From: Cinnamomum chago
Lineage: Eukaryota; Streptophyta; Magnoliopsida; Laurales; Lauraceae
DNA: 64,000 nucleotides
Reading direction: 5' to 3'
NCBI GenBank assembly: GCA_038049695.1
Contig: CP142451.1
Coordinates: 8,306,001 to 8,370,000, forward strand
The position numbers and the translations under genes are program-made. Below the pieces are notes generated by a model, which was not told the DNA's origin, did not search any database, and saw nothing but the letters and a program-made list of their open reading frames with translations. Each line of letters starts with the position of its first letter. The first letter of the stretch is position 1. This document shows, in pieces, positions 1 through 64,000 of this stretch.

Positions 1-3000
1 TCTTTCTTTCTTTCTGCTAGAATCTTCCCATGTCCTTTTTGAGTGTCCATCTGGGTTTTTTGAGTTTAATGACCAGGCACATTTCATTTCCGTACAGTGG
101 GGCCCGCCCTAAGTTTCAATTTGAGTGAATTTGTGGTGATGCTGCTAATTCGACGCAGATCTGACCATTGCCCACCCTTGGATTGAATCGTGATAAAATG
201 TGCACTTACATAACTGTTGAAATTCTATGCCCTAAAATCAATGATTGAGATGTTCTGATTAGTATGATATTTGGGATGATTTAGTCGCTTGGGAAGCCTC
301 CTGTGCTTGCCCATCTGACCCAATCTCTATTATTGTGGGATGTCATCCTTTGGTGGGGCAATGATTGATCAAATGATTGCTTCTAAGGTGGTTTAAATTG
401 GTCGTTCAATCCTAATTTTTCATCATTGGATTTTGTCCATTCAGTGATATCTGTTGGCCAATTTTTAGTTGCCCATATGTATCCCATTGAGTAGAGTAGA
501 AGTTAAGAGTGTAAAAAGATAGGGTAATGATGGTTTTGTATTTAATGACGGATCAAGTGGGAATTAAGAAAAGTTGTTTGATAGGAAGATGAGTGTTTGG
601 TTTAGGGTTTAGTTAAAGATATACCCGTCTCAAGAGTATTTTCAATACAGGAAACTGTAACAGAATTATGGGGAATACAAGAAATGGGAACATGGCAATA
701 CATGGTCGAGATGATTTCCTAAGAGAAGAATATATTCTGCATTGGCCTTTGATCTTTCATTAGCTATCAGTTATCTTTAGAAGAAAGAACACCTTGTGAC
801 ATTTAGGAATGGAACTAGTAAGACTCAAAATGACCATTGTTTGTTAATACATCAAGAGAAGTCAATTCATGTCTTTTATTTTATTTTATTTATTTATTTA
901 GAACTGGGAAGTCAATTCATATCTTGCACTTTTCCTGGATCAGATTGTCCCATGTGATCCACTTTCTGTGGGAAGTATGGTTAGGTTTTTTTTTGGTCTA
1001 CCGTACTTCTTAGCTAAGCAATTTGTGTGGTTCTGGTTGGTTGTATGCTTGTTAGTAGCTCTGTAGCTTAGTTGTGCGGTGTTAGTTGTATGCTTGTAGT
1101 CTAAATTTGTGCTTTGTAGCTCTGGTTGTAACTTTCTTCTAGTTTCCTTGTAAGCATGTGTTTGTGCGACCTCGGCACTATGCAGATTTCTGTTTCCGCG
1201 GTATAGAGGAATCCGGCATTCCCACCTGATGGCATAGGCCGAAGGCCACGATGAAGATCTACACCTACGACGGTGAGATCGAGCCCTAAGATTTAAAACC
1301 TTAAGATCACTTAGAGAAAATACCCCAAAGGGGAACTCACAAGAACTTCTCGGAACTTTTATTAAGAAAATAGCATGAACATGTCAATAAGGAGCTTCTC
1401 TATATATAAAGTAGCATTGTTCCTAAATAAGGAATAAAGGAAATAGCTAATCATAATCAACATATAAATTAGAAAGGAAATCTTCCTAAACAATTAAGCA
1501 ACCTACTATTCTAGAAATATGTAAATAAAGTAACACTACTAATCTAGACTATCTAAACTAATGATAGGGATCCCAAATTAGAGATCATGTGATGATGTGG
1601 ACCTCATCAAGCGGCTCCATTAGGGCATGCGGGTCTTGGTCTTGAATCTCACTGCATCACTACTTATCACATAGGAAACCGAAATCTTCTTTATCGCAAA
1701 AAACAAGTACAGTTTTTTTTCTTTTTTCCATGCGGAATAAGTGTCACACGAACGAGCAAAAGAGTGGGCGGCACAAAAAGCCAGGACAATTTTCCTCTCT
1801 ATTGTGGAATCCTCTTGTCGCTCAAACATACCCTAACGAATGCCATTTTCCTATCAAAGAAGAAAAAATGAGTAGCCATTTTTCCAAGGATTATAATATC
1901 ACTTTAACAGAGAGCCTTATAACTCAAGATAGAGTAGTTATTTTGGAATTTTAATAAAAAATTGAATGACTAATAACAAAGTGATGGTTTTTCGAAAAAT
2001 GAAGCAGTGGAACATATAAGTGAAAATCTAACATCTATAGGAATTGCAATTGGGTGCAATCCTAATGAAATGCATGTTCAAATGGAAAATTGGATTAAAA
2101 AGGTTGGAAAACACGTGCGTGGCGAGTCAAAAGGGGAGGATGAATCCTGCTCGTCAGGAACTTAATGGTAGAACAAAGAGGCTCAGAAGGATATTAGTGA
2201 TGGAGCATTTTTCAAGCAGTAGCAGAAAATTAGAGATACATGTCACCTAAAGGGTAAAAGTAAGCAAAAACTAGATGTTAAGCAAGGAAAGTTAAGCACC
2301 AAGCCTATGACAATGTAGATGTCTTGGTGGGAATTAAATAAAGGGAGAATGATATCATTCTTGTAAGCTTGCCAAGATAAGAGAAAGGAAAAATGGAGAC
2401 CTTGATCATGAAAGGTTTAAAAACTTGGATTCGGGCAGCGACTTGGTCCCTCTCGAGTACAGGCTGCCGTGTCTGCCCCAGGCCCATAAACCTTGCAAAA
2501 GCAGCTCTTTTGTAGGTCTTGGCCAACTTGAACTTGGACTCGAACTTGGCTGAGTCATTGAGGGACTTAGTCAACTCGGACCCCAACTTGGCTAGATCAG
2601 GACCGAGTCCAAGTTAAGTCCATCGAGTTGACACGGACTCTTCCAATTTTTAAAAACTTGTGATCATGTAAAGTCTAGGTTGAATAAAATGAGGTAAGAA
2701 AGATACGAAAATGTATTCCAAATTCTTGTCAAATATAGAGTATGCAGGAGGTAGGTCATGATTAAAAACCAAATATAGGGAGATATCTGAAAGAAAACTA
2801 AATTACTTTAGAAAGGATAAAATGGAGAGTTTATGGATCTGGTTTAACCATACATGTATGGGTTTGATAGGCAACTGTGAGCTTGCTTGTCTAATTATAT
2901 TGTTCATAAAAATTTTGAACATAACAATTGCTAGACGAATAGCTAAAAAATCCTTTACCCCTCTTCATTTTTATTTTTGATTGATAGAACAATATATGAG

Positions 3001-3881
3001 AAACATTCAAATTTGAACAGACTTTATTCTCCTTTTAGTTTTGGTAGAAGTTATTGCCTCCTAAACTTGTTATAAATGGGATAGATCAGCAAAATACTAG
3101 AAGTCACTCTTAACTTTTTATGAAAACATATACATGTTTGTAATTCTTGTTTCTATTATTGAAGAATAGTTTTCAAGTATCAACTGATGTAAAATGAACA
3201 AAAGGAAAGAAATTAGTACATTCAATAATTTCTTTATATTCCCATTCAACAAGCCTAAGATGCTTTGATTTCCACAAAAGCTGGGCAAGTTACGGCTCTA
3301 GTGCTAAAATGTTACGGGTTAGAGACAAATTTCAGTTATATGTTGGATATATTTTTTAGAGTTTGTTTAATTTTATTCCTTTTCTCTTATCTTAATACAT
3401 TAGATTGTTGAAGGCCAAGATTAGATTATATGAGTTGTTTGTAATTGGGAATTGGGTTTTGGAATTTGGACCATGATTTTCAGCAGTGTTTTTGCTTTTT
3501 TTTGAGGCCATAAATAGTATTATTATAAAACAGGTTGGGGCTGCAATTTCAAATTGTGATTTGAAATTCATATCTCAATTAGCAGCAGCTTGAACTTGAT
3601 TTGTGTCAATTATACATGGGAATGTGAGAATGTGATATTGATTATCAAGTAGTAGACTGCTTTATACGGTGTTCTGTTTTATTCTTGAAAGTTTTTAATT
3701 TGCACAAGTGCATTTAGTCCATCTAGGGGCTTTATGCAGCTTCTCCATATTAAGTGGTAATTTTTTATTTGTACTTCTTCTTCTTTTCTTTTTCTAATAC
3801 TGCCCATGACATTAAATAGAATCAGACCATGCATCCACTTGTTGGTACTATCAAGAGTCTTAACTTTTTTGTTTCTTGAAG
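1..3881. other. Mostly non-coding, upstream of unknown gene
   Basis: Apart from the LTR-like block at 1160-1612 I see no exon that I can support. The stretch begins with a short TTTC microsatellite (1-15). Short open frames at 1730-1954 and 2044-2250 show no recognisable domain. The 5' exons of the gene whose last three exons lie at 3882-7604 may be here or to the left of the window; I could not identify them. Confidence 0.4.
1160..1612 (-). mobile_element. LTR-like block (probable solo LTR or fragment)
   Basis: Read on the minus strand this stretch has the order expected of a plant LTR: a TGATGAGG start near 1611, a TATA-like TTTATATATAGAG near 1400-1412, an AATAAAAG polyadenylation-like site near 1360, then a GC- and CpG-richer tail (about 1190-1290) like an R/U5 segment. 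I found no second copy in the window, no primer-binding site beside it and no coding domain, so the family is not assigned. A degenerate promoter fragment of some other gene remains possible. Confidence 0.35.
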
Positions 3882-6800
3882 GTTCTTCATGCTCCCGATT
3901 TCCGGAATTGCAAAGCTGCTAATGAGATTAGGAAACGTAAGCCCCTTGACATGAATGTTTTGCTTTTCATTTTCTTGCATATTCATTTTATCTGATGCTG
4001 CCAGTCTGAAAAATCATGTTCTAATTATGAGATATAAGTGTTTGAATGATACTTGGATTGGCAAATCCCCTCCCATTTCAGTGTAATTTGGTCTAGAAAA
4101 GGGATTAAAAATATGTAATTTGTTTCATTCCCCTTCATCTGATCTGCATGTATGTGGTGTTGAAAAAAAAGTTACTGATCAAACGAGAATGTCAGAAATG
4201 GTGATATGCCATCCTTGTGCCACTGGTTTCATATTAAATGAAACAATTGAATGCATGAAATGCTTCATTTTGCAAAATTGTGTTTTACTATATATGTAGT
4301 TGTGTTGTGTGAAACAAGTGTTGGATGCTGGAAGCAAGAAACGTAAGTATTTGTATGGCAAATGATCCATAACAATGTGACAAAACACCACCAAATTGTG
4401 CAGAATCTGATATATTTTTTTTTATAACAATAAAATTTATTTCAATGCAAAGGGAAAATAGAAAGACAAAAGGACAAACTAAATAAGGGACATACAACAA
4501 CAAACAACGTTAGATATAAAAAAATATAGTATCTCGAGTGAGTCCTTCCTTTGCAAAACCATCAGCTATCGCATTGGCCTCTCTAAGAATGTGGCGAAAC
4601 AAAGCATGAAGCTGATTGGAAATATCCAGCACCTCTTCCACCCAATCTGCCAATCTCCTAGGATACATGGTCTTACCCGATCCCTATTGAATAGAAAAAA
4701 AAAAAGAATCTCCTTCAATAAGAGAGAAATAACCACCCAACTTAAATAATTTCTGACAACCAACTAACATAGCGAACATTTCAGCTTCATTAGCATTTGA
4801 AGCTTCAATGGGCCCAAAAAAACTCCTAACAATATTACCAGAATGATCCCTTATAACACCCCCCTATACCACCTCGCCTGGATGATATGTGAAAGCTCCC
4901 GTCAAAATTAAGCTTTAGAATACCACTAAGAGGAGGCATCCAACTGATTTGACGAGACGAATTAACACGCCATCCCCCTTTTAAAACAACATCCCATGTT
5001 CTGTTAAGATCATCCAAAAAACTCCTTGAAAAGCATATGTCATAGTCGCCCATTCTGAAACAGTCCTGACAATTATCTCTACTGTTCTACTGCTGTTCTT
5101 GAATATTCTATTATTTCTTTCCAACCAAACCTTCCACAAAAAGGCATATAACAAGAATTTCCATAAAATTCTACCACGAGCAAACCAACACTTGAAGTAC
5201 CACTGCTGAAATAAATCTTCCACTGACCAAGGCAGAACCCAAGAAATACCGAACCGAGCAAAAAGAGTCGTCCAAACATTGTGAGCGAAGTTACAATGAA
5301 TATCAAATGATGCACCGTTTCTTCATCCCTCAAACACATAGGGCAGCCATTAACAATAAAATGATTTCTTCGTCTCAATTTATTTATTGCAAGGATTTTT
5401 TTCTTTCCTCAGTCCTCACCAGCCAGCAAAAACCCAAAACTCTAGGCGGGATATAACGATCCCAAAATCTCCGCCAAAGACCAACTCCACCACCATTAGA
5501 ACTATCAATCAAAACATTATAAAAAGACTTCATTGTAAAGTTACATTTAGCATCATGTTTTCACAACCGAACATCTCTTTTACCCATTGATAAATAGACC
5601 TTATTCAGTAAGCCAAGCAAAATAGAAAGATCTACTATTTCATTGTCTGTCAAGTTCCTTAGAAGACATAAGTCCCAAAAAATAGATCCCCTTATGAAAA
5701 ACAATAGTCTGATCTTTGAATCAAAGTTTCAAGCTGAACATGGCTAATTTTGGGCCATTGCACTGTTACGTAGTTTTTTTTCAAAGCTTATCTTTGTTCA
5801 GTCCTTGAAACTGTTTCTAGTCACTTCCTGGAATATTTAGTGATCTTATATCACATATATTGGGCAGCATGATAATTTATATCTTCTGGATTTTAAAATT
5901 CTATGCTTTCAGATCCGATAGCTGTAGCACTGGAAATTGGTTCTCCTGAATTAAATTTCTACTTTATTGCAATGGAATATGATTATCTTGATGTTGGTTA
6001 TTGGTAAAATGAACTCATATGCCTATATTTTGATGCTAAAATATTCAAATGTTCTTTTGTCATTGAAAACAAAAATTCAAAATTAGATTGCATTTGCAGC
6101 CTCTAACTTTGCTGGAAGTTGGTATCCGAAATGGTAATCAAATATGCTGGTCAGCCATCTGTTTTGAAATTGGAAACCACGATTTGTAGGATATTGTTGT
6201 ACTTTACTGAGTCAGATGCTCATAATGGTGCAAATAATTTGATTTGGAGGAGTTACAAAAAATTACCGAACATGATGTGATTTTTTATTTCTTTTAGCCG
6301 CAGCAGAAGGGATATCCACCATACTGGCAAAAAAATGGGTTGTGATTAGAGGTGTGCCCAAATGCATCCTTTACCATCTATATTTATGTTGCTGTCATCA
6401 TCCTTGAAGCCTCATTTCATCTTTTTCGGGGGGTGGTTGTTCTCAATCAGACCTGGAAAGAGATTGGGTTGATTCCTTAGTTGATTGGAGATTAACACAC
6501 AATTCCATCAGGAAATGGCCTCCCCACTTGATGAGGGCTAAAGATGATAAGTTTTGACTGCTGCTCACTGGGCAACCTCTGATTATGAGGGTAGGGTATA
6601 TGACATGTTGATAAGGGGAGCTCTGTTGTGTTGAGTAAAGGATTTTACATTTTGAAACCTAATTATGCTATGGGTCAAAATAGAGCTTAAGTTTTAGCTT
6701 TTAGGGAAGGGGTTAGGCCCATGAAGCCACATAGATTGGGCGTGTTAATTTTTTAAGGTGATTTGATGAGTGCACTTATTTGGGTGAAAGGAATGTAAAG

Positions 6801-7604
6801 GAACCATGGGGAAAGTATGATTCCAAAAAGTGCCATTTGCAGCTTCCCACATTCATCATGATTCCAAAAAATGCCATTTGCAGTTTCCCACATTCATGGA
6901 AAGCACTAGGCAGATTTTTTTATTTATTTTTAGTTGGTCACACATAGGCAGATTGATTAACCAAAAACTGGCATGAGAAGCTCATCCTGTGTTGTTAGAA
7001 TTTATCTTTTTAACTTCCGTAGGTTTTACTTTCATCTCCTTAATGGACAGTGGTTAATCTTTTATCCTCTTTCTCATCACAATAAGAACACCAATGATGA
7101 TGATGATGATGATGATGATAAAATGCTTCTGATTTCTTCATCATCATCAAAACCTTGTCCCAACTATACTTCCCTACTACATAAATTATGATTCTCCATG
7201 CCGATGTATCCTGACTTAATTTATAACGTGCAGAGATGGAAGCTGTTATGGAATTGTCTAAGCAATTAAGCATGGAGATAGTATCTTCAGGCAATACCAA
7301 GAAACCATTGGAAAGTCAGCCTAATGTGGCTGAAAGACCTGATGTGGCTGATAGTCTGGAGGTACCCATGGATAGACGCCAAGAGGAAAAGGCAGAGCAG
7401 CCTCAAGCAGAAAAGGTCCATGATGTATCGGGGGCAGATGAGGAGCTTCAATTGTCATATATCATTGGAGGGTCACCTATCGGCTGGAATTTTATGATGT
7501 ATCCAGGCAGTAAAGCAGTCTACTATGGTGAATCGAAAGCAAGCTTTGTGGCACGCCAAGTCAAGTCATCGCCTGCCCCAGATCCTGATGTTGACAAAAA
7601 CTGA
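3882..7604 (+). CDS. Unknown protein, 3' three exons (5' end not found)
   Basis: Three exons join into one frame: 3882-3936, 6298-6351 and 7234-7604. Borders are GAAG|GTT, AAAC|GTAAG, TTTTAG|CC, AGAG|GTGTG and GTGCAG|AG. The joined piece encodes 159 residues and ends at TGA 7602-7604. It begins VLHAPDFRNCKAANEIRK, continues through a basic/hydrophobic stretch (AKKWVVIREMEAVMELSKQL), then a low-complexity E/Q/P/D-rich linker, and finishes with a well-structured C-terminal patch containing SYIIGGSPIGWNFMMYPGS. No signal peptide, membrane segment or catalytic motif is visible in this part. I do not recognise the family and assign no function. Support comes from the splice-site and frame agreement and from protein-like composition. 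The first intron holds a minus-strand L1 fragment and the second a 41-bp tandem duplication. The initiator exon is missing, so length and N-terminus are unknown. Confidence 0.6.
4414..5755 (-). mobile_element. L1-type LINE 3' fragment, decayed, in an intron
   Basis: On the minus strand, broken frames give the end of a plant L1 ORF2. A zinc-binding reverse-transcriptase tail motif (CPMC, then ETVHHLIF) lies at about 5345-5300, a tryptophan-rich linker (LWKVWLERNNRIFKNS) follows, and an RNase H start (LKLNFDGS) lies at about 4912. An EASNANEAEMFAM segment containing the second RNase H acidic residue sits near 4800-4760. Several frameshifts and stops separate these, so it is dead. A T-run at about 4415-4423 is the poly(A) end. 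It lies antisense in the first identified intron (3937-6297) of the unknown gene. Confidence 0.75.
6817..6898. repeat. 41-bp tandem duplication
   Basis: Two adjacent 41-bp units, 6817-6857 and 6858-6898, both starting ATGATTCCAAAAA and differing at only a few positions. They lie in the last intron of the unknown gene. Confidence 0.85.
7096..7121. repeat. GAT trinucleotide microsatellite
   Basis: About eight GAT units in the last intron of the unknown gene. The apparent poly-Asp and poly-His open frames here are products of this repeat. Confidence 0.9.
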
Positions 7605-8027
7605 TCAAAACCACCGTCAATTTGGCGGGGAAGAAGGCATCCCATCACTTGAGTAGAGAGATGAGATGCATATATCATAATCACCACATGAATGGCTGTT
7701 CTTTTGTTTGCAGGGGTATATACTGGTAAGCCTCAAGGAAGCATTTGCTACTGTTATTTTGGTTAGAAGTGGACATTTTCTGCAATCTGTGGCTCGTGTA
7801 TAATGATGTTTGTTCTAGGATTGTTCTAGGATCTTTTTAATGATTAACATGGCTCTCTCTAAACTAAACCCAGTATAACACACTTAAGTTTGCTTGTTGG
7901 AAAGTCTTAACTTGATGAACTCCTTTTTCTTGTAATTCTAGTCTGCCCCATACTTAACTGTGAGAACAAGTTTCTCTTGTCCTCGTCTTTACCCCTTTTT
8001 TCAGCTTTCCACACTCAATTCAGCCTT

Positions 8028-8191
8028 TTTTTTCTTTTTTTTTTCTAATGAGGGTATCTAGTGGTATTTGACCCGACAAGACTAATTCCCCGGGCGCATG
8101 CATGACCCCCGCAGCACACGTGCATTGGTAAATCTGGGATGTCAAACTCATGACGTGGGGAGCAAACTCCCACTTATCCCATTGAACCCAT
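8028..8191 (-). mobile_element. tRNA-derived SINE
   Basis: On the minus strand the element starts with an A-box-like GGTTCAATGGGATAAGTGGG and a B-box-like GAGTTTGACATCCC, and ends in an A-rich tail (the T-run at 8028-8045 on the plus strand). It is flanked by a 13-bp target duplication with one mismatch: TCAATTCAGCCTT at 8015-8027 and TCAATTCATCCTT at 8192-8204. The duplication fixes both ends. Its body differs from the SINE family at 12.4 and 62.6 kb. Confidence 0.65.
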
Positions 8192-8631
8192 TCAATTCAT
8201 CCTTCCATATAATTTTTGCAGTATATTTTTTATCTTGCTCTGTTTATCTGGCCCCTATGATATCAATTACTTATAAAAGGAGGTTCAGTACAAACTTGCT
8301 GGAGCTGGTTGAACCAGGTCCAATTGTGACATCATGATTAGAAACAACATAAACATCAAAATTAGTTGACATCGGTGGCCTGATCTGTGACTGGGTTCAA
8401 TCTAACCAAGATCTTTTACTTTCTAGATGTTTAGGGCCGGGTTCAATTTGAGCTAAGTTTTTAGCAAAGACCAAACATTCCAAGGCAGCAGTCCAGGTCT
8501 GACCGAGAGGTGTGGTCCAGACTCTGGAACACGAAGGTTCCCTAAAATTTTTCAATATGAAAGCCACCTTCAGAATTCAGAAAAGGTAGGTATGCAATAA
8601 TATACAGGTTCTATTGGAATTGAGAAAGTCC

Positions 8632-8726
8632 ACTTGGACTTATTCTGGGACCGAACTGTGGCCCGGTCCCCATGAGAACCACAGGATCCCAGGGCCACAG
8701 TTCGGTCCCCCCAGTAAGTCCACCTA
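8632..8726. other. Long perfect hairpin
   Basis: GGGACCGAACTGTGGCCC at 8647-8664 is exactly complementary to 8692-8709, an 18-bp stem around a 27-nt loop. Imperfect pairing continues outwards, because GGACTTATT on the left matches AGTAAGTCC on the right. It could be a microRNA-like precursor, a small foldback element or a regulatory palindrome; the sequence does not decide between these. Confidence 0.6.
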
Positions 8727-8959
8727 GCACCCCTCATTGGAATTTGGGTCTATTTGTTTTCATTAGATTACATTAGAATTGAAAACTCAATCAAATGAGG
8801 TCCATGGAATGATTATTAAATGGGTGAGGTTATAATGATAGTAGTAGCGACGTAAATGTGGCTTTGACTTTGCTAGGATTTAAATTACTAAATAATCGCT
8901 AGATATTCATTTTTCATCACCTTTTCAATTTCTGTGTTGTGTGTGCAAACAAACGGGTT

Positions 8960-8985
8960 GTTTTTTTTTTTTTTTTTTTTTTTTT
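8960..8985. repeat. Poly(T) tract
   Basis: Uninterrupted T-run of about 25 bases. It may be the poly(A) tail of a minus-strand retroposon, but I found no tRNA-like body or target duplication next to it. Confidence 0.8.
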
Positions 8986-10309
8986 AAAGGTAGGCAGGTG
9001 TGTTTCTACTTTCACGTTTCTTCTGATTCTATCGGTTGAAACTTTGGTTTAAAAATATTAATGCATTCTCATCATTATTTGTTCCAGAGGGTGCCGGCTA
9101 CGCGTCTCAGTAAAGATCCCGAAAATTGTCTGTCTGAAGATTTGCCAGGTAAAGCCTTTAAAAGTCTACTTCTAGAACATGGACAAATGGAAGAGGCTCC
9201 ACCACTCCAGTGGTGGTCCCACTGGATTCACAAATGCATTTGTCATGCGTGTATCTCTCTCTCTCATTCTCTTTCTCTTTCTGTCTCTCTCTTGATGATT
9301 TATTTTTACATTAAATTGGAGGGGCTTTTTTAATGCTTTCTATCGAACCCATTTTGATGGTCATTGTGTGATCATACATCTTAACTACCTGGGGGAAAAA
9401 ACTGAGATTTCTCACCCATTTTCCACAGAGTGGTGGAAACCCCATTTTAGTAATGAAAAATCCTTGATGATTTGGGCAAATGAAAGTTTTTAAGAATTTT
9501 AGGTCCAATCTTCCCTCATAGGATTTGAAAGCTCTTAAAACTTTTTTGAATTTATGCACCAATACCAGTTTGTCTCAATTATATGCACAAATGACAATGT
9601 GAAATCCTCAATTATATAAATCATCGGTAAGAAATCCATATTCTAGAACAAGTTAGGAATACTCAATTCATTGATTACTAAAGGGTTTGCTCGCCTGTTA
9701 TCAAACGTGCCATCACTTATTTAAGAAATGAAAATTTTCATATTTTTTGTTTTCAGAAACTTGTTGAGATTTTTTTTATGATCAAAGGAAAAAAAAAAGG
9801 TAAAGTGAGATTTTCTCCTACGGAAGTCTGCTGGATTAAGTCACAATAAAATAAAATTTATTGTGTTTGTGTTGCGGCCTCGGAGCGGACAGAAGTGGGT
9901 GTGGGTTTGGTTTGAGGTGGGGTAGGAAGAGAAATGTCCAATTGGCAGTCATTTTAATGTGGTCCACAGCCCTCTAGCAGTACTCTCTCTCAAAATCCCA
10001 TGTGTTTAGAAAAAAATGGAATAACTTGTGGCCCCATGGAAGAGTCCAAGTGCTGGATGGTCAATACACGGCTCTTCAATGGGATGGATTCATTGTCCTT
10101 ACTCCATCTAGAAAGCATCGACATTTTTAGAGCTCAGATTATCAGAAACCAACATCCAAACAAGGTAGTAGTCCCTTGTGCTCCAGAAGAAATTATCTTA
10201 TAACTTAAGGGTCTTTTGGCAAACTCCCATGAGAGAGGGAGGTTGATCAGGAGAGTCATGAAATATTGCAAATTATAATTGTACAGGATAACCAAATGAG
10301 CTTAGGGCC

Positions 10310-10640
10310 TGGTATGTGCTTTTCTTTTTTGGGTAACAAGAACGATTATGTTAATGAAATCAATAACCCAAAACAGAGTAGGCTCGCAAATAAAAAAAAG
10401 GGTATAAGAGCAATATACCCCACAAATGACAATTACATAATATGACCCACCCATGGAGAGACTCTATCTATCCCTTGCTTAGCAAGGTCATCCGTCCGAA
10501 AACTTATCAATTTTAAAAATGACCAAAAAAAAAAAAAATTCGAATCTAACTGAGAAGACAATGTTTTGATTTCTTTAAAAGTTTGTAGGAGTTGATTACA
10601 TATAAACTTTAAGGTCAAATGAACTCCGCCTAAAGATTAT
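10310..10640 (-). mobile_element. L1-type LINE 3' remnant
   Basis: The minus strand encodes FRTDDLAKQGIDR near 10500-10460, matching the conserved end of the RNase H domain of plant L1 elements (ADxLAKxGVDR type). Non-coding 3' sequence follows down to about 10320. Upstream, between about 10640 and 11460, faint LINE-like composition may belong to the same insertion, but it is too decayed to call. Confidence 0.5.
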
Positions 10641-12430
10641 TAAGGTAAAGGGTGGAGGATATAAGGTGAGGAGTGAAAGATGTAAGGTAATCGATATAGA
10701 TACAATCCTGAATTTTTTTAGGATTTGAAGGAGAAGGCCGGTGGCTAAGTATTTGTTCCCTACCTCCCTCTAATTTATTTTTTATTAGAGAGATAATTTA
10801 ATGGTCATTTTTTAAAGTTTACATTTGTTTCTCGGGTGGAACCGGAAAATTTTCTTTCGGATCCTCTATGTAAAAAAAGATTCTTGGGAAGTCCATAAGA
10901 ATAAAAAAAATCATAAAATTCCCCCTAACAAAAAGGCAGTGCCCAAATGGCCATGCTAATTCTCAAATTTAGATGATGCTTTAGCTTTCCTAACAATTTC
11001 AAAATTCTGTGGACCCATTAAACTGCCAATGTAAATTTTATTATATTGCCTTCGATTTCGTGCCCAAAGTCGCAAACAAACTTGTCATCTAGTCAAAAGA
11101 CATATTAAGTTGAAGGAATGCATCAATAAATAAATAATAGAGCTCTAGTCCTCCAATGGATAAAATGGACATGGACTAAACAATATAAGATTACACCATC
11201 TTGACATTGCCATAATCTTATTATAAAAATCAAAGAATTTTGTTGCTTCCTCTTTCTTTCTTAACACCCAATCAAAGCCCCCCCATTTCAGTTCTCCTTT
11301 GCAGAAAACATGTGCCACTGTAGAAATTTATTTACTTGAAGAATTCCACTTTTACAGGCTACATGAGGGGCCTAATGCTTTTGAGCTATTTGGTTGTAGA
11401 TTGTTCATATTGTACTTCCTAAGCAAACCAAACTTACAAACCAAAGGACCCAATTGGAAATCACAAGCATAGAAGCCTAGATATAGGAAAGAAACATTTT
11501 AATTTGACTTTGAACTATTGTTAATGAGCTTAAAGTCTATTGTTTTGGAAATTTTAAAACCCTCAACTTTTTTTTCCAAGAACTTAAACATTAGAAGTTG
11601 GACTCCTCTTTAATCAGTCCAAAGTCCAAACATCAGATGTTTCCTACTTTCTAGGGTTCTATTCAATCTTTGTAATCAAGTAATCAACTACATGTAAATG
11701 GGCTTGCGTATGCATCTAGATTTTCCAAGTAACAGACAGATGTTTTTAAATTATAAAACCCTCAAAACATTTGTTATATTATCCAACAAAGATAATTCTT
11801 TTTAATACAGCATCAGCCAGCTGGTTTCTAAAAAGAAACTTATATATAACCACCTATAAAAACTTATATATTACCACATATGCTCTGTTGACCTCCATTC
11901 CTTTTTTGGCATTAATCATCTTTACTAATTCTTCAAATATAATAAATATCTTAACCTAAGAAAAAAAAAGATATATAGAAATGTTTCAATCTTATTTAGG
12001 GGTTTTTTTTTTCTTTTTTTGTTTTGGATGTATACGAAGGGACAATTTTCTCTTGTGCTACTGTACTCTGCAGTCCATTCATATCAATGCGGGTCATCAC
12101 GACGAATCCGATTAATTTCAGGAGAGGTCTCATGTCTGGGGCCGGAAATGAGCGACGTGCACCAAATGAAATGTCCCGAATACAAAAGGCCATGTATAAA
12201 AGATATTTATACAAAGAGATGTGCAAAGCATAGATCCCATGGAAGTCTCAAAAGTAATCCATTCATTCTTTAATATTAGATTTTTATAGTTAACAAAGAC
12301 AACTTTTATTTTAAATATACTTCCACACATCTGATTATTCTTAAGAAGCCCATTAATCACTTTTTTATCTACTAATTAGGGTGTCCGGCCCTCCTTTTAG
12401 AGCCTATTATTTCTCAAAGCACGTAAAGTT
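10640..12430. other. Intergenic, nothing recognised
   Basis: AT-rich sequence with only short chance open frames. No repeats, RNA genes or domains that I can support, apart from possible LINE decay up to about 11460. Confidence 0.4.
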
Positions 12431-12439
12431 CAACCTTCC

Positions 12440-12623
12440 TTTAACCCTAAGGGGTAGCTTAGTTGGCCTAGGACCACGGTTTGCTCCCGGAGGTTGTGGG
12501 TTCGAAACTCCGCTACCACACTAGGGCTACAGGGGATTTATCCGGCTTCCCTCTGGGCCCGGAGGGATTAGTCCAGCCCAAAGGGTTGGGAACCCTCCGA
12601 CAGCAAAAAAAAAAAAAAAAAAA
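12440..12623 (+). mobile_element. tRNA-derived SINE with poly(A) tail (family A)
   Basis: The body has an A box (GGTAGCTTAGTTGG) and a B box (GGGTTCGAAACTC) in tRNA-like spacing, a tRNA-unrelated middle ending near CCCTCCGACAGC, and an A-tail (12605-12625). An 8-bp target duplication AACCTTCC flanks it (12432-12439 and 12624-12631). It aligns along its whole length with the copy at 62611-62808, so they are one family. It is not a functional tRNA gene: the acceptor stem does not close. Confidence 0.9.
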
Positions 12624-13160
12624 AACCTTCCCACGCATCTTAGTAAATTAGGCTTGTGCATGGACCGGTGGCCTCAGGGAGACAACACAAAATCGAAACC
12701 ACATCTTCCTAATTCTCGAGCTGTGGTACCAAAGGTTATAACTCACTTGAGGTCCTTTATTAAATTGAATTAATTTGGTCTTATCATGAAGCAACCTTTT
12801 ATTCATGATGCACATAATGGTAGCTACTTGTAATTACTCTTCCAACTTGATTCCTTCCTTATCACAGTCATTATTAGTCAATAATCAATTCCTCACAGGT
12901 TGATTAAATTTTCACCTTTCACCTGATGGCACTGTCGTAAATAACCCCCAACACAAAGCCCAAACATTTGAAGAATAATATTCACCACACGCTTTCCAAC
13001 AAAGTGCAGGTACACAAAAATAAAAGCAAGAACGGTAGCTGAAGAAGAAAGGCCAACCCATAAAAAAAAGAACAAGGGTAAAACCGTCATTTCACATACA
13101 TTCTAACCGACACGTGTTCAACCCTCCTTCGCCCCGACCGACACGGACGGTCAGGCGCCG

Positions 13161-13176
13161 TATATTTATTTATAGG
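13161..13176 (+). promoter_or_regulatory. TATA box of the HAD-phosphatase gene
   Basis: TATATTTATTTATAGG follows a GC-richer proximal promoter (13120-13160) and precedes a pyrimidine-rich leader. Transcription would start near 13195-13205, giving a leader of about 840 nt, or about 600 nt if the candidate leader intron 13595-13831 (GGAG|GTATTT to TTTTTTTCAG) is removed. Confidence 0.55.
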
Positions 13177-13347
13177 GAGAGAGGTGCGGGAAAGACGGAG
13201 AGAAGTCGTCGAAGAATCTTCTGTCGCTTGTGCTTTTCCTTTATCAACGTTGCTTCATTCCTGACCGTCCGGATCCTCCCTTCAACGGCTGGATCTTCCC
13301 TATCTTCCTTATCTTTCCTTCCTTCCTTCAAGGACACACATTTATAA

Positions 13348-13419
13348 ATGGAAAGAAAGAAAAACAGAGGTTGCTATATGTTTTTTTGCCCATCGTTTCT
13401 GTTTTGTGTACAGCTTTGA
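13348..13419 (+). other. Upstream ORF in leader (23 codons)
   Basis: The first AUG after the TATA box opens a 23-residue frame ending at TGA 13417-13419, well before the main start. It is basic, then Phe/Cys-rich. Whether it is translated or removed by leader splicing is not known. No AUG occurs between 13832 and the main start. Confidence 0.35.
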
Positions 13420-14004
13420 TTTTATCTGGAATTTGGACTTCTGGGTCTTATAGGAATTAGAATATCTTCAATTGGGTCTCCAAAATTTCTAAAATTGGGG
13501 TCCTTTTCTGAGCTGAAATCTGGGTGGATTCTTCTCTCTTCTTGATTTGGGGTGTGTGTGTGTTGTTGCAGCTTGGAATTTGATGTTGGTGGAGGTATTT
13601 TGAATCTTTTTTTACATTGTAAAGGTGGGATTTTTCTTTCTGCTGTCTTTTGGGTGCTTCTTTTTCTTGATTGAGGGGTGAAGATTTTGGGAATTTGATG
13701 GGTTATTCTGACAAAAGATTGGATTTTTATTGTCTCACCTTATCTTTAGATTTTTGAAAGGGTTTATTTTTTTTTTTAGCATGTGGAGAGATTGAAGGGG
13801 GGCAATTCAATTGAATTCTTGTTTTTTTCAGATTCACCATTCAATTCCTCCTGGAATTTGGAAGGGGGTTTGTGATTGAAGAATACTTGGGATTTTAAAG
13901 GTTGTTTGTGGGTTTGTTGGTTTGGGTTTCCAAAGTTCATAATTGTAATTAGTTTCCAAGAAGGAAGAGCTTGGGAGGAATCTATATCTGCAAAGCCTTG
14001 ATTT

Positions 14005-14029
14005 GGGTTTGGGTTTGGGTTGATTGGGG
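14005..14029 (+). promoter_or_regulatory. G-quadruplex-forming run before the start codon
   Basis: Four G-runs, GGG-TTT-GGG-TTT-GGG followed by GGGG after a six-base loop, end nine bases before the AUG at 14038. As RNA this fits the pattern of a two- or three-tetrad quadruplex. In other mRNAs such leaders can reduce translation; for this gene that is inference. Confidence 0.5.
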
Positions 14030-14037
14030 AAGTAAAG

Positions 14038-15177
14038 ATGGTGGATTCAATTGCAGCGACATCTCTTCTGGGACATCGGCCTTTGTATCAAGGGGCTTGT
14101 TACAGAGAAGGCCTCTGTAAGCAGAGGAGATTGGATTCATGTCGGGTTCTTGTATCTGATTTCTTGGGTCGACCTATCATTTCTTCCCGGCCACCATCAA
14201 GAACCAGAAGGTATGCTGTTTGTGGTTTTGCGGCTTCCACGACTAAAGCTCTCGCGATGGAGCTTACAAAAGAGGCTAATTCGTTTAGCGAAGAAGAAGA
14301 GAGAATACGCAGGAATTTGAATTACTCAACCAGTTCAGGTTCAAAGCAGCGGCTGTGGCCACCCCCCAATAAGGCTGATAACCCTTCATTGCATAACCCT
14401 TTGCTCCGGCAGGAGCGCTTGGGGTGTGGATGGCTGGCTGCAATCTTTGAATGGGAGGGAGTTTTAATAGAAGATAATCCAGATTTGGAGAAACAGGCGT
14501 GGTTGGCGCTGTGTCAAGAAGAAGGGAAATCGCCTCCCCCGGCCTTCGTTTTGAGACGAATAGAAGGGATGAAGAACGAGCAAGCAATCTCTGAAGTTCT
14601 TTGCTGGTCGAGGGATCCTGCGACGCTGAGGAGGTTGGGATCGCGGAAGGAGGAGATTTACCAATCATTGCAAGGTGGGTTTTATCAGTTGCGATCAGGG
14701 TCACATGAATTTGTGACTACATTGGTGAATTATAAGATCCCAATTGCATTGGTGTCGACTCGTTCAAGAAAGAATCTAGAAATGGCAATTGAAGCTATTG
14801 GGATCACTGGATTCTTCAGTGTCATTGTTGCAGCAGAAGATGTTTATAGAGGGAAGCCCGACCCAGAGATGTTTATATATGCTGCGCAGCTGCTGAATTT
14901 CATACCTGAGAGGTGCATTGTGTTTGGGAACTCGAATTCAACCGTGGAGGCCGCACACGATGCCCGAATGAAGTGCGTGGCAGTCGCAAGCAAGCATCCA
15001 ATGTATGAGCTAGGGGCAGCAGATCTGGTGGTGAGGCGCCTTGACGAGCTTTCCATTGTTGATCTGAAGAACCTTGCTGATGTTGATTTACCAGAATTTG
15101 AGCCAGAGGTAGAGATGGAGGAGGATGAGGAGGACCCTTTTCCATCTACCTCAGTGGGAGTTAAGGATATCTGGTAA
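14038..15177 (+). CDS. PYRP2: Plastid HAD-family phosphatase, PYRP2-type
   Basis: 379 residues, uninterrupted. I start at AUG 14038 (AAAGATGG); the frame is open 18 bases further up but without an AUG. Residues 1 to about 66 are rich in Ser, Arg and Ala with few acids, a typical chloroplast transit peptide ending near VCGFAAS. The HAD fold follows: motif I FEWEGVLIEDN (from 137), motif II LVST (near 240), motif III YRGKPDPEMF with Lys 273, motif IV VFGNSNSTVEAAH (from 295). The tail (about 353-367) is strongly acidic. The closest family I recall is Arabidopsis PyrP2, reported to dephosphorylate 5-amino-6-(5-phosphoribitylamino)uracil in plastid riboflavin synthesis; length and all motif regions match it. 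Oddly, the usual catalytic DxD of motif I is ExE and motif IV has GN for GD/ED, so substrate and activity rest on the family. The gene is convergent with the bHLH gene. Confidence 0.85.
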   Translation: MVDSIAATSLLGHRPLYQGACYREGLCKQRRLDSCRVLVSDFLGRPIISSRPPSRTRRYAVCGFAASTTKALAMELTKEANSFSEEEERIRRNLNYSTSSGSKQRLWPPPNKADNPSLHNPLLRQERLGCGWLAAIFEWEGVLIEDNPDLEKQAWLALCQEEGKSPPPAFVLRRIEGMKNEQAISEVLCWSRDPATLRRLGSRKEEIYQSLQGGFYQLRSGSHEFVTTLVNYKIPIALVSTRSRKNLEMAIEAIGITGFFSVIVAAEDVYRGKPDPEMFIYAAQLLNFIPERCIVFGNSNSTVEAAHDARMKCVAVASKHPMYELGAADLVVRRLDELSIVDLKNLADVDLPEFEPEVEMEEDEEDPFPSTSVGVKDIW

Positions 15178-15306
15178 GTTCTTACTGTACAGTTAGTAGT
15201 CCTTAATCTAATTATTGATGATTATTAGGACTTACGACATAGGGCATTAATTACTTATTGTGTATATTTCCATTGCCATTAAAGACAAGTACTTGCATTT
15301 ACTTTG

Positions 15307-15409
15307 TATAAAAGGGGGAAAAAGGATGGTGGGTGGTCTTAGGTTGGACACCCTTTATAAAAGGGGGAAAAAAAAAGGAAGGTGGGTGGTCTACATTGGA
15401 CACCCTTTA
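15307..15409. repeat. Tandem pair of about 50 bp in the 3' region
   Basis: Two adjacent imperfect units, about 15307-15355 and 15356-15409, each with TATAAAAGGGGGAAAAA at the start and TTGGACACCCTT at the end. They lie 130 bp after the stop codon, so they are probably in the 3' UTR or just beyond it. Confidence 0.8.
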
Positions 15410-17245
15410 TCATGTAATATGCATGTTCACATGTATGATAATTCCATTATGTAATTGTTATCTTTGTGATTCCTTGAGATGGTTTCTAGTTTTTCTTATG
15501 CTCTTCTGCAAATGGTATCAAAGTCATCATTTTTTGTTCCTTTATTATGAAAGATGGATAACCTTTAACTCAATAGTAGGAATTGTTTCCTACAATCAAC
15601 TTCTAACTCACCTCATGGATCTGTCCATAGTGGAGACTTGAGGTGGACAGCTGCTTATAATCATTCTACATTGCGCCAAACCTATTTTGACCATCCAAAC
15701 ATTGGTTGTGAATCCAATATTTTACAGAACTCCCAATTCAATAATAGCAATTCTCTGCCATGGCTTCTCTAAGAGGTGGCTTACTGCTCAAGTTGGTACT
15801 TGCATCATTAGTTGATCGAACCTTTTGAGAACTCATTTACCACTTTGATATGCAAAATGGAAACAGGTCGAGTGTTGCAATATTTTTTCAATGTTCTGTT
15901 GTAACAGTGCTTTAAGATCATGCATGATGTTTGGGAATTATTCATATTTGGTGACATACGCTTCAGTATTTGGCTTTAGATCAATAGTGAATATCACAAT
16001 ATTAAGCTGTTGAGCTGGAGACGGGTTGTTTTAATATTCTACTACTACTGGTAGGTAGAAAAGGGTAACCTCGCATGCATGCCTTCTATGAAACATGACA
16101 TTAAGAGGAGAAATGATTCCAATGTTATGTGTATGGAAGAGTTAAATTTGTAGAAAAAGAATGAATTCTCCTCTTCTAGACTCTGTTCATTTATAGGCTT
16201 CTGCCTCTGTCATGTGCGTCTCTTTTTCTACACTGACATTGTGATTTATAAAACTGTGTAATTTGATAGATCATGATGGATCTTTATGTGTCATACATGT
16301 ACTTGTTTGGATTGGTTACATGAAGTACCTTGGTGCCTTGGACCTGTGATCCAAGTTGGTGTTCATTTGATATGCCCCCATTGTAGTTTGGCTGAAAATG
16401 ATCCTACTACATGCTATGGGCCAATCTTTGCTACTGATGGATGCTTGTTTCTTTAAGCTATAGATCCCATTAGCTAAGCATCCACCAGAGGCAGGCTGTT
16501 GAGTCACATATTGGTTGGATGGATTATTATCAATGGAGATTTTTGCATTCGCTGTGAGGCCCAACAAGATGATATACAATGGCCTAAATGAATGTAGTTT
16601 CTTAAAACATTCCTACTCGATCGTTCCTCACTGCTACATTTTTTGAAAACGAAGATTCAACAATTGAGATCTTACACTTAAAACTAAGACTGAATGGAGG
16701 AAATGATGGGGAGAACCATCAATATTACAAAGCTAATCAGCAGTTTCATCATTTAATCCTGTGGGTCTTTGGGCCCTCTTTTCCTAATAGAGATGCCATA
16801 TGTACGGTAACCAATAATTAGTGATAGGCTCATGAATTGACTAGGGGTCCCTTTGCCCATATAAACGGTCTGCGTGATGATGGTCCCTTAAGGAATACTT
16901 GTTTTTTTTTTTTTTGCCCTAAAATGGACTTGATCCATTTCTTTTGACTACCTTATATTATGGTCTCTTTCCGAAAAGCAAAGAATGTGAGAGAATTGCA
17001 TTAGACCCTCACATACTTTCCTTTGTTGCCCCCACTCAAATGACCTGCCACACATAATTCCTTCCCCGTGTATTTGTCTCACCAATCAACCGACCCAACA
17101 TAGTTGAGACAAGACTTTGATGATGATGATATATTGTTTCAGCATTCGCCGCCGATTCTATCCTTAAAAACTAAGGAGAGTTGGCTTCACACTTGACAGT
17201 TAATCATAAAATCTCGTTAACTCAGTTTCTGAATCTATTTTTAAA
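15410..17245. other. Intergenic, nothing recognised
   Basis: Spacer between the convergent HAD and bHLH genes. It has only short chance open frames, and I see no repeat or RNA gene here. Confidence 0.45.
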
Positions 17246-17260
17246 GTTGCACACAATCTA

Positions 17261-17419
17261 GGAGTTGGTGGAGTGGTATAAAATGCAGGTTTACTTCCCT
17301 CATCTTGTGTTTGAAACCCGCCCAAACTTGTCTGATGTGCATTTGTGTGGATTTAGCGGTTGGATCAAAGACATCAGGATACCCACATCATTAAAATAAA
17401 AAAAAATTGTTGCAAAATT
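17261..17419 (+). mobile_element. Probable tRNA-derived SINE
   Basis: A-box-like GGAGTTGGTGGAGTGGTA and B-box-like GTTTGAAACCCG in tRNA-like order, ending in an A-rich tail near 17395-17407. A degenerate target duplication of 15 bp with three mismatches flanks it: GTTGCACACAATCTA at 17246-17260 and GTTGCAACCAAACTA at 17420-17434. Its age and family are unclear. Confidence 0.5.
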
Positions 17420-18818
17420 GTTGCAACCAAACTACCCCTATCGCCATGGAAAGGTAAATAACACATAATGAAGGCTCAGTTCCTGTATTACTCGGATCTC
17501 ACCTTAGCATGTCCATGATTCGTTCCATAGGCTTCTAACTCATTCTACGCATTTCGTGCGAGAGAGAATGAAATACAAACGCCCGGAATTTCAATGGCTA
17601 CTACTGAATAGTGTTTGAAATTTCCTGGGGAAATCTAAGGGTGAAGAGAGTGAAAGCTCAGGGGTGGAAATCTACAATTGCAATGGATCATCAAGTTTTT
17701 CTTAATCATTTCAACAGGGCAAAAGGTGTGTAATCATTTGTAAATGGATAACTTTATGGTCCCCTGTAGAACTCCACTTCCAATCCCTGTCAAGGCCTTT
17801 TGCCTAATTCCTGCTGATTTCTTAAGATTCCATAGATAACTAGCTTTAAGGGCTGGCCTAAGATTAAAGCCACACCTTCATTTTATCAAGTTAATTCGAT
17901 GCTGCTCAGGTATATGGTTCCATAATTCCATAGTGCAACTATCATGTTATGTCCTTGACAAAGTACACCAATCATTTTCTTGATCATTAATACCAATATC
18001 AGGGTCAATAACTAATTAGTGTTGGCCGTGCCCAGTGGGCGGACTAGGGGTTTTGTTTTGAGGGGGGCAGACAATGGTCAATATAAAACGTCAAATCTTT
18101 TTTACTACTTTTTTTTTTTTTTTTTTGCTATTTGGAGATATAACGACCAAATGGTGGTGCATGATTGAACTTAACATCCCAACATTCATTTATACGCGAT
18201 CATGTTAGTCATGATTGTGATGGTGACAACAAGAATTTTCATTACATCCTTCTGTAGTTGTAAGTAGTTGGTGATACATGCAAAAAAGCATGCATGTGAT
18301 GGCAGCACACTTGACTCTCAGTAAGCTCACTGCAGATAACTGGGTGTTACACAAGATTGAACAAATGTTGGTGTTATTCAACATGACAATTACCTCTACA
18401 TTACTGAATGAAACACGGGATTCAAGTCTCAGGCACCACATTGAGTCTAAACATGGTGCAATATGTGCAACAACGGAAATCCCAAAGCTAAGCAGTTGAG
18501 ATTTTTTACTAGGAACAAGAACTAAATTTACCCCTTTTACTTAGTCCTGACATGACCATGTCACTCCAGCCGCGCGCCCAAACCCCACTCGAGTATAATA
18601 GCAAGCAAACCCGGCAACTCATTTTCCTGTCATATAAGCAAAAACAAGCGAAAAGAATCATCAAACTTAGTGCAGTTCTAAAGCACTGCCTTTGCCGACA
18701 AACAAAAAGATGTGTCAACGTATAAAGCACGATAACTCTGAAGTTGCAAACCACAAGAAAGTTCTTAGAACTCAACTAAACAAAATCAACAGCCAATTAG
18801 TAAGATACCATTCCGCTT

Positions 18819-21800
18819 TTAACACTTCGCAATAACTCTTTGGAGTGCTTGTTTAATCATTCCAACTGATGCCACAGCTGCTCCTCTAAACTGCAAAAGA
18901 GTCTTTTAACACATCAATATTCATATTAACAACAATGAGGCCTGGACTCAATGTCAAATTGAGGACACAGCCAAGCAAGTATTTATATGACTCCATTTAA
19001 TCATAAAATTTAATAAAGATGGATAAGATAAACTAGAAGTATCAACATAGAAAATAAATGATAAGAGTGGTTCTTGAAACAGATCCTTTTTTAAAAAGTT
19101 AAAAGGAAAATCTTTTTTTTTTTTTCTTTTAACATATAAGTTCCGAACACATCAAGTCTTGATGAGAAAATCCCAGTTGACTGAGAAGAAGAGTTTTTCA
19201 GTCAGATTCATTCGAAATTGAAACCTGATTGATTCTCCTTAGTTTGCAAACCATAAGTAGAATGATACTACAAGAACTGCAAATTGCTTTTTAGGACATC
19301 TAACCTTAGATCTCAGCTTCAGAGTGAGAATGCTGTCAGTGGTGGATGATTGCACTGAATGAGCATCTAAATGGAGATTGCTTATTGCATCCACAATTTC
19401 AAGTAGCAAGCACTCCCTCCATGGACACAGCATCTCAATCAGGACCTCTTTTTCGATTACAGTGACAGTCATATCTGCTAAATTATCCTTGGACAAAACC
19501 CAATTAAGTTCAGCATCTGCGGCATCAATGTTGGATGCTTTCCTTTTGTTTATTGAAGGACTCTTGCCATTGGCATTCTCACTGTGACCATAGTTGTCGG
19601 ATGTCCTCTCTATTATATCTGGGTGCTTCCTTCTCTGTCTCACTTCAGATTCTCCCAACTCTTTGCAAGCTTCCAACTCGTCTACTCTTTGTTCAAGTTC
19701 TTTCAGGTACTCTATCGTGTCACCAAGGACAGATACTTGATCCACCTTCATAGATATTCAACATCAAGAAATACTTTAACCAACTTTACATGTACTCCAA
19801 AGAAGATACCATTATCAAATTCCCAATGTTTTATAGTAAATTCTCTTTGCTTTTTTGAATTTTCTTAGCTTTCAAATCAGAAATTGAGGGCATCAGTCGT
19901 TTTATGCAATATGAGACCTTCACACTACAATATGGCCAAGCCTTGACATAGACAGTAGAGCCATCTCGTACTCCATTGGACAGGAATGGCCTAATACAAA
20001 CCCATAGGCTGCGCTACCAATCAGAGCATTCAGTGCCTGGAAAAGGAGTGGTTCTAGATTAGGTCCAGCTGTCCATTTGGGGACTCTTGAAAGATGGCTA
20101 TGATTATAAAAAGGGATATTGCTTGTACAACGGTCCTTAGACCTGACATTATTCCATTAACTGTTGAAGTTTAAGTATTTCCCACAGAACTGTTCATGCG
20201 ATATCCTAGTCATGCGATATCACACACATCGAGATGTGCAATATCCTAGGGTCATGTGATATCGCACCATTATAGTACTAATAACTCTGCGGGAAATATT
20301 TAAACTTCATCCATTATGGGGCAAATGCCAGATTTAAAGGCGGTTGTACAAGCAATATCCCTTATAAAAACAAGGTGATTACATAAGATTTTCATTTTTT
20401 TACTTTCATTTTTATTATTATTTTTTTCAAATTCTGAGTATCCGGTTCACCATCTGGTATGAAGGATTTTGCACCATACTGTAGTGGAAAGTTTTTGAAC
20501 CAAATCACTCCTCAGCAGGCTAAGAAAGAAAATTCAATACCTTGGTTATCGATGGAACCAGTGAACTGAGAATCAGAAACTTCTCATTCAGTTTCTCTCT
20601 TCTCCTTCTTTCTAAAAAGACATGCTTCGTACCGATATCATCCCCTTCAAATTTCCAAACTATTCCCTTAGAGCCAACTTCTTCTTGGGTTTTCGGTGAG
20701 AAACCATCATGCATCCAAACGACTTCAAACAAAATCTTCTTCAACATCTTCTGCGATGCACTAGCCTGCGGCTTTTCAATATCTAAGTCCTTCCTCCAAA
20801 CTATAAAGCTTGATTCACAAGAACCATTGTCAAAATACGTTTTTGCAATCAAACGGTGGGAGTTACTGAAAATAGCTGAAAGGGTCTTCGTGTAGTGAGG
20901 GTCCTCAGTTTCAAGACCCAATAAGCTAAGTTTGTTATGGTTGCTCTCTTGTTGGTCTTGCACACTCTGATTAGATACTTTTTCTCCCTTTGGAAGGTGC
21001 ACAACCTTCACGGGATTGGCAAGAGACTGAGATATACAGTCACATGAATGCTCATCATCCATAAACTGCCAGCTTTGAACTTGAGAGGCGCCATTTGGTC
21101 CCTCCAGCATGAAAGAATCTTCAGTGTTCTGATTTGGAACACACCCATTTGAGCTACCATCTGAAGAACCCATCTTCAGTTCATCAAAGATATTGGCATT
21201 CAGTTCTTCAATTCTGTCTTGGTCGAGCTCAATTTCATCTTTAGGAATGTAGGAATGAAGAGAGAATGGGAATGCATTGGGTGCATCCTCTGTCTGCATC
21301 TCACAATCAGCAACTGAATTGAGTTTCTCTAAAGGCATGCTGTTCACTATCTCATGATCCAGCTCAGTGCATGTGTGATCTTCATCCCTGTCTGCCTCCT
21401 GGGTGCTTGAAGTTGATTGCTCGGAGCAAACAGGCATTGAAAACTCCAAAAAGGAAGTTTTTACGTGTTGAAGGAGAGGGAGATCTTCAGAGATCTTGAT
21501 ATGATAAAACAAAGTAGAAGTGAAACAAGTTAAGGTGAGTCAGTGATGCAATGCAGTGGATCACCAGTGGTCATGAAATCATTTACCATTCATTTCACTG
21601 TACTCCAACTGCCATTTATTTGATTATATTTACAGCATGGAGCCGGTCCATTCCACTGACTATTTGGGACAAAAACTACAGGTCACATTAGGTACTAAAT
21701 GTTTCCTAACTGTGCCCAAATTAAACCCAGGTTTGGTTCTTCCAATGATGAAAAATAAGCATGTCCTGATGTTGAAATGGAACATCTAAGTTGAACTGTG

Positions 21801-24800
21801 GGCATCTGATTTGGATTATGTGGAGTCCACCTTGCTTGATCCAACCAACTCCCACCACTCTATGTTTCACATTATATAGGCACAGACCCATTTGTCACTT
21901 CAGCCAATGATCTATAACACTATATCACTATATTAATTATATTTAAAAATTGAAGATCTACAGATGATCAATCTAAAAGAATGCATCACTTTGACTGGAG
22001 TAAATTTTGAGCCCGTTCCTGTTTATGCATGTGAGTGCATGAGTGTTTGTGTGGAGATGGGCAGCTAAAACTTCACCAAAAGCTTGGGCTCCACATAGGT
22101 CAAATGAGGCAGTTAGCAAGTGCCAGTTCAGTCACCAAGACATGATCATTTCTCTATAAATATATGCAGAAGTAACAAGAAAAACAATATTTAGTCACCT
22201 CGAATGCAGTGGAACATATATTCCTTCATTTAGGGGACGTTTGTTTTTTTCATTTACATATGTAATTGAATCACATGGGTAATGGATACACAAAAATCAT
22301 GTTTGTTTGGTGTGATTTTGATTCACATGTGTAAAATAGTTGTGTAAATGGTGTGAAAGATGGCCCTTTTTGTGCATTGCATTTTCACACCTCAAGAGGT
22401 GTGAAATACTTTCACACTGCACTGTTACCGGGCGGAGTGCTACAGTGCCTCATTGAGCAGTCCGCCTTTTTTTTTTTTTTGGGCCCCACTTGTAACATCC
22501 AGACCATTCATTCTCTTAAGAAGCTCAAACACGGCCATGTGTCCAATTTTCAACTGTTGATGATGCGTGGAGGTTGAGATATGATCAACATAATCACAGT
22601 CGTTGGATTAATCTATTGTTACTAACATATAACAGTTCGCCTTTTATGATTTTTTTATTTTTCTGGGACCCACCTGTAAAATCAGGGCAGTTCATATTCT
22701 TCAGAAGCTCAACCACAGCCATGTGTCCAATTTTCAACCGTTGATGATGCATGGAGGTTGAGATATCATCAAACAATATACAACCTATTGTTACTAACAT
22801 ACCTAGTCCGCCTTTTATGATTTTTTTAATGTTCTGGGCCCCACCTGTAAAATCAGGACCGTTCATATTCTTCAGAAGCTCAAACACAGTCATGTGTCCA
22901 ATTTTCAACCATTGATGTTGCTTGGATGTTGAGATATCATCAAACAATCTACAACTTATTCATAGATTCACATGTGAAATGTTATGCTAGTAACAAACAG
23001 TGGAATCTGAACCACATGTGAGTCATTTACATATGCAAATGACTCACATGTGGGTCATTTACACATGTGAATCACTTTCACACGAAACAAACGACCCCTT
23101 AGTAAATATATTCAAAACCCCCATGTGCGGGTAAATGTAGTACAGAAAATAAATAAATAAATAGTATAAGAAATTACCAGTTCAGTCACACCCAGCTCCA
23201 GTACTCCACCCATAAGAGGGAAGCATACCACAGTCTGAACATCAATACAATAAAAACGATAAATAAAATCATTACAAGTGCACCAGATATCATTGAATTA
23301 GTAGTAATCATACCTACTTTTACTAACAGGGTTCCACCCGAGGGGGGGTATTGAAAAGTATTTATGTTGCTCTGATACTATATTAAATTTCCTTGACTAA
23401 CCATTCCTACCAAAACCTTGAGGTTTTAGTTTAGGTGGCATAAATACTTTTTAATACTTCCCTTTCGGTGGAGCCCACTCTTCAATACTCCCCCTCAAGT
23501 GGAACCCGATCAGCGCACTTTTGTGACATGCATTTTTTTTAGCGCCAGGTCGATCCTCCTGGGATTCAAGCTCACCATCAGTTGGCTCTGATACCATATT
23601 AAGTTTCCTTAGACTGATATCAATTGTTGAATGCAGTGGCAAACTTCTTTAGTTTACAAACTTATGATTTTTTTGGACATTTTTCAGGTTGGGGTAGCAA
23701 AACTCCCATATCTAGATTGATGAAAACAACAGATTTTACCGAGTGTTTTGTAATGTTGAAGCCCAAGGACGCATTCCAATTTCCCAACACATGGAGCAGA
23801 AGCCTCAACTCGAGGAGTGCAAGCCTCATAAAAACTCGTTTTTAACAAATAAATAATTACATCCTTTTGAAAAAATAAAATTATATTACAGAAATAGAAA
23901 ACGGTACCAGGTAGGCTGTTTTTGAGCCTTTTAATGGGTTAACTAGGGTTGAATTTGATTGAATCTGGCTACATCAGTCAAACTTTTCTTGAAAAAAAAA
24001 TTCAAAATTTTACATAAACTGCCCACTCCTTTTCTTAAAAACAGCAACAATTGTTAATGGGCATCTGTCCCCCAATATGGAGCATCACTGAAGCACATGC
24101 TTCATTTGGGGTGTACGCCTCAAGCATGTCCATACAGCCTAAATGCAGCCCATATCTGAAGCTCATGCTTCATTTGGGGTGTACGCCTCAAAAGCATGCC
24201 TGTATGCCCTAAAACCAAGCCCTGTCTGGCTGTCTCAAATTTGAGGCAGGGCATTTTTGGGAAGCCCAGCCTCGAGGCTTAAGCCCCAAAGGTTTCTGAA
24301 AACACTGAACATGCCAAATATATCTATGTAGTGTAGTCAAAGGCATGTCTGTGATCACCAAAGGATACATGCGCCTAACTAGGCACCAGCGAAGCCTGGT
24401 TTTTAGGCATACAGCTGGTGTCCCCAAGTGCCTAGGCACAGGGCATGAGCCTTGTGTAAGTCCAGTGGACTATTGCAGCCTGATTTGCACCTTCCTTTTA
24501 TTTGAATACCACTTCAGAAATATAACCTATAACCCCAAGACAAAGATTGCACAAGCTAGGGTCTTGTTCAGATGCCCTATATTCACACAAAAATTCGGTC
24601 CTGTGGATATTTGGATTCATTCGGTAACTGGGTTTTCTTGCTAGAATTTGGGTTTTCTCCATTTGTCCCTATTGAGTTTTTGTCTCAAGCCCTATATTCA
24701 ATAAGTTCTAAATCCAGTCTAGAATTGAGGTTCTCTAGAAATTGCATACATTGGGCATTGGATTTTGAAAATCAGGGCTCTAGTGTCGATCAACCTACAA

Positions 24801-27800
24801 GTTGGGTTAGCAATTGGGAATCTTACTCTAGGCTGCATCAGTATGTGCCTGTGTGCGTAGGTATTTTCAGCGCAATGCCACAAGTGTAAGCCATAATGTC
24901 ACAGAAAAGAAGCTCTTCACTATACTATGAACCAGCAGACAACTAATCTGCTAAATGCTTATACGTGCATAGTGCACCGGTGTGGTGTTGTGTTGGATAA
25001 TGAAACAAAGTGAACCTAATACACCTAGTTTGGTAGGATACTGCCTCTAAAGGCAACCAGGGGCGAAGTGTATTGAAGAGGAGCTCCGCAATGACAAAAA
25101 AGAGGTGTTGATATTTCTCTCAAAGCCTATTGTAGTTGGGGACTCTAATGAAGCGTACGTGCTTGCCATTCTAAAAGCTCTGAGAATTTACTCCAGTTCC
25201 TTCTAGGAGAAATTGATTGTAAAGAGCGATTCTTCTAACACCATTGCTTGGGTTTTGCAGAAAGCTACCTTCCCTTGAATTTCACTATATTCTCAATGAG
25301 AACAGATCGTTGTCTGCATTGATTCAATGGTGTTAAATCATATTAATCACTCAGATAATGCCTTCATGGATTCATTAGCCATGGATAGAGGCTCATTTTG
25401 TTGGATCTTGGTGTTTCAGTTTTCCTTTTATTTGTTCTTGTTGTGGTTGGTTTTGGTATATGCTTTTATACCTAACCTTGTTGTAGTTTGCTGCTTCTAT
25501 CTTCTTCTTTTTTTTTAAAGTTTTGTTACCAATCATTGAAAAATAAAAGTGATGATATGAGATGCCCTATCTGTACAAAACTTAGATTTCCAGGAAATGT
25601 GGAATCAGGTTTGCACTTGTACACATGCCTGTAATATTGGTGATGAATTCCAATAAATATTCTCACAGAACAAAAGCACGGGTGAGACACCGATATTCAT
25701 ATCCATTTTAGATTCGGGGAAATGTTGAGGTGTGTCTGCCTGCCTATACCCTTGTTGACACTTGAGCATCATAAATAATAAAACTAGGCCAGATTATTAA
25801 ATCATCGACTACAATAACAAGCTTGTGTCCATACTGATATCTGAGCATCATGGACTACTACCAGTAACCTCATTATATTTTTATTCCCCACATATCATCA
25901 CTAACAACATAAAATGGACATACCCAAATATTATCTATAGCAAAATAAAAGCAATACCTGAATCGATGCGCTCTGGGGAAAGCAACGAATTACACCAGTC
26001 GAATCATTGAATAGAAACCATTTACAGGAAAAAGAGAGTAAAAAGTAAAAGGAAAAAAGTTAGCTTGTTATCTTTTATGGAAGAAGAGGTCCATCAATCC
26101 AATTTGGATTTGATTTTATGGAAGAAGACCACTGACCTTTGCTAGAAGCGAGCGTGTAAAGACCTTGCTATCAGCAAAATGAGCATTGCAAAGCCAGATG
26201 TGATGACCATTTGCAAGTGCTCTTCCAGGCAATCTGGGGTAGAACATAAACATCAAATTTGGTAATCATGTCAAAACAAAGAAGCAATTTGTAAAGGGAG
26301 AAAATGAAAACCAAATACCCACAAGAGCAAAACATGTGAAAAAGGTTGTTTAGGGTCTGAGAAAACTGTCTGGGTTTTTCTTCATAGTATCTAGCCTTAG
26401 AAAGTATAGGTTCAAATTTACATGAAGTTTCCTCTGTAGTATGAAATTACATATAGAGAAATTCACTTGTGGACGTTCACAGTCCACATAAAAGCTATAT
26501 GTAGGGGCCATCTAGATATGCATGTCAATCTGCATAGCAGGGGATTCAAAGGTGCCACAGCTAACAGAGAAAACTCATTTTTTAGAGAGAGGCTCCCATA
26601 AACTCTAGTCAGAATGGCTATAAGATGGAAGGACATATTTTCTAGTCTAATAGAAGAACTGATTGAGCCGACCCTATATTGATGGAGTAAGGCTAAGATG
26701 ATGAAGATTACGATCATGATGATGTGTGTGTTGTTAAGTAGTTAATTTGCCACGCCTCTAACACGTAGGGATTTTGGGTGTAATTTCTTAGAAACTAGGG
26801 ATGGTATCAGAGCCAACACAACCCAAGATCGAATTTGCGCAAGGCCAAAAAAAAAAAAAGGCACCAGGATGACACCCAAAATGCCTAGGCATTAAAGGTG
26901 CAGCAAACAAAACTACTTAACACCCCCCCTCGGGGTGGACACCGCCTGAACTCAAAGCACACACCCGCACAAGATGCAGCATGGGGCCTCTTTACCCTAC
27001 ACACATGCGCCTCACACAACACGGCATGGGGTCTTTTTTTGCCCTACGTGGATTCGAACTCGGGACATGTTGGCTCTAATACCATCTCAATCCCAAAACC
27101 AATTGGTGATGGAAAACTACACAAACAATTATTTAACAAACCTAATACCATCTCAATCCCAACACCGATTGGTGATGAAAAACTGCACAAATAACTACTT
27201 AACAAACCTAATACCATCTCAATCCCAAAACCAATTGGTGATGGAAAACTGCACAAACAACTACTTAACAAACCTAATACCATCTCAATCCCAAAACCAA
27301 TTGGTGATGAAAAACTGCACAAACAACTACTTAACAACCCCCCACCCCCCAGGGGGTGTTAAGTCATGTGCACAGGGCAAAGAGGCCCCATGCCACATCT
27401 TGGGCAAGTGTGTGCTTCGAGTCCGGGAGGTGTCCCGCTCAAGGGGGGTGTTGAGTAGTTAGTTTACCTCACCTTTATTGCCCAGGCATTTTGGGTGCAT
27501 TGGTTAACAACTTAAGATGGTATCAGAGCCAACATGTCCCTGCTTCAAATCCACGCAGAGCAAAAAAAGGCCTCATGCCGCATCTTGGGAGGGTGTGTGC
27601 TTCGAGTCCAGGCGGTGTTCCACCTAAAGGGGGTGTTAAGTAGTTAGTTTGTCACACCTTTAACGCCTAGATATTTTGAGTGCATTGGTTTACAACTTTA
27701 GAGATGCATCTTGTGTGCAGGCACATGTGCGTAGGGCAAAAAGGCTCCATGCCACGTCTTGTGAGGGCAAATGCTTTGAGTCTGGGCTATGTACTGCCCG

Positions 27801-30800
27801 GGGGAGGGGTTGTTAAGTAGTTCATTTGCCGCACCTCTAACGCCTAGGCATTTTGGATGTATTGGTTAGCCACATGAGATGTGTGGTCAAAAACCACAAT
27901 TGCCACACCGCCATCTAAAGCCACTTTTCATAGCAGCCCAACCTGGGGGAACCACTTGGACACATGCCAATGAAAGGGAAAACAGAAAAGAGGGGGCCGG
28001 AATGGAGGTGTGATAAAAAAATGGAGGCTATCTAATCATCCTAAACCCTAGATTTAAAGCCATCATATGTTAGACAAATTTTAGTACTTCACATCCACAA
28101 CACCACCCCAAAATGAATTTTCTTGCATGAATGGCACTCACCTAATTTGACATTCATCAAACCAATTTTATTCTTTGGATTGAATATAAAAAACAATATT
28201 TTGAGAAACTGCATATTTTAATAAACAGTTTAAAGCTTGAGGATTGATTTGTATGATAAATGTTCATTTATGACCCATAATAAATCATGGTTTTCTTTTA
28301 AATAAAATTCATGGTTTAATAAAAATCATGTTATTATAGTCATACACCATCACATAGCATCTCTGATAAATATCTATGCATATGTATAAAGTTCTGCATT
28401 TATATAACCCGTTATAGATCATGTTATTGCAGTCATACCTCTAGTTAATGTATTTCTTTTAAAAGTATATCTCTTATATAAATACTCCCAAATGCATGAG
28501 CTACTCTTGGGCTCACCATATCAGAAATCAGTACCACATTAGATAGAGTCAGCCATATCACATGGTAATATTAGCCTGATAATTCTCTAGTTACAGGTCT
28601 ATTTTGAACAAGTTTCCACTAAAATACAGATCCTACCCATCCTTGGATTTTTGCAAATTACAATGGTGTAACATTTTGGCAGCAAAGACAACCATATTCC
28701 GTTTCCAATCCACTGGTAGCTCAGTGGTGAGGCACCTGCCGGGCTCTCGTTCACAGAAACAACCACAGATCCATCCTGGTTGTAGCACTGGTAAGAGAGC
28801 CAAAAGGACAAATAATAATAATAACAATAATAATAATTCATTCTGGTATACACTTTTGGTGGGTAAATGTTAAAGTGAAGCAAAACAGAGATGCAAAGTG
28901 AAGCAAAACAGTGACGCAAAGTGAACCAAAATATGGCAAGACTGAAGCAACACATTGAAGCAAAAGATCCAATTTGATACCACAGATGAAGCAATTACCC
29001 TTGCCCAGGATTGAATGTGAAGGACATGCAGACTAAGTAGTACCACTCTGTATCTGTGAGATCCTCAGGCGACAATGAAGCCGAAGGCCTCTTGGATTGC
29101 TGGTTGCTGTCGCCAGCAGAAAGAGACCCGTACAATCTTCTCAGTTGCTCACTCCTCTCCAAACCCATTTGGTCAACACTGAGTTCCAGGGGTTGCAATT
29201 GTAACGTCTTCCTTGTCTTTATATCCCCATTGTAGTAGCCAGCACCCCATTCCAGCACCCTTGAAATCCCCATTTCCACAAAAACACACGGGAAAAGACA
29301 AATCTGAGAATAAAGCTTAAAAACTCTAAAAACATTACTCAACTTAGACATCTGTGATGATGTCATCAAAACTCAAATGTCCTGAATCACAAAAGCAAAC
29401 CAAAAGATTAAGGTCCCAAAGTGTCAAAGTGATGCCAATCTTTCCCAGAATAGGTCGTTATTTGTTTTGCCATGTTCTTGGGTGGGAACAGTATTACATA
29501 GGCAACTCTTTTTCTGATCCCAATTAATAGCAACAATGTTCCAGGTCTGACCTGAAGCATGGCCTATTATCATTGGGCAAGTGTGCCCCATTCTTAAGAA
29601 GGTTAAGACATGCAAAACAAGAATTTAAGGACATGTTTCATATTTGTTAAGTTTAAGTGGCCAGAACTAGCAACCTTGTGGTTGCAGCAATGAGAACCAT
29701 CCAACCTATGATACCCGGATACCTCAAAATCAGCAACATCCCATATCATATCCAATACTTCATCTTTTATGCATGAAATCTGTCCATCATACAAATTGCA
29801 TATCCAGACGGTATCTGGGCATCTTAGACATATTGCAACCTCGCCACTAGTATATACCCCAAATTGATAGTGAATTGGTCAGCAGAAAGGGATTTTATCC
29901 ACTTTGCTTTATGAATCAGTGCAGAAGCAGAAATTTATCAAAGGAGAGAGTGTTTTATGATACTAATCCTAAAATCCACTGGCACATAAGTGAGTTTCAA
30001 AAAGAAGAAAATCAATACCTATTAAGTTTATTTTCTGCAATGCTTCTATTCAGGAATATCATAGTGCACCGTATTTGAAGAGAGAAGACTGTGTGTGAAT
30101 GTGCACGCGTGCAGTTCACTAATTGGGTGAGCATCAGCAACAGGAGGCCAGAGAAGAACCCATCCTTCTCACTGATTAAGCCCGAAATTCATTTAAAGAT
30201 AACAAAACTGTCAACTCTGTTAGAATTTGCAGCTCGATTTATGTTATAGAAGTGTTCTTTCCTAGTTTGGATGACCAAGTGGATAGTTTCCATATCATAT
30301 AAATGCAACAAGTTTCTTATTTTGGGTATGAAGCATTTTAGAGAATGTGTTTCTTATTTTGGTCATAATTCTATCATGAAAGCATTATAGTTATAAGAAA
30401 CAACCTCATGATGCCTCTGTATAAAGGAAACTCTTATATGTCACAATTTGCAGTAAGAGAAGGGTTGGTCATTTAACTCCCTCTAAGGAGTTCAACATTC
30501 ATGAGTATTTTTTTATGGCATGGTTCATGTGATACAAAATTAGAAGTCCTTTTCGAAGGTGAGAGACTTTTTTTTCAGGATTATTTTGGTATTAAGCATG
30601 TATATGGTACATGATGGTGATCTCGTGTTCACTTTTTGGCTTTTGATGCACTAGATCTTCTTAGCTCTTGATACAACAAAGCCATTATCCTTTTCACCCA
30701 TGGATGTAGCACCATCCGTGGATGTAGTGTAGCGCTCCTCGCCACCATCTTGAAAATCTTAAGAGTTTTTTTTTTAACATATGGCTGGTTTGTTTAGATA

Positions 30801-31645
30801 GTGACCCCCTCAACGAAAATTTCTTGGGACCGCCGTTTACATAACCATTTGTAGAGTGAAACATGTAAATGTTGTCTCTTTTGTGGTTATATTGTTTATT
30901 TGAATCTTTTGTTTTTCTCTTTGGATGAGTGCTTCTCTACATGGCATCAAACTCTAAAAGTTCCACTAATCCATCACGCATTACATTATATCTAGAATAT
31001 AAATGGAAATCTTATGCAATAAAAGGATTCTGTTCAAAATAGTAAAGAAAAGGTGAATATTCAAGGATAAACATACATCTTTTTAAGAAAAATGCAAAGG
31101 ATATAGCAATATAGCATTGCTTAATGATCTCCAACCACTAGCAATATAGCTTTGCATAAGGACATTGAACTATAGATACCTCAAACCACTCTCAGAATTT
31201 TCACCCTTTTCATGGCATAGCTTCCACATTGCAACTTTCTTAAGGTTTGAAAAACACTGAATTTACTTAAAAGAAATTTGCGGACTGACATAGAGAACAA
31301 TAGAGAACAAGAAACAGAAAGGAATAAAAGGAAATAAGTTAAATGACTAAGTCACATTCATCCACCAAGAACAGAATATACACAAATAGCGCCTCTTTAA
31401 ATATGCTTCTTTAAATTAAAACAGACCCACATTGCTGGAACTAGCACAATTAGGCAAGAAGGCAAAAATAACAAAAACAGGGGGGAAATCGTTCTGAAGT
31501 CTTTCTTATATTCATACCCTGAATGTCTGGTAGAGAGAGACCAGAAGATTGCATAGCTCCATTGAATGCTCCTGACAGCAGCTGCGAGCTTTTTCCTCAA
31601 GAGGTCGTTTGGCACTACTTCCTGGTTTTGGAGCACAGTAGCCAT
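18819..31645 (-). CDS. GL3-like: bHLH transcription factor, GL3/EGL3/R type (8 exons)
   Basis: Exons in coding order: 31645-31518, 29259-28999, 26233-26137, 25972-25958, 23234-23178, 21494-20541, 19745-19305, 18890-18819. Together they make 2025 nt, one frame of 674 residues, with GT/AG at every intron. Residues 1-190 are the MYB-interacting N-terminus (IQWSYAIFW, VLEWGAGYYNGDIKTRK, EDLTDTEWYYLVCMSF, LPGRALANGHHIWLC, SASIQTVVCFP). Residues 191-470 are an acidic linker. The bHLH spans about 476-530: HVFLERRRREKLNEKF keeps the His-Glu-Arg trio for E-box contact, and DTIEYLKELEQRVDELE is helix 2. Residues about 595-674 form the C-terminal ACT-like dimerisation domain, ending RGAAVASVGMIKQAL. The NGDIKTRKT signature points to the GL3/EGL3/MYCA1 side of subgroup IIIf rather than TT8. 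Known members act in the nucleus with R2R3-MYB and WD40 proteins on anthocyanin and trichome/root-hair genes. I chose the first in-frame AUG. Introns are large and transposon-filled. Confidence 0.93.
20113..20361. mobile_element. Mutator-like foldback MITE in bHLH intron 6
   Basis: 249 bp flanked by a perfect 9-bp target duplication TTATAAAAA (20104-20112 and 20362-20370), the length typical of Mutator-like elements. The termini are inverted repeats starting GGGATATTGCTTGTACAAC, and complementarity continues inwards (GAAGTTTAA-TATTTCCC on both arms) for about 100 bp. There is no coding capacity. In the bHLH pre-mRNA it would fold into one long hairpin. Confidence 0.85.
22233..23098. mobile_element. 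Harbinger/Tourist-like element with internal tandem repeats, bHLH intron 5
   Basis: 866 bp with inverted termini GGGGACGTTTGTTT and GGGGTCGTTTGTTT and a TTA target duplication (22230-22232, 23099-23101), the PIF/Harbinger pattern. Subterminal ACATGTGAATCA motifs recur in both orientations. The core has about three related units of 130-170 bp, each with TCCGCCTTTTATGATTTTTT followed by CATGTGTCCAATTTTCAAC. No transposase is encoded. The element ends only about 80 bp from the 57-nt exon at 23178-23234. Confidence 0.8.
23320..23640 (-). mobile_element. LTR-element fragment with two PBS-like sites, bHLH intron 4
   Basis: On the minus strand TGGTATCAGAGCC at 23596-23584 is the complement of the 3' end of initiator methionine tRNA, the usual plant LTR-retrotransposon primer-binding site. 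A mutated copy (TAGTATCAGAGCAAC) lies about 215 bp away, near 23380. Both are preceded by AAGGAAA-TTAATAT. This suggests a degenerate small LTR element of a different family from that in intron 2. Confidence 0.4.
24085..24205. repeat. Tandem pair of about 75 bp, bHLH intron 4
   Basis: Two units share GAAGC-CATGCTTCATTTGGGGTGTACGCCTCAA and a following CATGCC/TCC-TA segment. No function is visible. Confidence 0.7.
25060..25555 (+). mobile_element. L1-type LINE 3' end, antisense in bHLH intron 4
   Basis: Plus-strand broken frames give the last part of a plant L1 RNase H: VVGDSNEAYVLAILKAL (acidic residue in NEA) at about 25134-25185, IVKSDSSNTIAWVLQKA at about 25217-25267, and HSDNAFMDSLAMDRG at about 25348-25390. 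A hydrophobic/Tyr-rich 3' tail and an AT-rich end near 25545 follow. Stops interrupt the frame. It is 5'-truncated, as most LINE insertions are, and opposite in direction to the bHLH gene. Confidence 0.7.
25958..25972 (-). other. GL3-like: 15-nt microexon of the bHLH gene (SASIQ)
   Basis: AGCGCATCGATTCAG encodes SASIQ and is bounded by TTCCCCAG and GTATTGC. It joins in phase 0 to LLAK (exon ending 26137) and TVVCFP (exon starting 23234), recreating the family motif LLAKSASIQTVVCFP exactly. Skipping it would delete five residues but keep the frame. Confidence 0.92.
26732..27872. mobile_element. Cluster of miniature LTR retrotransposons (TRIM/SMART-like), bHLH intron 2
   Basis: The right half is a plus-strand tandem: LTRs at 27449-27509, 27634-27694 and 27811-27872 (61-62 bp, starting TGTTRAGTAGTT, ending near TTAACA/TTTACA). 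The first is followed by the primer-binding site TGGTATCAGAGCC (27518-27530), about 95 bp of non-coding interior and a purine tract (TAAAGGGGG) abutting the next LTR. A further plus-strand LTR plus PBS lies at 26732-26824. A minus-strand copy occupies 27343-26868, with PBS variant TGGTATTAGAGCC (27084-27072), interior, G-rich tract and LTR ending near 26868. No protein is encoded, so any mobility would depend on other elements. Confidence 0.75.
27080..27343 (-). repeat. 4 x 66-bp tandem array derived from an LTR-like unit
   Basis: Four head-to-tail 66-bp units start at 27080, 27146, 27212 and 27278 with only a few differences. On the minus strand each unit begins TGTTAAGTAGTTG or a close variant and ends in GATGGTATTAG, that is, LTR start plus spacer plus the first bases of a primer-binding site. 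The array therefore looks like repeated copying of the LTR/PBS junction. Confidence 0.85.
28709..28842 (+). mobile_element. Possible tRNA-derived SINE, bHLH intron 2
   Basis: TGGTAGCTCAGTGGTGAGGCACC is a good A-box region, and GTTCACAGAAAC may be a weak B box. The sequence ends in an (AAT)n tract, 28811-28839. No convincing target duplication was found, and this lies only about 160 bp beyond exon 2. Confidence 0.4.
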
Positions 31646-32118
31646 ATTCCAACACATACAAAAGCAGAGGAGTAGATAACCAAACACCTCAGTCCATCCA
31701 AATGAAACTCAAAGGCAGAGTATGTGATGGGTTCTGTCAATTGCTATAGAAAACTCTTTGTTTCTCCTCCTATAGAAGAAAGAAACAGATTTCTGCCATT
31801 AACTTCTTTCTGTCATTCGGAACTAAGACTGACATAAAAAATCCAACTTGATCTACCCACTTGGAGGATTTTGAGCTGAAAAATTAGAAAACAAGAAGAA
31901 AAGACTGGTGGTAAGCAGTTACTGCAAAACCACCCTGGTTCTAGAGTGCAAAAGTCAAAGCCCAACTCATGAAAAGTCCCAACTTAAGAAGATGAAACTG
32001 GAAGTCTGAGACATGTAAGCTATTTCATAAAAGTAAAGAAAAATACAAAATATCTCTCTCTCTCTCTCATGGGTTTCTGCTATTCATCCACAAAAAACAG
32101 AACCCAACTCAGATACAG

Positions 32119-32176
32119 CTTTCAAACACACAAGGAAAGCTTTGTTGCTTTCAAACACACAAGGAAAGCTTTGTTG
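32119..32176. repeat. Perfect 29-bp tandem duplication
   Basis: Units 32119-32147 and 32148-32176 are identical, starting CTTTCAAACACACAAGG. They lie in the leader or promoter of the bHLH gene. A looser two-copy repeat follows at about 32282-32390 (GAGAAAA-TG-AACA, CCTACACT-CCC). Confidence 0.9.
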
Positions 32177-32692
32177 CAAAGCAGAGAAGTTAAAGCAATA
32201 GCATTAGCACTTCTCTGCTACTTTTCTCTGGTTTTGGACCTCAGAAGGAAAATTCCAGTTATCAAAGTATGATTTTTAGTTGAGAAAATTGAAACAATGG
32301 CCCTACACTACCCCAATAACCTCATGAAAGTATTATTTTTACTTGAGAAAACTGGAACACTGGTCCTACACTGCCCACAACCACCTTTCCTTCTTCTTTT
32401 TTCTGAGATGGGCTTCTGTTTTTCCCCCAGACACCAAAAAGGAAAAGGAAATCCAACTCAAACCAGATATTTCAACCCATAACAAAGGCAGGCCTACCAT
32501 ACACACCTATATCAAAATCATGATATATGAGGTGGGTTTTCTTTGAATTTTGTCCTTGATTTTTGAAAACAGAAAGCAAAGCACATTCACAGAGAACTTT
32601 GTTTTCTGATGTGGTAATGTGTTATTCTTTCACAAAAAACCAAAACCCAAAACCCAAAACAAATCTTGCCTTATTGTCAAATAAAAAAGTGG

Positions 32693-32700
32693 TTTTTATA
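32693..32700 (-). promoter_or_regulatory. Candidate TATA box of the bHLH gene
   Basis: On the minus strand CTATAAAAACCAC lies about 1.05 kb before the start codon. If used, the leader would be about 1 kb and, unspliced, would hold several upstream AUGs, so a leader intron is plausible. Another TATATA lies at about 33422-33429. The choice between them is not decided by sequence. Confidence 0.35.
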
Positions 32701-33924
32701 GAAGAAACCATGAAAGCAGCAGCACCATGAAAAGTAAAAATAAAGATGTCTTTTTCTCTATATCCTCATCATCTCTGGAAGACAGAAGCCAAAACCCATC
32801 TTCTCTCTTTGGGAGTGACTGAAGAAAAGGCAATGATAGAGAGAGTGGCAGATTTGCAATCCAAAACAGGAACACGGAAAGAAGCACATGTCTACTCCCC
32901 TTATTGCATTCTTCAGGAGCAGTAACTGCACAAGAGCCTGCCTATTTTGACTGAAGAGTACTAACCATTCATGGCATTAGAAGTCACCAGAGATTAAGAA
33001 ACACCAAAGTGGCCTCAAAAAAAAACACAGAAGAAGTCACCATAATAGCTCAATAGGGAGAAATGAATATACTCCCTCCCTCCCTCTTTTCTCTCTCCCC
33101 CTCTCTTTTGCATGTGATTTCTTATGCATCTTTGTGGGGGCCAACTCTCTACTTCACTTCAGCTTCATGGGGGATGGACTAGGAAGATACATGTCTGGAG
33201 CACCAATTTAGTATACACTCCTATGGGTTCCACTTCTAGATATGCATGACCCACTAATAGTAAACCATCATATGTGGGCCAGGCCATCAGAGAGCAAGAT
33301 ATTTGCTTATTTTTCCCATCAAATTGAACTCATTTTGTGCCTTTTGCTGTTTTCCTCCTCAATGTGGATGATTTATTACCAAAACAATAAAACACTCTCC
33401 AGTAGTCCAGTGTTCTTGAGAGTATATATGTAAGTGCTCCTGCGGTGTACTGTAAAAGTCGGCCAATGTTTTTAAAACATGTGACCCCCAGCCTCCCCTT
33501 CTCGGCTCTGGCTGGAGAGGAGAGAATACGCAGCCAACTACAATTCCTGGGTCTTTTTCCCTGGAAAGATTGATTTTACAATACTTTCCAGTAAAGTATT
33601 TTCAGGTAATGGACTCTTCCACCATGTGGGGCCCAGTTACATGGCCTGGAGAAAGGCATAGAAGTCTATATCTATATCTTAAATGGGAAAAGTACAAAAA
33701 TGGGTTCAAGGCAGTAAATGGGAATGGCTTGCTATCACTATACGTACTCACTTTATGGCAATATATTATATTGAGAGGGGACCAGTATCAGATTTGTTAT
33801 GATTGAAGCACATGGTCCAATCCAATCTATATGTGGTTTCCATGAGTTACTCAGATTTCTTACCATGAATGACTTCAAGATTGGTCTCACCTCAGTTAGA
33901 AAGAGATTTTGGGCCATTGCCAAT

Positions 33925-34006
33925 TTAGCGTGTGTGTGTGTGTGTGAGTGATTGACTTGGGGAGGGAGGGAGGGGGGCCGGGCCATACTCTCTCTCTCTC
34001 TCTCTG
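33925..34006. repeat. GT and CT dinucleotide microsatellites
   Basis: (GT)n at about 33930-33947, a GGGAGG-rich patch, then (TC)n at about 33988-34005. Likely polymorphic, with no other role visible. Confidence 0.85.
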
Positions 34007-34019
34007 TACTTTCTTTGCC

Positions 34020-37000
34020 ATTGAGACAAAAGGTTTTAATGAAAAAATGATGTGCGTGAGTAATGGCACTAATAGCTTCAAACCATCTTCTTATGTTCTC
34101 ACATTCAATGGACAAATGATTGATTGGTGACTTGAAATAAGATTTTGATGATAATGTATGAGAGAGATAGAAAGACTAAAACTTCAATCCATTTACTGAC
34201 AAGTGTGAATGATCCATTCATACACCCATCATGCCCATCAAAATGGGACACATCTATTTGAGATCCACTTGAATCATCCTGCCCATCTTACCCTATCCAA
34301 TACAATATTACAATGGACAATGCATCCGATTTATCTCTCCAACCAATCAATATATACATGTTAAACACAGTAGATAAAGCATCAAACCATCCATCAATCC
34401 TATCTGCATGATATAGCATTCGATATAAGCCAGCATCCCTCCATAAAGATTTGAGTCCGGATTTAATAAGATAAAATTTCACGGCGACGGTGGGTAGACC
34501 AACTACAGTCCGCCACATCACCGTATGATTCTTTATATGCCTGTTCCATAGGAGAATCATCCATATGGGATTCTTTAGATCAAAGATTTATCAACCACCC
34601 ATCATGTGGACTGCTAGATGGTAGACCTGATCACTAGATCCAACCATCCACCAACTATACGGGTCCCACTGACTGGAATATACTGGTCTATGATGAAGAT
34701 CCTACATGTCTTGTGCCACCAAAATGGAATCCATTACAACCAACCAACCTCCTTAACTTTTACTTTGACCTACCCCATCTGACCAAATCCTCCCTACGTT
34801 GGGACACGATGGGTAGATTTTCTTGCATTTCGTCTAATGGGTCCCATGTGAATGGGTAGATTAGCTGGGTCTAATGAGGGTCCCACATAAGAAGGTCTTT
34901 GAGAGGGCTCACCATGACAATATTTTTCAGGTAGCTCCACCTTATTCCATCATCCAATTAGACCCTACGATTGGGGTGGGGGTGGGGTGGTTACAGATGC
35001 TGTTGTCAGGAGTAGGACTCAGGAGCAGGCATGACAATTGACAAGACCTACTGTAACTACTATAGCAAGGTTTTCAATTCCCAATAGGTGCTAGCCTGGC
35101 TTAGAGAAAGCCATGAATATTTGGACTTTCCCCTAACCGATATCTACATGAGTGACATTTTATGTGGCCCACATGAGGCTAACACCAATCATGGGGAGCA
35201 AGAGATGAGAGGGTCTATGTGTAGATAAAGATTTCATTAAAAGAAAAAAAAGCCAAAAAATAAAAAGAATTAGGCTTGTTGGATGTTCATAAGTATGGAT
35301 TTTAAAGCCTCATAAATTAATCATGAAAGCATATAAAAATGAGGTGTTTTAATTCAATGGTGAAAAAATAGCTAGATAAATGTTCATCTCAGGAGAGTGT
35401 CAATTCATGGGTGGATTACAGAGAGAGTCCCCTGTAGTGTAGACCAGCTTAAAAGAGAGTAATCAACATCCCTCTTAGAGAAATAATATAGAATTGATAT
35501 GCTGTCAGGCTTTGGTGCAGCCTTCTAAACCAAGATGATAATCATCTTGGTAAGTATGATTGGGCCTCGAGGTCAAGTCTACAATTATGGACCCATCTGA
35601 TAAATGGACCATGAACAACCCTCGAAGTTCAGTCCTCCAACATGGGCTCTACCTATTCAAAACCCTCATCAACTCCCAGGTCAGTTTTAATCTATACATA
35701 ACAGATGACTATCAAAAACCAAATAAAAATGTGATCCACTTTTTTTCCCTTCTTTTTTTTTTTTTTGCTTCTTTTTATATTTTGTAAGGGAGGAATGGTA
35801 AATTATCTTGATCCTAAACAACCCCAATTCATAACCTTAAGGATCATTCCTAGTGTTCTACCAAAATCAGCACTTCACAATCGCCCTATAGTGTTATGTC
35901 ATAGCGTTCTACTAATGCCTCCAGGCTTTGATATGAATTGTTAGCTAAAGAAATTTAAGATAGTATTAGAGGCAATCAATACTAACACCTTAAGGCTTTG
36001 GTAAGAATGAATGATTAGCTAAATAAATTTAAGACTCCTACCTAGTACTCCGCTAGCGCGAGGGTCAATCCCTAGCACTAACGCATTTGCGGTTAGACCA
36101 TTTGGTAATTCACAAAACATGGATCACCTTGTTTTTTAGTGTCCCTTAATTTTATATGGTAACGTGAAGATTCTGTTTCACTAGAAGTTTTGATATTGAA
36201 ATATAATGACCATGGGAAGAAGAAAACCAATAGAGTAGTTTTGTTGTTTGACCATAAGTGATGGTGTTGAGACTAAAGAACTGAGACAAATACACAAGCT
36301 AGAGCATTGATTATCATTTCACATCTCTCAATTTTCGCATGATTCAGAGGTCGTAAGATGACATGGAGAGTATCATTTGGTCCCATGAATTTAGTATAAG
36401 CTTGTTTGAAAATGGAGGAGTTCTTATCTGTAATGAGACTAAGAGGGAGTGAAAAGCCTGAAAGGAATGAGATTAAGACAGGCAACAAAGAAATGAAGGG
36501 TATGTTGCATGACTTCGTCAAAAGAATTCACAATTTCGCTTTCATAAAATGTGTCATATGGCCATCTCATAAATGTTATGAAATGTGGAGGTCACATTCA
36601 TCTTTGTTTTGTCAAATTGCGTGATTAGCTTAAATTAGGATCTTTGCTTAGCATTCCATTTACCTGAGGTCAATGACAATTGCTGAAATCTTAGCCTGTC
36701 CAAATGCATCAGCCGGGGTTGTCTTCTTTAATCATTTCAAATCTTGAGCCTTAAAAATAAATAAATAAATTGGCATAAGAGATTTTGCATATGCTCAGAC
36801 AAATCCATAAGGTAAATTTGTGGAAGTTGTTCAAGATAAATTGTTTCTTAACAATAAGGGTTTTAATTAATGAGATGGAGGCCAAGTAACACACTTCTGA
36901 AAACAATGAATGTAAGACTAAATATACAAATCACTTGACTCATTTTCAAAAATCATAAGCTATAATTGTTTTCATTTTTAAATGACATGGAAACATGTGC

Positions 37001-37560
37001 ATCATATCAAACAAAGTCACCAGCCGATTGAACACCAGGGCTAAATATTATGTATGGGCAGTGGCATAAATATCACTTCTAGCTAGAGAACTTACTATTA
37101 GAACAATCATGCCTAAGATGATTTGTACATAATCAATCTATAGGGTTGCATCACCCTAATTGCACAAAAAATTGATCTAGACCCGTTACATGGGAAAATT
37201 TCCCATTTTCCCATCGCACTTGAGTAAAGCATGGTTGTTTCCATATGATTCTTTGGTCTGGCTCCATGTCATTATCCTATGACCTTGGTTGGATCACGAT
37301 GCATATATGAGTTGATCCTTCAATTCTTTCTACTTTATTTTTATTTTGATCTGACACTTAATTTTATTTTATTTTTCTATTCCTTCTCATAAACAAACAA
37401 GACAGAGAGCATATCTAATAAAATAAAATAAAAGGCTAGACTAAAGCTTGTGCTAGTGAAATCCAATTTTGTATGAGATCACCCAAGTTCATTTTTCTTA
37501 CAAAAACTTGAATCCTTAAATTGATAGGTCACATCTTTTTCAAGGATGATTCTCCAACCA
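34020..37560. other. Intergenic, nothing recognised
   Basis: Gene-poor sequence upstream of the bHLH gene. Only short open frames without domain signatures are present. Transposon decay is likely but I could not define any border. Confidence 0.4.
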
Positions 37561-37578
37561 AATTTGTGCATGAGTATG

Positions 37579-37910
37579 GGCTTATTTGGCATCTCTACTC
37601 TTTTATTTATAGATCCATCTAAAATATAGCCATTAAAAAAAGAGCCATAAAAAAAAAGGCTAGGATAAAAAAAAAACGCATTTGGTAATGCATGAATCTA
37701 TTTTAAATACATTGTCTCTATGTTTTAAGACTCAAAAGCTCTATTTATAATCTGCACACTTTTTGAGCATTTGGATTTTAGAAGATTTGCCTCTAAATGT
37801 CTAAAGCGGACAGAGCAATCTTGTGTCAAACGCTCTAATTGTTCAAACCTCTGTCCGATTTAGACATCTAGAGAAATAGAGGCATGAAATAGAGATGCCA
37901 AACATAGGCT
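37579..37910. mobile_element. Tourist-like MITE (about 330 bp)
   Basis: The ends are an imperfect inverted pair: GGCTTATTTGGCATCTCTA on the left, and AATAGAGATGCCAAACATAGG on the right reads as its complement. Internal inverted similarity (CTCTATTT, GCATTTGG) continues. The target duplication is unclear. Confidence 0.55.
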
Positions 37911-38800
37911 ATGCCTAATGATAATTAGTAGTGTGAAAGTATGGAAAACATTTTGGAAATCTTATGATATTATCAAGGAATAATATGATTTCCTTATGAC
38001 ATTGTGACATGTTAAAATTATCGGCAAATTTGCGGTCGTTGCATATTGAAATGGTAAACTATTTCGAACCAGAAAAAGAAAAATTACAAATAGTAATTAT
38101 AGTGAAATTTTATTCGTTGTTCCTATTATTTAAAGATTCATTTTTTCTACAAGACCTTCCCAAAACATTGTCATATATTCAATAAATGTTAATATTTTGA
38201 AAACAATAGTTTTGAAGTTCACAATAAGGTCACACTTTTTTACCTGCAAGGCTCTTGCAAGTAAATAGTGTGTGATTTTTAATCCACGTCGTCCATAAAA
38301 ACTAACTCCTACTAAAATTTCAAGGCGGAAACTAAAATTCCTTCATGGCTTTACTGCAGAAGCTCCACATGTGAAAATCTCCCTATGCTCATCCAACTCT
38401 AAACCAAATATTTATAAAATAGTCGGCCATAGCCAATTCCACGGCAGATGCCTTAGCCCAATAAAAGATTGAGAGATTGGTACTTTGGGAGTGGTTCATC
38501 ATATATTATTTTAGTATATGGGTAGAGTGCTCTTGTACCTTTTATTTATTTTCTTTCTTCGCTCGTCCCTCTTTTGTTACGGATCGATAAAAAAATAAAG
38601 TAAAATATATTAAATCGACATTTGTCATCTTTCAAAATTCTCCAAATGTTTCCAAAGATTATTAAATTCTTCAACTTTTTATAAAGAACTCTATTAAAGA
38701 TCAAGTAATATAAAATGTCTAAAATAGCCCTTAAAACACTATAAAATATTGAAAATCTAAATGCCATTTCTAATACTTAAGAGTTTTATATCCATCTCTA

Positions 38801-40026
38801 AGGGCATGTTTGGTAAACGTCCTCAGAGAGGATTTCTGGCAACTCTCTGCGATCCCATGGAAAGGCATATGGAGGACCAAAGGAATCTTTGTTTTCAAAT
38901 ATTCTCATAATCTGATACACCCTCGGAATGCCTCAATCCATGCGCGCAATGATTTGTGCTGCTACGGTGTTTCTGACGTTAATATAGGGGAGACCGACTT
39001 TTTCTTTTTTTTGGATTCTATGGGCCCCACATATCACATGTTGATGCCACCTATAATTTGAGATATTTGTAAACAAGTACAGGACATTAGATCATTAAAT
39101 ATGAAATTTTGTAGGGCCCATCTGTGATATCCTAACCATTCATTCTTTCAATCAGACCCCAAACGGCTAAGGGTTCAAATTTGGAAACATGATTCATCAT
39201 GGATCATTAAAAAATGGCAAATCAATTATGACCATTGATATAGCACGGTGTAAAAAAAGGGGAATTATTTGGCAGTACGTTTTTTTTCATTTTTTTTATT
39301 CTATAAGCCTTGAAATCATGATCTAAACCGTTGATAATTTAGAGGAGTCCAAACACAACTAGGAGCCCAAATTTCAACCGTAGATCCATTATGAATTTTG
39401 AGATATTTGCAAAAACGTCCACACTCTAAAGTATTAATTTTTTATTTATATTGGGACCCTTTGCACGATCAAAATCGTTCAGATTATCCGAAGAGCTAAA
39501 TATAGTTATGGGGTGAAAGATCAAACCTTGATTGTTCATAAATTATGAGAAATTGAAAAAAAAAAGAAAAAACCTATAATTGTTGAATCAGATAGTGCAT
39601 AGACTTCAAAATTCCTCTCCTCTACCAAACTTGAAACTCTCTACCGAAAATCCTCCTTGGGCCTGTTTGGTAATTTTACTAATATAGTCAAGTAAAGTCA
39701 AGTCAAGTTAAACATCCCATCAAAAACACTTTTTATAAAAATTCCCTTCATCTTTTTCAAAAAAAGTAAAAAAGCAACTACATTTACTCACTAAAAGACA
39801 AAAAATCTCTATTTCCCCATACAAAAAGTTAAAAATATTTCATTCCAAACAACTAAAAATAAAATACCATCATAACTCACTTATATTTTATTCATTCTTT
39901 TCATTTCACTTCACTCTACTTTATTTTAAAAGTAAATTACCAAACAGGCCCTAAAAATAACGTGATACCAACCTAATAAAAGAATCTTCTAAATAGAAAA
40001 TTCCTATCCGTTTGCCAAACATGCGG
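38801..40026. mobile_element. Harbinger/Tourist-like element hosting a second MITE
   Basis: The left end GGGCATGTTTGGTAAACG pairs with a right end whose complement is GCATGTTTGGCAAACG. CTA flanks both sides (38798-38800, 40027-40029), consistent with a 3-bp Harbinger-type duplication. The interior is AT-rich without a transposase frame. A second inverted-repeat element sits inside near the right end. Confidence 0.6.
39659..39951. mobile_element. Nested Tourist-like MITE (293 bp)
   Basis: The termini 39659-39680 and 39931-39951 are near-perfect inverted repeats starting GGGCCTGTTTGGTAATTT. The element lies wholly within the larger one at 38801-40026, so it inserted later. The 3-bp duplication is not clear. 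Confidence 0.75.
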
Positions 40027-40060
40027 CTAGAGAAACAAACAAATAAAACGAAAAGTGGAA

Positions 40061-40200
40061 AAGCATAGCCCCCTTGTACAATTACAGTAGGCGGATATTA
40101 AATTAAGGAGCTGGTGGGCCCTACATGTACAAGCATAGCCCCCTTGTACAATTACAGTAGGCGGATGTTAAATTAAGGAGCTGGTGGGCCCTACATGTAC
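40061..40200. repeat. 70-bp tandem duplication, 69/70 identical
   Basis: Units 40061-40130 and 40131-40200 start AAGCATAGCCCCCTTGTAC and differ at one base (GCGGATA versus GCGGATG). The near identity implies a recent duplication. It starts 35 bp beyond the end of the nested MITE pair. Confidence 0.95.
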
Positions 40201-41557
40201 AATCTGAACCCCTTAAAATTCCTTGTGGCAGTTCATTTACCTCAAAGGAAAAAAAAAAAAAAAAAGAAGGATCACTTTGGCAATTGACACATGGAACATG
40301 TACAAAGCAAAAAGTTAATAATTAATAATAAAGTTGTCTTTTGCACTTTGCAGCCATTGTTTTTTGCAAAAAAACACCCTCATTTATTTGCACGGGTCGA
40401 ATATCATTAATTACAAACGACCCCCCAAGTTGCAACGAGCCACCAACCTACGAGCCGAGCCGCATTTATTTGCTCGCGTCGAAAACGTCCTGGCCTGGAA
40501 CAGTCGCCCACCGAAACGCTACCTACCGGTCAAAAGCTCTCGAACTGCACTCTGCACTACCATGCTAGTCTTCCACAACTCATCCTCGCCAGCCAGTGGA
40601 CGTTTGCATTTGGCAATTTGGCATGCCAATGGAGAGGAGTTGGGCAGTTTGTTGGCTTGTTAAATTTTGATGTTTTTTATCTCTGCTTATAGTAAAATAG
40701 AGTTCGCATTTTTACCACCTGGACTGACAAATGTGCAGAAGAACCTTCTTTACTTTACTTTTACCCCCGATGAGTAAGCGTTGGAGTTAGGATCAGATGT
40801 GTCCACATCCCATTCTCTGGCGTGTTTGTTTAGCTGCTGCCTGCTGGTAAAGGTAATTTTGATTTCTGATCAATCTATGCTTGATGTACAGTCGAGTTCA
40901 CATTTTAGCTGCTGGTATAAACAAGTAAAGTAAAGGTAAGTCCAACGGTCAAATAATCTCTCTTATCATATTTGGATTTAAAAAGTAATGTGGTAAGGTA
41001 ATGGTAAGGTAAAGTCGCATTATTTTATTACACACTTTAGTACAGGGGTGGACGCACCTGTCAGATTTGTGACCACTTCCAAAACTCACTTGAAATATTT
41101 AGGAACACTTCCAAAACCAACATAAAATTTCTGGTTCACTCCCAAAATCTATATGAAAATTTTGGATATGGAACCAAAGCCCAACTGTCTGTTTAGGCAT
41201 GCACCTCTCAAATAAAATTCCTTGATCTGCCAGTGAGTTCAAGTTTAATTCTTTGTTTCTTTATCTCATCAAAACATGATAAAATGTGATAAAATAAATT
41301 CAAAACAAAATCATTCAATGCAAAATCAACTACTTACTACTCTCTCTTATCTCTTTCCCGCTTTATTACATTACTACATGTTTTATCTCGCCTCATAAAA
41401 TTCACACCATCAAGTGAAGCATGGGGCCAGGTCATCGTCTTCACTGTTAAAAGGGTTGTTTTTAAGCTGGTAGAGACATCATACCGTACGGATAGTTGTT
41501 TATGTTCGAGTTTTTAGAAAGTAAAAGATAAAAAAAAAACTCAAAACTAGCAATTAA

Positions 41558-41755
41558 GGCATGTTTGGCAAAATTCTAGGAATGTTTCATTCTAAGAATG
41601 AAGGAAAACTTGTTTGACAAGCGTTTCCTCTTCCTTTTGGCACATTTATAAATTCTCTCTAAATTTTTTTTCTCTCACAAAATGTCTGCCAAATAAGTTT
41701 TCTTTCGTTTATTTTGAGAATGAAAATTCATGGATTAATACCAAACGTGTACCAC
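41558..41755. mobile_element. Tourist-like MITE, imperfect
   Basis: GGCATGTTTGGCAAAATTC on the left faces GGATTAATACCAAACGTG on the right (complement CACGTTTGGTATTAATCC), with internal foldback around AATGTTTCATTC and GAATGAAAATTC. The borders are approximate. Confidence 0.45.
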
Positions 41756-42250
41756 ATATGGGGCATTTGGACTCCAATTATTGATGGGAGCTTGACAAGA
41801 CCATATCCCCAATAGATACGAAGATGAGCAGCAAAATAGTTGTTGTCTTCCTATAATATCATTATTCTTCAAGCTATAGTTCTTGCTGTCAACTCTAATA
41901 AAAGCTTCATCATATTGGCTTAATTGGTCCCCTCCTATTATTAGATGTTGTGTCCCTGCCTGCAAGCAAAGTGTAAAGCTTTGAATTAGTGTTAGTAATT
42001 CCGTGGTAAGAGAGTAGTCAGTTGTTATAGATTTACATAAGCATGGATCTTATTTCCTCAAAAGGCCGGTGCTGTCTAACTAAATCAGTGGAGTCCCATG
42101 GGGTTTAAGTCATCAACTGCTACATGTTGAAAAATATGATCAACTAAATGGTGTAGAGTGGAAATAAACCTTTTTCCGCGCATGGTGTTTAAAACGATGG
42201 CCTACATGTTTCTCACTTTTTATATCTACCAACCCCATATGAAATTTAGA

Positions 42251-42472
42251 ATGGCCTCTTACCCTAGTGGTAAATAGGAAGTGGAGTCGGTTGTTATCTG
42301 CGTGCCCCATGGTTTGAACCTAGAAAGGTACATTTTCTCATCTGAGGGCTGTCCTACCTCACCCAAGGTCTTCTTCCCTCTCTAGAGGGCTTCCTCACCT
42401 CACCCGATGTCTACTTCCCTCACAAGAGGGTTGACGTCCCAAACCCCCAAGCTTGGTAAGAAAAAAAAAAAA
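42251..42472 (+). mobile_element. tRNA-derived SINE (family B) with internal duplication
   Basis: A-box region CCCTAGTGGTAAATAGG and B box GGTTTGAACC, then two related units of about 55 bp in the tRNA-unrelated body (CTACCTCACCCAAGGTCTTC and CTCACCTCACCCGATGTCTA), and an A-tail. A 17-bp target duplication with one mismatch flanks it: 42234-42250 and 42473-42489 (CCCATATGMAATTTAGA). Not alignable with family A. Confidence 0.8.
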
Positions 42473-42879
42473 CCCATATGCAATTTAGAGTTGTTTGTGC
42501 AAAGAGATGATTTTTTAGTAACTAAATCTTCATGAGCTAGGAGAATCTAGTAATCTTATTCTATATTGAGCAAACTCAGTTTATTTATTAAATTCTTATT
42601 TTTATTTTTTTGTTGAAATATAAGCATTCACACACTCATGCACACACAATCACCCAAGCCCCTCACCATCACACAACAATCAGAGATTGGTCATTGGTTA
42701 TATTTGTGAAAGGGAGGTGCCCACCTATTGAGCTACAAGTGGATTGGAAGGTTTTTTTTTTTTCTTTTCACAACAAAAATGTATTGCATCCAATATTGGT
42801 TGGAACAATTGACTGCACAAAAATGTTGAGATAATTCACCTCTCTATCACAGAACCATTTGGCTGTAAAAACACACTTA

Positions 42880-43246
42880 GGGAGCGTGTTTGTGCAGCCA
42901 TGAGAAAATATGGAAAGTAGAAAATGCTTTTCCACACTATAGTAAAATAACGGCCGCTTTTTTGCCTTTCCAACTGGAGGGGAACAGACTTCATTGTTTG
43001 CAAAATGTGGTAAAGTTTCTCCTCAAATCCGAGTTTTCATTCCATAAAATTGACACAAACATAGAAAGCAGAAAGCTTTCTTCTCCCTTTCCATTGGAGG
43101 GGAAGGGACTTCATTTTTATTCTAACTATGAAAAGCTTCTTCCCATATCCGATTTTTAATCCCATGAAGCCCACACAAAAATAGATAAAAGGCTGAAAAG
43201 GTTCTTTACATATTCAAATTTTCACGGAAATACACAAACATGCGTC
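42880..43246. mobile_element. Tourist-like MITE with internal direct repeat
   Basis: The left terminus GGGAGCGTGTTTGTG and right terminus (complement GACGCATGTTTGTG) are imperfect inverted repeats. Two similar units inside share TTTCC-TTGGAGGGGAA-GACTTCATT. Its ends resemble those of the element at 54912-55431, suggesting one family. The target duplication is uncertain. Confidence 0.55.
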
Positions 43247-43587
43247 TATAAAGAATTGAAACACTCCACTTGTCAAACATGTCTCGTAAAAAGAAAAGGC
43301 ACAAGGTGAATGACTGCATGGGCGTCCCCTTGTCAAACATGTCTCGAGAATAAAAGCACTCCCACGAAGAGATTTGCACTGTTATGCGTGGAAAATACAC
43401 TCCAATGGGAAGAATTGACACACTGCTCTTCCAACCAGACCCAGGCACTCTCACATCAGTCACATGTCACGTGCATGACATGGGTACAAGGTTCACACAG
43501 TGGTGCCCACAGTGGTATATTTCAATGTCAAGTTGATGGGGAATTGGGGATCCTTTCTTAAAAAAATAAAAATAAAGCTAAAGGTGA

Positions 43588-43620
43588 TAGGGAGAGGGAG
43601 AGGGAGAGGGAGAGGGAGAG
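43588..43620. repeat. GGGAGA hexanucleotide microsatellite
   Basis: About five GGGAGA units in a row. Purine-rich on the plus strand. Confidence 0.9.
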
Positions 43621-43899
43621 ATAAATATTGGATAGTTAAAAGATTGATAATCAGTGGATGAGTTGGGACGTCTATGTGGGAACTTCCAAAGGAGAGGAGA
43701 CACAGGCCCCCCAAGTGCAGAGAGTATTTAACCTTACTGTGTCTTATTGCTTGTAACTGGACTGCTGGAGATACAGGTCCCATGTGGTATGGTGGAACAG
43801 TGGTGGTGATGTGGGGATTTTTTTTTTTTTTTTTTTTGGGGTGGGTGGGGTGTTGAGGGGGAATTGAAGGGGCCCGTCTAGACAAGGGATGGTTAAAGT

Positions 43900-46800
43900 T
43901 TTACCCATATCATCGATCCATTGAAGAAGGCAGTTGAGCAAAAAAAAATACATAAAAAAAAAAATCAAGGATTGTAAATGCCAATAATCAAAAGATGACA
44001 CAACATAAATCTCCTTCGATTAATGTAAATCAAAGTCAATATGAAAATGTACAAGGCTGGTGACTATTATGCACTTCAGTGTTGATCGAGAATAGGATGA
44101 ATTTCGCTCTTTTTTAAATAAAATGATGAATCTGCAGGCCAGAAATGCTCACATAAGCCAAGAAAATGAAGTAGATATTTAGCAACATCTAATGATGGAT
44201 CTAATAGACTTGACATGCATTGTCATGGCGTAGGAATAGGAATAGGAATAGGATGAGATAACTGCAACATTTAGTTCTCTTGATCTCTTCCAAATTGGTG
44301 GTTATATAACAAATTCTTTCAATACAGCGGGTAAATTTTATAGGTCCCACAAATTCTATCATGTTTCAAATTTTGGAAGATAATAGATCAGCAATATACT
44401 GTGCACATCAAAAGCAAAGGGCCTTTATTGTTTTTTCTTTTCTTTTCTTTTTCATTTTTTGTTAGAGCATTTAATCTTTAGTCAAACAAACGGATTAAAA
44501 AATTTCACACATCTTTTAAGCAAATATACCAATTTTAGCATGTGAGGCTCTTTTCAGGGTTGACCCTTCCATAATCGTGTATCTGATCAGCAGGCTCTTT
44601 TAAACATAATGCCAAAAGCATGGCACATAATTATATAATTATATTGATTAAGCGCATGAATATGTATATATATAAAGAAAAGATTAGGCATGATAGTATT
44701 GATAGGGGGTTAACATTTTAAATATATAATTAATTCTCTTAAATGATAGTAATTGAGCTTTTACTGGCGTCAGTGTTAAAAATAAAAAAATTATAAAACA
44801 ATGTAAAGTTTTATCTTAAGTAAGAAATTGGTATAAATTTAATTAAGGTGAATGTTGTTAAAATCAAAAGAAAAAATTATTCTTTATATGATTAAGAATA
44901 TTTACCAAAAATAAAAAAGAATTTTTTTTTGCATCACCAAGTATGAAAAATTTTCTCCAGTGGTAGTGCACATCCAAACTGTCATCAAAGATGGGATCCC
45001 TATGAATTTCACTGGGTCCCAAGTGACATACAACACCAAGGCATAGTGAATAGAGTTTGATTAAAGAGATGAAGCTTTAAAGAGTTTGGATTGTTAGAAA
45101 TTTTTATTTATTTAATTCAGAAAGAGACCTAAATTCAAAGGAAACCATGTTGGACACTTGGTCAAAATTAATTAGACTCTAATAAAAAATAAAATCATTA
45201 CAAAATTGACGGCTGATTTTTCAATCAAATTGTCTGAGCTTCATTTATTATAATAGGCCATATGGCCTATTTAAATAACAGAGTTTCAAAATTATAGCCT
45301 TGGTGTTACCTCTAAAGTAGAATTCCAAATGTTCCAATCCATCTCAACATAGAGAAATTTGAAATTCTTAATATTCAAAAGGTTTAAAACGGCTCTTCAA
45401 AAAATTGGTTTTCAAAGTTCTTGCAGTCAAACGCTACATTTTAGAATTCTTATTGGAAACAACCCCAAACAAACATGCCCCACATGAAATAGAATCGGGC
45501 AAAGAGTGGAGTATTTCAGAGAAATGTTTTTATAACATTTATATCTCAGGTTCCATTTGATGTATTTACATTTTAGATTTATTTGACTTAAAACTAATTA
45601 AAATTGATGGTTGAGTGTTTTATACTCTTTACAAAGTTTTTGTAGATGTTTGATTTAAAAAGCATTAAAAAAATTGCAGCTTTTTCAAAAAGCAACTAAA
45701 AGTAACTTTTATAAAATGACAAAGATGCCTTAAGCCACTTTCAATAAAACTGCCTACATGACTTTTATAACACAATAAATTTGTCGATACTACTTTTACT
45801 TTACTGCTTATAATGTACATCAACTTTGCGTGCATAAATTTTATGGCAAGTTTGTTTTTTTAGATTGAATTAAATATACCAAACCATCTATTTATAAAAA
45901 GAGTGAGACTTGCCCATCCGGCCCTTGATTAAGTTAATTACAACTCTGAACTCAACAAGTCCTACTAAAAAATAAATGACATCCAGTTTATTAGGAACCT
46001 GGTTTTTTACTTAATCTCCAATCATTTACTACATTTGGAACACAGATGTCAAACTTCTCATTGGCCAAAGAGATGTATGGTATTTGGATGTCCACTTCCT
46101 GCACCTGATTCACACCTTTTATTGTTGATAGGCCAACACATATTCATGCCAATATAGCTGATATCAGTTGATGCCTGTTTTAATAACACAAAACCACACC
46201 AGTCATGATCATTATCATCTTAAGGATGCCCCATCTATTTGGAAAGACAAAAATATAACCTTTCAGATTGGAGAGCAATAGATGCTCAAAGCTTGTAAAA
46301 TTGAGGCTAATACAACAGATCCAGGGCAGAGTTTTATCTCATCTTATGTCAAACATTTTAGATTCTTCTCAGATTCAATCTGAATTGTGGGTTGGTTTTC
46401 TTCTTCACCGACATTTTGGGGGCTGGCTATCAATCAATCAGAGAAAAAAACATATAGGACTTGTTACCAGACAAATGGCACGGGCTGAAAGAAAAAAACA
46501 AGAGGCTCTGGTGGGGCCCAGATGGAAGAAAAGTCAATAATAATATGTCATTCACCATAATGATTTTTGTTTTCCCATTTTTTAATGGCACTAACTTAAA
46601 AAAAAAAAAAAAAAAAAAAGAAAGGAAAAACAAAAATGCACTAGTTTTATTAAGAGAATACAATATTTATAGCACTTGAGATACATTCCCTTTTCATGTT
46701 TTGATAGTTTTAAAACATGCGAGAATGGTAAGTAACCACAGTTCTCATATAGCTGTCTACGGTATAAACTTTGGATGCGCCTCCACTTCCCAATTATGTG

Positions 46801-48290
46801 GGCCTTTTTTCCATTTTTGCAGACTATTTTCCCATGTGTGTGGGGGACTCTCTTTTGGATCCCAGCCCCCCTTGCTGGGTTACAAAAAAAAAAGTCAGTC
46901 GTAAAACATGTTAATTTTTAAATCTAATAGCAAACAAAGATATGATTTTGCCAACCCATTGTCCACAAGATTTATCCTAAACAAATTATGCCACTTGGGG
47001 ACATTTTCACTTATACAGTGGGAGTGAAGAGTGAAGAGTGAAGAGAATGGTCAAAAGAAAAAAAGAAGAATGATCAAATCAAAAGTGTGAAATGACAAAA
47101 AGACATATCATAAATTTTTGTTATTTTGTGGAACAAGAGAATACCTTTTTTTACCTTCTTGGTAAAAAGTCAAGGGCCTTTTGTCATTAGTGGAATGAAA
47201 GGAGTATTCTTTTAACTTAGGAAAAAAAAAAGAGGTGATTTTTAAGATTTGGCCTTTTTTTAATCGACCCCTCTTCTTTTTTTGTCTTTTAAATTAATCA
47301 TTCACTTCACTTCACTCTACAAGTAAATTTCCTCAACATAATTGAATTGGATGTGGACTTTACAAGTAAATTTTGCATTCACTTCACTTCTCTTAAATTT
47401 GGCATGAATGACCAGATTATTTAGAAAAAATGATGTTGTATATGGTGTTGCAAATGGTGTACTTATTTAATCATTCGAGCATTAAAAGTCTTCAATTCTA
47501 AATAAAGCGGGCATAAAACCTATTCTTGGATTTGTGAGAAATTCAAATTTAGGTTTGGGTCCATTCTTATAAGATTTATCCGGATACAAAATTATTACAA
47601 TCACATATTAAAAGTATAGAAGGTTTTAAGGGTCTAAATAACTTGATCTATATTCATATTTGATACTTTATGTTGCATTACCCTATATAATTTGCTAGTC
47701 TCACTTGCAATTTAAAAAAAACAAAAAATTGAACCTCTTTCATCTATTTATAATAATGTGCTCTGCATCTTGTTTCAAATCCATATTCGGTATAAATAGG
47801 TGTCTTAAGTTGACGTCATATCCTAATAACAAATAGGTTCGGTGTTGAATCCAAATCTATATTCAAAATTGATTCTATAAAAGGGTTTGGGTCTTGATCC
47901 ACCAATGTTCCACCCCCCAAATCTGGTCTATTTGCATCATCTGGAGATTATCTTTGAGTTATTATCAGTGGGAGTGCTTAGAACCTGAATGTTTTTATGG
48001 CCAACTATTTTGTAAAATCTAATCAAATTTATAATGGCTCATGGAAAGTTCCTTGCGAAATAATCACCCCCCATGATGCGTAGACACTTCAAAATGATCA
48101 ACATATCATGTAATATTGTATTCGATACTTCACTTTTTATGTGTAAACTTTTTATCTATGATATATCATTCCCTTATCCATGCCATACTAATTTGTGCAT
48201 CATAGATCACCACACTCTTGTATTTATTACTCCAACACATATTTTAAGATCCAGAATCTTTCCAAAAACAAGGCGGCGCATGAATTTTTG
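43900..48290. other. Intergenic, nothing firmly recognised
   Basis: AT-rich and gene-poor. A short GTGAAGA repeat (47026-47047) and A-runs (46599-46619, 46888-46896) are the only clear structures. Fragments resembling Tourist termini occur near 45440-45480 without a partner that I could pair. Confidence 0.4.
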
Positions 48291-48307
48291 GCCATTCCCC
48301 CCACGCA

Positions 48308-48310
48308 CGC

Positions 48311-48344
<34 letters not shown>
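48308..48344. repeat. (TA)n(GA)n microsatellite
   Basis: About nine TA units run directly into about ten GA units. Confidence 0.9.
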
Positions 48345-48940
48345 TACCTAAAAGCATAGGCTTAGGGGGGCCATGGCCCCTCTTAAGTTTTCAAATTGTT
48401 ACTTTTGCTACTAAAATCTTTGTAATTTTTTTATTTTGCCCCTTAAGATGGTAAAAAAAAATTTTAATGATTTTCATTTGACCCCTCTAGTTTCATTTTC
48501 TGGACCCGCCCATGCCTAAAAGTGAGTTTGGTCTGTATTATTTAACGCTAACAAATCATTGTTTAGAGACATCCTTTTCACCAAAATATATATATATAAT
48601 TTTTTTTCCCTGTTGCTTGTCTTCATTTTCATGACAAGACATTATGTTTCAAGATCAAGAATTCTTTCAAAAGAAATGTTCAACTCTCATAAAAGAAAGT
48701 GTCGGTACAGACAAAGAAACTATGTTATCTTTTAATTAACCTAACGACAAAGAAGTAAAGTAGAAAACTCTCTTTTTATAATGATAAAAAGCGCCTTTGG
48801 ACATGTTACTAATTAATATATTCTTCATGTAGAACGTGTCACCTTGTGTGCCTTTGAATTTGAGGAATCATGTCATGCATTGGATCCTCCCAAAAGCTTT
48901 TGAATTTGGGTGAGCTTGCTGATGCAGGACTGACAAGTTA

Positions 48941-50357
48941 GGTGCCGTTTGGCAAGTCTGTTTCTAACCTCTATTTGGACTTAAAACTGATTGGAATAGA
49001 GTTTTTAGCATTTTAGACCGTTTGGCACCTTAAAAGCAAATCTCTATTTGAAGTTGTTTTAAGATGTATTTGCCCCATTTGAAAAAGTTATATTTTGGGT
49101 GAGAATTCAATCGGAGCCTCAAGTCTGAAGCGGAAAGAAATAAGTGATTTTTCTATGGTCAAGTTTGCCCTCTATTGTTTTCTCATATGACAACAATACC
49201 CATATAAAAGTACCCCACTTCCCAATCTCATCTCTTCCTCTCCTGAGAAAACCCTAGCAAAGACGAGATGCTCATCGTCTCCAACGCTCGGTACCTCCCT
49301 AACATCCATCCAGACCATTTTCTAGAATTTTTTATGTTTGGATATGCCATTGATCTGATGGCCACGCTCTTAGTATGATATTGTGTGAAGTAAATGTTTT
49401 TGGAAGAAGAACCTCTTAGAAGTTGGGCTTGTATCTCTACACACAGAGAAGTGGGATTTCTTAAAAGAGGAATTTTGGATCACTGTCTCTATATGCAAAA
49501 AGAAGATGAGCTCATGTCTCTGTGTGCTGCTTCTTAGAAGTGGACATTTTGGACACATCTCTTAGACTCAAATTCCTCTATTGAGCAGATTGTGTTCCAA
49601 TAATAATGCATGCCTAGATACATGATGCTAGTAAATTGGGACAAGAGATGGAAAGATCTCATTATGTAAATGGTTTGACAAAAAAATTACTCATTTTTGC
49701 TCATTGGATTTATTGATTTGATGAAAAATTGCACATGGGTTTGATGTTGTTTCCTATTATTTTTATTAAATAATTAAAGTATTGCATATGGATTTTATTT
49801 TCTACTCGTTTCTGAATTTTGTTGTTGGGATTTGAATACATTTTTCTTGATTGAACTCAACTGGAGAGAACGAGGACTGTAGTCTCATACTACGTGTGAT
49901 GGGCAGGATTGGGTTGTTTTGTTATTTCAAAGCGGATATTGATTACACACCGAAGATATTGCATCTCCTTTTTTTTATGAGATTGACGGGTGGGCATTGG
50001 GTCGTGATGGATGTAAAATGCCTTTTAATAATGTAGATTTTGTCATTGCTGGAACATATAACATCATTTTATGACACCTAAAATTCATTTATAAGTTTTA
50101 TGTGGGCCCCTATGACTGTAATATAATTCTATGATAATTCTTTTTTTGAGGAAAAGACAAAAAGTACCCTTCTTATAAACTCTTATTTGTATGTTTACCA
50201 AACAAGTTTTTTCAAATAGATCTAATTGATATGACAGATATACCACGTCTTACCAAACGTTCTATTTGTAGAATAGTCAATTTAGAATAGATCTATATCA
50301 AACAGATCTATTTGAAATAAATCTATTTCAAATGGATAAGACTTGCCAAACAGACCC
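48941..50357. mobile_element. Harbinger/Tourist-like element, 1.4 kb
   Basis: Left end GGTGCCGTTTGGCAAGTCTG and right end (complement GGGTCTGTTTGGCAAGTCT) are inverted repeats flanked by a TTA target duplication (48938-48940 and 50358-50360). It is long for a MITE, but I see no transposase frame. Near 49200-49320 it holds a leader-like CT-rich stretch, AAACCCTAGCAAAG and an AUG frame (MLIVSNARYLPNIHP), which could be a captured gene 5' end. Confidence 0.7.
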
Positions 50358-50739
50358 TTAATGCTTATGCTAGACCCACATCCCTCGAGCTCTTTGGATG
50401 GATTGCTCAGTACTCACCATTTTGAAATGAGTTTTTTCCCCCCAAATGTCTTCTGTGTTTTATAATTTTAGTATAAAAAAAAAGCCCTCTTTTGATTGAG
50501 TGTAGAAGTTGCTTTTCTAACCTTGAGTACAAGTCAATGGAGGTTTTTAATAAGAGTAAGTTTCTCCTCAACTCAAATTGAGAATAAAGTAAGTTCACGT
50601 GTGTGGTGGAGCCCACCAGGGGACTCACACTGGGATGGGTGCCACGTCCCCCAAAATAAGAATTGGGGAAAAACGTGAAAAATAAATTAAATTCAAATTT
50701 TCCTGTGTTTAATACAACACAAGCTTCCAAAAAGTGGAC

Positions 50740-53640
50740 CCACAAAAAAAATATTTCAACCTGTGGTGAGTCAAAATAGATTTCATTAAATGCAATGGAA
50801 GCTTATTCAATTGGTATTCAATGATCATAAATAAGATCTAACACGAAAATCAAATAAACATTAAATGTTAAAGTTGCAGAAAGAATAAAACAATTACTAA
50901 AGAAAGGTTTATCATTAAAGGAAGTTCATCTAAAAAATTGCTAAGATGACGTTTACTCTCATGCAGGCTCAGACGGCTCTGAAACCGTCTTCGGCATCCC
51001 ACTCGGGTTCATCAGTTGGCTCAAACGTTTGAAACGCTTGATCCTCCTCCGTCTCCTGGGTAAAGTAGGACTCGGTACCTATGCACCAAATATTACAACG
51101 TAAACAGCAAGTACATAATCATAATTCGAAATTTAATACAACAACGAGAATAATATAAACGAGAGCGATCATATAGAAGTAATGACAATAATAATGACAA
51201 GAAAGGACGTATAGCCTAATCCAAATAAAACAAAAGGAGCAATATGATTCACACGAAGACAAGTGTCCCCGTTTTGGGTGGTCAACCCTAAATAAATCGG
51301 GAGAGCCCGTCGATAACGTCGGTGGTCATAAACCGATCGAATTAAAAACAAATCAGGATAACCTGTTCACATTCAAAGCGGATTATAAGTGATCCGGTCA
51401 CATCGGTGATCAACCGTTCATATATCGAGCTGCAGTCGTCCATAAATGACCCACATAAACATAAATATATATAAGCATAATAGACCTGAATAATAAAGCT
51501 CCGACACAAGAGTCCTAAATCAAAATAAAGTGCTGGCCATTCCACATCCCATATCATAATCAAATCGTCACACCAAATTTGCCGAGACACTTTATAGTTC
51601 ATAATACACAATAGGGTATGCATCTAAAGGAGTACATATCCTAAATCAACATATATATGCATGCGAAGGTTAATACGTAGATACGAATCGATCCTAAGGT
51701 CAAACATAAGGTCTCGTACCCCATAACCATAGAAATCTCTAATAAATATAAGATCAACGCATCCCTTTTCCATCAATGATGCATAGACCCACTTAAAGGG
51801 TTTTCCAATAGAGATGGGTTGAACTTGAATTCATTAGGATTTGCCCGAGGTCATACGAAGTACTAAACCCTGTGTTAGTGATATACCGTGTGCCCGAACG
51901 GCCGAACGGTATTTACTTGGTCCAAAGAAATAATATTAAAGTACAAAAATATAATTTTAACATATTAAAAACTAAAGATATCATTTAATATTAATTTGCA
52001 ATAATGACAAATAACCTTAGTTTACAACTTTTAGAAAACTTGAGGACCCCATCCAAAACATTTTCCACATTCAAATAGTCAAAGGATTTAATTTGAATTT
52101 ATAAAACAATCAGGGTCTTTTTTCTAATTTTCATAAACTAAAAAGGCCAGTAAATGATTAATGAAACTCAATGGCAAATGGGATGACATCACCCCTAATC
52201 ACTATTGTCTCTCCTATTCACCTAACTACAACATCAGGTCCTTTATTAATACCACATGGGATGACATCATCAGTCATCACCACCACTCTACCTTTCTTTT
52301 ATATCAAGTCAACCCACATGTCATCCTCTCTTTTTCCAAACGTACCTAGGTGAGTGCATGTCCACACTTACACATACACCCCTGGGTCACCGAGTTCCAT
52401 TCCTTCTTCATCTACACGTTCTGTATCAGAACGTCTGCAACAACTTCTCTCGCCTGGGACATGGAGGCTTCTAAAATCGTGGGTCCTGGTGATGGAGACC
52501 TAAATCAAGCCCTACCATCATGGTCGCCCGGCCCTGTATGGCAAAAGGGTCGGCCCAGATCTACGATCAAACCACCCAGTGGGTCCCGCCACTGCCTGAT
52601 GTCCAAACTAGTTATTTTTCCTCAATCACATCTTCTCTGATCAACCTAATGAATGGTGGGCCAGGGAGGGGACCAGCTCCTTTAGGATCGTCCCACCATG
52701 TACGGCCATATGATCGGGCCAGATCTGTGATCCGATCAATCATGGATCCCACAACCTGATTATTTACCAAGGGCCTCTACAAAGTGATCGTGCACAGTTC
52801 AGTGAATCAATTTCCGTGGAAAATCTTGGACAATTAGAAAAGTGTTTTGAAAAACAATTTGAGTAGGTAATGGCAGAAAGTAGAGCCGATTGAATTGGCC
52901 CCAAATCTCCAATGTCATATAACATAAATAATAACATTACTTAATGTGAAGAAGGGGCATCAAGAAGGGTTTCCTACATGAATCAACATACTGATCAACA
53001 AGAAACATATGTATTAAATTCACAAATTATGTTTAGATACTTGCCTTTCACCGGGGTTTGAGGAAAAAGCAACAGATCCTCACCAATACCTAATCCGAGA
53101 TTACCACGGCACTCAATCACAATCCTAACACTAATCTGATATAAGAGATGAGAAAGAGATATCCATGTGATCAGATATATGATATTCCTACCCAAAACCT
53201 AGCATTGGAAAGAAAAAGGGGATAACCCAAGAATACAGATCTACTCCTAATGATTTGAGGAAAGGGTTATCTGAGATGAGAAAGTTGAGCCAAGAATGCT
53301 GGTATCCTCTGATCTTGATTCTGATGGTTGGATCCAAAAGCTGGAATGGCTTGGGAAGTTGAAAGAGGAAGAAGACGAAGAGATTACGAGAGGAGTTGCA
53401 GAGAGATAAGTTGTGAATATTAAAATTAGGGATTATGTTAAGAAGATATCCTTTGGGCGTAAGTTATTGGGTCAAAACTATGGGTCAGGTCATCTACCCA
53501 CTAACCTAACTCACTAAATCACGCATCTAATCTAACGTGTGACCCACTTAATCCTACCCACTTAAATAACTAAAATACATTAAATTAATATAATACTAAT
53601 ATGTTAATAATAAATATAATTAGTGGCGGAGCCGGATCTT
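50740..53640 (-). other. CpG-retaining block, possible LTR-element or gene-like transcript region
   Basis: On the minus strand 53450-53250 reads like a transcribed leader (CTCTCGTAATCTCTTCGTC, CTTCTTCCTCTTTC). Near 51080-50990 a short frame encodes FTQETEEDQAFQTF then EPTDEPEWDAEDGFRAV before a stop. In between, 51100-51900 keeps many CpG dinucleotides, unlike the flanks. I found no terminal duplication, primer site or known domain, so it may be part of a young LTR element or an uncharacterised gene. Not resolved. Confidence 0.3.
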
Positions 53641-54911
53641 ACAATGGGGGTAAGGGGAATTTCAAGGACTCTCTGGGATCTTCCTCTCAATAAAAAATCA
53701 GCCACAACTGTAATTTCTATCATATCCATATGAGCCCAAAAGTTTAATGGTCAATAGTCCATTCGGATCGATACATAGTCGATCCAACGGTCAAATAAAT
53801 TCGGGTTTGACCGAAAGTTAGTGGACATGTGCAATTTAGAGGGGTTATGTGTTTGGTTCATTTAGATGTACCAAAGGTGGGCCCTACAAGCATGAGCTTA
53901 CGAGATTTTATCATAAGCTTGAGCTTAGGAGAGCCTTATTCTTTTAATAAAAACACAAAATATAGAAGGCTTTTTTGAGGTTTTACAAAAGGTGGGGGCC
54001 TTCTTTTTTTTTTTTTAAAAGAATTCTTTCATCGGTTTTTTTTTTTTTTTTTTTTCTAGGGCATCTCAGCTAAGGGGGTTGGACTCCAAGAGGCGAGAGG
54101 AGAGAACCCGCATACGTAAACAGTAAGAAATCACACATGGAAAGAGTTGGAGGAGACCAAGATTGATTCCTAGTCGTCCAGGAGAAAGGCGGGGTTACCA
54201 ACCAATTGAGCACTCGTTCTCCTCTTTTTGTTGTTGAGTGCATGTTTGTTTTGGGGCCCAAGTGTGGTAAACAGTGACTTAACTTAGTTAGGCCCTTGTA
54301 ATAAGGTGAAACGTTTCTGTTTCAGATTGAGTCCAAGGAGTTCATATCTTAAAAGTAAGTTACTGGGTAGAGTTTGTGTGATTCACCATCCTTGATATTT
54401 AGCTAATTACAAAGAACCAGTTCTTTCAAAATGTTTAAACTAAGATCATCAAATAAATGGAGTTTCAATCATGCTAAACAACTATCACCAATTCCTTGGC
54501 TATAATTAGGTAGTTGACAACATTTAATGGATAAAATTTTGCAAAGTGGTAAATTCAAAATCCCCCTTGTGTGCAGTAGCCTGCAACACCCATATAGTCT
54601 CCCCAAGCTGTAGCTCAGGTCCCCAAAAGACATGGAGTCCCTCATCCACCTACAACACTCCTGTACAATCTGCCTCTTGTCTTACCTAAAAGAATCATTC
54701 AAGGGTTCTTATCAAAAGAAATTAAAAAAAAAATAAAACAAAAGCATACAAGAGATTTGAACCCATGTGAATTCTTTCTTTTTTTAGTGACCTAGAGGAG
54801 AGACTATGAACCCATCCCATCTGAAGACACCCAAAAGTCTAGGTAATCTTTAGACTTGTGAATCCTTTTTGTTAGGGTCTTTTTTGGGTGGTCATTTTGA
54901 GGTCAGCATAA

Positions 54912-55431
54912 GGGAATGTTTGTGCAACATTTTTTTGTGGAAAAGTTGACGGTTTTTGGCAGAAAACCCATTTTTCCAATGTTTGGTGCGAAACAATTCC
55001 ATGAAAACGCTTTCCTATATTGTCAGCGTTTTCTTTGATAATGGTGGAAATGAGTTTTCTATGGGGGGTATGGAAAATGGATTTTTTTGGAAAACTTCTC
55101 CCTCTTGTCCATTTCAATCAAAAAAACCATATAACTCTTTCATGTTTTATTTCTTTATATAAATTATTATTTAATGTTAAATAAATAATATACATGTTAT
55201 GTAATTTCTCTTCAAAAAATTATATCACCAAATAAGAAATTTTGATTTTTTATAACGAATTCACAATCGCACCAAACAACATCTGTACCAATTCAATGAG
55301 GAAACTCTTTTTGCACAAAAAATGAATTTATAAATTCTACGGAAATCTTTTTCCGAGGTTTTCATTTCTATGAAATTTACTCCGTGACAATTTTCTCTTT
55401 CCGTAAAAAAGGTGTGTACACAAACATATCC
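54912..55431. mobile_element. Harbinger/Tourist-like MITE (520 bp)
   Basis: Termini GGGAATGTTTGTG and (complement) GGATATGTTTGTG, flanked by TAA on both sides (54909-54911, 55432-55434). Subterminal A/T-rich arms pair further (GGAAAAG, TTTTCC motifs). No coding sequence. Confidence 0.7.
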
Positions 55432-56089
55432 TAAAGAAGAAATGAATGGGCTCATCACAAATCTGCAAAAGATAAAGGGCAAAAAAAGAGAGGAGAAAAT
55501 CATAAACGTTGTCACATGCACAGTTGAGTGGTCTAGGACTCTAGGCATAGGAGATAATGGGCCCCAATGAGAATAGATTAGGCACAGCCATACAGGACAA
55601 ATCCCAGATGCAAGGGATCAACAGAAGCAGGCAGAAGTGATATCATATCTCTGATAAATTTTCCAAAGATTCATGATACTCCATTTGAATTATTTCCTGC
55701 AGTATTCACTTACCTTTTGAGTTTTGACGTTTTCACCTTCCCTCCCTCTAATAAATGATTCTTGAATACAATACGATGTGTTTGTGGGGAATCCAAGTTT
55801 CTGTCCCTTTCTCACTCGTGCTATTCCCAGTTATTGGCACCAGCATATAAATGTATTTGGCGTTTCATCTGCTACTGTCATTTATATCTCACCCAACTTC
55901 ACCAGTTTTTCTCTCTCCTTTTAATTCACTGGGCCCTACTTCTAGTTATTGTTACGTTATGATGTGAGATGATGGAAATTGCAGATACGACACTTCATAT
56001 ATCTAATCTAATCTAATCCCTAAAATGAGAAAAAGGTTTCATGTAAAGTTTTATTTTATAAAATAAAAATAAATAAAATAAGAAAAAAT

Positions 56090-56345
56090 CGACTAAGATG
56101 GTTCTGCCATATTACAAGGCACCCAACGGAGGCACCTATTAAAAGGTGTGACAGCATAAAGATTGCTCATAGTAGGAGAGGGAGAGGGAGACCCAAGAAA
56201 AGTTGGAAAGAAACTATTAAACATGACATTGTCTACATGGATCTAACGGAGGACATGGCCGTAGACAGATTTAATTGGCGTCGTCAAATCTATATAGCCG
56301 ACCCCACCTAGTGGGAAAATGCTTGGTTTGATTTGATTTGGTTTG
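56090..56345 (+). mobile_element. RTE-type LINE 3' end
   Basis: An open frame 56090-56311 encodes the last 73 residues of an RTE-clade reverse transcriptase: LRWFCHITRHPTEAPIKRCD, then RRGRGRPKKSWKETIKHD and LTEDMAVDRFNWRRQI, ending at TAG 56309-56311. It is followed by the short TTTGATTTGATTTGGTTTGAT tail typical of this clade. The element is strongly 5'-truncated, but this part has no internal stop, so insertion may be fairly recent. Confidence 0.85.
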
Positions 56346-57482
56346 ATCCGAACGAAAATTTTTGGCCATTACAACTACTATACGAAATTAATAACTATGG
56401 GTTGGACCCATGTATTATTATAAATGGCTAACATAGCAGTCCTAACCTTTTGATGAGTGGGGCCCACCACATGATGGTCTTGATGAACAATATCTCAATA
56501 TGGAGTGGACCAATTACAACTTTTTTTTTTTTAATATGATTTACCTTGTTGGCAAGAGAGTAAATCTTGAAACTTTGATGGCCTCAAGTCCTGTGTGAAG
56601 TGTGAACCACATTGTCCAATATCAACTGAACCTGCTCAATGATTAATGACTAGGCATGCGAGATGTGACTGGCATGGACAAAATGAGGACTTTAGGCAGA
56701 AGTTAGAATTTTGGGCCCATTTATTCCGGTCTGCCGCTACTGAAGAGCCAAATAATTGGGGTTGGGAAAAGAATCTCCTGTTTGGAGCAAATAAGATCAT
56801 GCTTGGGCCAATCAGGGATTGCCACGGGGTGTTATGTGGTAAAGAAATTATTATTATTTTTTTTCTTAAAAAATAAAAAATGAGATGTCATTGATTTGAC
56901 ATCTCTTTCCCATGTGGCTCCCGAGTGGTTGAAAGAGGAAAATAATCAACCCTATGAAGTCAAACAAGCCATCGACAAGCATCTTTTATGTGGAAAGTTT
57001 TTTATTTACCATTTGGACCGGTACCAAAGGCGGGATCTTCCTGAATTTCACTATTTCTTGTCTTGTTTCTTATAAATGGCATTGATATAGCGCAATATTG
57101 CTTAGGTGTACGGGAGAAAATCATTCTTTATTTTATAATAGGGCTATAAGTATAGAGTGGGTTGCAACCTTAAGACATGGACTTTGATGTGTGTATTTTG
57201 GTGCCTTTGTGTAGTAAGAAATTTCCGCTCCATGAGAGTTTTTTTAATTTTTGCAAGAGAGAGAGAGAGAGGAATTCTATATTCCAACATGACACATGAG
57301 AAATTGATATACACTTTATTGAATAAAATCAATTCATTTTTTTTTATTTAAGAAAATGCATGGCACCTAATTGAGAAGGGGGCTATAAATTAAGAAAATT
57401 AAAATAAATTTTATTTCTGCCGATGCGTTTGTCTGACGAGAAGATTGTGTGATGGAAAGAAAACTGTATTGATTTTGGAAAC

Positions 57483-57618
57483 GGATTCCCTGTTTGGACC
57501 AATCAGGAGGTGCCACATGGGGTTGAGATGTCACATCTCATCTATTAAAAAAAATCTTATCTCCTTAAAAAAAAATATTCCCATGTGGCACCCCCTGATT
57601 GGTCCAAATAGGGGATCC
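57483..57618. mobile_element. Short foldback element (136 bp)
   Basis: Two 39-bp arms, 57483-57521 and 57580-57618, are near-perfect complements (GGACCAATCAGGAGGTGCCA against TGGCACCCCCTGATTGGTCC) around a 58-nt AT-rich loop. A weaker relative with GGCCAATCAGGGATTGCCAC lies at about 56757-56935. GATTTTG occurs on both flanks and may be the target duplication. Confidence 0.7.
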
Positions 57619-57639
57619 AGATCATTTGATTTTGCGCTG

Positions 57640-60600
57640 CCCACTATTCTAATATTAGAAAAAGAAAAAGAATGTTAGGATGATTTTTGTTTTGCCTTTT
57701 TGGGTTTAGACTCTGGAGGTTGAATGGTTCATTGAAGGCCTTAAAAGAATGGATGATTAGGATCTTGATAAGATAGGGTGCCCCATTTTTCACCCCACTC
57801 TAAGATCCTCCTATGTGACCCTATGCACGTGGTTGCATGGGTTTGGGTCCAGTGAAAAAGCTGCTCACAAATTTTAAAATTATTCACAGGGGCTTTAAAT
57901 ATAAAATTGCTGTTCCAACTTTCATTTTCCAACCAAGGAATCCCATGTGAGACTATTGAGACAATTATTTTGACCAGAATATAGAAGTTAACCAATTAAG
58001 GAATGCCACGTAGGATTCCTAACACAGGGGGACATGTAGAACAGCCTAGTGAATCTAAATGCATTGCTTGTCCGATATTTTTGCTGTGCTCTTCTGTCAA
58101 AAAATGTGACACTACAATAGAGGACAATGTGCCTTGGACTAATCTTGCCTTTCTATTTTATTTTAATCTTCTTTGGGTTAGTAAATTCACAACCATGTAA
58201 GAACCTATGGGCATGATCCCTCAAAAATTTTGACCCTTTCATAAATTTTAGCCATCGGATTAGGTGGGCTTTACATCTTAAATTTGATTTTCATGAGCCC
58301 ATGACAAAGAAGATAAAAAGAATGTGATAGAAGTGTCTTGCCCCTACTCATTCATGACCCACAATGGGTCACTATGCAAACACCCCTTCTGCTGCCTTTT
58401 CTTCCCACTTTTTTTTTTTCTGCTTTTTGGCTAACAAAAGCAAAACCAATAGTGTTCATGCTTAGTGCATCCACTTACCATGCTAAGTGTTTCACCTTCC
58501 TTTTGGTTGGTCTAGAATCTTTGTTAATTTACTTTTGGAGCCCCCACGATTTAGGGGTGGACCCATGTGTTATGGGCTAGGGGCTTTAGCCCCCACCCAA
58601 CTTAAAAAATGCCCATAAGGGTTTAAAGCTTGAATAGTCTGGTCCCCATTTTCATTCTCCAATTCCAAAAGACATACTTGACTCTCCCTCTTTCTCAGTT
58701 AATAAATACTCTCATTTCTACTTAGTAAGGTTTTTACATCTCTATAACATATTAAAAGTGACTAAAATACCCCTTCAAATTCTTCATTGAAATTGATAGT
58801 ATAAATTTCAAAACCATGGAATGATGTAGCATTTTCTAATCACAAAAGAAATATTCTTTTCGTGTAAGGCAACTTTACTACTTGTAACCCTTAGTTTTAT
58901 CTCTCTCAATTTATGAAATCTTTATTAAAAAAAAAAAACACGACAATGGAGAAATTATTGATATGTATATTTTTTTTTTAACCAAGGGTGCCTTAGATCA
59001 TTTCCCTCATTTTTTTTATTGATGACATGAAGAAAACCTTCATTTTTCTTACTAAGGGTGTCTTAAATTTTTATTGTTCTGTGCATTTTTATGGTTATGT
59101 CCATGCATAATGATTCAAATGGAGTGGTCTACTTGTTCGTTTTATTTGTTCTTGAAATTTTATTTTATTTGTGGAAATTGATTATTTGAGAATTAAATGG
59201 TTGTGACTAAATGAATATATCTGTTTAAACCAAGTTTTTATAGGCTAAAATTTTGCTCCAACTATCCTTGTTTAGACCATTGAGTGTATATTGGAGTGTG
59301 CATTTCTATGATTATTGGGCTTGAGTACGATATTGATGTATTTCATATTTTTCTCCACTATTCTCAAGTATAGGAGTTCATATCCTTCTCCATTATTTGC
59401 TGAATACATTTTTTCTTGTGTCATTATTAATGTGAAGAAAATACAATAAAATAATAATTGAGTTTTTCAATTGACCATCGTGAGCCCTCTTCAAATAAAA
59501 ATCCTTGGTCCGCCACTGCCGCACATTGGAAGAGGAAGCCATACAGTCGAACGGAGATGCTACACAAATGGGAAGGAGGAGCTCATGTACGTGTGGGAAG
59601 AGTGGCAACCAAGTTAGAACCCGTGGCTGTCCAAGGTTTGAGCCTTGAGTATGCTACCTCTTATCGTATGTGCGGCGGGCTTAATTTCTTCTTGTATGTG
59701 CCAGCTCCTTATGGGTTTTATTTCCATATATGTGCGGACTTCCAATTGAATCCGAACCCCTATATTGGGTTAAAAATAAAAACCTATAATCCCTTCAAGG
59801 ATTGATGGTATCCCCATACATGTTAGAGCAACATGCTCGTATATAGTCACAAATACACTGACACCCTTATCGAAAGAGGATTGATACCTGTTATTTTTCT
59901 CCACCTTCTAGCAGATCTACCCTACCAGGTTATAATAGGATAGGTGAGAACTCTTCCTTTTAACAAGAAAGTTTTTAACTGTATTGATATGAAGCCTCCT
60001 AAACTGTACCATCCACAAATGTATGCATGTTCATGCCTAACATCCACAGTGTTAATGAACATCATTCTTTGCTAAGAAAATATGAAGATTCCTGATTTTG
60101 GATTTGCCTAGAAAGCATATGAGAAGTGATAGGTGAAATCTCCCTAGAGATATTACTGGGACGCATTTTTGTATAGAATGTTTTGAACTTTCTATTTCCT
60201 TAGGGAGTACTTAAATAAACAGACAAAAGTCATTACACAACAGCTGTTTTATCGTAAACCACAATTATGGACTCATAACATGGCAAATAATAAGATTTTG
60301 GTCCTCCAACCAATGCCTCACTCAATTCCATACATGTGGGGCATCACTATTTAATGATACTTGACCGTGGACCTCATCTTTTAGAACAGAGTACCTCTGT
60401 CCTTCTCGCATATCGAGAATTCTTCAGCATTAGAGTATCAAACAATTATAATCTAAATGAATTTTGATTAGGGCCCTTATTAGCTACTTTGCATTTGGAT
60501 GCATGACAATCAAAAAAAGCTAGAGAGGAGATAGTATTTTCTTGTTCTTTCGGGTACCGACAAGGGAGTTGGACTCTTGAGAGACCAGAGTGGCATGAAA

Positions 60601-61770
60601 TTAATAGCCCACCCGATGCAGAGGACTGGAGAGTCATTGAACTTTGAACAATAGGATGAGAATGGCCTGAATTATTCTTGGATGAAGATAGATTTAAAGT
60701 TGATCAAAATATACTTGCACTTAAATTTTGTCCTTATTTCAAATCTGCTTGTGATAAGACCCAACAGTAGGATTCCCTTCACTGCAAGGTTCATAGGTGT
60801 GGAAGGAATTAAATTTATAACAGATGGGCTTCTTTTGCACCTATAAAAGAAGCCAAAGAAACAATTAAAAAAAATGGCAGTAATGGTTATTGGCAAAAGG
60901 CATGATTCAGTCATTCAGAACACCGACATGTGATTTTGTACGTCTTCAGGAGTCACATGATCAAACCATACGAATAGCACCACCAATTAAACATTGCTCT
61001 GACACTCAATGTAAATTTGAAGCAAAGGAGGATTCCCCATGTCCTGGCTCCAAATGATGCCTTTGTTTTTTAACCATTGAAGACACTGGCAAAGGGTTGA
61101 GCTCAACTGTGCATGGGCCAACTTGGTCAGCTAACTGCCATGAGAAGGTCCAAGGGCAGGGATGGCCCAGAATTGTTTATTATTGACAAATGATAATTGA
61201 TAGCTACCCCAAAAAAGGACAGAAAGATTCAGTGCAATAAATGTTCCTAAGGTTTGACATTGGGGTTGGTTTTGGGGAGGATTCTGGAGAGTGCATTACA
61301 TTTACAAATACCATCATATGGTTTAAAATAATGAGCATTTTCATGGATTTTGCCTTGATCATTTTTATTTTTAGTTTTTTCTACAGTTTGGCTTTTGGGC
61401 CAAGGAATGAAACATTGAGACTTCCATGGTGAGGATCAATGATTGATCCTTGCTTGGTACTGTAAAGCTGAAGTGCATCTGCAGTTGATCACTTGATGCA
61501 TTAGTGGGTTCTAGCCTTCAATAATTTAACTTGCACTGCTTCCTTTTGCCTAGAAAAGTTCAGGAACAAACAAACAAAATGGGACATCAGGAACTGATGT
61601 TTTGCTATGAAAACGAGAGAGAAATGACAAGTATCATGAAGAGACTGAAAGGAAAGAAATTATGGCATGGCGATGCATTTGAGGAATCTATGAAAAGATA
61701 AATTTGTGTTTTTATTCTTCAACTCTCAGTTGAGAGCAAAATCAACCAAAGGGACTGTTTAGGTAATTTC
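57640..61770. other. Intergenic, nothing firmly recognised
   Basis: Gene-poor. The frame at 59458-59805 and others below 120 codons show no domain or splice context. A-runs at 58925-58938 and T-runs near 58405 and 58970 are the only simple repeats. Confidence 0.4.
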
Positions 61771-61774
61771 TTTA

Positions 61775-62041
61775 GGCCCCATTTCAAATTTATGATAAGA
61801 ATTTGTTATATTTGCCATTTTTAGAGAATGATGCAATGACTATTCCCTTGACATTTTCAAATTCCATTTTTTTTTGTTAGAGTTTTGATTTCAAATCACA
61901 TGAAAAGTCATTTTTATCCTTTGAAATTCCCAAATTTCAACCCCCTTAAGCATTTTTTGGATGCTCTAACAAAAAAGAGGATTTCGGAGTTCCGCGAATT
62001 TACAAATTCTCTTTACATAAATTCGTTAAAAGAAACACCCC
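61775..62041. mobile_element. Harbinger-like MITE (267 bp)
   Basis: Left end GGCCCCATTTCAAATTTATG; the right end complement is GGGGTGTTTC followed by AACGAATTTATG. TTA flanks both sides (61772-61774, 62042-62044). Pairing continues inside through AAGAATTTGT and ACAAATTCTC. Confidence 0.65.
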
Positions 62042-62610
62042 TTAGGGCTGATTTATTTGCATAAAATTGAGTTTGTAAGACCTTAAACAAATTTTATTCA
62101 TATCAGAGTGACAGAAATTAAAGAAACAATGGTGGAGATCTTATATGGTCATTAAATGATCTCCCCTCTGGTGGAAAATGAAAAGTAAACATCACCTTAA
62201 TAAATCAAATTCTAAAAAAATGAGTATAACTACATCTCTCCTTATTTCCTTCAATCTCACATCCTTTTTTTTTTTTTTTGTCAGATTCAACCTCACATCT
62301 TTAATAATCATATGTTAAAGTCCATTTTATCATGAATTACTAAGGATTTAATTCCATGCAGGCAAAAGATTCCTTAAACTCTCTCAAATTTAGGTATTTC
62401 CATCACCATGTTCATTGCATCATAGATGAGTTCTATGAAAACATGAGGAAAAATACATCACTGTTATTCTACATACACATACATGCCCACGAACAATCTG
62501 TACAACCATTCATGCCAGGACTTGCATTCTCAAGCCCACACCATCATGTTGCCCATTTCCCATCATGTAAAATGATTCCTATTTTTGGTATGGCAGGTGT
62601 ACCAATCAGT

Positions 62611-62774
62611 TAAACCCCAAGGGGTAGCTCAGTTGGCCTAGGACTACGGTTTGCACCCGGAGGTTGTAGGTTCGAAACTGCACTACCACACTGGGGCTAC
62701 AGAGGAGTTTACCCGGCTTCCCTCTGAGCCCGGAGGGATTAGTCCAACCCAAAGGGTTGAGAACCCTCTGATAT

Positions 62775-62808
<34 letters not shown>
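62611..62808 (+). mobile_element. tRNA-derived SINE (family A) with perfect target duplication
   Basis: A box GGTAGCTCAGTTGG and B box AGGTTCGAAACTG, the same tRNA-unrelated middle as the copy at 12440-12623, and an A-tail of about 40 bases. A perfect 15-bp target duplication GGTGTACCAATCAGT flanks it (62596-62610, 62809-62823). The long tail and intact duplication indicate a young insertion. Confidence 0.95.
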
Positions 62809-62809
<1 letters not shown>

Positions 62810-63087
62810 GTGTACCAATCAGTACCATACAAGTGATCCTACCTATTTTTTTTGTGGTCATATTTATAATTTTTTAGCTCAATCGGGGCATTTGTTTTAC
62901 CAGGTGGGTTTGGACCCATGTGATCCTGTGCCTGCCATCAATCAGTCTAAAACACTGCTCACACACAAGCTCATTCCTTTCCCAAGGAGCTTATTTTTAT
63001 GCCCAAACAGTCTAATGGTTTGACTTCAACTGCATCATCTCTTTAATAACTTATTAAAAATATATCTTTAATAACTGTTGTGGATAG

Positions 63088-64000
63088 TATATTGAAACTG
63101 CCTACAAAATTATTCATGGAGAATGTATGGATTGCCCAAGATCCAGCTTTAATTGGAAGGAGCCACATCGCCTTCCTCTCCCCCAAAGAGTTCTATTTTT
63201 TGGTTGGAATTTCCTTAATAACGCAATTCAGGTACGCAAATTGCTTTATGACAAAAATATCTCCAATGAAGCCCTATGCCCTATTTGCACAAAAGCAAAA
63301 GAATCGGTGGAGCATGCTCTCTTTCTATGTGATCTTGCTAGGACGGCTTGGTTTGGATCTTACATTGGAATGCATTCACATTCCATAGATCTTACTACAT
63401 TTAGGGGGTGGTGGATTTCCTTTATCAATTTTTGTCAATCGATGAGCCCTCCAACCCATCCTCAAACTAAATCATGGGTTTTGGCTCTCTGGTGGGCCTT
63501 GTGGAAAACCATAAATGATTTTATTTTCAGGGGCATAAAAATTAAGCCAATGTCCACAATCCTATATGCTCGGAATTTGTTTTGTGAACCAATGAGCAAG
63601 GCTAAAGAGGATGATCAAGAATCCTCATATCTTCCACAAGATTTAAGTTTTTGGTACACTACGGGCAAGGCTCAGGTGTTCACAGATGCCTCATTTAGAG
63701 CCGCGGATGGAAAAGCAGGCTTTGACTATGCTATTTGGTTTGATGGTTCTTGGGTGCATGCAAGATTTGTCAATGGTCCCAAGGTTAACTCCTCAAAAGA
63801 AGCCGAGACAAGGGCAATTCTTCATGCGCTAAATGAAGCTATGTCGCAGGGTAAGATCCATCTTTTGTCAGATGCCTGTGAGGTGATTCTAGCAATTAAT
63901 GGGTTGATGGATTGGTCAATCCATCCTATTTTGTTAGTTATCAAAGACTTCATCTCCAAGTTTGAAGATATCTCCTTTGCCCATTTTCCTGGAAATGTAA
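63088..64000 (+). CDS. L1 LINE ORF2 C-terminus (zf-RVT plus RNase H), runs off the window
   Basis: One frame stays open from 63088 (just after TAG 63085-63087) to the window edge, about 304 codons. It holds the zinc-binding tail of plant L1 reverse transcriptases (FFGWNFLNNAIQVRKLLYDK, then LCPICTKAKESVEHALFLC near 63281-63337), a Trp-rich linker (LALWWALWKTINDFIFRG) and an RNase H domain with FTDASF, SKEAETRAILHAL and LLSDACEVILAI, which supply the Asp-Glu-Asp catalytic set. There is no initiator methionine, and the reverse-transcriptase core is absent to the left, so the copy is 5'-truncated or broken at 63087. The 3' end lies outside the window. Confidence 0.85.

Follow-up and report, generated by a model that had tools for sequence, protein, structure and literature searches.

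A putative tandemly arrayed TRIM, partly inverted, within a bHLH gene intron of Cinnamomum chago

An intron of a bHLH gene in Cinnamomum chago carries short repeated units with the look of LTR retrotransposon ends, which raises the questions of what kind of element they form and whether they arrived once or several times. All positions given here refer to the window, which is the whole 64,000-nucleotide stretch that was analysed (CP142451.1, positions 8,306,001 to 8,370,000). The region 26732-27879 is a repeat cluster, old and rearranged, of very small, non-coding LTR elements that partly face each other. An earlier note on this DNA had placed the cluster at 26732-27872; the cluster is real, but its right border had to be moved to 27879. 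In both identity and way of working, the cluster is very probably a tandemly arrayed terminal-repeat retrotransposon in miniature (TRIM).

The host is a bHLH-MYC_N gene on the minus strand, and the cluster lies wholly inside a predicted intron of 2,765 bp. Minus-strand frames match bHLH-MYC_N (28998-29372, E 1.4e-12), part of HLH (20523-21539, E 1.9e-5) and the plant bHLH ACT-like domain (19242-19757, E 6.2e-20), all above cut-off. The exon at 26233-26137 encodes a 32-residue peptide that carries on the bHLH-MYC_N profile with E 0.00012, below the family cut-off. A GT at 28998 follows the exon ending in NPGQG and an AG at 26234 precedes the exon beginning LPGRALANG, in frame. With bHLH exons on both sides, the intronic location proposed earlier is supported. 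In the same gene, a candidate 15-nt exon AGCGCATCGATTCAG (SASIQ) at 25958-25972 on the minus strand lies between an AG and a GT and would link in frame the bHLH exons ending SLLAK and beginning TVVCFP. Among motifs partly encoded by plant microexons, bHLH-MYC_N is described as one of the most frequent (PMC8831610).

LTR-type starts occur on the plus strand at 26732, 27449, 27634 and 27811, and on the minus strand at 26922, 27204, 27270 and 27336, with a more diverged minus-strand start at 27138. The LTR-start pattern (up to 3 mismatches) was found nine times in the window, eight times in the cluster and once at 5764, against a shuffle mean of 0.43. Six occurrences of the primer-site pattern, among them three in the cluster and one in a second element described below, compare with a shuffle mean of 0.16. 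Neither count was equalled in any of 100 shuffles; the cluster is not a chance arrangement. An ungapped repeat family has copies starting at 26727, 27444, 27629 and 27806, three of them 63-82% identical to the reference copy. Their spacings are 717, 185 and 177 bp, the last two being those reported in the earlier note. The features of the locus are as follows.

26234-28998, minus strand: host intron (GT..AG), splice sites predicted from sequence
26727-26731, no strand: putative left target-site duplication (TSD) TGTGT, the same 5-mer as at 27880-27884
26732-26801, plus strand: LTR A0, 70 bp (repeat family, copy alignment)
26802-26868, plus strand: primer site TGGTATCAGAGCC and truncated A0 interior (pattern search, alignment)
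26869-26922, minus strand: truncated type-A LTR, 3' end of the inverted element (pattern search, alignment, profile search)
26923-27084, minus strand: full 162-bp interior, from primer site TGGTATTAGAGCC to purine tract GAGGGGGGG (pattern search, alignment)
27076-27337, minus strand: 66-bp array of 4.0 copies, each a 54-bp type-B LTR with a 12-nt primer-site remnant; the last unit enters the interior
27338-27364, no strand: head-to-head junction with two facing G-rich tracts and a truncated LTR start (read directly)
27365-27448, plus strand: 3' part of an interior with purine tract AAGGGGGG (repeat family, profile search)
27449-27517, plus strand: LTR A1, 69 bp (repeat family, alignment)
27518-27633, plus strand: interior of the simplest unit, with primer site at 27518-27530 and purine tract at 27626-27633
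27634-27702, plus strand: LTR A2, 69 bp (repeat family, alignment)
27703-27810, plus strand: second interior, primer site lost (repeat family, alignment)
27811-27879, plus strand: LTR A3, 69 bp, outer end of the composite (alignment, profile search, border test)
27880-27884, no strand: putative right TSD TGTGT (border-pair test)
23330-23640, minus strand: distantly related second TRIM, partly fold-back, with LTR-like TATT..AATA and a primer site at 23596-23584; outer borders approximate

In a copy alignment made from stretches cut by hand beforehand, each of the four plus-strand LTRs spans 69-70 bp, opening with TGTTRAG and closing with GA. Repeated plus-strand units had been noted before with a length of 61-62 bp; the units stand, and the shorter LTR was rejected because the primer site begins only after 69-70 bp. 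The primer site TGGTATCAGAGCC occurs at 26802 and 27518, abutting the ends of LTRs A0 and A1 with zero gap. Its sequence is complementary at every base to the 3' end of plant initiator tRNA-Met, in line with the earlier assignment of an initiator-Met primer-binding site. For the last copy, the profile search extends similarity to 27881 because TG follows in both, and the end of A3 was placed at 27879 by the start of the primer site. The simplest unit, 27449-27702, measures 254 bp, with an LTR of 69 bp, an interior of 116 bp and a second LTR of 69 bp. The interior of about 95 bp described previously corresponds to 27531-27625, from the end of the primer site to the start of the purine tract, rather than to the whole. 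The polypurine tract AAAGGGGG at 27626-27633 directly precedes the LTR at 27634; reading of the sequence places a similar purine tract before 27449 and a G-rich tract before 27811, so that G-rich tracts stand before three LTRs; the earlier note had a purine tract directly before the next unit. Across the six pairs of plus-strand type-A LTRs, identity ranges from 49/70 to 57/69 aligned bases.

Facing these units is a minus-strand element whose four 54-bp LTRs are of a different type (B) and lie in a 66-bp tandem array; Tandem Repeats Finder gives it 4.0 copies and 93% matches over 27076-27337. In the minus-strand direction, a 12-nt primer-site remnant separates the type-B LTRs; beyond the array come a primer site altered at one position, then 162 bp of interior closed by a purine tract, and finally a 54-bp piece of type-A LTR. 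The inverted copy noted earlier is thus present, not as a single plain copy but as a four-fold array with a full interior and a truncated type-A LTR. The four type-B LTRs are 47/54 to 53/54 identical, and the LTR identities make the B array look more recent than the A copies. Because the inverted element starts with a type-B LTR (5') and finishes with a type-A LTR (3'), it did not arise directly from a single round of reverse transcription, and recombination therefore appears to have taken part. Within the inverted interior, a tRNA B-box-like word GTTCGAATCC was seen by eye at 27050-27059 on the minus strand, 12 bases past the primer site; neither ARAGORN nor Rfam called a tRNA gene there.

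The traits of a TRIM that are found here are short direct repeats around a short interior (69-116-69 bp at 27449-27702), a primer site adjoining the 5' LTR, a polypurine tract before the 3' LTR and, at the outermost borders only, a 5-bp TSD. Counting against this reading is the LTR end GA rather than the usual CA, and the mixed LTR types of the inverted element count against one simple round. None of the three frames of at least 90 aa lying wholly in the cluster exceeds the Pfam cut-off; one of them has three matches below it, the best being to DUF6193 (E 0.0079). These results support the earlier description of a miniature LTR element, and its statement that the element has no coding capacity also holds. 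Named families with special LTRs were compared as well. The 85-bp LTR with TGT..ACA ends of SMART (FRetro129) is not seen, the LTR here being 69 bp with TG..GA ends. TRIMs whose LTRs resemble tRNA or 5S rRNA have been described (PMC10886601). For the 5S rRNA-like LTR of Cassandra and Ajax, no Rfam match reached the cut-off in the window and no 5S match was found to E 1 in 26700-27900. For the tRNA-like LTR of Helenus, ARAGORN, Rfam at cut-off and Rfam to E 1 (26700-27900) gave no match, although a strongly decayed tRNA might escape them. The hammerhead ribozyme described as a feature of Retrozymes (PMC4918200) had no Rfam match, and an Rfam match to suhB was below cut-off.

A distantly related second TRIM sits at 23330-23640 in another intron of the same gene, about 95 bp before the exon starting at 23234. 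A search with 23330-23665 returned an inverted self-match (E 1.6e-7), LTR-like fragments at 35909-35974 on the plus strand (E 1.5e-5), a plus-strand match at 35972-36034 below the inclusion threshold (E 0.029), and weak matches to the main cluster (best E 2e-5). Its self-match comes partly from a weak palindrome within its LTR, and its RNA fold is -101.4, versus a mean of -73.6 (sd 4.6, 50 shuffles). No TSD is claimed for it, as two 5-mer matches among many border pairs are at chance level. Outside the cluster, a profile of its element hit nothing strong in the window: two weak matches (E 0.00045 and 0.017) fall on a single distantly related element, one more lies near 35911 (E 0.21), and the remaining four have E values above 2.

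The number of arrivals is addressed by the outer borders. The 5-mer TGTGT flanks the outermost LTR ends and is the sole match in 10 plus-strand border pairs; none of the 10 minus-strand border pairs had matching 5-mers. Among 50 end positions scanned, 27879 alone fits a TSD. TGTGT makes up 0.14% of window 5-mers, which is the chance by window frequency, and the chance is higher in the TG-rich flank; it occurs twice in 2,042 bases of flank. The 5-mer was first noticed by eye and the border test came afterwards; the observation concerns a single 5-mer at one locus with a TG-rich flank. This duplication around the composite is a new observation beyond the earlier note. It suggests that the composite traces to one insertion, for which it is good but not final evidence, and we regard a single founder, taken as a step by itself, as probable. 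A near-minimal LTR element would then seem to have expanded from a single insertion into an intronic array, partly inverted, whose outer duplication is still readable.

The presence of two LTR types (69 and 54 bp) in two orientations would also fit at least two independent nested insertions of TRIMs from two subfamilies in opposite directions, which would still be TRIMs and would differ only in the single-founder step. We consider this unlikely; the inner border pairs tested (9 plus-strand and 10 minus-strand, a set that lies outside the truncated 3' end of the inverted element) have no 5-bp duplication of their own. It is quite doubtful that the fold-back composite serves as an intronic source of small RNAs that silence TRIM-like sequences or affect the bHLH gene. 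The gene-sense strand folds at -530.2 kcal/mol, versus a mean of -361.9 (sd 9.3, 12 shuffles), and small RNAs of 21-24 nt targeting TRIMs have been reported (PMC4717578). However, any such inverted repeat folds; the strong fold of the cluster follows from its inverted layout and does not demonstrate small-RNA production, and the Rfam match to MIR2646 scores 23.1 bits against a cut-off of 245. That sub-threshold match covers 26731-26923 on the minus strand, on the facing LTR arms. If the composite does make small RNAs, a tiny transposon could be tied to the control of a bHLH regulator; without them, it would be an ordinary TRIM relic.

A wider reading, in our judgement distinctly improbable, is that these miniature elements regularly undergo fold-back joining, as if their cDNAs had inserted into one another within the particle ahead of chromosomal integration, and that this leaves intronic hairpins able to feed small-RNA pathways. 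Of the two insertions in this gene, one has a clear head-to-head layout and the other a partial one. It is highly improbable that the repeats are a local satellite or minisatellite with no more than a likeness to LTR parts, expanded in place without ever transposing: the 66-bp array is a true tandem repeat and the window holds no other close family copy, but the primer site lies exactly at the LTR end, purine tracts precede the LTRs, the outer borders carry a 5-bp duplication, and a diverged element of the same layout occurs elsewhere in the window.

On the preferred reading of a tandemly arrayed TRIM with one founder, the element would have relied for its movement on reverse transcriptase and integrase supplied in trans by an autonomous element, probably of the Ty1/copia type. 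From what is known of the family, its RNA would have been primed by initiator tRNA-Met at TGGTATCAGAGCC, with plus-strand synthesis starting at the G-rich tract. The founder may have entered the intron once, leaving the observed TGTGT on both sides. Recombination between copies, before or after insertion, could then have added LTRs, inverted the middle and joined the two LTR types, and later unequal crossing-over or slippage may have amplified the 54-bp LTR and primer-site remnant to four. At present the cluster is most likely no longer mobile, a relic removed from the transcript when the intron is spliced.

The cluster looks like the tandemly arrayed TRIMs (TA-TRIMs) already described in plants, a likeness by description. 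TRIMs, of which 156 families are described in PMC4717578, are small, non-coding and enriched in or near genes, and the TA-TRIMs there include two inverted TRIMs with one TSD. Shared with the cluster are extra LTRs and interiors in a row, an inverted example and a 5-bp TSD around the whole; the cluster differs, again by description, in mixing two LTR types and in its four-fold 54-bp LTR with primer-site remnant. Maize Wukong also forms TRIM arrays, with three to seven LTRs in 15 of 89 intact elements, but has 230-bp LTRs, a 72-bp interior and LTRs usually in one orientation (PMC4528315). SMART, reported from grasses only and with a copia element as its proposed autonomous partner, measures 292 bp with an 85-bp LTR and a 122-bp interior (PMC3281118). 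Likened by description, it too is a tiny LTR element that lacks autonomy and frequently sits within or close to genes; its interior is near in length to the 116 bp found here, and it differs in its longer LTR and TGT..ACA ends. Pigeon pea CcaRetroS9 (233 bp, 52-bp LTRs; PMC4717578) is of equal size class and is likened by size alone. The earlier rating of the design as among the smallest therefore holds loosely; a record was rejected, since the 233-bp TRIM was already published.

A text search of the literature did not find two LTR words of the cluster, and a word of the second element occurred only in three unrelated papers. One viral and 10 prokaryote contigs with a 17-base purine tract and LTR start pattern were dismissed as chance, the element profile giving one match in the 11 records (E 0.2); a 19-base primer-site pattern had no match among viral contigs. 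Elsewhere in the window, a plus-strand frame at 63088-63999 carries zf-RVT and reverse transcriptase-like/RNase H domains, the RNase_H match being below cut-off, and judging by these domains it is probably a piece of a LINE-type retrotransposon.
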